From Nitrospinaceae bacterium (GTDB lineage Bacteria; Nitrospinota; Nitrospinia; Nitrospinales; VA-1), in the NCBI GenBank assembly GCA_029261595.1, contig JAJDAZ010000039.1, positions 85,861 through 149,860 of the forward strand: a DNA stretch of 64,000 nt. The letters are read 5' to 3'. Within the stretch, counting starts at the first letter, position 1, and the number at the start of each line of letters is the position of its first letter. The notes under the pieces were generated by a model that was given only the letters and a program-made list of their open reading frames with translations, ran no database searches and was not told the DNA's origin. Both the position numbers and the translations under genes were made by a program. Shown piece by piece: positions 1 to 64,000 of the stretch.

Positions 1-887
1 AAAGTCGATTTTACGCCGTTCACCGGGATGAGGGCGGCGGCAAAATATTTATTCTGGAAGGCCGTCCAGTTGACGTTGCCCGTATAATGGACGATGTCCG
101 TTACATCTTCAGCAGGTGTTTCAATGCGCTCATTATTCGCGAAGGTGGTGGGTCCTGAAAAAACGAACATATCGGTCTGCGACTCCACCTTCCCGCCTAA
201 AGACGGACCCCACAATACGCTGTATTGAAAATTATTGGCCGCATAGGGGCCGGGGTTTATACGGGTCTTTGCATCCACCATAAAATTGTTCAGGTGAAAG
301 GTGAATTCCCGGACCACCTCAAACCCCGATTCGTGCTTGAGATGAAACGTGAGCGTGCCGGTGGGAATGGATTCGGTCAACGTTAACGTTGTGGCCGAGG
401 GTTCGTAGAAAGCGTTTTGCAGGATGTTCGAAATCCCAGGATCCGACGACTCAAGAGAAAGCGGCCATTTGCTTCCTTCCTCATGCTCGACCAGATTGAC
501 GATTTCGCCCAGGTCACTTTTGTATTGTGGCAAAATGACTTCCCGAAGCGTCCCCCCCCGGTTGGAAAAGACCATGTTGGCGCGACCGTTGAAAACCTTC
601 ACCAGAACTTCCTTGCCGGTGAATTGAGGTTGCGCGGTCGAGGGAGAGGCTTTTTCGGTATCAGCGGCAGGCGCGGGAACAGCTGCGGGTTGACCGGGTG
701 CCAGCATCACGGGGGCTTTTTTCGGAGCGGGCATCGGTGCCGGGGGCGGAGCCGGGATCTCTTCCGGCGTTTGTTTTTTCACCGTGTCTATTTTCTCTGG
801 CGGGGGTTGAACTTCCGCGAGGAAATATCCCCAACCAACGAAAACCGCCAGGGACAACACAAATGCCAGTAATACTCTATTTTCCAA
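1..887 (-). CDS. yidC: Membrane protein insertase YidC, N-terminal part (runs off the left edge)
   Basis: Reverse-strand reading from a TTG start at 887 gives MENRVLLAFVLSLAVFVGWGYFLAE..., a YidC-type N-terminal TM followed by a Pro/Ala linker and periplasmic domain; next to yidD, rnpA and rpmH. Missed by the ORF track because of the TTG start and the edge. Confidence 0.88.
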   Translation of the reverse strand, partial: MENRVLLAFVLSLAVFVGWGYFLAEVQPPPEKIDTVKKQTPEEIPAPPPAPMPAPKKAPVMLAPGQPAAVPAPAADTEKASPSTAQPQFTGKEVLVKVFNGRANMVFSNRGGTLREVILPQYKSDLGEIVNLVEHEEGSKWPLSLESSDPGISNILQNAFYEPSATTLTLTESIPTGTLTFHLKHESGFEVVREFTFHLNNFMVDAKTRINPGPYAANNFQYSVLWGPSLGGKVESQTDMFVFSGPTTFANNERIETPAEDVTDIVHYTGNVNWTAFQNKYFAAALIPVNGVKST

Positions 888-913
888 TTAAAAATCTCCG
901 CTGATGAGGTCTA

Positions 914-1126
914 TCATTTCAGAAGGTCTTTTCCGCCCTCATGATAAGGATGGCATTTCAACAATCGCATCACGATGCGGCCCGCCGCCTTGAAAAAAGA
1001 AAAGCGTTGTAATGCCTGGGCCGAATATTCGGAACAGGTTGGATAAAACCGACAGGAAGGCGCCAGAACCGGGGACACCCACCCTTGGTAGATCCTGATG
1101 ATCTTTATTAGAAGCCAATTTGCCAT
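914..1126 (-). CDS. yidD: Membrane protein insertion efficiency factor YidD
   Basis: 70 aa; IRIYQGWVSPVLAPSCRFYPTCSEYSAQAL...GRIVMRLLKCHPYHEGG is the YidD signature. Confidence 0.93.
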   Translation of the reverse strand: MANWLLIKIIRIYQGWVSPVLAPSCRFYPTCSEYSAQALQRFSFFKAAGRIVMRLLKCHPYHEGGKDLLK

Positions 1127-1164
1127 TGATGTTCTCAGACTTATGAATGAGGCGGGATAAAAAA

Positions 1165-1509
1165 CTATTGTCGGTTAAGAAGAGGTTTGGATAGTTTTTC
1201 TTCAAGCGTACGAACGGGAAGGGCTACCAGATCCCTTCCGGAGATAACGACGATATCCACCGCCGGGTGAATTCGGTCTTTTATGTGACGAAACGCTTCT
1301 CGAATTTTCCGCTTGGCCCGGTTACGGATGACGGCGTTGCCAATTTTCCGGGAGGCAATGATGCCGAGCCGTTTCCTGTTCAAACCGTTGGGAAGAATAA
1401 AGAGGGTGAAAAAAGAATCGATTCGCTTCTTTTTGCCCTGGGCCATTACTTTTTCAAATTGGGGCCGACGGGTCAGCCTCTCGCATTTCTGGAAAGATAA
1501 CTGGCTCAT
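1165..1509 (-). CDS. rnpA: Ribonuclease P protein component
   Basis: 114 aa; RKRLGIIASRKIGNAVIRNRAKRKIREAFR contains the RnpA RNR motif; syntenic with rpmH and yidD. Confidence 0.95.
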   Translation of the reverse strand: MSQLSFQKCERLTRRPQFEKVMAQGKKKRIDSFFTLFILPNGLNRKRLGIIASRKIGNAVIRNRAKRKIREAFRHIKDRIHPAVDIVVISGRDLVALPVRTLEEKLSKPLLNRQ

Positions 1510-1516
1510 GAGCCCG

Positions 1517-1651
1517 CTAAACAGTCAGCCTTTTACGCCCTTTTCTCCTTCGGTTGGACAATACTTTTCTTCCCCCAACCGTGGCGCTCCTCCTGCGGAA
1601 GCCGTGCCTGCGTTTTCTTCGAATATTTTTTGGTTGATATGTCCGCTTCAT
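1517..1651 (-). CDS. rpmH: 50S ribosomal protein L34
   Basis: Manual translation: [44 protein letters not shown]. Absent from the ORF track (below length cutoff); track ORF 1533..1718 is in a different frame. Confidence 0.97.
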
Positions 1652-1686
1652 AATTTTTCCTGACTTTGACCTTGATCATAAAAGCA

Positions 1687-1709
1687 AACCCATTGAAAAC
1701 CAATGGGTT
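1687..1709 (-). promoter_or_regulatory. Perfect inverted repeat in the rpmH leader
   Basis: AACCCATTG-AAAAC-CAATGGGTT: 9-bp perfect arms, 5-nt loop, about 36 nt upstream of the rpmH start codon. Confidence 0.5.
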
Positions 1710-1989
1710 AAATGCCAATCCGTGTACTTTATAAACAGATTTTCCTGACGGAATTATTTCACCCGTCCGCCCCCCTTGTCAAGCAAGATTTCGATTTATT
1801 TTCCCAAAAATCAAGGCTGTTAAACAAATTTTGTCACCTTTGGTTGATTCTGTTTAATTTTTGGGCGGTTATGGACAAAATACTGATGGTCCATCCGGAA
1901 GAGCATTTTTCGTTATAAAAAAAGACTATAGTGGTGTAAAATATTTAAAAACAACGGTATAAATAGGTATAAATAATTTTGGGGGTCGC

Positions 1990-3594
1990 ATGAGGGTACC
2001 AGCTTCTGATTCAATCCTGAACACACAGTCCATCCACCGTTCCTTTGACAGTGATCAGCGCGTAGAAAAAAGTTCCTTTCTCCTAATCGGAGTTCTGCTT
2101 CTGCATGCCTATTTTATGATTGCTGTGACCGAGGCCGGGACGTTAACGGGATTGCAACCATCTGCTTTGGACCCTGCCTTCCTTCCGGTTGAAATCGCTC
2201 AGCTTTCACCAGAGCGCGTTCAGGTTTTGGAAGGTGTTACGGAGGACCCCAAAGAGAGCAGACTTCAGTTCACCGCAAATAAATTAAAGCAGGCGGGCTA
2301 TATTATTCCTGTGTCGAGTCATAGAGGAAGTATCCTGAAAAGCCTGGGCGATCATGAATCATTTGGCATCGGAGAAATTGTATATCTTGATATTGGAACG
2401 GAGCATGGCGCAATGCAAGGAAAATTGCTCACGGTGTTTTCCAAATCAAGGCACATTCTGCATCCGATTATCAAAAGTGCAGGGGTGGAAGGAATTCCAA
2501 GTTACCAGCGACCTCTGGCCGAACCCTATCCCACCTATTTTTCTCGATGGGGCAAGCGCATCGGAGACATGGTGGAACCCTTAGGGTACATGGAGATCCT
2601 TGAAGCGATTCCGGGTTCTTCCAAAGCCATTATCCGGGAATCGTACAATCCGATCCATACAGGAGATTTTGTGACTCCTTATGAAAAATTGGACGCCCCG
2701 CCGCGTTATCCGGAAGCCAAGGGAGAGCAAACCCTGGAAGGTTATGTGATTGCTTACCAGCGGGAACATTATATGGGTGGGCTGGACGACTATATTTATA
2801 TTGACCGCGGAGCCAAGGACCGGGTGCTTCCCGGCGACCGGTTTGAAGTTTATATCACTCCCACCAAGGGAGACGACAGGTGGTATGAGGTGGATTCAAA
2901 GGGTGAGCCTATGATCCCGCATGTTGTCGCTGAATTGCAGGTGTTGGCCACACAGGCCGAAACATCCACCGGCGTGGTGATATCCGGTTCACGGTCCATT
3001 CCCCTGGGAGCGTCGATACGATACAAACCCGTGGATATCGTTTCCCCCCCTTTAAACGATGTATTGGCTTTGGGCGAAGCGCCAACCTATGAGGTTGCGG
3101 AGGTCGCCTTTCCTTTGGAAGAAGCCACGGAGATGCCTTTTGAGGAGGAGCCGCTTGAAGAGGAACCCTTCGCTGATTTGAGTGTGGATGCCATTCAGGG
3201 CGAAGAAATTGAAGAAGCCCGGTTAATGGACTTTTCCGCGATCGAGGAATTGCTGGATGTCCGCTTTCCGTTCGACCAATATGTTCTGGACGAGATGGCT
3301 AAAAAGGCCCTGGAAAAAAATGCTGTCTATCTGCTCCAGCACCCCAATATTCAAGTGCAGATTGAAGCGCATTGTGACGAGCGGGGGACCAATAACTACA
3401 ACCTTGCGCTGGGCGACCGCCGCGCGCTGGCGGTTAAAAAGTTCATGACCTCAAAGGGCATTCCCGAAAACAGGATGCACCTGATCAGCTATGGAGAGGA
3501 AAAGCCGTTCTGTAGTGAGAGCAATGAAGACTGCTGGCTGCAAAACAGGAAGGTGCATTTTAAAGCCAGCGGATCGGAGATGGTGGTCAATTAG
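1990..3594 (+). CDS. OmpA/Pal-like domain protein with a long N-terminal periplasmic region
   Basis: C-terminal [63 protein letters not shown] is a Pal/OmpA peptidoglycan-binding domain. Confidence 0.82.
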
Positions 3595-4798
3595 CGGTGA
3601 TTTTTAAGAAGCGCTTTTTACCGACTTTGATGAGATGGCCCTGATTTCCCTCTAACTGGTGGTCCTTATCGGAAATCTTTTGCCCGTTCACAGACACCGC
3701 CCCCTGCTGGATCAATCTCCTGGCCGCTGAAGTGCTGTCGGTCAACGAGTGATCTGTTAGAACCTTGCATATCCACCTGGCTTCCCCACCCCAGGTTTTT
3801 GCTTCCGGGATTTTATCGGGAACATTTTTATTCTTGAACACATTGTCAAATTCCTGAGCCGCCTCTGCCGCTAATTCTGTTGAATGGTAACGCGCCACAA
3901 TTTCCTTCGCCAATCCCACTTTAGCGTGTTTTGGATTCAGTTCGCCCGTTTTGGCTTGTGACCTCAAAGAGTCCAGCTCCACTCCTGTAACATCGCTCAG
4001 CAGTTCATAATATCGCCACATCAATTCGTCGGAGACCGACATGATTTTGCCGAACATTTCTCCAGGCTTGTCGAGCACCCCGATGCTGTTGCCCAGGCTC
4101 TTGCTCATTTTCTGTACCCCGTCCGTTCCTTCCAGAAGCGGCATGGTGAGGACGGTTTGCGGAGCCACGCCGTAGGATCTTTGCATGTCCCGGCCCACCA
4201 GCAGGTTGAACTTTTGATCGGTGCCGCCCAGTTCCACGTCGGCCTTTAAAGCCACCGAATCGTAGCCCTGGATCAGGGGATACATCAATTCATGGATCGA
4301 TACCGGGAGGTTGTTGGCCATGCGTTTCTGAAAATCGTCACGCTCCAGCATGCGGGCGACGGTGTAGCGGGCGGCCAGCCCGATCATGTCAACCGAGGAA
4401 AACTTATTCATCCACTCGCTGTTATAGGCAACCGTGGTTTTACTCTCATCTAAAATCTTGAAAACCTGTTCCAGGTAGGTTTTGGCGTTCACCTGGACTT
4501 CTTCGGGAGTGAGGCTTTTTCTGGTTTCGGATTTCCCCGTCGGGTCGCCGATCATGCCGGTGAAATCGCCGATCAAAAAAATGGCCTCATGGCCGAGATC
4601 CTGAAACTGCTTCATCTTTTGCAATAAAACCGTATGACCCAGGTGCAGGTCCGGCGCCGTGGGGTCGAAGCCTGCCTTGACTCGAAGCGGACGTCCTGTT
4701 TTAATGGATTTCTCCAATTGCAAGGCGAGTTCTTTTTCATCAATGACTTCGGTCGCCCCTCGGCGAATTATTTTTAACTGGTCTTGAACGGAAAGCAT
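3587..4798 (-). CDS. tyrS: Tyrosine--tRNA ligase
   Basis: [59 protein letters not shown], and a C-terminal S4 domain. Start trimmed to MLSVQDQ (the track start at 5002 adds a low-quality extension). Confidence 0.95.
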
Positions 4799-4977
4799 CT
4801 TAGGGAAATGTCCGGAAAACCCCACACCGTGGGGAGGAGAATTTATCTGGTCCAGCCCGCAGACGGGCAGGGTCCAGCGCCACGCTGGCACTGGTTGAAT
4901 AACATACCCGAATGGAAACTGCAAGTTGGCCAGGCATTCTGAATTTTTGATTGAGCAGGATAAGGAAACACCACCCC

Positions 4978-5355
4978 ATGGATCTTGATATCGCACAGCC
5001 AAACGAAATCATCGGCCCGCGTCTTAAAAAATACCGTGTGGCGGGGTATGGATTTTTGGCGCTGAACATTTTATATCTGGTTTTTGCCTTCATGTTTGTG
5101 CCGTCTTTTCATGTAGACACCACCACATTCATCACCATCGTTCTTTTCCTGGCGTTGATGGTTTTGCTCACGGTTTTTATCTGCCGGGCGAAAAAAAGAC
5201 TGGTCCAGATCCTGGCCGTTTTATACGGCGCGCGATCGCTTTTTGCAATCTACACCCTGGCGATGGGGGAATATTTCCCGGCGGTGCCCTATTTTTTGCC
5301 CTGTTTGCTGGTGACGTTTTATCTTTTAGGCCGTGCGGGCTGGAACTGGCGCTGA
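4978..5355 (+). CDS. Small hypothetical membrane protein
   Basis: [20 protein letters not shown] followed by several hydrophobic segments; fits between tyrS and hutH. Confidence 0.55.
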
Positions 5356-5392
5356 GCAAATGGGTTTAAGATTAAATTTCTAAAATACGTTT

Positions 5393-6919
5393 ATGAAAAA
5401 ACTGGTCCTCGATGGAGAAAGCCTGACGCTGGAATCCCTGGCAACGGCCTCGGATCTGACCACGGAAATTCGAGTAGCCCCGTCCTGCCGCAGGAACGTG
5501 CAAAAATCGCGGGAAGTGATCGAACAAGCGGTGCGCGATGAAAAACAGGTTTACGGCTTCACCACGGGGTTTGGCGCGCTCAGCGATGTCTTCATTTCCA
5601 GGGAAAAAGGCAAGCAACTGCAAAAAAATATTTTGATGAGCCACGCCGCCGGAGTCGGTGATCCGCTTCCAGATGAAATTGTCCGGTGCGTCCTGGCGTT
5701 GATGATCAACAGCAAAGCCAAGGGGTATTCCGGGCTTCGGTGGACGACTCTTGAAACTCTGGTCAAGCTGTTCAACCAGGGGGTCATCCCGCAAATTCCC
5801 GCAAAAGGTTCCGTTGGGGCGAGCGGCGATTTGGCGCCCCTGGCGCATTTGGCGCTGGTGTTGATCGGGCGCGGCAAAGCGCGTTTTCAAGGGCGCGTGA
5901 TGTCGGGGGCGCAGGCGTTAAAGAGGGCGAAAATCAAGCCGGTTGTTTTGGCAGAAGGGGAGGGGTTGGCTCTCGTCAACGGAACCCAGGTGATGACGGC
6001 TATTGGCGTGTGCACTCTGGATAAGGCTGTTAAACTCGCGAAATTGGCGGATGTGTCCGCCTCCATGAGCCTGGAGGTTTTGCTTGGAAGCAACACTCAG
6101 TTGCATAAAAAAATTCATCGCATCCGCCCGCACAAAGGACAGATTCAATCCGCCGCCAACATGCGGGCCATCACTGACGACAGTGAGATCATCACCTCCC
6201 ATAAAGACTGTAACCGCATTCAGGACGCCTATTCTCTGCGCTGTTCCCCGCAAGTGCACGGGGCCAGTCGGGACACCATCCGGTTCGCCTGCGGGACCCT
6301 TGAAACGGAGATGAATTCGGCGACCGAGAATCCTTTGGTTTTCCCGGACGGGCAAATCCTGTCCGGCGGAAATTTTCACGGCCAACCAGTTGCTTTAGCG
6401 CTCGATCATCTCGCGGTCGCCCTGGCGGAGCTTGCCAACATATCCGAGCGACGGATAGAGCGCATGGTCAATCCCACTTTGAGCGGCCTTCCTTCGTTTT
6501 TAATTCGGGAAGGGGGGTTGAACTCCGGGTTCATGATCGCGCAATACACGGCGGCGGCGCTGGTTTCGGAAAACAAGGTGCTGGCGCATCCCGCATCGGT
6601 GGATTCCATCCCCACATCCGCCAACAAGGAAGATCATGTCAGTATGGGCACGATCTCCGCCCGGAAAGCCAGGGAGGTTCTGGGTAATGTAAAATATGTG
6701 ATCGCCATTGAATTCCTGTGCGCGGCTCAAGCGTTGGATCTTCTCACCAACCTGAAACCCGGCAGGGGAACTCTCTCAGCTTATAAGGCGTTGCGCAGGC
6801 ATGTGAGCCCGGTGAAAAAAGACCGGGAACTGTCCCCCGACATCGAGACGGTGGCGGGAATCATCGACAATGGCGAGATCCTCTCGGCGGTGGAAAAAGC
6901 CTGCGGCCCGTTAATATGA
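5393..6919 (+). CDS. hutH: Histidine ammonia-lyase / MIO-dependent aromatic amino acid lyase
   Basis: 508 aa; MIO-forming GSVGASGDLAPLAHLAL; LQKNILMSHAAGVGDPLP carries 'SH' at the selectivity position (HAL-type) rather than HL (TAL) or FL (PAL). Confidence 0.9.
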   Translation: MKKLVLDGESLTLESLATASDLTTEIRVAPSCRRNVQKSREVIEQAVRDEKQVYGFTTGFGALSDVFISREKGKQLQKNILMSHAAGVGDPLPDEIVRCVLALMINSKAKGYSGLRWTTLETLVKLFNQGVIPQIPAKGSVGASGDLAPLAHLALVLIGRGKARFQGRVMSGAQALKRAKIKPVVLAEGEGLALVNGTQVMTAIGVCTLDKAVKLAKLADVSASMSLEVLLGSNTQLHKKIHRIRPHKGQIQSAANMRAITDDSEIITSHKDCNRIQDAYSLRCSPQVHGASRDTIRFACGTLETEMNSATENPLVFPDGQILSGGNFHGQPVALALDHLAVALAELANISERRIERMVNPTLSGLPSFLIREGGLNSGFMIAQYTAAALVSENKVLAHPASVDSIPTSANKEDHVSMGTISARKAREVLGNVKYVIAIEFLCAAQALDLLTNLKPGRGTLSAYKALRRHVSPVKKDRELSPDIETVAGIIDNGEILSAVEKACGPLI

Positions 6920-8037
6920 TCGATACCGCGACCCCTGTATTCGTAAAAAAACCCGACCGGCTTCCTTTAGTGACAGATATCGGAAGCGCCTATATGGGCC
7001 TACAGCATTCAAGCTCTCCGGAACTGGTCGAGCGGGTACAGGCCTTATTTGACCACCTAAACCGGTCTATGGGGTTTCCTCCGACGGCGGTGGGAAAAGA
7101 AAATCAGGATTGCTTTAATATCCTTTTGCGGGTCGCTTACCCGGAGTTGATGCTCGACCTTGCAGATTTGATTTACGTTCAGCATGAGCGGCCTGCGGTC
7201 TTCCTCAATTTCGATCACATCAATATCAATCTCAGGAAGGATGCGTCGGTCGATCCCGATTCTGTCCAGGCATTGAACCAGAAAATGGAATCTTTGTTTC
7301 AGGAGTTGACCCGGACGCTGAAGAACGACCCCAAGTATTATGGCGATCCGGAAATCATCAGACTATTGAGCGAAAGTTACAGCTTCTACCTTTTTAAAAC
7401 CGGCAATTTCCCTTGGGACAACACGCTTCCCGATTTTTCGGGGGATGCGACTCATCCCATCATGGACATCGCCACTGGGTTGACCGGGTTCAATATGATT
7501 CATTTGTGGCCCGCCGATGGTCCGACGTTGTACCTGACCGACAACCAGCCCTTCATCACCGAGGGTCTCAAGCATTACAAAAGTCTGGCGCGTAAACGGA
7601 ATGTGGAGATTCTCAATATCAAGTTTGGCATTAACGAACCAGACGTGCCGCCCTTAGGCGGAATCTGGGCCAATAAATTTCTTCATCATCTGAAACGAAA
7701 AGAACGTCGTCAATTCCTGGATTGGGCGCATAACAGCCTGGCCGCTGGTGGCGTACTGCAAATTCTGGACACCGATCTGGAACACCGAATATTAAAAAAA
7801 GAACACGATTCAAATTTTAAAGGAAAATTGATCCCCGGTTATCTGGAAACATTGGTGGAAATTGAAGGCGATTTTTGCGAAACGCTGGTGCAGGACACGA
7901 GACTGGCGGGGTTTAAAGTGACTCACTTTGATTTTAACCCCTACCACGACGAAACCGACGCCTACAGCCAGTTTCCAGGAGAAGATATCTCCATCGATTT
8001 TCTGGGATTTGAGATCGTCGCGGAAAAAGGAAAATAA
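6916..8037 (+). CDS. SAM-dependent methyltransferase-like protein, function unknown
   Basis: ATGA overlap with hutH stop; HPIMDIATGLTGFNMIHLWP resembles a motif-I Rossmann loop, followed by an acidic/TD strand and a C-terminal fold typical of class I methyltransferases; weak. Confidence 0.5.
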   Translation: MIDTATPVFVKKPDRLPLVTDIGSAYMGLQHSSSPELVERVQALFDHLNRSMGFPPTAVGKENQDCFNILLRVAYPELMLDLADLIYVQHERPAVFLNFDHININLRKDASVDPDSVQALNQKMESLFQELTRTLKNDPKYYGDPEIIRLLSESYSFYLFKTGNFPWDNTLPDFSGDATHPIMDIATGLTGFNMIHLWPADGPTLYLTDNQPFITEGLKHYKSLARKRNVEILNIKFGINEPDVPPLGGIWANKFLHHLKRKERRQFLDWAHNSLAAGGVLQILDTDLEHRILKKEHDSNFKGKLIPGYLETLVEIEGDFCETLVQDTRLAGFKVTHFDFNPYHDETDAYSQFPGEDISIDFLGFEIVAEKGK

Positions 8038-8093
8038 ACCTTCATCTTAAGAGCGGAAAATTTATGGTGAGTTAAGTCCGCAAGGAAGCCACT

Positions 8094-8414
8094 ATGCTGG
8101 ATCTGATTAAAAAGTACCTGGGTCCCGGGACTACGTTGGTTATTCTAACCACCCTGACCCTGTTCATTGCCGCACTTTTCGTAAAAGGGTTCACTCATGA
8201 CCTGCTACTGGAGGCCGCGGTGTTCCTGGTCTCGGTTAAGCTAATCATCCTGAGTTATAGAAACAGCAAAGGAGTCGAGGCTATTCAGAAAAAGCTGGAC
8301 CTGATTCTTAGCGAGGAGAAGCACCTGGAGAAGGTTCTGAACACCATTAAGAAAAGTCAGGCGAACGAACCGAATTCCGGGCAAGAAAAAGGAGATCCTC
8401 CGGGACATCAATAG
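8094..8414 (+). CDS. Small two-TM hypothetical membrane protein
   Basis: 106 aa, two hydrophobic helices then a charged coiled-coil-like tail. Confidence 0.5.
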   Translation: MLDLIKKYLGPGTTLVILTTLTLFIAALFVKGFTHDLLLEAAVFLVSVKLIILSYRNSKGVEAIQKKLDLILSEEKHLEKVLNTIKKSQANEPNSGQEKGDPPGHQ

Positions 8415-8526
8415 CGGTTTTATCTGCAATAAAATCCGCCTCTAGCGTGAAGCCACGGAAGATGGGACCGTCCTCTTCCGGCCGGTTTCTACTTCATTGC
8501 CTGTTCGAGTCTTCCCACAAAAACAA

Positions 8527-8904
8527 TCAAGAATCCGGCGGTTGTTTCAAATGCCGTTGGATGGCGTTCCAGTCCGCCTGGGTGGATTTTTCCGCAGTCG
8601 ATTCCATCGAGCGATAAAGGTCGATCATTTGATTTCCCAGAGGAGTCAGTTGCGCACCGCCACCGCCTTTTCCTCCGGTGGAGCTTGCGACTAGGGGTTC
8701 CTTGAAACAATGGTTCATGGTGTCCACCATGTCCCACGCCCGCTTGTAACTGAGTTTGATTTCTTTTGCCGCCTGCGAGATCGAGCCTTGCCGCTGAATG
8801 GCTTCCAGTAAGTCGATCTTTCCCGGTCCCAGGGCGATGACATCTCCCGCCATGATTCGGAACCTGGGTTTGCACCGCAATGGTTTGTTCCTGGCAGACG
8901 TCAT
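8527..8904 (-). CDS. ModE-like winged helix-turn-helix regulator (DNA-binding domain only)
   Basis: GKIDLLEAIQRQGSISQAAKEIKLSYKRAWDMVDTMN...GGKGGGGAQLTPLGNQMIDLYR matches the ModE N-terminal domain. Confidence 0.88.
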   Translation of the reverse strand: MTSARNKPLRCKPRFRIMAGDVIALGPGKIDLLEAIQRQGSISQAAKEIKLSYKRAWDMVDTMNHCFKEPLVASSTGGKGGGGAQLTPLGNQMIDLYRSMESTAEKSTQADWNAIQRHLKQPPDS

Positions 8905-8926
8905 GTTGGCTCACCTGGAGAGGCGA

Positions 8927-9787
8927 TCACTTGCGTTTTTGGATTCGCACGATTCCCACTACGTTCGGAACCGGCCAGGCGATGGAATTGCCTTTGGTGC
9001 CGTCAACCGCGGTCGAATAGTTGCCTAGGAATTCAAATTCATCTTTGCCGGTATTGACAAAAAGTTGAGCGTCTTTTCCGCCCTCCACATACATGGCTCT
9101 TTTGATATCGATGGGGAGCTTTAACAGGATGTCGATGAAATCGTGGGTGGAATAGGGCGACCGGACATGGATGAACAACATTCGGCCTTTGGAGTCCATA
9201 CCGATCGCGGAGGTGCTCCATTTTTTCTCCTGCGGGACCCAAACGTTTTTCCCCTGGCAGGAAACCATGCGGATGCTCTGGATCAACGACCGATATTGCA
9301 TTCGCACTTTTTCGAAATCGTCGCAATCGCGGTCGAACAGCTTGGTCGTCGGCAGGGATTTGTCCCTGGGGTCAAAAGCCAGAAAGGTCCGGTCCTTGGA
9401 AACCCAGGTGCTGTTGATGTGCCCGAGCGTCTTCATATAGGAAACGCTGGTTGAATTATCTTTTTGATACATGCTGGCGTTGATCCCCGCCACAAGGTTG
9501 TGATTCAAGACCCAGTCTTTGATGGATTTACGTTCGTTCTTTGCCTGGGCGGAAGCATTCAACAGGCGGAACTCAAAATGTTTGAGATCAATGCGCAGGA
9601 CCCGGACGATGGAATCGCCAATCTGCGACTTTTGCGTGGGAACAAAACTGCCCAGTTCCAAACCCGGCTCAAGGTTTACCCAAAGATTCTTGGGAAGGAC
9701 TTTTGATTTACTCTCAAGGTTTGAAGGAATAGAAAAAATGAGGCCGCCGGAAAGGACCAGGCTCAATAGAAAATTACTTCGATACAA
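8927..9787 (-). CDS. Phosphodiester glycosidase-like (DUF2233/NAGPA) exported protein
   Basis: N-terminal signal-like segment; NHNLVAGINASMY, SAIGMDSKGRMLFIHVRSPYSTHDF and a MYVEGGKDAQLFV block typical of this family. Confidence 0.75.
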   Translation of the reverse strand: MYRSNFLLSLVLSGGLIFSIPSNLESKSKVLPKNLWVNLEPGLELGSFVPTQKSQIGDSIVRVLRIDLKHFEFRLLNASAQAKNERKSIKDWVLNHNLVAGINASMYQKDNSTSVSYMKTLGHINSTWVSKDRTFLAFDPRDKSLPTTKLFDRDCDDFEKVRMQYRSLIQSIRMVSCQGKNVWVPQEKKWSTSAIGMDSKGRMLFIHVRSPYSTHDFIDILLKLPIDIKRAMYVEGGKDAQLFVNTGKDEFEFLGNYSTAVDGTKGNSIAWPVPNVVGIVRIQKRK

Positions 9788-10287
9788 GATAAAACCTCAG
9801 AAGTTGAACAAACCAAAAAATTTGGGGAATTCCCCATCCATCAACAACCAGGAAAAATCACCCCTCGCAAAATTCGTTTAGACCCGTCAGGAGCGGTTCT
9901 AGGCTTGGAAAATTAGCACTAATTCCTTGCTATTTCAATAGCCCAGAGCCCAGAGGCCTCGTCATTAGATTAAAAAAAATATAATATTTAATCAAGGAAT
10001 TGAATCATCGGCAAACCCGGGTTGAATTTGAGGGGTTATATCAGGACTCCTGAAAAGGCTGTCATCCCACTGCAATCCAAATGGTTGCTGATAATGAAGT
10101 TAGAAAGGTTTCAGGAAATCATTGTTTTATAGGCGTTCTGAGGGCTATTATTTCTGATCCCCGGATTGATTTTGATTTGTTTTTGGTACATAATTACGTG
10201 CCGGTGGATTCCAAATATATTATTCGAGAGGGCAAAACTCCATTTCTTATATTTTTGTTTACGGTTTATTTCACAAAAGGAGATTTT

Positions 10288-10497
10288 ATGAAAACGATGG
10301 CAACGATGGTTATTCTGGTTATTGCGCTATATCTCTCAGGGTGCGTGACGACGCAATCCACTGGTAAAGCTTCGAGTGATAGTGGTTCAGCGTCCGGTGG
10401 TGGTTCAGCGGCCGTAAGCAGTGGATCAAAAAGTGGTAAAATGTTGACTAAAGAGGATTATGATCGAATAGGCATAAAGGAAATGGGTTCTAAATAA
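10288..10497 (+). CDS. Small lipoprotein
   Basis: MKTMATMVILVIALYLSGCVTTQ: lipobox LSGC, Ser/Gly-rich linker; AGGAGA just upstream of the ATG at 10288. Track start at 10081 is probably too far upstream. Confidence 0.7.
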   Translation: MKTMATMVILVIALYLSGCVTTQSTGKASSDSGSASGGGSAAVSSGSKSGKMLTKEDYDRIGIKEMGSK

Positions 10498-10572
10498 TTC
10501 ATTTTAGTAGTCAGCCTGATAACCGCGAAAATTATTTCGCCAACTCGAAGGTTTTTCGCTTAAGGATAAAAT

Positions 10573-10609
10573 AAAAATTCCATCCCTGGATTGGGATGGA
10601 ATTTTTTTT
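10573..10609 (+). terminator. Rho-independent terminator
   Basis: AAAAATTCCATCCC-tggatt-GGGATGGAATTTTTTTT: long stem with T8 tract. Confidence 0.88.
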
Positions 10610-10670
10610 GCCAAAGGATAAAATGAGAAACTCAAATTTCTGTTAACCCCTAATGTAGCTCCCAGACCCC

Positions 10671-11600
10671 ATGCAAGATAATGCTTTGTCCTCAGGGCTT
10701 GTGATGTCGGAGGACAATTTAATCAATCTTTATCATTTGAACGAACTGTACGGCAATGTTGCGGCCAGGGTTTCCAGAAATATGCTGGAGGCCTACCAGT
10801 TTGATATCCCCATCACATCGGGGATATGGGGCGGAACGTATCTCATTGCCGAGAAGGACGGAAAATCCCGGAGAAGAATCTGGCGATTGTATTGCCTGGT
10901 CAACCTCCCGCAAAACAGTCTCCTGGATCAGCATGAAAACATGGAACGTTTGATCAGCTGCTACTGCGATGAATTCATCAGCGCGTTTCAACCCTACGAT
11001 ATGGATCTGGAGCTAAAAATGTGGGGAGGCCGATTGCCTTACAGCAATGAACGAAAACCCACCATCACCATGCACATGACCGATGCAAAGGAGCGCGTCC
11101 GCTGGCTCCGCACTTTTTTCGTATGGAACCATGTTCCCTGGGAAGAATCGGTGATCCATGACGTGGCGCGAATCCTGAAGGAATACAAAGAATTTTTCGA
11201 CCTCGATAAGGGACCGGTCGATAAAGATTCCAACGAAATAAAATTTCTATTGCAGGATATCATTATTATTTACAGGACGATCGAAGGGGCCTGTTCGGAA
11301 GAATTTCAGGAGCATGCAGAACCCATTCTGCAGGAATTGATGGGTCACTTTATGGCAGGTTTGTTCGACCCTGAACTGATTCGGGAGCTTTATCTCAAGG
11401 TGTTTCATAACGCGCTGATCTATGGCTATGAGGAAGCGCTGGAAGGCCCGTTCGCCAAAGCAGGCCTGGATATCCGGAACATGGAAAACTGGCCGGTGGA
11501 AAAAATCAACTGGGTGCCGGAGGAGTTGAAAGAAAAACTCATACCACCCATAAAGAACATATTTTCCGGTTTTAAAACGAACCTGGCCCAAAAAAAGTAG
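10671..11600 (+). CDS. Hypothetical protein
   Basis: 309-aa ORF with good coding character; no family recognised. Confidence 0.6.
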   Translation: MQDNALSSGLVMSEDNLINLYHLNELYGNVAARVSRNMLEAYQFDIPITSGIWGGTYLIAEKDGKSRRRIWRLYCLVNLPQNSLLDQHENMERLISCYCDEFISAFQPYDMDLELKMWGGRLPYSNERKPTITMHMTDAKERVRWLRTFFVWNHVPWEESVIHDVARILKEYKEFFDLDKGPVDKDSNEIKFLLQDIIIIYRTIEGACSEEFQEHAEPILQELMGHFMAGLFDPELIRELYLKVFHNALIYGYEEALEGPFAKAGLDIRNMENWPVEKINWVPEELKEKLIPPIKNIFSGFKTNLAQKK

Positions 11601-11705
11601 ACTTCATAAAAATCTGACTTTGCAAGTTTACCAGGTGGCCTCATCTGACCCCGGACGGCTTCCCGCTAATTATTCCCTAAGCCATCTCAAACACCGCTGA
11701 ACCGA

Positions 11706-12413
11706 TCAAGAGCCTATAGCCTCGCGCAGAGAAATCAGCTCGGCCAGACTGGAAAGAACCAGGTCCGCATCAGAAAAGTCAATGTTTTGATTGAGCCTGT
11801 TCTTGACGATGAGGCAGGGCATCCCGGCGTCTTTCGCCGCCTGCAATCCTTTCAGGGCATCCTCCATCACAAGGCAGGATTCCGGGGGATGCTGCAAAGT
11901 CTCGGCGGCTTTTAAAAAAATGTCCGGATGAGGTTTTTCTCGAGGCGCCGACTCTTTGCCCAATATGACAGGAAAGTGGGAAAGCGCGTCGGCGTTTTTA
12001 AGGATCGATCGAATGTCTTTTGTCCAGGAGCCGGAAGCGATGGCGAGCTTATGAGTGGCAACCAGTGATTTCGCAAGCGCCAGTGTCTCAGGAAAAAGTT
12101 TGATGTCTCCACTTGCGCAAAACCTGGAATACACTTCAAATTTCTGCTGGCGGATTTTGACAGGGTCCACACCCAGGTCCAGGTCGTGCCTCTCGATTTC
12201 TCCTGCAATTCCTTTTCCTTTTGACGTCCATTCCACCCAGTACTCCTCCGGGTCCAATGTGTGGCCATAGCGCTCGAACACCTCGTTGTACGCCCGGTAG
12301 TGGAAAGGCTCCGAGTCGGCAAGCAGGCCGTCAAAATCAAACACCACGCACGCGCATCGGTTAAAAAGAGAGCGGAGTTGATCTAATTTTTTTGGGTCAG
12401 AGTGGGGGGCCAT
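11706..12413 (-). CDS. HAD-superfamily hydrolase (beta-phosphoglucomutase-like)
   Basis: VVFDFDGLLADSEPFHYRAYNEVFERYG; LAIASGSWTKDI; CLVMEDALKGLQAAKDAGMPCLIV. Confidence 0.9.
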   Translation of the reverse strand: MAPHSDPKKLDQLRSLFNRCACVVFDFDGLLADSEPFHYRAYNEVFERYGHTLDPEEYWVEWTSKGKGIAGEIERHDLDLGVDPVKIRQQKFEVYSRFCASGDIKLFPETLALAKSLVATHKLAIASGSWTKDIRSILKNADALSHFPVILGKESAPREKPHPDIFLKAAETLQHPPESCLVMEDALKGLQAAKDAGMPCLIVKNRLNQNIDFSDADLVLSSLAELISLREAIGS

Positions 12414-12493
12414 GGAAAACCTGAAATCTTATTTTTAAAAGGAAGGAAATTGAGGGAACCTGTATCGACCGGAAAAATTGCGGATTGAATTTT

Positions 12494-13171
12494 CTATTCT
12501 AAAACCTTGCCAAACCGTTCGGAGCGTACCCAGCGGTCATCTGTGTTCCAGGACCAATAGATCATCAGGGCCTTACCCTTGACTTTCTTGAAATCCAAAA
12601 ATCCCCAGTACCGGCTGTCCTGGCTGTTTTCCCGATTGTCGCCCATCACAAACAAGTGGCCCTCGGGAACCCGGATCGGGCCAAAGTCGTCCCGGGGAAC
12701 CAAAGGGTCCTCGCCCGGCAGTTCCCTGTGGTAAGCGTGTGGGTCTTCATAGGGTTTTTCGTTGATAAATAGTTTCTGTTTTTTAACCTGAAGCAGATCG
12801 CCCGGCAAACCGACCACCCGCTTGATAAAATCCCGCCGTTCGTCTTTGGGAAATTTAAAGACAATGATATCGCCCCGTTCCGGCAAATCGGGAAACAATA
12901 TGATATCGGGGAACAGTTTCAGGTTGATGAAAGGAATCACGTTGGGGATATGGACTCCATAGGCAAATTTGGAAACCAGGATATGATCCCCGATCAAGAG
13001 GGTGGGCTCCATGGACCCCGAGGGAATTTTGAATGCCTGGATAATAAACGTTCGGATGAACAAGGCCAGCAACAACGCAATGACAATGGCCTCGGCATAT
13101 TCCCTGAAGACGCTTTTATTTTTTTTCCGCACCCCGGTATCTGAAGCAGGATGGATTGTCTTATTTTCCAT
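12494..13171 (-). CDS. lepB: Signal peptidase I
   Basis: [71 protein letters not shown]. Confidence 0.95.
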
Positions 13172-14963
13172 CGGTCCTCAATACAGCCAGAAATGCCTCT
13201 TGAGGAATTTCCACTTTTCCGATCTGCTTCATTTTCTTTTTACCCTCTTTTTGTTTCTCGAGTAATTTTCTTTTTCGAGTGATGTCGCCGCCATAACATT
13301 TGGCCAGTACATTTTTCCTCAATGCCTTGATGGTTTGCCGGGCGATGACCTTGCTCCCCACCGCCGCTTGAATGGCGACTTCATACATCTGCCGGGGAAT
13401 TTGTTCTTTCAAACTTTTTACCAGATCGCGGCCCTGATAGTAAACCTTGTCCTTGTGTACGATCATGGAAAGGGCATCCACCACCTCACCGTTGAGCAGG
13501 ACGTCCAACTTTACCAGATCCGACGTTCTAAAATCTATAAAGTCATAATCAAAGGAAGCAAACCCTTTCGTCGAGGATTTTAATTTATCATAAAAATCCA
13601 GCACGATCTCATTGAAAGGCAATTCATATTGTAAAAGCACCGTGCTCGTGTTCAGGTATTCCATTTTTATCTGGTTGCCCCTGCGGTCGCGGGTCAGCGC
13701 CATGATGGTGCCGATGTATTCTTCCGGAGCAATGATGGTGCCCTGGACGTAAGGTTCTTCGAGGTGGTCGATATTTTTTATTTCGTTTAATTTTGCGGGA
13801 TTGTCTATTTGAATGACCTGGCCATCGGTGGTGAATATATTATAGACAACCGTGGGAGCCGTGGTCAGAAGGTCCACGTTATATTCTCTCGTCAAGCGTT
13901 CGCGGACAATCTCCATGTGCAACAGTCCTAAAAATCCGCAGCGAAATCCGAAACCCAGTGCGGTGGATGTTTCCGCTTCGTAGGAAACCGAAGCGTCATT
14001 CAAGCGCAGTTTTTTTAACGCATCACGCAGGAGTTCATACTGATCGCCGCTGATAGGATACAGCCCACTGAACACCATCGGCTTGACTTCTTTATAACCG
14101 GATAGGGCTTCTTTCGTTGGTTGGCGAAAATCTGTGACGGTGTCGCCGATTTTTGTCTGATCCAATTCTTTGATGTTGGCCACCATGTATCCCACTTCCC
14201 CGGCGCGCAATTCCTTTTTCTGATGTTGGGCGGGAGTGAATACCCCTAACTCCTCAACTTCAAAATGGTTGCCTGTGGCCATCATGACAATCTCGGCCCC
14301 CACTTTAAGGACTCCTTCTTTCACCTTGACCAGGACGATCACGCCCCGATAAGAATCGTACCAGGCATCAAACAGCAGGCATTTGAGCGGTTTGTCATAA
14401 TCGCCGGAAGGAGGGGGGATATGCGCTACCACCGCATCCATCACTTCCTGGATGCCGATTCCTTCCTTGGCGCTGACCAGAACCGCATCGTCCGCCTCAA
14501 TCTGGCAGATATCCTCCAATTGCTCTTTGACGTTATCCGGATCGGCGCTGGGCAGATCGATTTTATTGATGACGGGAATGATGTGCAGGTTGTGTTGCAT
14601 GGCCAGATTGAGATTGGCCAGGGTCTGGGCTTGTATTCCCTGCGTGGCGTCCACCACCAGCAGGACGCCTTCACAGGCGGCCAGGCTCCGCGAAACTTCG
14701 TAGGTGAAATCCACATGGCCGGGCGTGTCGATCATGTTGAACGTGTATTCTTCCCCCAGCGCATTTCTATAATTCAGACACACGGTTTGCGCTTTGATGG
14801 TGATTCCCCGCTCACGCTCCAGATCCATATTGTCCAGGACCTGATCTTTCATCTCGCGTTTTTGCAGTCCTCCCGTGCTCAGAATCAGTTTGTCCGCAAG
14901 AGTGGATTTGCCATGATCGATATGGGCGATGATTGAAAAATTGCGCAGTTGATTCTGTTTCAT
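13161..14963 (-). CDS. lepA: Elongation factor 4 (LepA)
   Basis: [57 protein letters not shown]; LepA C-terminal [25 protein letters not shown]. Confidence 0.97.
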
Positions 14964-14996
14964 AAAATAAAGAGGAATCTGATTATTGGATATTTT

Positions 14997-15983
14997 TCAC
15001 TGGGATAAGGGGAGGGGGGATTTTCCCGGATGACTCAGATATTCCCGCCATTCATTGAAACGCGCTTTCATGGCTTCGTAATCCCGATCGTTATCAATAT
15101 CCAGGGCCGCTCCGGCGTAAGGCACTTCCAGGGCGATGAATCGGGCTTTCATAATGTTCGAGATACTTTTTTCCAGTGCCTTTTTCGGCGTGAGCGAACG
15201 AAAAACCCGGACCATCGACTCCAGGCCCAGGCTGGCAAACAGCAGGCCCATCTGCAACCCAAAATAATATTGATAATGCTTATCTTTGCCCAAAAGGGAC
15301 AATCCAAAAAGAACCATGTTCTTGAAGTTCCTTTGATGACGGTATTGATACATCTTCTGGATATATTCCCTATTTTCAATGCGAATGGGTTTCACCAGAT
15401 GCAGGTTGTTGATCCGGTAACTGTCTTCCTTCAAATGCAGATAAGCCATTTTGATGCCGGGGTTGCCATCTCTGGGATAAAAAAATTCTAAATTTTTCTT
15501 TGCGGTCAGTCCAAGGACATGATCGTAATTTTCGATTTCGCTATGCTTTATAAAATGCTCCACTTCATGGGGAGTGAGTAAAGGGGAATCACAGGGCACG
15601 ATCAACACGGCTTTATCTGCGTGAGGGGAATTTTGAGGGTCCTCCATGTTTTCCCCGCCGGGAATCGTTTGTATGAATGTGTGCCAGATGTTTTCATAAA
15701 GGTTGCTTTTTTGCGGAATAATATGGATGGGTTTTGGATAATCAAAATCAGCCTCATTCGTCTTGAAAACTTCATTCAATTTTTCATGAAGCCCCACAAT
15801 ATAAATATCCCGAATGGAATCCACTTTTTGCAAGGCATCCACAACATAGTTGATGATGCACTTGTTGTTTATTTTCAGAAATGCCTTGTGCTGATGGTAA
15901 ACCTTGTAGCTCGACTCTCCTTCTCCGGCCACAAGCACCGCATCATATTTTTTCTCGGTTGGCATTAAACTGTTTTCTTCCAC
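14997..15983 (-). CDS. Nucleotidyltransferase family protein (NTP-transferase/MobA-like)
   Basis: DAVLVAGEGES...KAFLKINNKCIINYVVDALQ...VLIVPCDSPLLTPHEV. Confidence 0.7.
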   Translation of the reverse strand: MEENSLMPTEKKYDAVLVAGEGESSYKVYHQHKAFLKINNKCIINYVVDALQKVDSIRDIYIVGLHEKLNEVFKTNEADFDYPKPIHIIPQKSNLYENIWHTFIQTIPGGENMEDPQNSPHADKAVLIVPCDSPLLTPHEVEHFIKHSEIENYDHVLGLTAKKNLEFFYPRDGNPGIKMAYLHLKEDSYRINNLHLVKPIRIENREYIQKMYQYRHQRNFKNMVLFGLSLLGKDKHYQYYFGLQMGLLFASLGLESMVRVFRSLTPKKALEKSISNIMKARFIALEVPYAGAALDIDNDRDYEAMKARFNEWREYLSHPGKSPLPLSQ

Positions 15984-16068
15984 GCTTTATTCCTTGAACT
16001 CTCAGGAAAAATTGGTTATACCAGCAGGGTTCCTACTGCCACCACCCAAGATACCAGATTCCACGAAT

Positions 16069-17187
16069 ATGTCTCAAGAATCTTCCACCCAGCTAAAAAC
16101 CACCCCATTCTATAACATCCACAAAGAATTGGGTGCCAAGCTTGTTCCCTTTGCTGGCTGGAACATGCCCATCCAATATAAAGGCGTCATTCAGGAACAT
16201 CTATGCGTTCGCAATGGAGTCGGTATTTTCGACGTCAGTCATATGGGAGAAATGGACATCCGGGGAAAAGAGGCCAAAAAACTTCTGCAAAAACTGGTCA
16301 CCAATGATATTGAAAAAATGTCAGATCATTCCATTCTTTATACCGTCATGTGTTACGAAGGTGGAGGCGTGGTGGATGACCTCCTGGTCCACCGGTTTTC
16401 AGAGGACCATTACTTCCTGTGCGTCAACGCCGGTAATTCTGATAAGGATTTTCAGTGGGTCCAAAAAATCGCCGCGCCCTACGATGTAGAGGTCCTGGAC
16501 ACCAGTGCGGAAACCGCGCAACTGGCCATTCAGGGAAAAGACGCCGAACCGTTGCTCCAAAGATTGTGCGATGTGCCCCTGAATGATTTGAGATACTACC
16601 ATTTTAAAAAAGCAAAAATCCACAAGAATGATTGTATAATCTCCCGGACCGGATACACAGGGGAGGATGGTTTCGAGATTTATACTGATTCCGGCCTTGC
16701 CGGGCCGCTGTTCCAGAAAATTCTCGAAGAAGGGAAGTCCTTCAATATCCAGCCCATTGGCTTGGCGGCGCGAGATACCCTGCGTCTGGAAATGGGATAT
16801 GCGCTCTACGGCAATGATATCACGGCCAAAACGTCTCCTCTTGAGGCAGGCCTAGGATGGGTGGTCAAACTGCAAAAAGAAGATTTTATCGGTAAAGAAA
16901 GTCTTAAGAATCAAAAGGAAGCCGGACTAAAAAGAAAACTGGTGGGTATAAAACTTCTGGAAAGAGGCGTGCCAAGACCCCATTACCCGGTGTTTGCGGA
17001 CGGTCAACCGGTGGGAGAATTGACCAGCGGCACATTTTCCCCTTCCTTGAATATGGGGATTGGATTGTGTTATGTATCTCTGGAACATTCACAAGTCGGG
17101 TCTCGGCTGAGCGTCGGAATAAGAAATCAGCAGGTGCCGGCGGAAATCGTGAAACCCCCTTTTGTGCCCACCGGGGTAAAAAAGTGA
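16069..17187 (+). CDS. gcvT: Glycine cleavage system aminomethyltransferase T
   Basis: TPFYNIHKELGAKLVPFAGWNMPIQYKGVIQEH; GIFDVSHMGEMDI; RTGYTGEDGFEIY. Start trimmed to MSQESS. Confidence 0.95.
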   Translation: MSQESSTQLKTTPFYNIHKELGAKLVPFAGWNMPIQYKGVIQEHLCVRNGVGIFDVSHMGEMDIRGKEAKKLLQKLVTNDIEKMSDHSILYTVMCYEGGGVVDDLLVHRFSEDHYFLCVNAGNSDKDFQWVQKIAAPYDVEVLDTSAETAQLAIQGKDAEPLLQRLCDVPLNDLRYYHFKKAKIHKNDCIISRTGYTGEDGFEIYTDSGLAGPLFQKILEEGKSFNIQPIGLAARDTLRLEMGYALYGNDITAKTSPLEAGLGWVVKLQKEDFIGKESLKNQKEAGLKRKLVGIKLLERGVPRPHYPVFADGQPVGELTSGTFSPSLNMGIGLCYVSLEHSQVGSRLSVGIRNQQVPAEIVKPPFVPTGVKK

Positions 17188-17249
17188 CGAGTGATGAACG
17201 ATCATCATTTGGAAATTAATATTTTTTATTAAATTTTTTTGGAGGAAAC

Positions 17250-17636
17250 ATGGAGGTCCCGAAAGATCTTCGTTATACAATGGAACACGAATGGGTCCGG
17301 GTCAACGGCAGTAAAGGCGTGATCGGCATCACCCACTTTGCTCAGGATCAATTGGGAGACGTGGTGTTTGTGGAAATGCCGGCGCCGGACTCCCAGGTCA
17401 CCAAAGAGAACACGATGGGGGTGGTCGAATCGGTCAAAACCGTGTCCGACCTCTACGCGCCCGCCAGCGGCAAAGTGATCGCCGTGAACACCGACCTTGA
17501 GACGCAACCGGAACTGGTCAACAGCGAGCCCTACGGAAAAGGCTGGATCATTGAAATAGAACTTTCGGACCCCAAGGAAATGGAAAGCCTTCTGACGCCG
17601 GAACAATACATCGAACAATGTGAAAAAGAGCATTGA
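17250..17636 (+). CDS. gcvH: Glycine cleavage system H protein
   Basis: DLRYTMEHEWVRV; lipoylation region ENTMGVVESVKTVSDLYAPASGKVIAVN. Confidence 0.96.
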   Translation: MEVPKDLRYTMEHEWVRVNGSKGVIGITHFAQDQLGDVVFVEMPAPDSQVTKENTMGVVESVKTVSDLYAPASGKVIAVNTDLETQPELVNSEPYGKGWIIEIELSDPKEMESLLTPEQYIEQCEKEH

Positions 17637-17806
17637 GGCAGGAACGATTCCTAGGGAATCAGGCCCCTCTTGCAACTTTTTTAGTTTGTAATGGATTGCA
17701 AATTTCTCCGGTCGGCGTCTTTTCCTGGGAGAGGATCTTAATTTTCCCCTTTCTTTGAGCCAGGGTCTATCCCTCAACCCCGTAACTTCAGCAAATATTT
17801 TATTCG

Positions 17807-19156
17807 ATGCGGTACATACCCCATACCGAAAAAGACATTCGAGAGATGCTCGCCAAAATTGGCGTGAAAAATGTCGAGGAGTTATTTGACAGCATCCCGA
17901 AAGAGTTGCGTCTGGGCGAACGACCGCTCGATCTTCCCAAAAGCCTGGCAGAATCAGAATTGACCGCCTTTCTTGGCCGGGCGCAAAAAAGAAACGTCAA
18001 CGCCGGAGACGTTTCTCTTTTCCTTGGAGCAGGTGCTTACCGACATTTCAGCCCCGCGTTGATCGACCACTTGATTTCCCGTGGCGAATTTGCTACCAGC
18101 TACACCCCCTACCAGCCGGAAGTCAGCCAGGGAACCCTGCAGGCGATTTTTGAATTCCAGACCATGATCACCCTGCTCACCGGCATGGACATTGCCAACG
18201 CCTCCATGTACGACGGCGCGTCCGCCCTGGCTGAAGCTGTGATCATGGCGCAACGGGTGACCAACAAGCAGGAAATTTTAATCTCCCGCGCCGTACACCC
18301 CGAATACCGGCAGGTGGTCGAAACTTATACCCGCGCCAATCAAATCGAACTCGTTGAAATTCCCTTTGCCGCCAATGGAAAAACCGATGTCGATTCCATA
18401 GTGGATCGATTGAGCGATCAAACAGCGGCGGTGGTTTTACAGAGTCCCAATTATTTTGGAGTCGTTGAAGAATATACCGGATTGAAAAAACATTTGACCG
18501 ACCGGGGAGCGCTCTTGATCGTGGCCGTGGCGGAGGCGCTTTCACTTGGTATCCTGAAACCACCGGGAGAACGGGGCGCCGATATCGTCGTCGGCGAAGG
18601 CCAGTCCTTCGGGCTTTCCTTGTCCTACGGCGGACCCTATGTGGGGTTTTTCGCCACTCAGGATAAGTTCCTCAGGCAAATGCCGGGCAGACTGGTTGGG
18701 GAAACCGTGGACCGTGAAGGGCAAAGATCCTACGTCCTCACCCTGTCCACCCGGGAACAGCATATCCGGCGTGAGCGGGCCACATCCAATATCTGCACCA
18801 ATCAGGGGTTGTGCGCCCTGGCCGCAACTATTTATCTTGCCACCATGGGCAAACAGGGCTTGCGCGAAGTCGCGTTGTTGAACGTGAGAAAAGCCGATTA
18901 TTTAAAAAACCGCTTGCGTAAGATCAAAGGATTTAAAATCCGCTTCGACGCCGATACCTTCAACGAATTTGTCCTGGAATGCCCCAAACCCGCCGAAGAA
19001 ATCCGCGACACCCTCCTGCATGAGGCTAATATCTTAGCCGGTGTCCCGCTCAAGACCCATTACCCCGAACTTGAAAACAGTCTGCTACTCTGTGCCACCG
19101 AACTCAACACCCAGGAAGAAATGGACCACCTCGCCGACAAACTGGAAGGGATGTGA
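17807..19156 (+). CDS. gcvPA: Glycine dehydrogenase (decarboxylating) subunit 1
   Basis: RYIPHTEKDIREMLAKIG; FLGAGAYRHFSPALIDHLISRGEFATSYTPYQPEVSQGTLQ; ATSNICTNQGLCALAA. Confidence 0.95.
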   Translation: MRYIPHTEKDIREMLAKIGVKNVEELFDSIPKELRLGERPLDLPKSLAESELTAFLGRAQKRNVNAGDVSLFLGAGAYRHFSPALIDHLISRGEFATSYTPYQPEVSQGTLQAIFEFQTMITLLTGMDIANASMYDGASALAEAVIMAQRVTNKQEILISRAVHPEYRQVVETYTRANQIELVEIPFAANGKTDVDSIVDRLSDQTAAVVLQSPNYFGVVEEYTGLKKHLTDRGALLIVAVAEALSLGILKPPGERGADIVVGEGQSFGLSLSYGGPYVGFFATQDKFLRQMPGRLVGETVDREGQRSYVLTLSTREQHIRRERATSNICTNQGLCALAATIYLATMGKQGLREVALLNVRKADYLKNRLRKIKGFKIRFDADTFNEFVLECPKPAEEIRDTLLHEANILAGVPLKTHYPELENSLLLCATELNTQEEMDHLADKLEGM

Positions 19157-19177
19157 AGAGTTACTAAATTCATCTCA

Positions 19178-22100
19178 TCAGGGGGATACTGACTCCCCAA
19201 TAAACAAGACAGCCGTTTCAAAATTTTCGACGGTTTTTTGTCTTTTATCGAGAAATTTATTCAACGGCCCAGAAATGGTGGATTTAAAATCGGAAATGGC
19301 AAATTTCTTTGCTTTTTCCAAGTTGGCCTTTTTTGTTTCTTCCGTTTCGTTAAGCTGGTTGATTCTTGATTCTAAATCCTTTTTAAAATATTTGATGGCT
19401 TTCAAGGTTTTGTTAATCTCCTCCCCAATCGGGATCTCATCTTCACCGGCCTTTTTTTCGACCTCTTTCAATTGAGTATCGGAGGCGGTGCCCAGAGTAG
19501 TTTTAATTTTTTCCATGGCGTCACTGTCAACCTCTTTATTCTTGTCCCAACTGTTTTCGATATCACTTTTTAGGGAAGCCATAATCAGCTTGATTTCTTT
19601 TAAAGCATCCTTGGATTGATCGTCATATTTTTTCTTTGATTTAACATATTGCCGCTCAAGAGGCGTTCGGGGAGTCATAGCCTGCTGGCCTTGGACCTGC
19701 TGAGCCGCTCCATCGGCCTGGTCCCCTAAACCAGTGGTTCCCGGCACGCTTCCCCCGGTGTCGGGAATATCGGATAAGAGATTGGTTCCCAAGCCCGGCC
19801 CCATGCCAAACATCGCGAGGTTTTTGGCGGATTTAATAATGTCTTTGGGGTCCGCAGAATAATTTTTTACGTACCAGTTGCCGAGATCATCCTTGGCGAC
19901 GACGTAATTGGTATTTCCTCCGCCGGTCAGTTTCACCCGGTTGATGTTCTGCCAGTACTGTTTGTCGATTTCCTGATTGATTCTCAGTCGGTTCTTTGTC
20001 TTTGAATCTTTAAACCAATCAGTATCAGCAAACGGTAAACTTTTAACTGTATTTTCCAAGAGCATATTTTTCCATTCGATGGAGGCGTCCGCCTGTAATG
20101 AAGTTGACGGGAAACTGTTTCTCAGGTAGGAAAATGCCGGGCGGATAAAAGACATCCCGCCCCGTTGTTCATAGGCTAGCTTTAAGGCATCCGCAATCTG
20201 TTTTGCAGTAGCGGATTTCTCTCCGCCGGCACGGACAGCATTAATATGTTCGTATCTCAAGGAAGCGATCAACTGATCCAAAACTTCCTTTGCTTCCATG
20301 CCCTCTAGAAATTCGGGTTCCTTAAACGGAAAATCCATATCTCCCAAACGAGTTGTTAGATAGGCATTGGCGCTTATTAATTTTTCATTATCAGTTAAGG
20401 GCTTTTCTTTTTCAGGATCTTTGGGTTTGTTTTTAGGATCGCCATTCTTACCAGGAGCCTCCGCTTTTGCATCGTCATCTTTTTCCGCATCATCGGTTTT
20501 TTTTGCAGGTTTGTCCTCTGAAGAAGGTTTCCCAACGCTCGGAGTAACCTTTGAAACTAAAATAGAACCCTGGTCTGGCGGTGTAGCTTTACTTTTGGCC
20601 TTAGCTTGAGGTGTCGTTGTTTTAGCAGGAACAACTGCCTTTCCACCTATTTTTCCTGCTGCGGAATTTTTTTCCTTCTCTGAGACTTTTGCAAGTTCCT
20701 CTACCAATATTTCACTAATTACTATTTTGACCATCTTGGGGTCATTTTTTGACTCCCTATTATTTATTCTATCCAAAATTGCAATACGATGCTTTTTAAC
20801 AAACCATGAGGCATTCTCCCTCTTGGTTCTTTCCTCAGCGATTTTGTCAGTGAGCGCGTCCTCCTCCTTACCAACGTTGGTTTTGGCGGTTGATTCCGCT
20901 TTTTTTGCATTTTTTACAACCTCATCGGCATCAGCCAAACCCTTTTTTGCATTGGCTAATTCTGTTTTCAAGTAATCGATAATAGAATTATAAATTGTTT
21001 TCCGATCCCCACTTTTCTCCTTGATTGCATCTTTGGGCACATCATCCTTAAAAAAGTCATGAAGCAATTTTATTTGCTCTATGCTTAGCTTACTCATGCC
21101 CTTTGTCGTTGGGCTACCCTTCGACATTGAAGTGGTTAAAAGGTCTAACAAGGCATTGAGGTTGGTGGGGTTCTGAACCGGTGTTTTAGACAAAATATTG
21201 TCCAATACAATTTTCTGACCCCCTGGATTCTCCTTTGTCGGGTTCTTTGTTGGATCCTTTGTCGCATTAAGAATGGATTCAAACTTGGTTTTTTCGGTAT
21301 CAGCATCTTTTTGTTCCTTTTCCGCCTCAGCCAAACCATTCCTCGCTTTTTCATGAGCTTTCTTGGCCTTGTCAATGGTTTTCTTCAGTGCCTTCCATTC
21401 AGCCTCTTTGAGGATGACATTCCCTGCGGCGTTCTTTTCAACTTCCAAAGAAGCAATTAATTCTTCCACCACGTCGTATGATCGCTTAGTCAACAGCGCG
21501 GATACCGCCCTTCGTTCCCGTTTAGCCCATTGGTCTTTCTTTTTTGCCGTGTGTTCATTACGAACGGCCAATTCATCAATCTGGAATAAAATGGAATTTC
21601 CTACCGCCTGCAAGACCATCACATAACTATCGAGATCGTTTACTGGGGAAGCATCTAACCCTGCGAAACTCAATTGATAGTTATCCGGGTAGGGATTAAG
21701 CAATATGCCGTAGTTCGCCAGAAAAAGAATTTTTTCCGCAAAGTGGGCAAGGCCAATATGAAGGTCTTTCAGGTTTTGCTTAATTTCCTCATCAGTTCCG
21801 GTTCCTTTATTCCTATTTTTCAAATAAGTTTCGATTTGAGTTTCCAAGCCATCTTCCCACCTTCCCCGACTCAAGGGGTCTGAAAGTTTACTTGTCAACA
21901 GATTTGAATCCATCCATATTGTGTCAAGTTTGGATTCCAAGATTCCTGATAAAGGTTTACCGGTTAATTTTTTCAATAGGACGACTAAGTATCCTGCTTC
22001 ACCCCAATATTTTTTTAATTTTGGATATTTCTTTAAGTTGGTCTCTAAACCTTCGAATAAGACCTTCAACCTCTTAACGGAGTTTTCAGTTTTTTCATTG

Positions 22101-23068
22101 GACCCTGCAACCCTAGTAATTTGGTCCAGGAACTCCTGCCTGATTTTTGATTTCTTGTCTGGGAATAATATGGCGGCATCCCATTGGAGGTTTTTTTCAT
22201 TACTCAATAGGTTGAACATTGTTTTAAATTTATCTGCTGGCAGAGTGCCCTGCGGAGATTCAATAGATATCTTTAAAAGGCCCGTTGGATTAATAAATTC
22301 TGATTTTGAATTAAAAAATCCAGGTAATGCTTCACGGGCATCGGATAATTGTTGAATATTACGTCCTCGTTTATTCTGAGATGGCAGGAAAAACTTTTCA
22401 TATGCGGCTTCCAGCTGTTGTATCTCGGCAATCAACTCAACCCTCTTTAGAGCGAGATAATCTTCTTTGGCAGTTGTGTTAGTTTTGATAAATTTATCAA
22501 CCCCACGATTAGCTCCGGTCCTGAAGGCACTCTGAATTTTCTTCCAGGCCTTTTGGGATTCATCATAATTTTTATTAAAAAAGATATCCCTCTCGCGTTT
22601 GAAAACTTTTAATTCTTCTTTAATATTTCTCACATCGATTTCAATTTGCACGGGCAGATTTGAATAATCCCGGTCCTCATACAAGCCTAAAATAGCGTTC
22701 ACTCGACCCGCGTTTTCATCTTTGAAATTATAATTTTTTATGTGGCCAAACGAATACCCTTCGCAGGAGCGAATATTCCAAGTGTCTGGCTCTTTTTTGC
22801 AGAGTTCTATTGAATACTTTGGCGGGTTTCCATCTGATTCGGCTTTAATTTCTTTCATTCTGGTTTCTTCAAGCCCGTTTCGTAATTGAATCAGAATGGG
22901 CTTCGCCCCAATGGCCATCACGGTCAACTGCTCGGTTTGAACCTCCTCATGATTCGCCAGGGGGCCTTTATAGACATCCACATCCACCGTCAAAGCGGCG
23001 CAACCGGTGAGCCCCATCAAGAGTAACAGCGACAAAGTTAGCTTTCCAAATTCAGAATTTATGTTCAT
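19178..23068 (-). CDS. Very large lipoprotein of unknown function
   Basis: 1296 aa; LLLLMGLTGCAALTV lipobox; extended coiled-coil/charged regions, Lys/Pro/Glu low-complexity linker, and a C-terminal GGGNTNYVVAKDDLGNWYVKNYSADPKDIIKSAKNLAMFGMGPG block. Confidence 0.8.
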   Translation of the reverse strand: MNINSEFGKLTLSLLLLMGLTGCAALTVDVDVYKGPLANHEEVQTEQLTVMAIGAKPILIQLRNGLEETRMKEIKAESDGNPPKYSIELCKKEPDTWNIRSCEGYSFGHIKNYNFKDENAGRVNAILGLYEDRDYSNLPVQIEIDVRNIKEELKVFKRERDIFFNKNYDESQKAWKKIQSAFRTGANRGVDKFIKTNTTAKEDYLALKRVELIAEIQQLEAAYEKFFLPSQNKRGRNIQQLSDAREALPGFFNSKSEFINPTGLLKISIESPQGTLPADKFKTMFNLLSNEKNLQWDAAILFPDKKSKIRQEFLDQITRVAGSNEKTENSVKRLKVLFEGLETNLKKYPKLKKYWGEAGYLVVLLKKLTGKPLSGILESKLDTIWMDSNLLTSKLSDPLSRGRWEDGLETQIETYLKNRNKGTGTDEEIKQNLKDLHIGLAHFAEKILFLANYGILLNPYPDNYQLSFAGLDASPVNDLDSYVMVLQAVGNSILFQIDELAVRNEHTAKKKDQWAKRERRAVSALLTKRSYDVVEELIASLEVEKNAAGNVILKEAEWKALKKTIDKAKKAHEKARNGLAEAEKEQKDADTEKTKFESILNATKDPTKNPTKENPGGQKIVLDNILSKTPVQNPTNLNALLDLLTTSMSKGSPTTKGMSKLSIEQIKLLHDFFKDDVPKDAIKEKSGDRKTIYNSIIDYLKTELANAKKGLADADEVVKNAKKAESTAKTNVGKEEDALTDKIAEERTKRENASWFVKKHRIAILDRINNRESKNDPKMVKIVISEILVEELAKVSEKEKNSAAGKIGGKAVVPAKTTTPQAKAKSKATPPDQGSILVSKVTPSVGKPSSEDKPAKKTDDAEKDDDAKAEAPGKNGDPKNKPKDPEKEKPLTDNEKLISANAYLTTRLGDMDFPFKEPEFLEGMEAKEVLDQLIASLRYEHINAVRAGGEKSATAKQIADALKLAYEQRGGMSFIRPAFSYLRNSFPSTSLQADASIEWKNMLLENTVKSLPFADTDWFKDSKTKNRLRINQEIDKQYWQNINRVKLTGGGNTNYVVAKDDLGNWYVKNYSADPKDIIKSAKNLAMFGMGPGLGTNLLSDIPDTGGSVPGTTGLGDQADGAAQQVQGQQAMTPRTPLERQYVKSKKKYDDQSKDALKEIKLIMASLKSDIENSWDKNKEVDSDAMEKIKTTLGTASDTQLKEVEKKAGEDEIPIGEEINKTLKAIKYFKKDLESRINQLNETEETKKANLEKAKKFAISDFKSTISGPLNKFLDKRQKTVENFETAVLFIGESVSP

Positions 23069-23095
23069 AGCTTCAGCGTCCGTTTTTAGTAGGTA

Positions 23096-23728
23096 TTATT
23101 CAGTGATGTCTTTTTTGAGTTCGCCCAGCGTGTCTTTCTCATTCTTGACGTTTAACAAGGCTTCAAAGAGAAGTTTATTTAGCCTGGAATTATTTTGGTC
23201 CTGCTGGGCTTGAGATACTGACCCTAAAGCGCCGTCAATGGCGTCGAAATAGGCTTCCGGGCTGGAACCCATGACGATCACCAGACGATGGTCCTTGGGT
23301 GCTTCACGAAACCCTTCCGGGCCAAACTGGACCAAGCGTCGCCCCGTCTGAATCGCGGACAATTGATCTTCTTCACCGTGGGTGATTTTTGTCAGCCCGG
23401 TTTCTTTGTCGGTGGATATCTGGGAATTTAGAGAATCAATCAAACCGGCGGGAACCCAGCCGGACCCAAACCTCATTCGACTGATGGCGCTGGCCTGACC
23501 GCGGACGGTGACTCGATAAATGGTGGGAGGGATCTGGTCTTGAGGGTCAAAAACACCCAGGTAGTACACCTGCTCCAAACTGTTCGAAGGCGTCATGCCG
23601 GTCACGGTGGTGACTCCCAGAGTGCCTCCGATGATTCCCTCGGTAGAGCATCCTTGCATAAAAAAAGATACTCCAAAAAATAAACAGAAAAGAACCAATC
23701 GCCTTTTAGCCAATAGCAGTCGCTTCAT
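23096..23728 (-). CDS. Lipoprotein of unknown function, cotranscribed with the 1296-aa lipoprotein
   Basis: From MKRLLLAKRRLVLFCLFFGVSFFMQGCSTEG (probable lipobox Cys); AAGGGAG upstream; 27-bp gap to the next gene. Track start at 23848 is probably too far upstream. Confidence 0.75.
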   Translation of the reverse strand: MKRLLLAKRRLVLFCLFFGVSFFMQGCSTEGIIGGTLGVTTVTGMTPSNSLEQVYYLGVFDPQDQIPPTIYRVTVRGQASAISRMRFGSGWVPAGLIDSLNSQISTDKETGLTKITHGEEDQLSAIQTGRRLVQFGPEGFREAPKDHRLVIVMGSSPEAYFDAIDGALGSVSQAQQDQNNSRLNKLLFEALLNVKNEKDTLGELKKDITE

Positions 23729-23790
23729 TGGAACTCCCTTCGTGAAACCAGCGTTAATGAGAGAGACGAGTTTTAATTCTATATGGATGG

Positions 23791-23806
23791 CCGAACTATA
23801 GTTCGG
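23791..23806. promoter_or_regulatory. Perfect 16-bp palindrome, candidate operator
   Basis: CCGAACTATAGTTCGG equals its own reverse complement; 62 bp upstream of the 23728 start codon. Confidence 0.55.
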
Positions 23807-24032
23807 AAATTCAAAATTTTCAAGACAAAATATCGCCGAATCGGACAACTCCTTTAAATACGATAAGTTTCCGATTTCGGAATTCTTTTGTTGTTACAAC
23901 TCATTGAAATTTTAACCATATTACTTTTTTTTGCCTAAACAGGCTTTAATTGATTCCGTTAAAGATAAGATTTATTGATATTGTTGGAGGGATATAGGGA
24001 AATGGGAATTTAATATTGGGTAAGCAAAAAAA

Positions 24033-25409
24033 TTAATTGCTCAATTGTTCAATCAAATCTTCAGCAGGGTAGGTGATGATTTCCGACAAGGTGGGGTGGT
24101 AGTGCGGGATCTTTACGAGGTCGTGAACGGTTCCGTTAAAGTGCATGAGGGTGATGAGTTGATGGATCAACTCTCCGGCTTCGGGGCCGACAATATGGGC
24201 GCCGATGACTTCGCCCGTTTTTGGGTGGCACAATAGTTTGACATGGCCGTCAGTTTCTCCCAGACAAATGGATTTTCCATGATCGTTAAAGGGATAGGAT
24301 GCCGTGAGGTAGGGAATGTTCCGCGCCTGACATTCTTTTTCGCTGAGTCCCACGCTGGCCACTGCCGGGTCGGTGAACACCACGCTGGTTTTTAATCGAT
24401 CATCCATTTGACGGGGCGGCTGGTCGGGGTGGACGGCGTTGTATGCCGCGATCTCGCCCTGCTCGATGGCGATATGGACGATCTCGTGCAAGCCGTTCAC
24501 GTCGCCGACCGCAAAAATATGCGGTTGCCCGGTGCGCATTTCGGAATTTACCACGATGCGTCCCATGTGGGTTTCGACTCCCGCTGATTCCAGATTGAGC
24601 CCGTTGGTGTTGGGGCGGCGTCCCAATGCTTGCAGGATGTGCTCGGCGCGGACGGTTTTTTCCTGATCCTCATGAACGAATCGAAGAACACGTTCATTAC
24701 CCGCTTTGGCAACATTAAAAATTTTTGTGCCAGTATAGACATCCATGCCTTCTTCTCGGAACCTGTCTTCGACAACGCGCGCCAGGTCTTCGTCTCCGCT
24801 GGATAATATCTGTTGACTGCGTTGGATGAGGCTGACCTTGACTCCGATGCGCGAGAAAAACTGCGCCAGCTCGACCGCGACCGGGCCGGCCCCGAGAACG
24901 ATCAACGATTTTGGAGCCTCCCGCATTTCAAGAGCGTCGTCGCTGGTGAGGTATCCAGATTCTTCAAGGCCGGGCACGGGAAATTCCGAGATTTTTGAAC
25001 CGGTCGCGATGATGAAATTTTTTGCGTTAAGGGTTTGGTTTCCGACCTGGATTTCGTGCGGCGAAAGAAAGGTCGCAAAATCTTCAAAGAGAGTGAAACC
25101 GGGGTCCTGCAACTGTTCGACACGGTATTGGGTGAATTCGCCAATGATGCGGTTTTTGCGGTCGTTGATGGCGGCAAGATCCGCCTTTGCCTCAACGGGC
25201 AATAGACCGAATTCCTGCGACCGGCGTTGGAGCGCCATCAGATCAGACGAGCGGAGGATGGTCTTGGTGGGCATGCATCCTTTCAGAATGCACAAACCGC
25301 CCAGCGGACCGTGGTCCACGATGGCGACTTTCGCCTTGGCTTCCTGAGCGGTCCGGGCCGCCGCATAGCCTGCGGACCCTCCCCCGATTATGATGACATC
25401 AAAGTCCAT
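24033..25409 (-). CDS. Dihydrolipoyl dehydrogenase-family pyridine nucleotide-disulfide oxidoreductase
   Basis: DVIIIGGGSAGYAAARTA; redox pair GGLCILKGCMPTK; second GxGxxA loop; C-terminal HYHPTLSEII retains the catalytic His. Confidence 0.88.
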   Translation of the reverse strand: MDFDVIIIGGGSAGYAAARTAQEAKAKVAIVDHGPLGGLCILKGCMPTKTILRSSDLMALQRRSQEFGLLPVEAKADLAAINDRKNRIIGEFTQYRVEQLQDPGFTLFEDFATFLSPHEIQVGNQTLNAKNFIIATGSKISEFPVPGLEESGYLTSDDALEMREAPKSLIVLGAGPVAVELAQFFSRIGVKVSLIQRSQQILSSGDEDLARVVEDRFREEGMDVYTGTKIFNVAKAGNERVLRFVHEDQEKTVRAEHILQALGRRPNTNGLNLESAGVETHMGRIVVNSEMRTGQPHIFAVGDVNGLHEIVHIAIEQGEIAAYNAVHPDQPPRQMDDRLKTSVVFTDPAVASVGLSEKECQARNIPYLTASYPFNDHGKSICLGETDGHVKLLCHPKTGEVIGAHIVGPEAGELIHQLITLMHFNGTVHDLVKIPHYHPTLSEIITYPAEDLIEQLSN

Positions 25410-25445
25410 CGGTTTCCCTTTTGGTTGTCGTGCGGGGCGATAATG

Positions 25446-25976
25446 TTAGAGGGTCTGGCACTCTTCTTCCGTCAGGGTAAATTCCCGACAGCATTCCTGA
25501 AGCAGGTCGATGGCGTTTTTCCCCATGAATTCATCTCCCGTCTGCTGGAAAAATTTCCGCGCGGCGATCAAGTGGTGAATGGTTTCTTTGCCCTTTTTTA
25601 GCGAGTAATACAGCATCGCCAGATTGCTGTGGGCTTTGGCAAACTCGGGGTTGATCCGAATCGCTTCCTTATAATGAAGAAAGGCTTCGTCAATTTCACC
25701 GATCAGATTGCTGACCACCGCGAGACTGTAATGCACCATCGGGGATTCCGGTTTCAGACGCAACGCTTCACGAAAACATTTGGCGGCTTCAAGGTTCATG
25801 CGCAGTTTGCCGTAGCGGATTCCCAGATTAAATTGGGCCATGAAATGGTCGGGATCAATTTTTATTGCTTCTTTGTAAGATTCCATGGCGCCGGCATCGT
25901 CTTTGATGCGACCGGCGGTCAATCCATCCTGAAACCATTGTTCGGCGGTTTTTGCTGATGAGGATTCTGATGACAT
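25446..25976 (-). CDS. TPR-repeat protein
   Basis: Repeats such as AMESYKEAIKIDPDHFMAQFNLGIRYGKL and AFLHYKEAIRINPEFAKAHSNLAMLYYSL. Confidence 0.88.
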   Translation of the reverse strand: MSSESSSAKTAEQWFQDGLTAGRIKDDAGAMESYKEAIKIDPDHFMAQFNLGIRYGKLRMNLEAAKCFREALRLKPESPMVHYSLAVVSNLIGEIDEAFLHYKEAIRINPEFAKAHSNLAMLYYSLKKGKETIHHLIAARKFFQQTGDEFMGKNAIDLLQECCREFTLTEEECQTL

Positions 25977-26265
25977 GCTTTTCCCTTATTTTTTCGGTTT
26001 AAAAAGGATTCACGGAACCTCAAAAATTCCAATATTTTTGGAGGCTCGGTTGAGAGAGTCAAAACTTGGAAACGGATTGCGATCTATGCTACCTTATCGG
26101 GACGCTAAATTTCAACATCCCAGCCCATAAAAGGGAAAATTATTTATTGGGTCTGGATACCCGGTACACCGTTGTTTTTATAGGATGGGAGAATTCCTGT
26201 TCGGTCGCAGGTTTTTTGACTTGCGATTTTGAATCAAATATTTCAAGGGAGAGCAAAATCAAGTC

Positions 26266-26538
26266 ATGGCAGTGGAAAAAGGATCTGAGGAAGAACGGTT
26301 GCTGTTAGGCAAATGGATAAAAACAGGGCAGGGGCTCATCGTGGCAGGATCGGCGATGGGAGATTCCTATCTGGACCCCAATATAGTGAGGCCCGCAGAC
26401 GTCGAAGAAAAATCGCAGTATTATGTGAAGTTCGACCACGAAGTCGTTGAAAAACTGCCGCACCTGAAGGGCCGGTTCCGCTGGGACCTGGAAAAATATT
26501 ACCGGGAGCGGTTTGGTCCCTATCTACCGAAAGATTGA
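26266..26538 (+). CDS. Hypothetical protein upstream of the Rieske-like gene
   Basis: 90-aa ORF with TFRWDLEKYY-like compact tail, 9 bp before the next ORF. Confidence 0.55.
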   Translation: MAVEKGSEEERLLLGKWIKTGQGLIVAGSAMGDSYLDPNIVRPADVEEKSQYYVKFDHEVVEKLPHLKGRFRWDLEKYYRERFGPYLPKD

Positions 26539-26547
26539 ATTGACGCC

Positions 26548-26871
26548 ATGTCTTTAGTAAAAATTTCTGAATTATCCGATGCGCCCCCGGCAGAAACCGG
26601 CAAAACGATTCATCTGGAACACCCTTGGACCAAGATAGAATATGATCTCGCCTTGTTCCAGGCAGAAGGAAAATATTATGTGGTCACCGATAAATGCACC
26701 AAGTGCGGCGGCAGTCTGGGAAGGGGAAAACTTCGGGGGCTGTTCGCCATCTGTTCAACTCAGGAATGTCTGTGGAGTGTCAAAAGAGGCTATTGCAAAT
26801 TCGACCGCAGTTCCATCCTGCCAACGTATAAAGTCGTTGAACAAGAGGACGGTTTGTTCATCAACATCTGA
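26548..26871 (+). CDS. Rieske-fold-like small protein with atypical (Cys-rich) ligand pattern
   Basis: VTDKCTKCGGSLGRGKLRGLFAICSTQECLWSVKRGYCKF aligns by eye to Rieske VxDxCPHxGxxLxxGxLxGxxIxCPxHxWxF but without the His residues. Confidence 0.65.
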   Translation: MSLVKISELSDAPPAETGKTIHLEHPWTKIEYDLALFQAEGKYYVVTDKCTKCGGSLGRGKLRGLFAICSTQECLWSVKRGYCKFDRSSILPTYKVVEQEDGLFINI

Positions 26872-27010
26872 ACCCCCGCGGTCCGGTGGACCCAGTACAA
26901 ACGAGCGATGGGTTTATGGCCGACCAAATTTTATTACCTGTCATTGCGAGCCTCGCGTAGCGCCGGGCCCAAGCTTCCTTCGTACCTAGTGGGGTGTTGC
27001 GGGAGTGGGG

Positions 27011-28450
27011 TCATCGCCGCCAGTCATGAAATTTTTTCACCAGGTTGAGCAGACCTTCCGGCGCGTGCGCTTTTTTCCAGATACCGGCGGCGAATTTATT
27101 GGCTTCAGCCATTGTTGGATAAATGTGGATGGTTCCCAGAATCTTGTTCAGCCCCAGCCCGTGCTTCATGGCGGAAACATATTCCGCGATCAGGTCGCCT
27201 GCGTGATACCCTAGAATCGTGACCCCTAAAATTTTGTCCTTGCCCGGCACCGTGAGTACTTTGACGACGCCGTGATCCTCGCTGTCGGCGATGGCGCGGT
27301 CCAGGTCGTCGATTTCGTAACGCGTGACCTCATAAGGAATGCCTTTTTCTTTCGCCGCTTTTTCATTGAGGCCCACCTGGGCGACTTCCGGATCGGTGAA
27401 GGTGCACCAGGGGATGACGCTGTAATCGACCTTGAATTTTTTTAACGGGCTGAACAGGGCGTTGACCGCACAATACCAGGCCTGATGGGCGGCTGTGTGG
27501 GTGAACTGGTACGGCCCCGCCACATCGCCGCAGGCATAAATGTTTTTGTGCGTCGTGGTCCGGAGGTAATCATCCACTTCGATCGTTCCCTGTTTGGTGA
27601 GCTTGACCCCTATGTCTTCCAGCCCGAATCCTTTGGTGTTGGGGGCTCGTCCGGTGGCGATCAGGATTTTGTCAAACTCAATCCGTTCAGTACTGCCATT
27701 TTTTTCTATCAGGACATATTGTTTGCCGTCTTCGACGATGACTTCTTTAAAAGTCGAGTTGACGCTCACATCAACCCCTTCCTCGGTGAACCGTTTGCGG
27801 ATGGCCTGAGCGATTTCGTCGTCCTCCTTCTTCATGATTTCCGGTCCCCTCTGGATCTGGGTCACCTTACTGCCCAGACGGGCGAAGCACTGAACGAGTT
27901 CCGAGCCGATGGGTCCTCCGCCCGCGACCACCAATCGTTTGGGCAACTCCCTAAGCTCCCAGATATTGTCCGAAGTCAAGTAAGGCACTTTATCCAGTCC
28001 CGGAATGTTCGGGACGGCGGGCCGGGCTCCGGTGGCGATGATGATATTGTTGGTGGTCAGGGTTTTACCGTTCACGCTCACTTCATGCGGGGAAAGGATT
28101 TTTGCCTCCCCAGTAAAACAGTCGACGCCGAGGTTCGAGTATCGTTCGACGCTGTCGTGCGGCTCCACTTTCTTGATGACGTTCTGCACCCGATCCATGA
28201 CTTCGGCAAAGTCGAACGTGGCTTCGGCGGATTTTATTCCATAATCTTTGTGCCGCTTGATATAAGAAAGGATTTTCGCGGTTCTTATCAGCGCCTTACT
28301 CGGAACACAACCGGTATTGAGGCAGTCCCCGCCCATCTTGTGCTTTTCGATCAGGGCGACTTTGGCTTTCACCGCAGACGCAATATAAGAAGAGACAAGG
28401 CCTGCTGACCCGGCACCGATAACAATCATATTAAAATCTTTTTTAGCCAT
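27011..28450 (-). CDS. FAD-dependent disulfide oxidoreductase (Lpd/MerA-like), substrate unknown
   Basis: MIVIGAGSAGLVSSYIAS; GGDCLNTGCVPSKAL; IHIYPTMAEANKFAAG C-terminus. Confidence 0.88.
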   Translation of the reverse strand: MAKKDFNMIVIGAGSAGLVSSYIASAVKAKVALIEKHKMGGDCLNTGCVPSKALIRTAKILSYIKRHKDYGIKSAEATFDFAEVMDRVQNVIKKVEPHDSVERYSNLGVDCFTGEAKILSPHEVSVNGKTLTTNNIIIATGARPAVPNIPGLDKVPYLTSDNIWELRELPKRLVVAGGGPIGSELVQCFARLGSKVTQIQRGPEIMKKEDDEIAQAIRKRFTEEGVDVSVNSTFKEVIVEDGKQYVLIEKNGSTERIEFDKILIATGRAPNTKGFGLEDIGVKLTKQGTIEVDDYLRTTTHKNIYACGDVAGPYQFTHTAAHQAWYCAVNALFSPLKKFKVDYSVIPWCTFTDPEVAQVGLNEKAAKEKGIPYEVTRYEIDDLDRAIADSEDHGVVKVLTVPGKDKILGVTILGYHAGDLIAEYVSAMKHGLGLNKILGTIHIYPTMAEANKFAAGIWKKAHAPEGLLNLVKKFHDWRR

Positions 28451-28595
28451 TTCAGGTCACCCGGAAAAATTAATGTTTTGGGTTTGTCGTCAAAAGATCA
28501 AATTCATTACAGAAACTATTTTTTCTATAGAAGGACAAAAATTTTATCAGAAAAAGGGCGGGCCGGGCGGGAGTTTAAAGAGGATAGTTTTGGGT

Positions 28596-31337
28596 CTAAA
28601 CCGTCCAGCCCTTCTCGGTGGCAAGTTTTAATACGGCCGGCACAATGGTGACAGAGGCTACCAGACAACTCCCCACCCCGATCGTCAACACCAGACCGAG
28701 GCTGAAGATGCCTTGATGGTCCGCAACCATCATACTTCCGAATCCGATCATGGTGGTCAATGAGCTGAGGATGACGGCCTGTCCGGTGCTTTTGGAAAGC
28801 ACGGGAATGGTTTTGTCCGGTTCTTCCCGGTAACGATGAATGATGTGAATTCCATTCACCACCCCGATGCCCAGGATGAGTGGCAGGATCACCAGATTGG
28901 CCAGATTGAACCGAACGCCCACGAGATCCATGATGCCGATGGTCCAGAGAGACCCCACAATGACCGGCAGAAAAATGAACAGGGTGGTTTTAAATTTTTT
29001 GAAGGTCAAAATAACAAAAAAGACAATCGCCGCCATCGCATAAATCCCACCGTTCACATAGCCTTCTTTCATCAGTCTGCTCGACTCGAACATATGCACC
29101 GCGTTTCCGACCACATCCGGGTCCACGCCGCGCAATTGAGCCAGGAACTTTTCCCTTTGGTCGATATCCCAAAAATCCACACTGGGGAAAATGGAGATCA
29201 TGAATCGTCCCTTATTGCTGATGAACCGCTTCCTCATTTCAGCGGGAAGCTCGTTGATTTTCACCGGTGACGGGTCCGCATTTTTTCTAAGGTCAGACAT
29301 CTTGCCCCGGTAATCGGCAAAGAGCTGTTTGGAAAAACCGGATAATCTTTCATTGGCAACTCCCGGTTCGATTTTTTCCAGTTGACCCATAGCCCGTTGC
29401 ACCCAGAGACCCGCCTGCTGAACGGAATCGTTGGGATCGTCCCCTTTACTGCGCAATTTGAAGCGTATTCTTTTCAGGCTTCTGGAAATAGATTTTGACG
29501 AAAACGGCGGGTCTTCCTCCTCGACTTGAAGGTCCCTCAGGACCGAAGCATTTTTCTCAAGAAACTTCAGGTTATCCGATTGGTGAACCGGCATCATGGA
29601 AAGGATGCTTTCTACCTCACTCACCGTGGACAATTTCTTGACCGCGTCGAGTTTTTTTTGAGCCTCTTCCAGGGTATCGGCGAGCATGGCCGCCGACCAG
29701 GTAGACCGATTGGCGTTTTCCATGATTTTAATTTCATAGGCAACCGCTTCGGTGTTTTTCGCTTGCAGGTTGAGAAGATTATAATCGAAGGCCAGATTTC
29801 GCAATGAGAGAGTTGATAGTGCAACGAGGAACAGGCATACGAAGATGATGATGTAATAATGACGAAACAATCCCTCCATCCATTTTTTCTTCTCTGCGGT
29901 TGGAGTCACCCCGTTGTAATCGGTTTTTCGAAATTTTTCTTCCACCGCGAGAAGCGCCGGGAGGAGAAGAAGCATCGCCAGCATACAAAATACAATTCCC
30001 CAGGCGGCAATCCACCCAAGCTCCGCGACGCCAATAAAGTCCGTCAAGGTCATCGCGCCGAATGCCAGGGCGGTGGTGATGGCTCCAGCAAAATTACCCC
30101 GGCCGGTTCCTTCCACGGTTTTTTGCAGGGAGCTGGGAATGTCTCCCCCGGCCATCCTTTCTTCTTTGTACCTCTCCAGCATGTGAATGCCGAAATCGAT
30201 TCCCAACCCGATGAGAATGGTGGTGAACACCACGGATAGAATATTCAAATGCCCGACGGTGAGCGTTGTGAAACCTATCGACCAGCAAAGGGCCACGATC
30301 AGGCAGAAAACCGCCATCAAAGGTTTGGCGACGCCTCGAAACGCCAGGATGAACAGAAGAGACACACCCGCCAATGCAATGAGAGTGGCTTTCTTCACGT
30401 CGATCTGCGTCAGGGTCATTTCGTCCGAGGCGATGACATCCTCGCCGGTGATGCCCACCTGGACCTCTGGAAACTGTTTGAGGGTTTCACCGACCAGCTT
30501 TCTGGAGATCTCGATGGAATCCTTGTAACCCGTAAAGCTGGTTTCATCTTCGCTGGGGGTCACCAGAATAAACATCAGATCGTTTTTTCCGGAAATCAGA
30601 TAGCCCTGCTCTTTCAGGGACTCTCCGTTGCCAGTGAAAAACGAGGCCCAGGGCGATTGATAGACGCTGTCGCCCTTTAAATGAGCCACCATCTGTTGTA
30701 ACAGGGAAATCAGTAATCCAAGATCGGCGGTTTCATCTTTTTTTTCTCCGTTTTCCGAGCCGATAAAATCGGATAACAAGGTGTTTACCATTCCGGAGCT
30801 TATTTCAGCATTGATACTTCTGAGGAGCTGATCCAGATTGGGGGAGGCGTTGAGATCTTCCAGAAACTGCTGCCGCTCTTCAATTTTTTGAATGAGATCC
30901 GCAAGCTCTTTTGGGTCGAGAAAAAGCAGGCCCTTGTCCTTGAAGTAGGTGGTGTCAATTTTGTAGAAGACATCGGAAAAAACATTGGGTTGGGATTTCA
31001 ATTTTGCGGCCAACGCTTCGGCAAAGTTTTTTTTCTGCGCAGGATCTTTTCCTTCGACCACCACTATCATGCCGTCAAAGTCATCGAACTCCTGGCGAAA
31101 CATTTTATGCCGTTCCACATAGGGAAGGTCCTTGGCGACAAGATCTCCTCTTCCGGTTTTGAACGTGAGTTTTTCCAGCGTCACCCAAAGGGAAAGGGCA
31201 GCCAGTACCAGGGAGACGACAATGACCGAAAAGGAATGGTTGTATGCGAAGAGCTCAACACGATGAAAAAACCGGTCCAGGATATTTTTAGGACCGGCGG
31301 AACTTTTCTGATTGTTCCCAGTTTTTTGTGGTGTCAT
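28596..31337 (-). CDS. MMPL/RND-family transporter (HpnN-like)
   Basis: 913 aa, two sets of TM clusters with GLGIDFGIHMLERYKEE and LGIGVVNGIHIIHRYREE half-repeats. Confidence 0.85.
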   Translation of the reverse strand: MTPQKTGNNQKSSAGPKNILDRFFHRVELFAYNHSFSVIVVSLVLAALSLWVTLEKLTFKTGRGDLVAKDLPYVERHKMFRQEFDDFDGMIVVVEGKDPAQKKNFAEALAAKLKSQPNVFSDVFYKIDTTYFKDKGLLFLDPKELADLIQKIEERQQFLEDLNASPNLDQLLRSINAEISSGMVNTLLSDFIGSENGEKKDETADLGLLISLLQQMVAHLKGDSVYQSPWASFFTGNGESLKEQGYLISGKNDLMFILVTPSEDETSFTGYKDSIEISRKLVGETLKQFPEVQVGITGEDVIASDEMTLTQIDVKKATLIALAGVSLLFILAFRGVAKPLMAVFCLIVALCWSIGFTTLTVGHLNILSVVFTTILIGLGIDFGIHMLERYKEERMAGGDIPSSLQKTVEGTGRGNFAGAITTALAFGAMTLTDFIGVAELGWIAAWGIVFCMLAMLLLLPALLAVEEKFRKTDYNGVTPTAEKKKWMEGLFRHYYIIIFVCLFLVALSTLSLRNLAFDYNLLNLQAKNTEAVAYEIKIMENANRSTWSAAMLADTLEEAQKKLDAVKKLSTVSEVESILSMMPVHQSDNLKFLEKNASVLRDLQVEEEDPPFSSKSISRSLKRIRFKLRSKGDDPNDSVQQAGLWVQRAMGQLEKIEPGVANERLSGFSKQLFADYRGKMSDLRKNADPSPVKINELPAEMRKRFISNKGRFMISIFPSVDFWDIDQREKFLAQLRGVDPDVVGNAVHMFESSRLMKEGYVNGGIYAMAAIVFFVILTFKKFKTTLFIFLPVIVGSLWTIGIMDLVGVRFNLANLVILPLILGIGVVNGIHIIHRYREEPDKTIPVLSKSTGQAVILSSLTTMIGFGSMMVADHQGIFSLGLVLTIGVGSCLVASVTIVPAVLKLATEKGWTV

Positions 31338-31559
31338 GAATAAATTACGATTGCATCCCGATAGAGGATTTCAAATAGTTGGAATTTTTATGGCAATTGA
31401 TTCTCTTCGATGTCAAAGGGGCGGCTCATGGCAACAATAAATTTTCGAGGCACGTGTAAAGTTTAACATGGGGAAATTAACGAAACAGGTTGGGGTTTAC
31501 AAACGAATTTTTTCCCTTGAGAAAATAAAATCCGACCGCAGACAATATTTTATTGTGTC

Positions 31560-32234
31560 TTAAAACTGAATGCCCAGACTAAACACATGCGCATTCACTC
31601 CCACATTGGGAGAGTCGGTGCCCGCATTGGAAACATGGAACAGGCGGTAGTTGATCGAGTAGGACCCATGATCCAGAAAATATTCCAACCCCGCGCCTGC
31701 ATGGAGAAGGAACTGAAACCGGCCTCCCAACTCGCGGTCGGCAACATCCTCCCAGTCAGTATAGGAAGCGCCGGCCCCCAGAAGAATATTCGGTGCCCAC
31801 CTTCGATGGGGATTTAAAAATTTATACTGGAACAGCAAAGGCGAGGCCCCTGCCAGGTATTCTCCATCCCGATTCAAAATGGTGGCCGCCCCGGCTTCCA
31901 GTTGCCAGAATAATGCTCCTTGATACCAGGATTTACCTACCAATCCAGAGAGATTATATTGAAAATTTGGAAAAAAGAACAAAAAGGTAAGGTCCACCGG
32001 GTCCTGTCCGGTCAGGCTCTCTGAAAAGCCAAAAAGATCGTCCGTAGAGCCGACCCCGACCTGAACGCCGAAGGATTGGTTTCCCTTTACAGATCGGTCG
32101 GCTATCCCTCCGCTCTCTGCCACCGCCTGAGACATCCCGAATGCGATAAAGAAAGCGGAGGCCAGGAAATTTCGAAGCAATTTTTTCATTTTTGCAATAA
32201 ATAAGGAAATTCGATTGAATTGGGGATTTGGCAC
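31560..32234 (-). CDS. Lipid A 3-O-deacylase PagL-like outer membrane protein
   Basis: Signal peptide, beta-barrel pattern, C-terminal NYRLFHVSNAGTDSPNVGVNAHVFSLGIQF with the HxSNAG-type catalytic motif. Confidence 0.82.
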   Translation of the reverse strand: MPNPQFNRISLFIAKMKKLLRNFLASAFFIAFGMSQAVAESGGIADRSVKGNQSFGVQVGVGSTDDLFGFSESLTGQDPVDLTFLFFFPNFQYNLSGLVGKSWYQGALFWQLEAGAATILNRDGEYLAGASPLLFQYKFLNPHRRWAPNILLGAGASYTDWEDVADRELGGRFQFLLHAGAGLEYFLDHGSYSINYRLFHVSNAGTDSPNVGVNAHVFSLGIQF

Positions 32235-32353
32235 AAAATTTCTCTCGATTTTACCACGTAAATTTTTGATTTCCAGTGGTTAAATTATTTGCAACCATTT
32301 ACCCCGGTGCTATAATCAACACCTTCAAGAACTTCAGCAAAAGGGTTTGTCTT

Positions 32354-32644
32354 ATGATGGGTATAGGTTTTCCAGAATTGATGATTATTTTGGTCATCAT
32401 CATGATTATTTTTGGCGCCGGGAAGCTCCCCGAAATTGGCAGTGCTTTTGGAAACAGCATCAAAAACTTCAAGAGCTCCATGAAAGAAGCGGATGATATT
32501 AAAGAGGACATGGATATAAGTAAAACCATGGAAGATGGAGATGTGGCAAAAGCTGAGATTGGGGAAGGTGACGGCGAGAACAAGCAGGAATCCCCATCCG
32601 CAGAAGAACCCGCTCCCCCCGCAGAAGAACCTCAAGCAAAATAA
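32354..32644 (+). CDS. tatA: Sec-independent translocase TatA/B-type protein
   Basis: [46 protein letters not shown]; start trimmed from 32276. Confidence 0.92.
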
Positions 32645-32723
32645 TCCGGGGGTTTTGGCGGTGGGTGGAGTCTCATGACCCCTGCCGTCCACCTCATGAC
32701 CCGGTAAAACAAGATATTTGCGA

Positions 32724-32916
32724 TGGCCCCCCTGACGGGCCACCCTTATTAGATGCCCTTTTTTTCAATGGGCTCTCATTTCATTGCATCGCTTTTAATG
32801 CACTTGCATCTTAATAACAGGCGAACGAGGACTCTCTGTATCCAAGAGGGCGCTGTTTTAGGCAGAGCGATGCAATAAACCAGAGAAACAGCCCCTGATG
32901 GGGAGTTTTACAGAAA
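32724..32916 (+). ncRNA. Candidate structured leader/ncRNA upstream of the ECF sigma gene
   Basis: TGGCCC/GGGCCA hairpin (32724-32742); AGA(t)GCCC/GGGCTCT (32751-32776); perfect 11-bp ATTGCATCGCT (32783-32793)/AGCGATGCAAT (32866-32876) enclosing nested stems; CCCC-tgat-GGGG abutting the sigma gene SD. Confidence 0.4.
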
Positions 32917-33546
32917 ATGTCGTTTACCCAAAATAAAGAAACCAAAGAAGCGGAAGAAGCCCTGGTCAGGGAGTTCCAGGCCGGGAACCTGGAGGCTTAC
33001 GACCAGATCGCTGAGATATACCAAAAGAAAATTTACGCTCTTAGTTTCAATATGACGCGCAATCCCATGGACGCGCAGGACGTGACCCAGGAAGTTTTGC
33101 TGACCCTCTTTAGAAAAGCGCATACGTTCCAGGGCAAATCGGCTTTCTCCAGTTGGGTGTATCGAATCACCTTGAACGCCACGTACATGAAACTCAGGAG
33201 CAAAAAAAAGGAACCCAATGTTTCATTGGAAGATTTACTTCCTGCATACAATGCCTCTGGATACCAACAGGAAAAAATTCAGGATTGGTCGGAAAATACA
33301 GAATCCTTGTTGTTTGCCAATGAGACCCGAGAGGTTATCCAAAAAGCTGTAGACCAGTTGCCTGAAAAAGAAAAGGTGGTTTTCATACTGCGGGACGGAG
33401 AGGGGTTGTCCACCGAAAAAGTGAGCGAAATTCTGGAACTGACGATTCCCGCTGTAAAGTCCAGATTGCACAGGGCAAGATTATTTTTAAGGAAAAAGCT
33501 GTCACCCTATTTTGAAGAATATAACTCCCGGAGAGAGAAAAAATGA
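32917..33546 (+). CDS. ECF (RpoE-like) RNA polymerase sigma factor
   Basis: Region 2 ALSFNMTRNPMDAQDVTQEVLLTLFRKAHTFQGKSAFSSWVYRITLN; region 4 LPEKEKVVFILRDGEGLSTEKVSEILELTIPAVKSRLHRARLFLR. Confidence 0.95.
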   Translation: MSFTQNKETKEAEEALVREFQAGNLEAYDQIAEIYQKKIYALSFNMTRNPMDAQDVTQEVLLTLFRKAHTFQGKSAFSSWVYRITLNATYMKLRSKKKEPNVSLEDLLPAYNASGYQQEKIQDWSENTESLLFANETREVIQKAVDQLPEKEKVVFILRDGEGLSTEKVSEILELTIPAVKSRLHRARLFLRKKLSPYFEEYNSRREKK

Positions 33547-33785
33547 TTTGCTGCAAAGAATGCCTGGACTTGCTATCCGATTATATGGATGGGGATTTGG
33601 ACCCTCAAACCAGCGCCGATCTTGAAGAACATTTCCAGGATTGCCCTCCTTGCATCGCCTTTTTAAACACCTTTAAAAGTTCGACGCATTTGGCCGGTGA
33701 AACTTTACGTGAAGTTGATATTCCAGAGGTCGTCCAGGGCAAAATGAAAGAATTTATCAGCCAGCAAAAAAAGAAAAAGAGTTAG
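33543..33785 (+). CDS. Zinc-finger (ZAS-type) anti-sigma factor
   Basis: CKECLDLLSDYMDGDLDPQTSADLEEHFQDCPPCIAFL: HxxxCxxC-type zf-HC2; ATGA overlap with sigma gene. Confidence 0.9.
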   Translation: MICCKECLDLLSDYMDGDLDPQTSADLEEHFQDCPPCIAFLNTFKSSTHLAGETLREVDIPEVVQGKMKEFISQQKKKKS

Positions 33786-33858
33786 TTTGTTTCTTTTTCA
33801 GATTGAGCATTAACCCGCAATAATCCCTACGCTTTCCTCTTATTTCGGAATACACCCG

Positions 33859-33887
33859 TTGACAAAGCTTTAGAGTTTATCTATAGT
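33859..33887 (+). promoter_or_regulatory. Sigma70-type promoter
   Basis: TTGACA - 17 bp - TATAGT, about 100 bp upstream of the bifunctional nuclease gene. Confidence 0.75.
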
Positions 33888-33984
33888 CGAATCAGGTAAA
33901 TGACTCATCATAAGGCCCTCTCTGCAAGGCATTTAAAAGAAAAACTTGGCCTTCTCTTACTGAAAAATTTAAAAGGTATTCCTC

Positions 33985-34473
33985 ATGGTTGAAATGAAGG
34001 TTGAAGGTTTGACTCTAGACCCTCTGACCAATATGCCTATCATTATATTAAAAGATTCGACGGGAGCCAAAGCGCTTCCCATCTGGGTGGGTTATTTCGA
34101 GGCCAATGCCATTGCTCTGGAAATAGAAAAGATAACCACGCCCCGTCCCATGACGCATGACCTTCTCAGGAATCTCATCAACACCATGAAGGCCAAGATC
34201 AACCATATCCTCGTCAGCGAGTTGAAGGACAATACATTCTATGCCGTGATTTCTCTGGTCTATGGAGGAAACACCGTGTCCATTGATTCCCGACCCAGCG
34301 ACGCGATCGCTCTGGCGCTTCGAACCAAATCGCCGATTTATGTCGAAGAAAAAGTGATTGAAGCCGCCAAGAGTCTGGACCTGCCCAACCCCGAAACGAC
34401 AAAATTGGACGAAAAACAGCAGTGGAAAGACTGGTTGGATAATATCAAGCCCCAGGATTTCGGGAAGGCATAA
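33985..34473 (+). CDS. Bifunctional nuclease family protein (DUF151)
   Basis: PIIILKDSTGAKALPIWVGYFEANAIALEIEKITTPRPMTHDLLRNLI...SIDSRPSDAIALALRTKSPIYVEEKVIE. Confidence 0.93.
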   Translation: MVEMKVEGLTLDPLTNMPIIILKDSTGAKALPIWVGYFEANAIALEIEKITTPRPMTHDLLRNLINTMKAKINHILVSELKDNTFYAVISLVYGGNTVSIDSRPSDAIALALRTKSPIYVEEKVIEAAKSLDLPNPETTKLDEKQQWKDWLDNIKPQDFGKA

Positions 34474-34656
34474 AATTTCGGCTCCGTTGGCTTTTTGTCC
34501 CCTCCGTTAAAAATTTTCTCTTATACTGAATCCCGATGTGAATCCTGACGCGGCGTGTTTTGATTGTTTGGAAGATCCGTTGAGGGCGAGTGGAAACGTT
34601 CAATCATTAGAAATCCCCTTGAAAATCATTTCCCCCTTTTTTAACAGGATCGTGCG

Positions 34657-35529
34657 GTGAAAAAAATAGGGATCTTTTGTAAGCAAAAACTTCCTGTCGG
34701 CCGAAAAATTTTGACTGAGCTGATTCAATGGCTGAGCTCAAAAGACCGCCAGGTGATCCTGGATAATGAAACCGCTAAAATTATAGGAGAAGAATCTTCC
34801 CACCAGGGGGCGGACATTGCTTCCTGTGCCGATCTCATCATCGTTCTGGGCGGCGACGGCACCCTGTTGAGTGTGGCGAGGAGCGCTCATCCCTTCAATG
34901 TTCCCATTTTAGCGGTCAACCAGGGCAGTTTGGGATTCCTGGCCGAAGTCACCCTGCCGGACCTGTATGAAGTTTTGGAAAATGTATTGAACGGTCGGTT
35001 TGAATGCGAAAACCGGATGCTGCTGAACGCCTGTATCTGGCGGGACAAAAAAAAAGTGGGCGATTACCATGTCTTAAATGACGTTGTCATCAATAAAGGA
35101 GTGCTGGCCCGAATCGTCAATCTGAAAGTTCAGGTGAACGGTCAGTACATGACCTCGTACCGGGCCGACGGTCTCATCATTGCCACGCCCACAGGTTCCA
35201 CCGCATACTCCCTTTCGGCTGGCGGACCCATCATTCACCCCAGCATGGACGCCCTGGTTTTAAGCCCCATTTGCCCGTTCACTTTGACCAACCGATCGAT
35301 CGTGATTCCCGATCAATCCCTCATTCAAGTGGAACTCGCAACCGAAAATGAAAATGTGCGGGTCACGTTGGACGGACAGGAGGGATGCGATATGTTACAG
35401 GGCGATGTGCTGGAAGTAAAAAAAGCCGAAACCTCCATCAAATTGATCCAGGCCTCTGGCAGGAATTATTATCAAATCCTGCGGAAAAAACTGCATTGGG
35501 GCAGTAACGTTGCCAACGTAAAGCGTTAA
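34657..35529 (+). CDS. nadK: NAD kinase
   Basis: DLIIVLGGDGTLLSVAR; LGFLAEVTLPDL; GSTAYSLSAGGPIIHP. Likely GTG start. Confidence 0.95.
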   Translation: MKKIGIFCKQKLPVGRKILTELIQWLSSKDRQVILDNETAKIIGEESSHQGADIASCADLIIVLGGDGTLLSVARSAHPFNVPILAVNQGSLGFLAEVTLPDLYEVLENVLNGRFECENRMLLNACIWRDKKKVGDYHVLNDVVINKGVLARIVNLKVQVNGQYMTSYRADGLIIATPTGSTAYSLSAGGPIIHPSMDALVLSPICPFTLTNRSIVIPDQSLIQVELATENENVRVTLDGQEGCDMLQGDVLEVKKAETSIKLIQASGRNYYQILRKKLHWGSNVANVKR

Positions 35530-35549
35530 CGACTTCCCGACGATTTTTC

Positions 35550-36494
35550 TTGATGACATCTTCTTCAAGCCATTCTCAAACGACCCGTCAAAGCATTGTG
35601 GCTTGTGGCCAAAGCGTGGACATTGGGGCACCCGTGGTGCTATGGAATGACAAGGGGGGATTCAATTGCCCCAACAAAAGGGGGCGGGAAAGTTGCAGTC
35701 AGCACGACCCGGCCCTGGATGACGCACCGACCCAACCACATAAAGCTTATCAGATCCTCGACCCCAAGGTTGCCTACGAAGAGTTGAAGCAAACCGTGTA
35801 TCAGCTCATTCTTCATTACGATGTGTGTTACTGCTCCTGGCAATGCCATCAGGTCATGAAGGACAGCTCGTTTAAAGGAAGCCAGTTTTATCTCGACCTG
35901 GACGGCACCATTTACCAGACCTGCGATTTGTACTGGAAAACCAACACCGGACCCTCCGATGATCGGATTGGCAACATCCGGTCCGTACACGTGGAAATGG
36001 CCAATCTTTCCTGGGAGGCGCTGAAGGAAGAATCGGATCTCTATCAAGTGACCGGGAACCAATATCGGAAAATCAACGGCCAATGGCAGCTCATTCTTCC
36101 TGAAAAGTACCGGGATAAATTGCGGACCGGGGATTTCAAGGCCGTCCCGGCCCGGTCTCACAAACAACGCGGGTATTTCAGCAGACGGGTCAATGGAAAG
36201 ATGGTCCGCATGTGGGATTTCACCGAAGAACAATATCAGTCCGTCATCAAATTGTGTCTGGGTATTAACCGGTTGTTGCCCAAAATCAAACTCAAGGTTC
36301 CCTATGACAATAAAACCTGCCGAACTCCCTTAGACAGGATCAAAAATTTTTCCAAATTTTCCGGAGTGCTTGGCCATTGCCACATCCAGGGTGGCATCTC
36401 CTCCGGCCTCAGGCAGAAATACGATCCCGGTTCGGTTTTCAACTGGTCCCGTCTCAGAAAAGAGTTTTTAAAAGAAACCAGAAAGACCCGGTGA
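35550..36494 (+). CDS. N-acetylmuramoyl-L-alanine amidase-like (Amidase_2/PGRP) protein
   Basis: LILHYDVCYCSWQCHQVMKDSSFKGSQFYLDLDGTIYQTCDLYWKTNTG, GHCHIQGG near C-terminus. Confidence 0.7.
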   Translation: MMTSSSSHSQTTRQSIVACGQSVDIGAPVVLWNDKGGFNCPNKRGRESCSQHDPALDDAPTQPHKAYQILDPKVAYEELKQTVYQLILHYDVCYCSWQCHQVMKDSSFKGSQFYLDLDGTIYQTCDLYWKTNTGPSDDRIGNIRSVHVEMANLSWEALKEESDLYQVTGNQYRKINGQWQLILPEKYRDKLRTGDFKAVPARSHKQRGYFSRRVNGKMVRMWDFTEEQYQSVIKLCLGINRLLPKIKLKVPYDNKTCRTPLDRIKNFSKFSGVLGHCHIQGGISSGLRQKYDPGSVFNWSRLRKEFLKETRKTR

Positions 36495-36582
36495 GGTCGA
36501 ATTCTCAACCGGTCATCCGCTTTATTCCAACCGCATAAAAAACAGTTGACCTCGTTCCCTGTTTGGGGATAGCCTGAATATA

Positions 36583-37146
36583 ATGAATACCAAAAAAATA
36601 ATCGCAATGATGATATCTAAAAACAATCTTTTTCCATGTTCGAAGATGCTTGTCCCCTTGGTAATTTTCCTTTTGGCCGGAATGAGTTTCGTCAGTGAAA
36701 GTTTCGCCGAAACCTTGTACGTCAAAAAATCGGGCACCAAGCTTCAGGCCTCCGATTCTGCGAAATCGAAGGTGATCGCAAAACTCAGCCAGGGAACCCC
36801 GGTCAAGGTGCTCAAAAAATCCAAGAAGTTTTATCAGGTCTCCGCGTCGGGAGGGAACAAAGGATGGGTTTTTAAGTTTAAACTCACATCCAAGCCTCCG
36901 GCCAATTTCGGCGGCGGTGGCGATGTGTTGGGGGCGCTGGGCGGAAGACAAAAAATCGCCGCCAGGGAATCCTCTTCGGGGTCGAGTATCCGCGGATTGA
37001 GCCCCATCTCTGAGAAACACGCAAAAAATAAAGGCATCTCAGAAGAAGAAATCCAGGCAGTGAAGCAGATGGAAACATTTCGCATTCATCCTCAGGAGAT
37101 GGACAAATTTCTTAAGGAAGGCCGGTTGGGCGAATATTCGCAATAG
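36583..37146 (+). CDS. Exported bacterial SH3-domain protein
   Basis: Signal peptide then ETLYVKKSGTKLQASDSAKSKVIAKLSQGTPVKVLKKSKKFYQVSASGGNKGWVFKFKL. Confidence 0.8.
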   Translation: MNTKKIIAMMISKNNLFPCSKMLVPLVIFLLAGMSFVSESFAETLYVKKSGTKLQASDSAKSKVIAKLSQGTPVKVLKKSKKFYQVSASGGNKGWVFKFKLTSKPPANFGGGGDVLGALGGRQKIAARESSSGSSIRGLSPISEKHAKNKGISEEEIQAVKQMETFRIHPQEMDKFLKEGRLGEYSQ

Positions 37147-37194
37147 CCCTGAAAACGTCTTTTTCTAGTCCTGATACTACTCGGTGAAATATAC

Positions 37195-38184
37195 ATGAAA
37201 AAAATTATCCTAATTTTAGCGCTGGCTTTCCTGAGTCTGGTTTTGGCCCAATCGTCGTATTCCTTCAAGCTGGATGATTTGCTGGAGACCCTGGAAAAGC
37301 CAAAACCAAAATCCCAACCTTCAAAGCAAGAAGCTCCTAAGCAGGAGGCTCCTAAAGAGCAACCCGCCCAGCAAGGCGGCGGAGGCTTGATCGGTCTCGG
37401 CGAGTCTTTGGGAGTCTTCGATAAAAAAACTTCGCGCATTTTGAAAAAGAGCGTTGGCGCGGTGCAGGCGTTTCAACCGATCGGCCTGGAAGAAGAAAAA
37501 GCCATTGGCGGTTCGCTGGCTCTGGAAGTCTTTCATAAATTCGGCGGCATGTATAAAAATGCCGCTTTGCAAACCTATGTCAGCCTGGTGGGAAAATCGG
37601 TGGCGGAAGTTTCCGACCGTCCTGAAATCGACTACCATTTCGCGGTTCTAAATACCGACCATCCCAATGCATTCGCAACTCCTGGCGGTTATGTTTTCGT
37701 CAGCGTCGGTTTACTTCGGATGGTACAAAATGAAGCGCAATTGGCCGGCGTGCTGGGTCACGAAATCGCCCACATCACCCGGAAACACGCCCTGGAAACG
37801 TTGCAACGCAGTAAATTGCTTTCCGGGTTGAACGGTTTGACCATGGCCGCCATGAACAAAGACGAAGGTTTGTTCGATCAGGTCATCGACGAAGTTTCCA
37901 ATGTGCTCTTCACCCGCGGGCTGGACAAGAACCTGGAGCATGAAGCCGACAAATTCGGCACGGAATATGCCTACCGGATGGGCTACCACCCCGCCGGACT
38001 GAACAATTTCATTCAAATTCTGGGCAAATCCAGTTCCCAGGGGTCCTCGATATTTCTCAGCACGCATCCGGGCCCCCAAGCCCGGTTACAGACGCTCGGC
38101 CGGTTTTTACCGCGCTACAAGGCAGTGGGTCTCTATCCCATCCTGGCAAACCGGTATCGAACGACCGTTAAAGGACAACTATGA
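37195..38184 (+). CDS. M48-family metalloprotease
   Basis: GVLGHEIAHITRKHALE (HExxH), downstream LEHEADKFGTEYAYRMGY; signal peptide. Confidence 0.92.
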   Translation: MKKIILILALAFLSLVLAQSSYSFKLDDLLETLEKPKPKSQPSKQEAPKQEAPKEQPAQQGGGGLIGLGESLGVFDKKTSRILKKSVGAVQAFQPIGLEEEKAIGGSLALEVFHKFGGMYKNAALQTYVSLVGKSVAEVSDRPEIDYHFAVLNTDHPNAFATPGGYVFVSVGLLRMVQNEAQLAGVLGHEIAHITRKHALETLQRSKLLSGLNGLTMAAMNKDEGLFDQVIDEVSNVLFTRGLDKNLEHEADKFGTEYAYRMGYHPAGLNNFIQILGKSSSQGSSIFLSTHPGPQARLQTLGRFLPRYKAVGLYPILANRYRTTVKGQL

Positions 38185-38666
38185 AAAAAACGGGAATTTT
38201 CAGGGACGAACTTCCTGGGGAAAAAAAAAGCATCATCAATCTTTTGATGACGGGATACATCGTCGTTATTTCCTGCCTGGGATACGTGGCGTTTTATATT
38301 TTTATTCAGATGGTGCAACTGGAGCGCATCGTCACCGCCATCGATGTTCAAGCTCAAACCCCTGAACAGGTCAAGTTGTTAACGGACCGGATGACGCGAA
38401 CGACCGGCCAGTTGCGCAATGAAATCGTCGGGCTCGCCATTTTGGGCAGTGTGATTTGCCTGATAGGTGGCGTTTACACCGTCAACATGGTGATTCGGCC
38501 TCTACGCAAATTGGTCGAGTTCACTGAAAGTAAAGGCGAAACCACTCTGCCTGAATTTAAAACCAATACCGAGCTCAAACAACTCGCCACCGCTCTGGCA
38601 GAAAATTTTTCCGGTAGCCCGTCTTCCCAGTCAAAAACCGAGGCTTCGGAAAATCCCGCCCCTTAA
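38181..38666 (+). CDS. Two-TM HAMP-like membrane protein
   Basis: TM-periplasmic-TM followed by MVIRPLRKLVEFTES (HAMP-like); ATGA overlap with M48 gene. Confidence 0.65.
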   Translation: MKKTGIFRDELPGEKKSIINLLMTGYIVVISCLGYVAFYIFIQMVQLERIVTAIDVQAQTPEQVKLLTDRMTRTTGQLRNEIVGLAILGSVICLIGGVYTVNMVIRPLRKLVEFTESKGETTLPEFKTNTELKQLATALAENFSGSPSSQSKTEASENPAP

Positions 38667-38691
38667 AGATTTCTTTGAATAAAATATTTCG

Positions 38692-39444
38692 TCAGGAACC
38701 GGCGTAACCGCCTGTCATACGGTCCAGTTGGGAGGGGAAGGAGAAGATATCCTGGCGGGGAATTCCAATCTCATCCAGCAATTGCACGAAGAAAAAATAG
38801 TCCATTTTGTTTTTCAACGTTTCCAGGGCGGTCAGCACCTGGGCTTCGTCGTGGGAAATGGGAACAAATTCTTCGCATATTTCAGGGACCGTGAGGTTTC
38901 CCTGGCGGGGTTTGGCCAGCAGGGGCGCTATCCTGGGGAGCTTGTGAATTTTCTTTAATTTTCTGTTGGAAGATTTTTCCATCCCCAGATATTTGATGCA
39001 TTTTTCGCGTAGCAACAGACCTTTTTCCCAGGGGCCGGAATTTTTCCAATCCAGTAAAAGAACGTTTCCCGTTCTTTTGTCAGACAACAGGATCAAATCC
39101 TGCTCCTGGCGCTTGCGTTCCTCCTTTTGCAATTCCCTGGCTTCCTCCCGCGCCTCCAGTTCTTCTTCCCAATGTCCGAGCCTGAAGTCATCGTTGTCCT
39201 GAATTTTATTTTTCATGGCGTTGTACCGAACCGTGAGGACATCCTCATAGGACATTTGGTCAAGCGCCGTATAATGCTTAAAGGCTTCCCCAAGGTCGAA
39301 TGATTTCGCATGGGCAATCATGGCCTTAAATTTTTCCGGGTCTTTTTCTTTCAAAGCCGCCATCACCGGCGCGGCTTCTTTCCAAAGCAACCAACCGCCG
39401 CCAGCCAGGGCTAAAACCAGAAGAACTGTCAACGCTGCTTTCAT
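38692..39444 (-). CDS. Hypothetical membrane-anchored protein
   Basis: 250-aa ORF with an N-terminal TM; no family recognised. Confidence 0.6.
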   Translation of the reverse strand: MKAALTVLLVLALAGGGWLLWKEAAPVMAALKEKDPEKFKAMIAHAKSFDLGEAFKHYTALDQMSYEDVLTVRYNAMKNKIQDNDDFRLGHWEEELEAREEARELQKEERKRQEQDLILLSDKRTGNVLLLDWKNSGPWEKGLLLREKCIKYLGMEKSSNRKLKKIHKLPRIAPLLAKPRQGNLTVPEICEEFVPISHDEAQVLTALETLKNKMDYFFFVQLLDEIGIPRQDIFSFPSQLDRMTGGYAGS

Positions 39445-39593
39445 ATCATCCGTCTTTCAATGAGGTTGTGCGCCTGATCGTTATTATCTAGTCGACATAA
39501 ATGAGGAAAACGTTTATGGAAAAAATTTCAAGGAAGATTGGTTTGCTGATGAATCAAGAGAAAAAGGTGAAGAGAAATTTTTTAAGAATCTCT

Positions 39594-41153
39594 TTAATGT
39601 TTGAAGTGCCGGATGCCGGTAAAGACCATCGCGACCATGTGTTCGTTGGCCGCCTGAATCACTTCCTCGTCGCGGATGGACCCCCCCGGTTGGATGATTG
39701 CCGAAACGCCGCTCTTTGCCGCTTCGTCAACGGAATCCCGGAAGGGGAAAAATGCGTCCGAGGCCATGACGCTCCCCGGCAATGGTTTTTTCGCCTTGTC
39801 CACTGCCAGACGGGCGGAGTCCACCCGGCTCATTTGTCCCGCACCCAATCCGATGGTTTCCTGATTGCGCGCATAAATAATGGCGTTGGACTTGACATGC
39901 TTGGCGATCACCCAGGCGAATTTCAAGTCCTCCATTTCCTGTTCGGTGGGTTGTTTTTCGGTCACGATTTTTAACCGGGCAGGATCGTAAGTCACCGTGT
40001 CCAGGTCCTGAACCAGAAGACCGCCGCCAATGCGTTTGATGTCCATCCGTTTTCCGGATCGGGACGAGACGGTGGCGGGCATTTCCATCAAGCGGATATT
40101 TTTTTTAGCGGCGAGCATTTCCACCGCCTTTTTATCGAATCCGGGAGCCACGATCGCTTCCACAAAGTTTTTAAGAATTTCCCTGGCGACCTCTTCTCCC
40201 AGAGGCCGGTTAAAACTCAGAATGCCGCCAAACGCAGACGTCGGGTCCGTTTCCCTCGCCTGGATGAATGCCTGTAACTGATTTTCATTCAAAGCCACCC
40301 CGCACGGATTGGTGTGTTTAATGATGACGGCGGCGCTGGATTCAAATTCGGTCACCAGTTCCCAGGCGGCGTTTAAATCGAGGAGGTTATTGAACGACAG
40401 TTCTTTTCCCTGGAGTTGACGGGCCGAGACAATGTCGGACAGTCCGGCTGAAGATTGCCGGTAGAGGGCGGCGGATTGATGCGGGTTTTCACCGTAGCGC
40501 AGATCCTGAATTTTCTCGTAACCTTCCTGATAAACTGCCGGAAACCCGGACCCGTCATCGGATTGAAGAGTCAGGTAATTTGAGATCATCGAATCGTATC
40601 GGGCCGTGTGGGTAAAAGCATCCCGGCTCAACCGCTTGCGTGTCTTTAAAGTGGTGCTCCCCTCATAGGCGTTCATTTCCTGGATCACCGTTTCATAATC
40701 CTTCGGGTCCACCACCACGGCGACATCGTTAAAATTTTTTGCCGAAGAGCGCACCATGGCCGGACCGCCGATATCGATATTCTCGACGGCCTCGTCGAAG
40801 GTGCAATCTTTTTTGGCGATGGTCTGTTCAAAGGGGTAAAGGTTGACGGCGACCAAATCAATCGTTTCGATGCCGTGCTCACTCATGGACTGCATATGGC
40901 CCTCAATGTCCCGCCGTCCCAGGATGCCGCCGTGCACTTTGGGGTGCAGGGTTTTTACCCGGCCATCCATCATTTCAGGGAACCCGGTATAGTCGGACAC
41001 CAGCCGGACTGGAACGCCATTTTTCTGAAGCAGGTCGGCGGTTCCTCCGGTGGAAAGAATCTTTACGCCCAGCGCATGCAACCGTTGCGCAAACTCCACT
41101 ACGCCCGTTTTGTCGGAGACGCTGATCAATGCATTTTTAATGGATCTCATCAA
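39594..41153 (-). CDS. purH: Bifunctional phosphoribosylaminoimidazolecarboxamide formyltransferase/IMP cyclohydrolase
   Basis: [84 protein letters not shown]. Confidence 0.97.
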
Positions 41154-41156
41154 TAG

Positions 41157-41336
41157 TCAGATTCTAAGGTTTTTCTTTTTGGGAGGGGTTTTGCGAATCA
41201 GTGAATCAGGAGTGAGCGCCTGGATGATCCGGATCAGCCAGACAGGAAACGACCCTATGGTTTCAAATAACCCAGGCTCTTTTCTCTGGTGAACCGGCGT
41301 CGCGGATTTTTTAAGGGGTTGATTTTCTTCGCTCAT
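41157..41336 (-). CDS. Small hypothetical protein (59 aa) upstream of purH
   Basis: Manual translation MSEENQPLKKSATPVHQRKEPGLFETIGSFPVWLIRIIQALTPDSLIRKTPPKKKNLRI*; GAGGAAA SD; stop 3 bp from the purH start. Below the ORF-track cutoff. Confidence 0.5.
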   Translation of the reverse strand: MSEENQPLKKSATPVHQRKEPGLFETIGSFPVWLIRIIQALTPDSLIRKTPPKKKNLRI

Positions 41337-41563
41337 GAATTTCCTCAGGGGTTATGCATAAAATATATGGTTCGATCAGCTCAAAAGCTGAATAGTCGAT
41401 ATGAGTGGCTGAATGATACTATTTTTCGGCGCTATTTTAAATAAAATAAAACCGAGGTACCCATTAACGGGATAACTTTCAAATTCCCAATCAGTTTCGG
41501 GGGAGCGGTGCCGGCCCTGAAATAATCCCCGCACCGAATTTCTTCATTTCCCCTAAGGACAAT

Positions 41564-43345
41564 TCACAACTTAATGCAAAGTCCGTGGGTGAATTTCCAC
41601 TCAACCGGTTGCTTGAGGTCAATCCGGCTGAACTGCGTTTCCAGGTTCTGCACGCATTGGTGAATCACCTGTTTGAGAAACTTGCGGTCCTCTCCGGTCC
41701 AGGCCATGGGAATCTGCAACAGCCGATTTTGGAAGGCTTCGATGAGATCCTCGTTGCAGACCTTATTGTCCTCATTAAAGACTTTTGGAAGAAAGATGAG
41801 CTCCAGAAAACTTTGGGCCGCCACCTCCAGCAAGGGTTGGCACAAAATTTCCTTAAAAAGGGAAAATCTTGCCAGAGCGGTCGTCGTCCAGGTGATGAAA
41901 TCCATATTGGATTTTATTTCCGGGATATCGCTTTCCTCAAGATACTGGTTCATGGATCTTTCCGTGAGATCCAGACAATGTTTGGAAAAGCGGACCATGA
42001 AAGCCCACAGGCCAAGAAGACTCTCCATTCCACGGACATCCTCTAGCGCCGCGAAATCTCTCGCTTTCAAAGATTCTTTGGTCAGATCATTGATTTGTGG
42101 AAACCGATAGACCAGCGCCGCCATCTGTTCTTTTTCGGCAGATGTAAAGAGCAGGTTTAAAAACCCTCCCTGCTCCTTCAATAAGGTTTCCGCTTTCCAT
42201 TTGACACTCGTCACCCGATGATGTCCCGCCTGAAAAAGAACCTGCATCCAGGTGCGCTCAAGAAGGTTTCTGCCCTTTGCGGGGTCGCCTTCGGAGGCCA
42301 GGTCCAATCCTATGTTGATGTAGCCCAGAACTTTTCGAATGACCTTTTCCCGGCATTCAAGGTTCGCAGGGTCCTCCTTGTCCGCGACGATCACTTTGTT
42401 GGCCAGACACACCAGTTCCCAGTGAATCGCGTCCAGGCGGCTTTGGTCCTGCACCTGGGCGACGGATTGTCCTAAGAAAGTGGAGGCGTCCGCCTGGGCC
42501 AATAAATACTGCGGCGGAAGCTGATAAACCTCACCTTCCAAAAAGTCCCCCGCATCGGGAACCTGCAGTTTGATGGATTCCGCGTCGATATGGCTGTAAA
42601 CGCCCACTGCTTCATCATAATCCGGAATGCCCTTTTCGGAGATGCGGGACATCCTCCATTGGTAGGCCTTTTCGACTGTTGGTGTCAGGGAATACCAGAT
42701 GACCGCTTCCAGAAGGGAATAAAAAACCGACGGCTGGCTAGCCACCAGGAGGGTGAGAAGTTTTTTAACCGGTTCAAAGTTTTCAGTTTTAAAAAAAATA
42801 TCGTAAACCCCATCCGGCGTGTAATGAGGCAATTCTTCGGTGCCTTCATAGGAGTCGGTCATTTCATCCTGCTTATAAACCTTGATGAGCGCCTGCATCA
42901 GCATTACCTTTTGATCGAACTCCTCGGTCATGAACCATTCGAGAATTTTTGGCTCATCGCATTTTCCCAGAAGGTCTATCCAGTCCAGGGCCCGCTTGGG
43001 TTGAAATTTGTCGCCAATCCACCACTCCAGATCGAATATGAATTGCAGTTGGTCCTGGTTCGCCAGGGATAAAACAGGCAAAGCGTCTTCTTCCCCGATC
43101 ACCTTGATCATATGGTAAATCTCTTCCGGAGGGATCAGGTCGACCACTTGCCTCGCCTTTGACGATAGAGTCAACAGGTTCTGTTTTTGATCCTGCGGGC
43201 ATTGGAGGATTAAGCGGGCCTGCTCTTCGACAGTCATTTCGGACAACAGCTTCTCCACTTCCCTGGGGTTTTGGGAAATCCAGTCTTCAGGAAAAGGCAA
43301 TTGATTAAAAGTTAGATTGTCGGTTGGTTTATTCGTTGAAGGCAT
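41564..43345 (-). CDS. DUF6178-like family protein
   Basis: 593 aa; LPFPEDWISQNPREVEKLLSEMTVEEQARLILQCPQDQKQNLLTLSSKARQVVDLIPPEEIYHMIKVIGEEDALPVLSLANQDQLQFIFDLEWW resembles this uncharacterised family. Confidence 0.6.
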   Translation of the reverse strand: MPSTNKPTDNLTFNQLPFPEDWISQNPREVEKLLSEMTVEEQARLILQCPQDQKQNLLTLSSKARQVVDLIPPEEIYHMIKVIGEEDALPVLSLANQDQLQFIFDLEWWIGDKFQPKRALDWIDLLGKCDEPKILEWFMTEEFDQKVMLMQALIKVYKQDEMTDSYEGTEELPHYTPDGVYDIFFKTENFEPVKKLLTLLVASQPSVFYSLLEAVIWYSLTPTVEKAYQWRMSRISEKGIPDYDEAVGVYSHIDAESIKLQVPDAGDFLEGEVYQLPPQYLLAQADASTFLGQSVAQVQDQSRLDAIHWELVCLANKVIVADKEDPANLECREKVIRKVLGYINIGLDLASEGDPAKGRNLLERTWMQVLFQAGHHRVTSVKWKAETLLKEQGGFLNLLFTSAEKEQMAALVYRFPQINDLTKESLKARDFAALEDVRGMESLLGLWAFMVRFSKHCLDLTERSMNQYLEESDIPEIKSNMDFITWTTTALARFSLFKEILCQPLLEVAAQSFLELIFLPKVFNEDNKVCNEDLIEAFQNRLLQIPMAWTGEDRKFLKQVIHQCVQNLETQFSRIDLKQPVEWKFTHGLCIKL

Positions 43346-43557
43346 TAGAGTTCTTTAATCCATAATGAGGACAATAACAGGATATAAAACCTGGCACTTG
43401 TGATATTTGACCATTGCCTTCATACCCCGAAGGGGTAGGAGAGGTAATGAAGGGCTTCACCCGCTATAAAGCCATCGAACAGTAATTTCGGTCTAAGCGG
43501 TATGCTGGATTATAGACTCAATCGGCCAGGCAAACAACTCAGGAGAAAAAACCGGGG

Positions 43558-44334
43558 TCAGCCCGAGGTGAACATGGCCACCGTCAACATTCGTCCGGTG
43601 GTATTTTCCCGTCGGTAGGAAAAAAAACGCTCCACCTGGCAGGAGGTGCAAATCCCGGTATGTGAAATATTTTCCGGCGCAATTCCAGCCATATTGGCAT
43701 CCAGAGCATTGGCAGAAAATAAATCGAGCATGAATTTATCCGTGGGTGAGGGCTTCACGAACCCGGCCCAATCGGGATACCCTTTTTTGAAAAGTTCGAT
43801 GCAGTCTGCATCCACCTCGTAGCAGCACATTCCAATGCCGGGACCCATGCCCATCAGAATATCCTGAGGATTGCTTCCATAAAGCTTTTGCATGGTCTCA
43901 ATGGTTTTTGAAACAATTTTTTGCGCCGTGCCTTTTCTCCCGGCATGAATCACCCCTGCCACATGCTTCCGGGAATCATAAACCACCACGGGGACGCAGT
44001 CTGCCGTCAGGACGCCTATGGGAATGCCGGTGAGCCGGGTGATGATCGCATCGGCGGGAATATCGGCCACCTGGGCCGGGAGAATGGATGGGTCTTTCAA
44101 GTCATAAATGACATCACTGTGAGTCTGCCGGACCAGGAAAGCATCCTCCTTGTCGCTGCCGATGGATTGCAAAAACCATTGCAAATGGCGATGTCTGGAT
44201 GGGCTCCCGATGGAAAAATTTAATTCGCCCGTTGTGCCATCTTCCCGTTCATAGCACCTTGGACTGAAAGCGTGGATGAGGTCGGGTTGCTTGTTCAATG
44301 AATCAATTGAAGCCGAATGAATGATGGGTTGCAT
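43558..44334 (-). CDS. pgeF: Peptidoglycan editing factor PgeF / laccase-domain protein
   Basis: QTHSDVIYDL; LTADCVPVVVYD; GVIHAGRKGTAQKIV; GPGIGMCCYEVD. Confidence 0.92.
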   Translation of the reverse strand: MQPIIHSASIDSLNKQPDLIHAFSPRCYEREDGTTGELNFSIGSPSRHRHLQWFLQSIGSDKEDAFLVRQTHSDVIYDLKDPSILPAQVADIPADAIITRLTGIPIGVLTADCVPVVVYDSRKHVAGVIHAGRKGTAQKIVSKTIETMQKLYGSNPQDILMGMGPGIGMCCYEVDADCIELFKKGYPDWAGFVKPSPTDKFMLDLFSANALDANMAGIAPENISHTGICTSCQVERFFSYRRENTTGRMLTVAMFTSG

Positions 44335-44545
44335 GGGGAAAGACAGTTTTTTAAATATTTTTCTTGATGAAATCCCGTTGCGCTGTGTTTTGCCGGCTGA
44401 ATGGAAACTTTTCGATCAAGTGAATTAGCCAGTAACCAGGCATGATTTGGCCGGTCCTTAAAATTTTAAAAATTTTTGCCGTGGGATTTTGGCTTGAATG
44501 TAAATCAATTCCATACAGAGGTTGCTAATTAATGTCAATATTATC

Positions 44546-44573
44546 TTGACTTTAACTGTCTATGGAATAAAAT
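44546..44573 (+). promoter_or_regulatory. Sigma70-like promoter of the KKKVA-repeat gene
   Basis: TTGACT - 16 bp - TAAAAT. Confidence 0.5.
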
Positions 44574-44641
44574 ATTTATATATCCTTTGAGCGCTGAAGC
44601 AAAAGTCTTTTGGGGATTATCAAGGCTAAAAGGAGATCTTG

Positions 44642-44917
44642 ATGGCAACCAAGAAAAAAGCAGCAAAGAAAAAAGTAGCTAAAAAGAAAGTAGCTAAAAA
44701 GAAAGTAGCTAAAAAGAAAGTAGCTAAAAAGAAAGTAGCTAAAAAGAAAGTAGCGAAGAAAAAAGTTGCTAAAAAGAAAGTAGCGAAGAAAAAAGTTGCA
44801 AAGAAAAAAGTCGCTAAAAAGAAAGTAGCGAAGAAAAAAGTTGCAAAAAAGAAAGTAGCGAAGAAAAAAGTTGCAAAGAAAAAAGTCGCTAAAAAGAAAG
44901 CTAAAAGACGTGCATAA
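44642..44917 (+). CDS. Lysine-rich histone H1-like repeat protein
   Basis: MATKKKAA-(KKKVA)x15-[16 protein letters not shown] upstream of the ATG. Confidence 0.85.
44684..44899 (+). repeat. 15-bp tandem repeat (with 45-bp higher-order copies) inside the KKKVA gene
   Basis: Repeated GTAGCTAAAAAGAAA units; identical 45-mers at 44780-44824 and 44855-44899. Confidence 0.85.
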
Positions 44918-45032
44918 GTAGACAACGAGTCGAAAGCTTTCAAACGACAGTTTAATTTTTTGTAATTAATAACTATCCCAACATTTCCCCGAATTGGTTT
45001 TTTTTGTTTCAGCGCTCAAAAAACCTTTGTTT

Positions 45033-46286
45033 TCAAAATGTTGTGGTATCCCTCCCGCTTTTAGAGTTTGGCCTCTTCCCTGAAATTTTCAAATAGATTC
45101 CCTTCAAATATTCAGCCTCTTTAAATGTGACGGGATGATCCGCCGCATGACCGGTTCGCTCAATTTCATCGTGATACTTTCCCGCCGCTTGAATTCCTGA
45201 AAAAACTTCCCGGAAAAATTCTTCAGCCGAAACCTGCCTTGAACAGGAGGCGGCAAAAAGGAGTCCGCCTGGGCGAGTCAGACTCGCGCCGGATTGGGCA
45301 AGCCGACGGTAAGTTGCAAGAGCGTTTGTTTTTTGTTTCTTTTTGACCGCAAAGGCGGGTGGATCGAGAATGACAATATCAAAGGAAACTTTTCTATCCT
45401 GCAATTGCTTCAACGCGTTGAACGCGTCCCCTTCAATCTGTTGAAAGTTTTCTGACTCTTTCCTGGTTTCCAAAAAATTCAATGAAAAAATTTCCTGAGA
45501 TGTTTTCAGCGCCTGGGGACTGGAGTCAATTTCCCATACAGAATCACACCCTCCCGCAAAAGCGTAAACGGAAAACCCTCCGGTATAGCTGAAAACATTC
45601 AGTACGGATTTATTTTTTGCAAGGGAACGAATCCGTTGCCGGTTTTCCCTTTGATCCAAAAAGAAACCCGTTTTCTGGCCCTCGAGCACGTCCACCTCAA
45701 AGAACAATCCATTTTCCCGGAAACACACAGGGGAATCGACCGGCGGGCCGAACAAAACCTGCCCTTCCCGGAAAGAACCGAGCTCCTCCACCGTCTGCCT
45801 GCAGTTTCTGCTGAGGCGAAGGACGCATCGCTGGACCGGAAGAACGTTTGCCAGCGAATCAAGAAACTCGTCCAGATAAGGCACCCACGCCGCCGTGTAT
45901 AATTTCAGGACCGCCGTGTCTTCATAACGGTCGAGAACCATGCCAGGAAAACCGTCATTCTCTCCATTGATGACCCGGTACCCGCTGGTTCCCTGCTTTT
46001 GAAGGGAGCTTCTAATTGCAACCGCCTTTTGCAAGCGATCCTTGAAAAAACCGGCGTCGATTGCCAGCGGCTGTCCCCATTGCAGGATGCGTAACCGTAT
46101 GTCTGAAAAAGGATCGTAGAATCCGATCGCCAGAAATTTATTTTTGGAAGAATAAATGATGCCCAAGTCGCCCGGATGTCCCTCGGCGGGAGTCTGTCCC
46201 TGAATCTGGTAATCAAAGACCCAGGGATGCCCTTTTTGTATTTTTGCCTGCAGGGTTTTTGAAACCTGAATTTTTATAATCTTCAT
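45033..46286 (-). CDS. Class I SAM-dependent rRNA methyltransferase with PUA domain (RlmI-like)
   Basis: HPWVFDYQIQGQ PUA-type start; EGQKTGFFLDQRENR; VLNVFSYTGGFSVYAFAGG; DIVILDPPAFA. Confidence 0.92.
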   Translation of the reverse strand: MKIIKIQVSKTLQAKIQKGHPWVFDYQIQGQTPAEGHPGDLGIIYSSKNKFLAIGFYDPFSDIRLRILQWGQPLAIDAGFFKDRLQKAVAIRSSLQKQGTSGYRVINGENDGFPGMVLDRYEDTAVLKLYTAAWVPYLDEFLDSLANVLPVQRCVLRLSRNCRQTVEELGSFREGQVLFGPPVDSPVCFRENGLFFEVDVLEGQKTGFFLDQRENRQRIRSLAKNKSVLNVFSYTGGFSVYAFAGGCDSVWEIDSSPQALKTSQEIFSLNFLETRKESENFQQIEGDAFNALKQLQDRKVSFDIVILDPPAFAVKKKQKTNALATYRRLAQSGASLTRPGGLLFAASCSRQVSAEEFFREVFSGIQAAGKYHDEIERTGHAADHPVTFKEAEYLKGIYLKISGKRPNSKSGRDTTTF

Positions 46287-46353
46287 TGTTAGTCAGTTGT
46301 CTTTGGGGATGGAACGAAAAGTGACTCGAGGATGCACTGATTTTAAGGGAAAA

Positions 46354-47079
46354 TCAACTGAGGTGTGGGACGCGGACTTTAGGCATGGTGTTTAAAATCC
46401 TGGCCTGCCGGTTCACCACGTGTTTCTGCGGGCGGTGAATGGACCAACGCCTCGGACTGGGGAGGATGGCCGCCAGCCAGGCCGCTTCCACAGGCGACAG
46501 GGTCGTTGCCGAGTGGTTGAAATAGTGACGGGACGCGGCCTCACAGCCATAGATTCCGTTGCCCCATTCGATGACATTCAAATAAACTTCGAGAATTCGC
46601 TTTTTCGACCAGAGGTTTTCTACCAGGACGGTGAAATAAGATTCCAGACCCTTCCTTAAAAAATTACGTCCTTGCCATAAAAACACATTGCGCGAAGTTT
46701 GCATGGAGATGGTGCTCGCGCCGATGGTTCGGTTGGTTGTGAGATTGACCTTGATAGCGGATTCAATCGCCTGCCAGTCGAATCCATTGTGTTGGAAAAA
46801 CTTTTGATCCTCGGCGGTGATGACGGCTTTGATCAGGTGAGGGGAAATACGCTCTATAGGAACCCAGCCTTTTAGCACGCGGGTGTAGCGGTCGCTCTTG
46901 TCGTTTTCAGACCAGCGAATCCACAATAAGGGAGTCGTGGAAGGGTTGGTGGCGCTGTATATCAGAACAGGAACCACAGTGAAGGCGAGGAAAGCCAGAA
47001 ACAAGTCGAACAGGATTTTGCCCAACCGGACGCGGAACGTTTTTTTTCGCCCTTTAGCTGGATTTTTAACAACCGTCAT
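46354..47079 (-). CDS. mtgA: Monofunctional biosynthetic peptidoglycan transglycosylase
   Basis: ISPHLIKAVITAEDQKFFQHNGFDWQAIESAIK; GASTISMQTSRNVFLW; EVYLNVIEWGNGIYG. Confidence 0.94.
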   Translation of the reverse strand: MTVVKNPAKGRKKTFRVRLGKILFDLFLAFLAFTVVPVLIYSATNPSTTPLLWIRWSENDKSDRYTRVLKGWVPIERISPHLIKAVITAEDQKFFQHNGFDWQAIESAIKVNLTTNRTIGASTISMQTSRNVFLWQGRNFLRKGLESYFTVLVENLWSKKRILEVYLNVIEWGNGIYGCEAASRHYFNHSATTLSPVEAAWLAAILPSPRRWSIHRPQKHVVNRQARILNTMPKVRVPHLS

Positions 47080-47148
47080 TTTTACAAGGAGTCTTCAGTC
47101 CGCGTCATCCAGAGCCAAAGGGAAAAGCGCTGTATCATTCCTGCCAGA

Positions 47149-48342
47149 TCAGCCCTTCTGCAGAATCGAATCGTAAAGATTTACGGTCTTTTGAAAGGTT
47201 TCCCGCTCTTCGAGAGGTACTTTTTTATAATAAGTTTTGATGTGCTTCAAGTTGAAAGGATTATATACAATTTTTTTATCGTCGCGGCTTTTTATTTCGT
47301 AATGCAAATGCGGGGCATAGGTCCTTCCGGTATTTCCCGTTTCTGCGATTTTTTCCCCCTGCTTTACATACTGCCCCGGCTTGACCAACACCCGGCTCAA
47401 ATGCAGGTACAGGGTTTTAACTCCTTCTCTGGGGTGGTCGAGTTCCACGCAATATCCATTGACCCGGACATTCCAGTGGGTGCGAAGCACTTTCGCCTCG
47501 AAAGTGGCATAAACGGGAGTGCCGATGTCTGTTTTAAAATCCGTTCCCTTATGCCCCACCGGGCCTTTACGAAAATCCCCTGGAAGCGAAGTGATCTCCT
47601 GGTATTTTTTTAACGGGGCAAATTTTTCTTCTATGCTCTGGGCAATTTCCACGCCCACCGCGTCAAAATAGGCGCCCCAGCCCTCTTCATCGCCACTGTA
47701 GTAATTTGCCTCATAGACTTTATTGAATAGCTGGCTTTTATAAACCATTTTTAAAATTCGAAACAGGTCTTTGCCTTCTACATGTTCATAAACCACATCG
47801 AGAGAGTCGCCATTCCTCATGCTTTTATTGATATCGAAATTCCAGGAAAGCAACCGGCTCAAGTAAGCGGACATGGTCTGGCACCCTTGCTCTTTGGTCA
47901 TTGCCTGGCAGAGGGTATAGGTCAGGGAATTTCGAATATTTAAACGCAGGATGGCTTTTCCCTGGGGATTCCCGGTTTGCGTCACCACATAGGATACCGG
48001 GGTGACATGCGGTTGCCCATTAATATTCCCCGTTTCGGGCGCGGGTTTCAACACGGGTTCCATCGACCCCACCGTGACCGGGGAAGGCGTGGCGCGGGCC
48101 AGAATTTCCTGCGCCGGGGGTTCGTCAAGTTCGGTCTCTGTGAAATTTTCCGTCGTTTTCGCTTCTGCGGACGGGACCTCCCAGGTCTCCGAAGCGATAT
48201 TCAGAGCAGGGTTTTCTGGGTTGTTTAGCAGATAGATATTCAATCCCAAGGAAAGGATGAAAATTAGATTGAATAGAACTCTTCCTGGGAAACGCTTTCT
48301 AGAGTTCATTTTTTTGTCTTGCAGATAAGGAGGAATGGCCAT
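47149..48342 (-). CDS. M23-family peptidoglycan metallopeptidase
   Basis: GPVGHKGTDFKTDIGTPVYATFEAKVL; YLHLSRVLVKPGQYVKQGEKIAETGNTGRTYAPHLHYEI. Confidence 0.92.
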   Translation of the reverse strand: MAIPPYLQDKKMNSRKRFPGRVLFNLIFILSLGLNIYLLNNPENPALNIASETWEVPSAEAKTTENFTETELDEPPAQEILARATPSPVTVGSMEPVLKPAPETGNINGQPHVTPVSYVVTQTGNPQGKAILRLNIRNSLTYTLCQAMTKEQGCQTMSAYLSRLLSWNFDINKSMRNGDSLDVVYEHVEGKDLFRILKMVYKSQLFNKVYEANYYSGDEEGWGAYFDAVGVEIAQSIEEKFAPLKKYQEITSLPGDFRKGPVGHKGTDFKTDIGTPVYATFEAKVLRTHWNVRVNGYCVELDHPREGVKTLYLHLSRVLVKPGQYVKQGEKIAETGNTGRTYAPHLHYEIKSRDDKKIVYNPFNLKHIKTYYKKVPLEERETFQKTVNLYDSILQKG

Positions 48343-48607
48343 TTTCAGTTCCTTGGTAAGTTAGGATGTGAAAAGATTTGAATGAATCATTGAGAGTGAC
48401 GGGATGGATCTGTTGCTCCCAATGTGTGAAAATGTTTCAATTTACGCACAAAGGGAAATCGTTACAGGGATGCGCTGGAACGGATCATCCTAAAAAATCA
48501 CAGTTTCCTTGTTCTGGTCCGGTTTTCGTACTAAAATCTGGTCTGATTATTATTACAGATTCAGCCCTTCGAAACAACCCGTTCTTTTTGATTTTTTGGG
48601 ACTTACA

Positions 48608-49699
48608 ATGATTTTTGAGCCGGAAACCATTTATGTTGAAGAAGGCGCTGAGGACTATCCCCTGACCCGGGACATCCTTAAGCGTTTTTCAAAGACCTCG
48701 GTGCGCCGGGTCAAGGAGAGCGTTTCTTTGGCAGAGGAAATCAAAATGACCTCCCCGGACGTGTTCGGCGCCGGCAAAAAACAATTGGTGTTGTCGCGTT
48801 TCAAAGGTTCCTTTCTTAAGAAATGTCCCGGCATCAGTCCGGGCATGGTGTGTTGCAACTATTATGTTGTCAACCTCATGAAAAATTGTGTCTACGATTG
48901 CTCCTACTGCTTTCTGCAGGGATTTTTAGAAAACAATCCGCTGATGGTGGCGTACGTCAACGTCGAGGATTTGATCGGCGAACTTAAACAGGTGTTTAAG
49001 GAGCATCCCGACCGGATGTTCCGGGTGGGTACGGGGGAGTTGACCGACAGCCTGGCGGCAGAGGATGTAATTCCTTATTCCGACCGGTTGATTCCTTTTT
49101 TTAATCAACAGAACAACGCGGTCCTGGAACTCAAAACCAAATCCGATAACGTGGGTCTTTTGTTAAAGCAAGAGAGCCCCAAAAATGTGATCGTTTCCTG
49201 GTCACTCAATCCGCCGAACATTGTGGAGCAGGAAGAAAAGGGGACCCCGTCGCTGAACCAACGACTGGAAGCCGCCCGCCGATGCCAGGAAAAAGGTTAT
49301 AAGGTGGGGTTTCATTTCGACCCGATCATTCTTTTTCCAGGATGGGAACAGGCCTACAAAGATCTGGTCCGGGACCTGTTCGCCGTCATTCCCGTAGATC
49401 GGATCGAATGGATCAGTCTTGGAAGCTTCAGGTACCGGTCGCGCTTAAAGCAGATCATCAAGGACCGGCATCAAGACACCCGCCTGTTCACCGGCGAGCA
49501 TGTGTCCAGCAAAGACGGGAAATTCCGTTATTTGCGGTCGCTCAGGAATGATGCTTATTCAACCCTGCAAAGATATATCAAAGAATATTCCGAAGATCTG
49601 AATGTTTATTTTTGCATGGAAACCAAAGAGGTGTGGGAAGGCGTGACCGGGAAAATGCCCCGGAGCGATAAAAAACTGGATCAGTTTTTCGACCTTTAA
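48608..49699 (+). CDS. SplB-like radical SAM protein
   Basis: CVYDCSYCFLQGFLENNPLMVAYVN (CxxxCxxC, SplB-type); start trimmed to MIFEPETIYVEEG. Confidence 0.85.
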   Translation: MIFEPETIYVEEGAEDYPLTRDILKRFSKTSVRRVKESVSLAEEIKMTSPDVFGAGKKQLVLSRFKGSFLKKCPGISPGMVCCNYYVVNLMKNCVYDCSYCFLQGFLENNPLMVAYVNVEDLIGELKQVFKEHPDRMFRVGTGELTDSLAAEDVIPYSDRLIPFFNQQNNAVLELKTKSDNVGLLLKQESPKNVIVSWSLNPPNIVEQEEKGTPSLNQRLEAARRCQEKGYKVGFHFDPIILFPGWEQAYKDLVRDLFAVIPVDRIEWISLGSFRYRSRLKQIIKDRHQDTRLFTGEHVSSKDGKFRYLRSLRNDAYSTLQRYIKEYSEDLNVYFCMETKEVWEGVTGKMPRSDKKLDQFFDL

Positions 49700-49872
49700 C
49701 AGGATGGTGAATTTGGTAAAGAATTCAGCGTGATATCAAGCAAATTGTTCTATAACGTTATATGGAAACTGTCTACTTCGTCATCGCGAGCCGCTACAAG
49801 CGGCGCGGCCGTTATAATATTCCCAAGCTTTCGTGCCCCGGAAGGGTAGATCCAGCTCCTAAGGCTGGACGG

Positions 49873-50982
49873 TTAAATCCGCATCGGCATGACAATGCCC
49901 AGATAGTCAGAATCGTTTTCAACGGTGATCATGCAGGAGTGGTTCTGGTCTTTCAGATTCAGGATGACTTCCTGATCCTCCGTCACATTCAGGATATCCA
50001 AGACGTATTTTGCGTTGAGACCGATAGAAACATCCTCTCCTTCGTAGTTGATGGCAAATTCCTCCCGGGCGGCGCCGAAATCAGAGTTGTCAGATACCAG
50101 GGTCAAATTTCCCTTCTGGATATCAAACCGCACCATTTTGGATTTTTCATCCGCCAGCAGGGAAACCCGCCTGAGCGCGTGACTGAGAATATCCCGGTCG
50201 ATTTTAATTTTTAAATGGTTGTCGGGAGGAATGACCTGCCGGTAGTTGGGAAATTTACCGTCGATTTTTCTGGAGACGATGATCTGGGGACCCTGGATAA
50301 ATGCCAGATGGTTTCCCTGGATGGAAAAGGAAAACGTGGAGTCGTCGTCTTCCATCAATTTCAAAAGCTCGGAGATGGCTTTTTTGGGAAGCAGGATGCT
50401 CAGTTTTTCACCCTCCGGGAGCGAGGATTTCAGAAGCGGCCGGGTGATACAGGCCAGTCGATGACCGTCGGTGGCCACCAGATTGGCTTTGCCGTTTTCA
50501 TTTTCCAGCAACAGTCCGTTCAGCGCCTGGCGGGATTCATCCGGCGACACGGAAAAAAATGTTTTTCGGATCATCTCCCTCAATTGAGCTGAACTGAATT
50601 CCATCAGGCTTTCGGAGTTGTATTCCGGGAGAGCGGGAAAGTCCGCCGCCGGTAGCCCGGGCAGGCGAAACTTGGAGTTGCCGCACTTTAAGGTCACCCA
50701 GTCATTGTCCTCCTTGACCATATGAATTTCCAGATCCGGCAGTTCGCGAAGGATGTCAAACAACTTGCGGGCGTTAAGAGTGACCGCGCCTTCGGAGACA
50801 ACATTGGCCGGATAGGTCGCCCGGGTCCCGATTTCCAGATCCGTCGCTTCAATGGTGATGCCCTCTTTTTCGGCGCGGATGAGTAAATGGGATAAGATGG
50901 GCATGGCCCCCTTGGTTTCAACGATTCCCTGGACTTTTTGTACGCTCTCTAAAAATATGTCTCTGCTGATTCTAACTTCCAT
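49873..50982 (-). CDS. dnaN: DNA polymerase III beta subunit (sliding clamp)
   Basis: MEVRISRDIFLESVQKVQGIVETKGAMPILSHLLIRA; C-terminal NVTEDQEVILNLKDQNHSCMITVENDSDYLGIVMPMRI. Confidence 0.97.
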   Translation of the reverse strand: MEVRISRDIFLESVQKVQGIVETKGAMPILSHLLIRAEKEGITIEATDLEIGTRATYPANVVSEGAVTLNARKLFDILRELPDLEIHMVKEDNDWVTLKCGNSKFRLPGLPAADFPALPEYNSESLMEFSSAQLREMIRKTFFSVSPDESRQALNGLLLENENGKANLVATDGHRLACITRPLLKSSLPEGEKLSILLPKKAISELLKLMEDDDSTFSFSIQGNHLAFIQGPQIIVSRKIDGKFPNYRQVIPPDNHLKIKIDRDILSHALRRVSLLADEKSKMVRFDIQKGNLTLVSDNSDFGAAREEFAINYEGEDVSIGLNAKYVLDILNVTEDQEVILNLKDQNHSCMITVENDSDYLGIVMPMRI

Positions 50983-51349
50983 GCTCGCCCTTTCCAGGTT
51001 CTCAATTGTTGAAAGTTGACGTGGGTCTAAAAACGGATTTGGTCGCGTTTGCTATTTTCTGCCGGGTGCCCTCAAAAGAGAAGACTCTTGAAAAAATTTG
51101 GAATTTTTCTGAGGTGTCGTTGGATTTTATTATCACAATCCCCGAACCCTGTCAAAAGTAAAAGCCCCGTAAAAGAATGAATCCCTCCCCGTTTGAAATG
51201 CCTCCGCAATTCAGGCTCTGCCACCGGGCGGAAAAGACTGTTTTTTATGCAGGCCCAGTATCAAGTTTTCGCGCATCATGGCTACTCATGGCGGAAAATT
51301 TCAGCTATACTGAAGCCGAACTGACTAACATTTTCAAGCAGAGAAGATC

Positions 51350-52369
51350 ATGATCATTGTAATGAATGCAGACGCGACCCCGGAACAGATTCAAGCTGTT
51401 GAGAACACCATCGTCGAATTGGGGTACAAACCGCATGAAATCGTGGGGGTCGAGCGTAAGGTCATTGGTGCGATAGGGGACGAACGCGGAAAAGACCGGT
51501 TGCAGATGATCGAATCCATGAAAGGGGTGGAATCGGTTTTTCCGATTCTGAAACCCTATAAGCTTGCCAGCCGGGAAGCTCAACCTCAAGATTCGGTGAT
51601 CAACGTGGACGGCGTTTCCGTCGGCGGCAAAGAAATCGCCATCATGGCCGGTCCTTGTTCCGTTGAGAGCATGGACCAGATTTGCACCACCGCAAAGATG
51701 GTCAAGGACGCCGGGGCCAATATGATGCGCGGCGGGGCCTTCAAGCCGAGAACCTCGCCCTATAGTTTTCAGGGGTTGGAGGAAGAAGGCCTGAAACTCA
51801 TGTGGGAGGCCAAAAAGGAATCCGGACTACCCATCGTCACAGAGGTCATGAACCCCCGCGAGGTGGACCTGGTCGCCAAATACGCCGATGTCATGCAGGT
51901 GGGGGCCAGAAACGTGCAGAATTTTTCCCTGTTGAAAGAGCTCGGAAAAATCAAAAAACCGATCCTGCTCAAACGCGGCATGATGACCACGATCAAGGAA
52001 TTTTTGATGTCCGCCGAATACATTCTGGCCGAAGGCAACCGGGAGGTCATTCTCTGCGAACGCGGCATCCGCACCTTTGAAACCGCCACCCGAAATACGC
52101 TGGATTTGAGCTGTATCCCGGTGCTCAAACTGGAAACGCATTTGCCGATCATTGTGGACCCCAGCCACGGCACCGGCTACTGGCATCTGGTGGATTCCAT
52201 GTCCAAGGCCGCCATCGCCGCAGGAGCGGATGGATTGATGATCGAGGTGCACCCCGACCCTGTTCACGCCTTTTCCGATGGCCCGCAGTCGCTCAAGCCG
52301 GAAAAATTCGCCAAATTGATCAAAACTTTACGACCCTTTATCGAGCTGATGGGGCGCACTCTCAGCTGA
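51350..52369 (+). CDS. aroF: 3-deoxy-7-phosphoheptulonate synthase
   Basis: [61 protein letters not shown]-terminal ferredoxin-like domain. Confidence 0.95.
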
Positions 52370-52538
52370 CCCTGCCGGGCCCTTCCCGAGCCTGAAACCT
52401 AGGACCCTCCATTCCCGCTCTGTATCACCGTCTTTTCTTGAATCTCGCCTGGAATGGGTTTATCCTTTGAGCATAAGACCAAACCCGGTTTTTTCAACAA
52501 TAAGTCCCTGTTAAATTTGGCTCATTGCGGATTTTTCA

Positions 52539-55253
52539 ATGAATGATTTTTATCAATCCAATAAAGTAATCAGCGTCCGCTATAGAACAGGATTGCAACA
52601 AAAACTCCTGCCTGCCATCGCCCCTGAATCTTTTTCCGATTCTGATGTCAAGGATCCGCAAAAATTCTATCTGGAATTCAAAAACAGAGTTCTGGCGATC
52701 ATCGATGAAGAGACTGAGAAGCTCCAGGAAGAAACCATAAAGTCGGATAATTGCCACCTGATTTTATTGAAACGCACGGCGCTCGTCGATGTGGTGGTGC
52801 AAGCCGGTTTTCAATCGGCGGTCTGGTTTAACAATCAGATCACGAATAAAAACCTGGACGCGAAAGAGGTCCCGATCGCCATCGTCGCCAAGGGAGGTTA
52901 TGGCCGGGAGGAAATGCATTTTTGCTCGGACGTGGATATTCAGATCGTCACCAAGTCCACCTCGGAAAAAGACAGTTTGGATGCGGTGAAGGACATTAAA
53001 ACGCACTTTGAATACCTGTTTGTTTTTCAGGATATTTTTCCCAACACCAAGAGCAGTGCCTGTTTTTCGGAAGCCACGGGAATGGTGGAAGAATTCCATG
53101 TCGATCACCTGCCCGAATTTTTCTCCATGATGGAGCATCGGTTTGTCGCCGGAAATCCCCTGGTGTATGCCGAGCTTACGAGTTCCATTAAAACCGCAAG
53201 CCTCCTGCATCAGGATGAAATATTACAGTACTGCTTCCAGCACAAAGAATATTATTCTGTTAAAAACACCCTGTTTCAGCAAGAGCCCAACGTCAAAGAG
53301 GAACTCAAGCGTCTTTACTGGGCGCTGACACTGGTGCGCATTCGCCAGAACATGAGCCTGATGAACCAGTTCGAGCTCTTGAATGAGCTCTTTCGGGTCA
53401 ATGTGCTGAGCGCGACCACATTCAAAAAAATGCAGAAGGCGTTCAACTTCCTGTCGAAAGTGCGCTTGCTTTTGCATGGAGCCCAAACAGGCGCTCACCG
53501 GGATGTGTTGAGTTTTGAAGTCCGGGAAAAAGTGGCCCAGGCGATGGGTTATGAACTCAAAGAGTTTTATAAGAAGTATTTTTACAACGCCTGCCTGCCA
53601 TTGAAACGGTACAGCCGCAATCTGTTCTGGGAAAGCATGTCGCTGGACACGAAGAAGGTCAGCGAGTTGACTGAAAATTTCGCGCTCGACGCGGACGACC
53701 AGATTATTTTCAATAAAGATCCGGAAAAGTTATCCACTGATAGTCCGCAATGGATTTTTGAAGTTTTTGCGTGGGTGGCGGAAAAGAACCACCGCCTTTC
53801 CTATCCCATCATCCGGTCTATCGAAGATCATTTGAACCAGACGGCCCCCATTTTTCAGCCTATTGATGAGCAGACAAAATTTGAAGTACAAAATTATTTT
53901 CAACGGGTCATCGAGGGGGATTACTTTTCCAGAGCCTTGCGTCTACTGCATGAATTCGGGCTGTTGAGCAATTATTACGTTCCAGATTTCAAAAACATCT
54001 GCGGTCAGCTTCAGGACATCTATGTTCACAGATTCCCGACGGACATTCACATCCTGTCGGCTCTTGACGCCCTCAATTTGCTGGAAGTGCGTGAGGAAGC
54101 CGACCCGTTTCTGATCGATCTGTATCATTCCTTAAAAGATAAAACCGCTCTGAAACTTGCCGTCCTGTTGCACGATATCGGCAAAGGCGCTATGAAGCCC
54201 GGTGAAATCGAGGAAGCGATCGGCGCCGCCATGATTCCAGGAATTTTGGCCGGGCTGGGTTACGGCGGGGATCACCAAAGGGTGGAGGACGTGGCTTATC
54301 TGGTGGAAAAACATTTGACCATGTACGACCTGATGCTCCTCGACCCGGAAGATGACGACACCTTTGAAATGGTGTGGGATCTGGTGACCCACGACACCGA
54401 ACGATTGAAGATGCTGGTTCTCCTGACTTATGCCGATCGGGCCGGCACAAAAATGAAGATGTCGCCCTCGCAGATCGACCAGTTGAAACTGTTTTATCAC
54501 TACACGCTTCATCACAAGCGGCATGAGAGTGTTTCTGAAGCCGTTAAGCTGGAGTTTTTGCAGATGGTCCGTCTTCCAAAGGACCTGCTGTCGCAACTGG
54601 AAACCTATAACAAATTCATTTCGTCCGATGAACCCTATGCGGCGGATTTTGTGTTCCAGCCGGATCAGCCGTCGGACCTGATTGTCTGCGCCAAGGACAG
54701 GAATGAATTGCTGTGGAATATTTCGACGGTGGTGGCTTTCAACCAGTTAAACATTGTTGAAGCCAATATCCAGACTTTGAAGGACAATGCGTTCGATGTG
54801 TTTAAGGTGGTCACATCTGCCGGCGATCCCATCGACCATTCCAATTTTTATTCTTTCCAGAGCCAGGTCATGGAAGATATTCACCGGATTTTTGCGAACC
54901 GGGAACCGATAGCCGCCGTATTCAAAGATCGGGACTGGGTCACCCGGCAGGAAAAAAAACCTTATAAAGATGTGAAGCTCAAGGTGAAAATCATTGGGCG
55001 AACGGTCATCCTGTCCAGTCATAACCTCACCGGAACGTTTATGGCGCAGACCCGGGTTTTTGCGGAACACAAAATGATCATTCAACGGGCCGTGGTTAAC
55101 ACCAACCAGGGGTCGTCTTCCAATCTTTTTTATGTTCGTCCGCAGGATGTTCAGCAAATCGTGCGTAATAAAGAGCAATTTACCGAAAGGCTCAAAGAGG
55201 CTTTGCGCCCGCTGATCGAGTCGGAATCGGTATTGGACCAGGGGCCGGTTTAA
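52539..55253 (+). CDS. glnD: GlnD-like [protein-PII] uridylyltransferase
   Basis: VAKGGYGREEMHFCSDVDIQIV nucleotidyltransferase motif; HD domain LLHDIGKGAMKPG; two ACT-like C-terminal regions. Confidence 0.82.
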   Translation: MNDFYQSNKVISVRYRTGLQQKLLPAIAPESFSDSDVKDPQKFYLEFKNRVLAIIDEETEKLQEETIKSDNCHLILLKRTALVDVVVQAGFQSAVWFNNQITNKNLDAKEVPIAIVAKGGYGREEMHFCSDVDIQIVTKSTSEKDSLDAVKDIKTHFEYLFVFQDIFPNTKSSACFSEATGMVEEFHVDHLPEFFSMMEHRFVAGNPLVYAELTSSIKTASLLHQDEILQYCFQHKEYYSVKNTLFQQEPNVKEELKRLYWALTLVRIRQNMSLMNQFELLNELFRVNVLSATTFKKMQKAFNFLSKVRLLLHGAQTGAHRDVLSFEVREKVAQAMGYELKEFYKKYFYNACLPLKRYSRNLFWESMSLDTKKVSELTENFALDADDQIIFNKDPEKLSTDSPQWIFEVFAWVAEKNHRLSYPIIRSIEDHLNQTAPIFQPIDEQTKFEVQNYFQRVIEGDYFSRALRLLHEFGLLSNYYVPDFKNICGQLQDIYVHRFPTDIHILSALDALNLLEVREEADPFLIDLYHSLKDKTALKLAVLLHDIGKGAMKPGEIEEAIGAAMIPGILAGLGYGGDHQRVEDVAYLVEKHLTMYDLMLLDPEDDDTFEMVWDLVTHDTERLKMLVLLTYADRAGTKMKMSPSQIDQLKLFYHYTLHHKRHESVSEAVKLEFLQMVRLPKDLLSQLETYNKFISSDEPYAADFVFQPDQPSDLIVCAKDRNELLWNISTVVAFNQLNIVEANIQTLKDNAFDVFKVVTSAGDPIDHSNFYSFQSQVMEDIHRIFANREPIAAVFKDRDWVTRQEKKPYKDVKLKVKIIGRTVILSSHNLTGTFMAQTRVFAEHKMIIQRAVVNTNQGSSSNLFYVRPQDVQQIVRNKEQFTERLKEALRPLIESESVLDQGPV

Positions 55254-55312
55254 TCATAGCCGGAAAGTTTATTTACCAATAGGCGCCTTAATTTTTTTGG
55301 ATTCCTTCGACC

Positions 55313-55972
55313 ATGAAACAAATATATTTTTCGATACTCGCAGCAATTTTGATTAATTTTTTACACGTGGCCGCACCCGGCGCCCAAACCGCCGATGCCC
55401 TCTATCAAAAAGCCGCCCAGTTGGACGAGGACGGTTTTTTAGAAGAAGCGGTCGGGACCTGGGAACAAGTGCTAGAGGCCCAACCGGAAAAAAAACTTGA
55501 AACGCTGACTCGGCTCAGGCTTTCCAGCACTTATATTAAATTGTCGGAAATGACCAAAGCGGTGGACGTGGGGAAACGCCTCGTCCTTTCCCAGCCGGAT
55601 CTTTTTGACGCCCAGTTTCATCTGGGAAACGCCCAGTCAAAATTAAAAAATTATCCCGAGGCCATCGAAGCCTATAAAAAAACCGTGCAACTTCGACCCG
55701 ATGAAGGTCTGGGATACATCGCCCTGTCTCTCGCCTATTTTGGCAATAAAAATCCGGATGCTGCGGTCGAACAATTACAGATGGCAAAGAAAATTTTTAA
55801 AAAGAAGAAAAATATCTCCTGGTATCGAGACGCCAGAATCATGGTTCAACAAATCAGGGGGTTCGCGCCTTACCCGCCCAATTTTGCCGACCTGTGGCTG
55901 GCAAATAATATCGATCTGGTACGCAATACCTATGAAAAGAATGTATTTAATCCGGAGGACATTAAAAGTTAA
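55313..55972 (+). CDS. Exported TPR-repeat protein
   Basis: Signal peptide; FDAQFHLGNAQSKLKNYPEAIEAYKKTVQLRPDEGLGYIALSLAYFGN. Confidence 0.85.
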   Translation: MKQIYFSILAAILINFLHVAAPGAQTADALYQKAAQLDEDGFLEEAVGTWEQVLEAQPEKKLETLTRLRLSSTYIKLSEMTKAVDVGKRLVLSQPDLFDAQFHLGNAQSKLKNYPEAIEAYKKTVQLRPDEGLGYIALSLAYFGNKNPDAAVEQLQMAKKIFKKKKNISWYRDARIMVQQIRGFAPYPPNFADLWLANNIDLVRNTYEKNVFNPEDIKS

Positions 55973-56084
55973 TCATCCAAATACCTATAGCCATTGGCGC
56001 ACGATTTTCAAATTAACAAAAATTAATCTTCGGTTAATACTCAATTAATCCTGAAAATTTATAATTGTTTTATTACTTTTTCTT

Positions 56085-56140
56085 CTCCTTTTGGGGGGGT
56101 GGGTGCGATGCCACGATCGTCCCACCCCCTCCTCCTTTTG
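56085..56140. repeat. Long GC-rich hairpin flanked by 9-bp direct repeats
   Basis: GGGGGTGGG-t-GCGAT-gccacg-ATCGT-CCCACCCCC (56095-56129) bracketed by CTCCTTTTG at 56085-56093 and 56132-56140. Confidence 0.65.
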
Positions 56141-56265
56141 ACCCAAAACTTCTGTAAAACCATCTTCTTTTCCTTGAGGCCCCAGGGCAATAAAACAAGC
56201 GCCATTTTTTTTCGTAAACCCTTTATACTATTTGTATTAGCTTAATTTTTGCAGGAGGCGATTTC

Positions 56266-57129
56266 ATGACCCAAAGTCTTTTAATGTGCCCTCCGGATTA
56301 TTTCGGGGTTCAGTACTCGATCAATCCCTGGATGAACAGCCAGAGGGGAAAAGTGGATTTGCGTCTGGCAAGCCAGCAATGGCAGGATTATTTTTCCCTG
56401 TTGCAAAAATTTGCAACAATCAGGCTCATTGATCCTGAACCTCATGTTCCCGACCTTGTTTTTACTGCAAATGCCGGATTGATCCTGGGAAACAAGTTTG
56501 TCCAAAGCAATTTTAAGCACAAAGAAAGACGTTCGGAGGAACCTCTTTTCCGGGAATGGTTTCAATCTCAAGGATATGAAGGGCTTGCATTGCCAGATTC
56601 CATCTATTTTGAGGGCGCCGGGGACACGCTCTTTCAGAAGGGAGCCAATTTGCTGTGGGCCGGGCACGGGTTTCGCACCGATCGCAGCGCCCACGCCATC
56701 TTAAAGAAGGATTTTCGCATCGAGGTCGTTTCCCTTCGCCTGGTGGACCCCAGGTTTTATCATTTGGACACCTGTTTTTGCCCTTTAGAGGACGGCGGCG
56801 CCCTGTATTACCCACAAGCCTTCGATTCGGAATCACTCAAATTGATTGAGGAGCATACGGCTCCGGAAAAGCGGATCACGGTATCGGATGAGGACGCCTC
56901 TCATTTTGCCTGCAATTCGGTTTTGTTGGATAGAAATATCATCATGAATTACGCCAGCGCCAAATTGGAAAGTCAGCTCAATAAAGCGGGTTATTCGGTT
57001 TACATATGTCCGGTGACCGAGTTCATGAAAGCCGGAGGAGCGAATAAATGCCTGACTTTTAATCTCGATCCCTTTCAGGAAAACAAAAACCAGGGCATTA
57101 AAAAAAATAAAATGCCATTGGCTGTCTGA
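56266..57129 (+). CDS. Amidinotransferase/dimethylarginine dimethylaminohydrolase-superfamily protein
   Basis: PDLVFTANAGLILGNKFVQSNFKHKERR; YFEGAGDTLF; YHLDTCFCPL; GGANKCLTFNL catalytic Cys region. Confidence 0.85.
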   Translation: MTQSLLMCPPDYFGVQYSINPWMNSQRGKVDLRLASQQWQDYFSLLQKFATIRLIDPEPHVPDLVFTANAGLILGNKFVQSNFKHKERRSEEPLFREWFQSQGYEGLALPDSIYFEGAGDTLFQKGANLLWAGHGFRTDRSAHAILKKDFRIEVVSLRLVDPRFYHLDTCFCPLEDGGALYYPQAFDSESLKLIEEHTAPEKRITVSDEDASHFACNSVLLDRNIIMNYASAKLESQLNKAGYSVYICPVTEFMKAGGANKCLTFNLDPFQENKNQGIKKNKMPLAV

Positions 57130-57161
57130 ACGTGGCGCTCCGGGCGTCTTCAGTTTTTTTT
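57126..57161 (+). terminator. Rho-independent terminator
   Basis: CTGAACG-tggcgctccggg-CGT(ct)TCAG followed by T8. Confidence 0.6.
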
Positions 57162-57275
57162 GATTTAAGTTCAAATTTCCAGGAAATTGGGTTAAAATCT
57201 TAAATCAAAAGCTTGGAATGCATTTTATAAGAAAGGGTTTGCCGTTTATCTCCGGTTTATCACTCAAGCCTCTCC

Positions 57276-57794
57276 ATGAGCAATAATCAATTAAAAGAGA
57301 ATCGAACCCTGTTTGGGATGAGTGTTTTGCTCATCTTCACGTTTATTTTTTCCCTTGCCGGGGCCAGTAATCTGAGCCGGTTCGAATTGATGGATGGCAG
57401 CGTCATTCAAGGCCAGGTTTTGTCTCATTCAGGGGGAGTGTATAAAATCAATTCCGATGTTTTAGGGACCGTTTCCCTTTCGGAGGAAAAAGTCAGGTCG
57501 ATCCAACCGGTTGAAACGTCGAATTCTAAAGCGGCAAATGGCATAGAGCCGAAAGAACAGACACCCGGGGCTCAAAAAATCGACCAGATGCAGGACCGGA
57601 TGCTGAACGATCCGGAAACCGTCCGGTTGATCCAGGAATTGGAGAACAATCCCTCGGTGCAACAAATCCTGCAGGATGAAGAACTCATGCAGGCCATAGC
57701 CCAGGGCAACCTTAATCGGTTGGGCCAGGACCCAAAAATTAAAAACTTGATGAATAACAAGACCGTCGGGAAAATCATTGAAAAAAATCAATGA
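57276..57794 (+). CDS. Exported hypothetical protein with STI1-like tail
   Basis: TM/signal, DGSVIQGQVLSHSGGVYKINSDVLGTVSLSEEKVRSI, then DPETVRLIQELENNPSVQQILQDEELMQAIAQGNLNRLGQDPKIKNLMNNK. Confidence 0.65.
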   Translation: MSNNQLKENRTLFGMSVLLIFTFIFSLAGASNLSRFELMDGSVIQGQVLSHSGGVYKINSDVLGTVSLSEEKVRSIQPVETSNSKAANGIEPKEQTPGAQKIDQMQDRMLNDPETVRLIQELENNPSVQQILQDEELMQAIAQGNLNRLGQDPKIKNLMNNKTVGKIIEKNQ

Positions 57795-57854
57795 GTTAAC
57801 AACCCGTCAAGCCATCAGAAAAACCGCAAGCGCCTCCCACTATCGGATAAAATT

Positions 57855-58439
57855 ATGAGCAAACGATCGTCGAACAATATGGTTTGGATGGATCTGGAGA
57901 TGACAGGCCTGGATCCTGATAAAGAACTCATCATAGAAATCGCCACCCTGGTTACAGACGGTGAATTGAATATTCTTGAAGAAGGCCCTTGCCTGGCCAT
58001 CAAACAAAGCAATGCGATTTTATCCCGAATGGATGCGTGGAATACCACCACACACCAAGCGTCCGGGTTGACCGAAAGGGTGATGGCTTCCAAAATCTCC
58101 AGTCGGGACGCGGAGCTGGCCACACTCGATTTCATCAAACAATACTGTTCCCCAGAGACCTCGCCTCTGTGCGGCAGTTCCATTGGCCAGGACCGCCGGT
58201 TTCTGGTCAAATATATGCCGGAACTGCACGATTACCTGCATTACCGTAGTGTCGATGTCACCACCGTCAAGGAGCTGGTCAAACGCTGGTATCCCAAGGG
58301 GCCAAATTTTCCCAAGAAAAGCGGGGCTCACCTTGCCAGTATTGATGTGCGGGAATCACTGGAGGAACTGATTTTTTTCCGCGAGCATTATTTTGTCAAC
58401 GGCATACCCATTCTGACCAGCAACGAAACAACTTCCTGA
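57855..58439 (+). CDS. orn: Oligoribonuclease
   Basis: NMVWMDLEMTGLDPDKELIIEIATLVTDGELNILEEGP; YRSVDVTTVKELVKRWYP; RESLEELIFFREHYF. Confidence 0.96.
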   Translation: MSKRSSNNMVWMDLEMTGLDPDKELIIEIATLVTDGELNILEEGPCLAIKQSNAILSRMDAWNTTTHQASGLTERVMASKISSRDAELATLDFIKQYCSPETSPLCGSSIGQDRRFLVKYMPELHDYLHYRSVDVTTVKELVKRWYPKGPNFPKKSGAHLASIDVRESLEELIFFREHYFVNGIPILTSNETTS

Positions 58440-58445
58440 GATATC

Positions 58446-58715
58446 ATGAACAAAGGCACTCTTTTAACCATTGGGTTTCTAGTTTTTGTCAGCTACCTTT
58501 CTTTCACAATGATCTGGACAGGCAATAAATTCCAGTGTCATGCGTGCATTGTTTTTAAAGACAAAGAAGTCTGCCAGACCGTCAAGGGAATGGAAAAAGA
58601 AGAAACCATGATGACCGCCATCAGCACCGCTTGTGCCGGATCGGCCAACGGCATGACCGAATCCATCGCCTGTCAGGCAAAACCCCCGACCAAAATGGAG
58701 TGCAAGACGCTGTAA
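58446..58715 (+). CDS. Small Cys-rich exported/membrane-anchored protein
   Basis: 89 aa, N-terminal TM/signal then six Cys residues; immediately downstream of orn. Confidence 0.6.
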   Translation: MNKGTLLTIGFLVFVSYLSFTMIWTGNKFQCHACIVFKDKEVCQTVKGMEKEETMMTAISTACAGSANGMTESIACQAKPPTKMECKTL

Positions 58716-58787
58716 ACTCCGTCATTCCCCTCTCATTGCAACCTGAATCGACTTTAAAACTTTTATTTTTTGATGAGGTCACAGACC

Positions 58788-59804
58788 ATGAACGATGATT
58801 TGTCTCCAGAAAAAATCATGCAACTCGGCCTGGGTTTCTGGGGTTCTAAAACCCTGTTGAGTGCTATTGAGCTGGGTTTGTACACTAAAATCGCCGAAAC
58901 GGGTCCTCTGGACTGCGAAGCCCTCAGTCAGGCTCTTGAAATTCACTCCCGGTCCGCCAGCGATTTTTTCGATGCCTTAGTCGCTTTGGGCATGTTGAAT
59001 CGAGATCAGGGTCTGTACTCGAATACGACGGAAACCGATTTATTTCTCGACCGGGAAAAACCGTCCTACGTGGGCGGGATGCTGGAAATGGCTAACCACC
59101 GGCTTTATAAATTCTGGGGGTCGTTGACCGAAGGGCTTAAAAACGGGCAACCGCAAAACGAAATCAAGAGTGGTGGAGAAGGATTGTTCGATGCTGTTTA
59201 CGGAAACCCCGCGACTTTGAAAGAATTTCTCAAAGGGATGACCGGGCTAAGCATGGGTGCTAATGTCGAGGTGGCGCGAAAATTTCCCTGGAAAGAGTAT
59301 AAGACGTTCATGGATATCGGCGGTGCCGAGGGCGGCCTGACCGCGCAAGTGGCTTTGGCGCATCCGCACATCACCGGAGGCGTTTTTGACTTGCCGGTCG
59401 TGCATCCTTTTTTCGAAGAGTATGTCGAATCGTTTGGGCTGGAAGACCGGTTGGAATTTCGACCGGGCAATTTTTTCGAAGGATTTTTCCCAAAAGCCGA
59501 TGTCTTGGCCATGGGGCATATTCTCCACGACTGGAACATCGATGAAAAACGTGAATTGATCGACAAGGCCTACAAAGCCCTTCCCGAGGGTGGGGCTTTG
59601 ATCGTCATTGAATCGATCATAGATGATGATCGCCGGGAAAACGCCTTCGGATTATTGATGAGCCTCAACATGCTGATCGAAACTCCCGGCGGGTTTGACT
59701 TCACCGGAGCCGATTGCCAGGGCTGGCTTAAGGACGCGGGCTTTCGCGAAACGCGATCGGAACACCTCATTGGTCCGGCTTCCATGGTGATCGGGATTAA
59801 ATGA
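58788..59804 (+). CDS. O-methyltransferase (plant-OMT/hydroxyneurosporene methyltransferase type)
   Basis: [74 protein letters not shown]. Start trimmed to MNDDLSPEK. Confidence 0.9.
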
Positions 59805-59837
59805 TCGCGGTCAAAACCCTCCCTCCAGTTTTTCATA

Positions 59838-60923
59838 TCAGGTTTCGATCAACCCACGCATTTTTTCCAGGAAGATTTCTTTGCTGAATTGCCCGGCCCG
59901 TTGTTCGCAGGATTCCCGCATGCTGAGAGCCCGTTTAGCGTCCAGTTCCTGAACCGCATCGATCAAGTCTTCCGGGGAGGGGCTGGCTGGGATCAAAATT
60001 CCAGTTTCGTTATCGGTGATGGTTTCCAGTAACCCGCCTTCGGCCACTCCCAGTACGGGTTTTCCCGCAGCTAAAGACTCCACCGGAGAAATGCCAAAAT
60101 CCTCATCTCTGGGGATGTAGATACTGGCGATGCATTTCCCCAATAACTCCTGCAATTTCCGGTCATCGACCGCACCGACGAAGGTGATGTTCTTTTTTCC
60201 TTCGGCCATTTTTTTAAGTTTTTCCAATTCGGAGCCGGTTGAGGCGATGACCAGGCGTTTGTCGGGCATTTGAAGGAAAGCTTGGACGACGATATCCATG
60301 CGTTTTAAAGGGTCCAAACGGGCGAAGGAAAAATAATAATCTTCCTGCCCCAACCATTGAAAGTTTTGCGTGTCGCAGGGAGGGTGAATGATGATCGATT
60401 CTTTGTGTAAATATTTTTTTATTCTTTTCTGGATATTGATGGAATTGGCGACAATCATGTCCATCTTATTGATGGCGGATTCAAACAACGGTTGAAAGCA
60501 CAGGTTGAAGGCGCGGTGGTTCAGTTGCTGACTGAAAGACAGGGAGGAAAGCCGGTAGTCTTTCAGGTCGTATAAAGAGCGCGGGGGCGTGTGACAATAA
60601 TAAATATTCTTTCCTTCACGATGGTTATGGACCGCGAGCGGCGAGTCCTGGCCGCTGTATATCACCGTTTGGTATTTTTTCAGGAACCGGGTTTGACAAC
60701 AAAACCCGTACAATCGTTTGACTGTGCGCCACCCCCATAAACGAGAGGGTACTTTAAGGTCAACGCAATTTCCCGATATGTTGCTAAGGTCGAAACCGTG
60801 ATCTGATTTTGTGCCAAAGGCCAGGTCCAGTTTCAATCCCTTGCACAGGGTAAGGATCAAACGTTCCCCGCCGCCTTTAAAGGCGAATGAATCGTGCACC
60901 ACAATGGCATTACTGCGAGTCAC
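59838..60923 (-). CDS. Glycosyltransferase (GT4-type)
   Basis: YYFSFARLDPLKRMDIVVQAF; IYIPRDEDFGISPVESLAAGKPVLGVAEGGLLETI. Confidence 0.92.
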   Translation of the reverse strand: MTRSNAIVVHDSFAFKGGGERLILTLCKGLKLDLAFGTKSDHGFDLSNISGNCVDLKVPSRLWGWRTVKRLYGFCCQTRFLKKYQTVIYSGQDSPLAVHNHREGKNIYYCHTPPRSLYDLKDYRLSSLSFSQQLNHRAFNLCFQPLFESAINKMDMIVANSINIQKRIKKYLHKESIIIHPPCDTQNFQWLGQEDYYFSFARLDPLKRMDIVVQAFLQMPDKRLVIASTGSELEKLKKMAEGKKNITFVGAVDDRKLQELLGKCIASIYIPRDEDFGISPVESLAAGKPVLGVAEGGLLETITDNETGILIPASPSPEDLIDAVQELDAKRALSMRESCEQRAGQFSKEIFLEKMRGLIET

Positions 60924-62130
60924 TTTCAGTTTTTCTCCCCTTCATGTACCAGGAAACAATTCCCGACCCCATAAAGACCAATAAAAATGCTTCCGTAACA
61001 ATGGTTCCAATGGCCGCGCCCTTGGGGCCATGAATCGGTATCAGGACATAATTCAACGCCATGTTCAACACGGCCGCTAAAATCGCGCCCAGGGCATAAT
61101 GGTTTTCCCGGTCAATGGACAGGGCGGCCTGGGTCAGGACGATATTGGGAACCATAAAAAATAATGAGAGCAACAACCAGGTTATTATTCCAGACCCCGG
61201 CTGGTAGTCCGAACCAAAACACAATTTAATGATGTCCTCGCCCAGTAAAATTCCCAGAGGAACGATACAAAGAGAGAGGGCTCCCGCAAAAGAAAACAGT
61301 TTGCCTGTCAGCTTAACAAATTTCTCCGGATGGTTCGCGTGCAAGCGGAGTTCCCGGAAAAAAACATTGGCAATGGGAAAAAGAATGAGGACGACGCCTT
61401 CCAAGATTCTGGAGGAAGCGGCATAAAACCCGACGTCGTTTAAGGATTCGCCCATGTGCTTTAGCATCACGATGTCGATTTTGAAATAGATCAGGGTGGC
61501 AATTTCGATCGTCAACAAAGCGCCAATGGACCGGTACAGCCGGGAATTGGGTTTGACGATGAGAATATTTTTAAGAGAGACCGAGCGTTGAAACATCAAT
61601 GCAAGTAGAAACCCCGCGATTGATCCGAGGAATATCCAGTTCAGTTGAAAAGATATCAGGTAAAGTAATCCAATCACTCCGATGCCGGTCAGGGAACGGG
61701 CGATGACTCGCCACCAGGCTTCCCGGTTAAAATCGCCTTTTCCCTTTAAGACGGATGATATGTAGTTGGTGGCGGTTCCAAGACCGAATGCTGAAATGGC
61801 AAGTATCAGGTAGGCTTTGTCCTGAACCGGCAATAGAGCGGTGATCAGGAGCCCCATGGCCGTGACCGATAGTAAATGGCCCAGGGCTAAGGGGAGCAGT
61901 TGTTCTGTTTTTATGGGCAGGGAGGGGGACGTGTGTTCACGGAACAAAAGGGTCTTAAATCCACCGTCCTGGAGGATGGCGAAAAGCGCGGCCAATGTGA
62001 TGATGTAACTGTACCTGCCAAACGTTTCAGGACCGAACGACCGGGCCAGGAAAAAAGTCATCAGCATGGAGACCCCCGCAACGTAGACGGTGGCCAGCCA
62101 TTGAGCGCTTAAGGATCGAACAAGAGTCAT
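60910..62130 (-). CDS. Polysaccharide/oligosaccharide flippase (Wzx-like)
   Basis: Polytopic; GRYSYIITLAALFAILQDGGFKTLLFRE; C-terminal HGPKGAAIGTIVTEAFLLV. Confidence 0.85.
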   Translation of the reverse strand: MTLVRSLSAQWLATVYVAGVSMLMTFFLARSFGPETFGRYSYIITLAALFAILQDGGFKTLLFREHTSPSLPIKTEQLLPLALGHLLSVTAMGLLITALLPVQDKAYLILAISAFGLGTATNYISSVLKGKGDFNREAWWRVIARSLTGIGVIGLLYLISFQLNWIFLGSIAGFLLALMFQRSVSLKNILIVKPNSRLYRSIGALLTIEIATLIYFKIDIVMLKHMGESLNDVGFYAASSRILEGVVLILFPIANVFFRELRLHANHPEKFVKLTGKLFSFAGALSLCIVPLGILLGEDIIKLCFGSDYQPGSGIITWLLLSLFFMVPNIVLTQAALSIDRENHYALGAILAAVLNMALNYVLIPIHGPKGAAIGTIVTEAFLLVFMGSGIVSWYMKGRKTESDSQ

Positions 62131-63371
62131 GGGGAGGCAAGGGGACTGCGGGACCGGAGAACATACCAGGACAGGGTTCCAGCCAGAATCAACCCGATGG
62201 AATAAAGCACCATTTTTGCGATTGTGAGGGCTGAGTCGTGGAAATTAAAAATAAGAATTAACATCATTCCCACTCCCATCGCGAGAGGCCAGAGGAATTT
62301 GAATTCGGACCGGGCCAGACAATAGGTGAAGATAACGTTTGCAACCGCAAGCATGGCCATTCCCAGACTGATGACGGTCAGCAACTCGGCTCCCGCCAGA
62401 TATTTTTCTCCGAACAGCAGGGTGATGATGTGTTCCGGCCAAAGAGTGCAGGCGAGGGCAAAGCTACCCCCCAAAAGACCGGTCAAACCCAGGCTGACCC
62501 AAAGGATGCGCGAGTCCTCTTTCCCGGCTGTCTCGGCTTTCGCCGCTTCGGGAAAAAGAACGATAATGAGAACTCCGGGAAGAAATAAGGCGATCCGCCC
62601 TAAAATTGCGGCGATCGAGTAAAGACCGGCCTCTTCCGGCGAACAATAATGTTTTACCAAAACAATGTCGAGGTTTCCAAGGACCATGACCAAAGTAGTG
62701 GAGAGGAAAACCGGAAAGGAGTAACGCCGCATTTCCGAAAAAATTCCATGCGGCAGGTTTTCCCGTTCGGTTTTTAGGATATCGCGTAGGAAAAAAAGTG
62801 TGATTCCAATGGCGGCCATCGTTCCGATGACTCCTGATAGAAGCGCTCCATTGACTCCCCACCCCAGAAAGAATACCAAAAGCAAACAGGATAAAAACCG
62901 GACCAGGGAAACACTGCTTCCGGAAATCCCGAAGGCGGTAAAACGATGCAAACCCTGTATTATTCCCAGTAGCACCGGGAATAACAAAGACAGGGTCAAT
63001 AGAACCAGCATGATCATGATAGGCGTTTTTGCTTCCAGATGCAGGAAGCTTTGTAGCCAGGGAATCGCGGCCAAACCGACCAGAAACAGGACGCCGGAAA
63101 TGAACGTCATCCCCCGAAAACCTTCTGCCAACAGGTTCTTGACTTGACCCAGGCCATTTTCTTCCAATTTAACTGTGTAGCGGGAAAATACCAGGGGGAG
63201 GACCGCCACTGGAGCGGCAAGAATAACGGCCATTGAGTTTAATGCGTTGAAGCTACCGTAATCCACCGTGGACAAAGCTCTTCCGGCGACCAGCTGAAAA
63301 AGATAATTGAAAATATTACTGGAATTCAAAAGAACCAGAATGAGCATGTTGTTGCGTAAAAATCTACGCAC
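62127..63371 (-). CDS. Second polysaccharide flippase-like membrane protein
   Basis: Polytopic; LFQLVAGRALSTVDYGSFNALNSMAVILAAPVAVLPLVFSRYTVKLEE; NLDIVLVKHYCSPEEAGLYSIAAILGR. Confidence 0.82.
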   Translation of the reverse strand: MRRFLRNNMLILVLLNSSNIFNYLFQLVAGRALSTVDYGSFNALNSMAVILAAPVAVLPLVFSRYTVKLEENGLGQVKNLLAEGFRGMTFISGVLFLVGLAAIPWLQSFLHLEAKTPIMIMLVLLTLSLLFPVLLGIIQGLHRFTAFGISGSSVSLVRFLSCLLLVFFLGWGVNGALLSGVIGTMAAIGITLFFLRDILKTERENLPHGIFSEMRRYSFPVFLSTTLVMVLGNLDIVLVKHYCSPEEAGLYSIAAILGRIALFLPGVLIIVLFPEAAKAETAGKEDSRILWVSLGLTGLLGGSFALACTLWPEHIITLLFGEKYLAGAELLTVISLGMAMLAVANVIFTYCLARSEFKFLWPLAMGVGMMLILIFNFHDSALTIAKMVLYSIGLILAGTLSWYVLRSRSPLASP

Positions 63372-64000
63372 GAGAGGTGCCTTCTCCCGTAGATATCATT
63401 TCATCTTTTTTGTTTTGGTTTTGATTTCGAAAATGTTTGATTTCAAGAAACACACCGACCACGAGCATGTAATATCCGACCACTGCAATTTGTTCGGCTA
63501 CTGGTTTCAGTCGAATAATTAAGAATACGGTCGATACTAACAGGGTCATTAGGAAGACGGAAATGTAGGGAGTTCCGGCACCTCTAAAAACCTTGTCGGC
63601 TAAATTTGGCCAACGCTGTTCCAGTCTGGGTTGCATATGCGGGATCAAATTTCTCCACACAAGGACTACAGCAATGCCGGCAAAGCTAAAGAAAATATCC
63701 GCACCATCTTTCCATTTTATCAAAAGCCCGATTACTGCTAATAGATACAGCCCGGTTGCTGTTGTGAGCCAAAAGCGTAATTTCCCTTTTAACAGTTTAA
63801 GCAACCATGGGATGTAAAAGTAAATCACGCCAAGTAGAGGCAGAAAGGTTTGAGTTAAATCATTTCCATGACCTAAATTAAAGCTTAGGAAACTCAGCCC
63901 AATTGCGGTTACCAGATAAAGGAATGGCGGAAACTGTTGATTGACACCGAGAACCCAATTTTTTAAAAGAGAACCATTTCCCGAGCGCCGATTGGATGCC
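63364..64000 (-). CDS. Polytopic membrane protein of the polysaccharide locus (polymerase/ligase-like?), 5' end beyond the window
   Basis: Reverse reading stays open to the right edge (...GHGNDLTQTFLPLLGVIYFYIPWLLKLLKGKLRFWLTT...); the track start at 63828 is an internal GTG. Confidence 0.55.
   Translation of the reverse strand, partial: ASNRRSGNGSLLKNWVLGVNQQFPPFLYLVTAIGLSFLSFNLGHGNDLTQTFLPLLGVIYFYIPWLLKLLKGKLRFWLTTATGLYLLAVIGLLIKWKDGADIFFSFAGIAVVLVWRNLIPHMQPRLEQRWPNLADKVFRGAGTPYISVFLMTLLVSTVFLIIRLKPVAEQIAVVGYYMLVVGVFLEIKHFRNQNQNKKDEMISTGEGTSRA

Follow-up and report, generated by a model that had tools for sequence, protein, structure and literature searches.

Two adjacent genes in a 64,000-nucleotide stretch of DNA from a Nitrospinaceae genome (the window; the genome comprises 3.78 Mb in 71 contigs) encode a small and a large protein that recur side by side, in unchanged order, across at least eight phyla, so that the two very probably work as one machine at the cell surface. 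Both are predicted bacterial lipoproteins that carry a signal peptide followed by a lipobox cysteine, and no family, fold or paper that we found describes the pair, although it may already bear a name outside the libraries searched, for instance in AlphaFold DB, full UniProt or InterPro.

The two genes and their conservation as a pair

The small subunit gene (23096..23728, minus strand) is an open reading frame for a 211-amino-acid lipoprotein with a signal peptide at residues 1–26 and a lipid-carrying Cys27 (lipobox MQGC). It lies upstream of the large subunit gene (19178..23068, minus strand), which encodes a 1296-amino-acid lipoprotein with a signal peptide at residues 1–22 and a lipid-carrying Cys23 (lipobox LTGC). 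The spacing between them is 27 bp, and both reading frames are where a first-pass annotation, made from the sequence of the window, had placed them. Because homologues of both proteins are conserved in many phyla, both reading frames are real genes. Beyond the signal peptide, neither protein contains a strongly hydrophobic segment. Outside the pair, the locus is flanked on the left by gcvPA (17807..19156, plus strand) and on the right by a dihydrolipoamide-dehydrogenase-like gene (lpd; 24033..25409, minus strand). No RNA families were found in the tract of the pair, and promoter- and terminator-like sites occur there at no more than chance frequency.

A scan of 84,980 species genomes yielded 109 relatives, of which 80 were kept and 75 loci taken. 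Co-occurrence of the two genes in other genomes had been set beforehand as the test on which the idea of a self-contained two-gene unit would stand or fall. Of 77 loci examined, 73 show both sides, and at every one of these the small gene lies immediately upstream of the large gene on the same strand; at the remaining four, the available sequence begins at the large gene or no more than about 330 bp away from it. The idea was therefore not refuted. An overlap of 4 bp is the most frequent arrangement (29 of the 73 loci). The distances among the small proteins follow those among the large ones (Spearman 0.42 over 61 loci; 0/1000 permutations). Clustering of 1087 open reading frames from the neighbourhoods returned no third conserved gene, and thus no larger conserved operon around the pair.

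Hosts of the pair belong to Pseudomonadota, Planctomycetota, Verrucomicrobiota, Nitrospirota, Rokubacteria, Binatota, Tectimicrobiota and other groups. Within Nitrospinota the large gene is present in 7 of 77 genomes, that of the window and six more, and the small gene adjoins it in each. Elsewhere the pair was present in 8 of the 63 genomes from one alphaproteobacterial order, in 3 of 349 from one betaproteobacterial order, and in 8 of 392 and 2 of 388 genomes from the phyla around a planctomycete and a verrucomicrobium, respectively. The pair is thus sporadic; it is also chromosomal. It falls into two old subfamilies, with the signature VDVDVYKGPLAN or VEVEVYKGPLSK, which are set apart in the tree by a branch that is very long and has full support; phyla are intermixed within them.

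Architecture of the large subunit

The alignment of the large family resolves several conserved blocks, all on the minus strand. The N-terminal block (residues 23–80, 22829..23002), delineated by the alignment and by the model of a compact homologue, comprises the strand VDVDVYKGPLAN immediately past the lipid-carrying cysteine and then a conserved helix; VYKGPL and Q44 are invariant in alignment A1. A central conserved helical block (residues about 400–510, 21539..21871), which contains GRWEDGLE and, further on, VLQAVGNSILFQIDEL, is defined by the 75-sequence alignment. The Lys/Pro/Glu-rich linker noticed in the first-pass annotation is present (residues about 800–895, 20384..20671), but it is lineage-specific and missing in most homologues. 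The conserved C-terminal core (residues about 925–1100, 19769..20296), which contains IRPAFSYLRNSFPST and, further on, WQNINRVKLTGGGNTNYVVAKDDLGNWYVKNYSADP, is the best-conserved part of the family and contains invariant W, N, D and GNW residues. The motif GGGNTNYVVAKDDLGNWYVKNYSADP (residues about 1048–1075), earlier singled out as a distinct C-terminal block, falls in this best-conserved part, but the protein does not end there: a further stretch of about 210 residues follows, mostly predicted as helix in homologues. This stretch includes a C-terminal helical region (residues about 1130–1296, 19181..19681) that corresponds to long helices in the homologue model.

This model, like that of the small protein, is of a single chain; it represents a compact homologue of 724 amino acids, 27% identical to the window protein, and was built from 51 sequences (pLDDT 82.2, pTM 0.54). 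It predicts a strand right behind the lipid-carrying cysteine and a three-strand meander bearing the invariant W..N...D..GNW residues. The remainder is modelled as helices, the last of which spans 84 residues. Intact large homologues range from about 440 to 2016 amino acids, and their length differs chiefly between the conserved blocks.

The lipid-carrying cysteine is kept in 62 of 75 large proteins; several large proteins of subfamily 2 do not have it at the usual place. The residue that follows it is Ala or Ser, never Asp, which would fit sorting to the outer membrane by the E. coli rule. The conserved lipoboxes support the envelope location proposed in the first-pass annotation. We consider an obligate two-part outer-membrane complex likely, in which the two subunits would associate physically.

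Architecture of the small subunit

An AlphaFold2 model of the small protein, built from a 65-sequence alignment, has a pLDDT of 80.7. Behind the signal peptide it predicts a short helix, eight strands (residues 49–154) and a single long helix (residues 157–209). The putative beta domain (residues about 49–154, 23267..23584, minus strand) is delineated by the model and by conservation, and the predicted C-terminal helix of 53 residues (23102..23260, minus strand) has a pLDDT of about 90. The invariant or near-invariant residues of the family lie in the motifs YYLGVFDPxEQxP, YRVxVxGQAS and FGPEGFR...RLV...M, of which YYLGVFDPxEQ, YRVxVxGQAS and FGPEGFR sit in the beta domain. The lipid-carrying cysteine is kept in 71 of 73 small proteins.

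Comparison with known families, folds and systems

As the first-pass annotation had surmised, neither protein matches a characterised family in the libraries searched. Neither scores above a family cut-off in Pfam or NCBIfam, PHROGs returned no match for either, and searches of PDB sequences with single sequences and with profiles gave only chance matches to coiled-coil, apolipoprotein or antibody chains. In Foldseek searches, the small protein matched nothing in the PDB or among viral models at E ≤ 0.001 (in the PDB, nothing at E ≤ 0.5), and the large homologue matched nothing in the PDB at E ≤ 0.001. Literature searches on the motif and on combinations of neighbours found nothing relevant. 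The sole family match across the scans is Calx-beta (PF03160), three copies of which lie inside the large protein of one Nitrospina relative (G037) and in none of the remaining 34 that were scanned, the window protein among them; the likeness to Calx-beta surface proteins is therefore confined to an isolated insertion. Nor does an enzyme family match either protein, in agreement with the earlier reading, and nothing in the two sequences looks enzyme-like.

The helical arms of the large protein recall the long antiparallel or amphipathic helices of F-BAR proteins (PACSIN/syndapin) and of tripartite alpha-pore-forming proteins (AhlB, SmhB), and by sequence profile they resemble apolipoprotein A-I. 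None of these proteins, however, has the beta core, lipidation or motifs of the large subunit, and the best Foldseek match to the F-BAR and alpha-pore-forming proteins has E = 0.01, with TM ≤ 0.17 and an rmsd mostly above 13 Å. This resemblance is one of long helices, not kinship, and at E ≥ 0.01 and TM ≤ 0.17 we do not assign the large protein to either group. The small subunit, a lipoprotein with a predicted all-beta domain, is comparable to TssJ of type VI secretion and similar small beta-sandwich lipoproteins of the outer membrane, but TssJ does not have its long C-terminal helix. Since the small protein matched nothing in Pfam and no fold in the PDB at E ≤ 0.5, identity with TssJ was rejected; no tss-like gene recurs in the neighbourhoods of the pair.

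These comparisons also bear on whether the pair might be a channel or transport complex, in which copies would join through their lipid-proximal strands and arms into a pore or a periplasm-spanning conduit for lipids or proteins. CsgG and TolC-like factors are lipoprotein precedents for such channels, the modelled strand immediately after the lipid-carrying cysteine and the conserved meander would suit this arrangement, and the long helices could cross the periplasm. Each chain, however, has few strands, and the PDB search revealed no fold shared with CsgG, TolC, TssJ or lipid-transport proteins, LolA appearing only at E = 0.73 and TM 0.16. We therefore regard a channel as very unlikely.

Insertion site and base composition

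In genomes of the same genus, gcvPA faces lpd directly, tens to about 200 bp apart, with no pair between them (G024, G026, G027 and the second gcv locus of G025). In a genome of another genus (G028), the pair and a patatin gene occupy exactly the same spot. The genome G018 has a patatin without the pair in this slot. In G020, a patatin lies beside lpd, with one gene in between, near a contig end; a 465-amino-acid gene that adjoins this patatin belongs to neither the small nor the large family. Across Nitrospinota the slot is thus empty, occupied by the pair, by the pair plus a patatin, or by a patatin without the pair, which indicates that it repeatedly gains or loses accessory genes.

The clean empty site in congeners, the sporadic presence and the phylum-mixed trees support horizontal gain or loss of the pair, in line with the acquisition suggested in the first-pass annotation, whereas the base composition of the unit does not. 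The tract had been described as AT-rich. This is true of the large gene (GC 0.418, GC3 0.434; z = −2.7 and −3.0 against 30 long open reading frames of the window) but not of the small gene, which is near-native (GC 0.502, GC3 0.559). The G028 sister locus displays the same split, with a GC of 0.433 for the large and 0.517 for the small gene. Much of the AT-richness of the large gene may follow from the many Lys and Asn residues in its product. Because AT-richness is limited to this gene and the small one resembles native genes, we reject a reading of recent acquisition of the whole unit from composition, which lends no support to its horizontal acquisition.

Hydrolase genes beside the pair

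Lipase or esterase genes (patatins and alpha/beta hydrolases) adjoin the pair at about one in eight loci, more frequently than they occur among genes farther off, a pattern noticed only in retrospect. Large membrane patatins lie beside it in three phyla (L014, L072 and L073, from G028, Limisphaerales and Tepidiphilus), VHGMG-type alpha/beta hydrolases at four loci of Nitrospinota, Alteromonadales and another proteobacterium (L015, L093, L095, L098), and DUF900 hydrolases in two Planctomycetota (L040, L045). Occasional neighbours are SNase/nuclease-, amidase-, subtilase- and phosphatase-like genes, the subtilase having been recognised by eye from motifs only. A 1372-amino-acid gene beside a Verrucomicrobia pair is a member of neither pair family. 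Patatin-like phospholipases and alpha/beta hydrolases (PF01734, DUF900, LCAT/DDHD-like) are thus possible partners of the pair at about one in eight loci; unlike them, neither subunit is itself a hydrolase by any family search.

In a test devised post hoc, a generic serine-hydrolase motif was found in 7 of 128 adjacent genes versus 2 of 629 other genes (Fisher p about 1e-4). One of the seven adjacent matches (L059) is probably false, none of four additional loci has a hydrolase neighbour, and about seven in eight loci, the window included, have no hydrolase beside the pair. Given the post hoc nature of the test, the false match and the outcome at the four further loci, we take the link to hydrolases as a lead.

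The pair could instead be a structural scaffold or adhesin of the envelope, in which long helical stalks, fixed by a lipid-anchored core, would act as spacers for membranes or peptidoglycan or extend to the surface, and hydrolases would be incidental neighbours. The length of the large protein, from about 440 to more than 2000 amino acids and varying chiefly between conserved blocks, would suit this role, as would the three Calx-beta domains of one relative, which are common in surface proteins. Most loci, moreover, have no enzyme neighbour, and no enzyme family matches. Against a mere spacer, the invariant polar and aromatic residues (YKGP, Q44, W..N, KD..GNW) suggest a specific binding site, and hydrolases appear over-represented next to the pair. 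We consider a purely structural role possible, if doubtful.

Sporadic presence, a phylum-mixed tree, the swap at one chromosomal slot and the patatin, subtilase-like, SNase and amidase-like hydrolases among the neighbours could also be read as marks of a cargo module that is selfish or takes part in conflicts, such as a complex conferring immunity to lipase attack or guarding against it; such a module would spread by transfer and be beneficial only under certain conditions. PADLOC matches, however, are no commoner in adjacent than in distant genes, an outcome on which we also rejected an anti-phage defence module or an association with defence islands. No plasmid or phage match was found, and there is as a rule one copy of the pair per genome. 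A cargo module is accordingly unlikely.

A model for the proposed complex

The pairing, the gene order, the spread, the gain or loss at one site and the lack of known relatives are shown by computation, whereas lipidation, outer-membrane location and physical association are inferred. We propose an envelope complex with the small and the large protein as its two obligate subunits; both would most likely be outer-membrane lipoproteins that face the periplasm. The large protein would provide a membrane-proximal beta core, composed of the strand after the cysteine and the W/GNW meander, and long helical arms of variable length, with which the small protein, a beta domain with one long helix, could pack. 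Most likely, the complex would serve as an anchored scaffold or gate for hydrolases that act on the envelope, mainly lipases and esterases, which it would hold, deliver or restrain; some of these enzymes would be encoded beside the pair and others elsewhere. Of the machine, scaffold or surface apparatus envisaged in the first-pass annotation, all plausible, the structural models speak most for a scaffold bearing long helical arms. Counted in favour of the proposal is the use of the same gcvPA/lpd slot by patatin and pair in Nitrospinota. An obligate envelope complex that scaffolds or gates hydrolases is, as a whole, our best explanation, which we hold with somewhat less than even confidence; the hydrolase role within it is tentative. 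Still more speculative, and in our estimation rather unlikely, is that the pair represents an undescribed class of envelope apparatus, with folds absent from solved structures, that has spread by transfer in diderms and serves at the outer membrane to capture, gate or deliver hydrolases acting on lipids.

That two genes without any annotated family stay strictly paired over at least eight phyla argues strongly for an envelope function that has so far gone unrecognised. This function is directly testable, since the pair occurs in cultivated hosts (Pseudoduganella flava, Duganella strains and Ideonella strains), and the gcvPA/lpd slot of Nitrospinota, with its four states, offers a natural comparison. 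If real, the patatin/lipase link would point to a new way of handling phospholipases at the bacterial surface.

Genomic neighbourhoods of the lipoprotein pair

In Nitrospinota, the boundary between the convergent gcvPA and lpd genes is recurrently occupied by accessory genes (window 19156-24033; fetched loci L014, L151-L154, L167 and L168). This slot holds the lipoprotein pair in the window (19156-24033), the pair together with a patatin-like phospholipase (patatin) gene in G028, a genome of another genus, a patatin gene in G018 and, next to lpd in G020, a patatin gene accompanied by an unrelated exported protein; it is empty in the congeneric genomes G024-G027. One of these congeners, G025, carries two gcvT-gcvH-gcvPA loci on separate contigs (L150, L151), the gcvPA copies of which are about 94% and 70% identical to that of the window. 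The two loci represent either paralogues or a mixed bin.

Among the loci seen, the richest hydrolase cluster around the pair belongs to Tepidiphilus sp. J10 (L073:8629-18831), where one C92 amidase-like and one subtilase-like gene flank the pair on its own strand, together with a 1355-aa patatin with an N-terminus that resembles a peptidoglycan-binding domain. A related 1216-aa patatin is found in G009 of Nitrospinota (L169:5716-13599), from which the pair is absent; nearby are, as judged by eye, a DUF2235-type hydrolase-like gene and a TIR-like protein.

Several betaproteobacterial pairs are adjoined by short proteins that appear alike by eye (L187:5036-5506, minus strand; L048:14005-14472; L064:8657-9289; L065:8671-9342). 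The short neighbour is a possible lineage-specific third partner.

Variation of the pair

The large gene of the Nitrospina relative G037 is represented by three ORFs (L015:6302-12214, minus strand), within which three Calx-beta domains are found. The split reflects either gene decay, or assembly or frameshift errors.

In the alphaproteobacterial genome G117, one contig carries a pair of each subfamily (L091, L052), and the subfamilies are therefore not simple alternatives.
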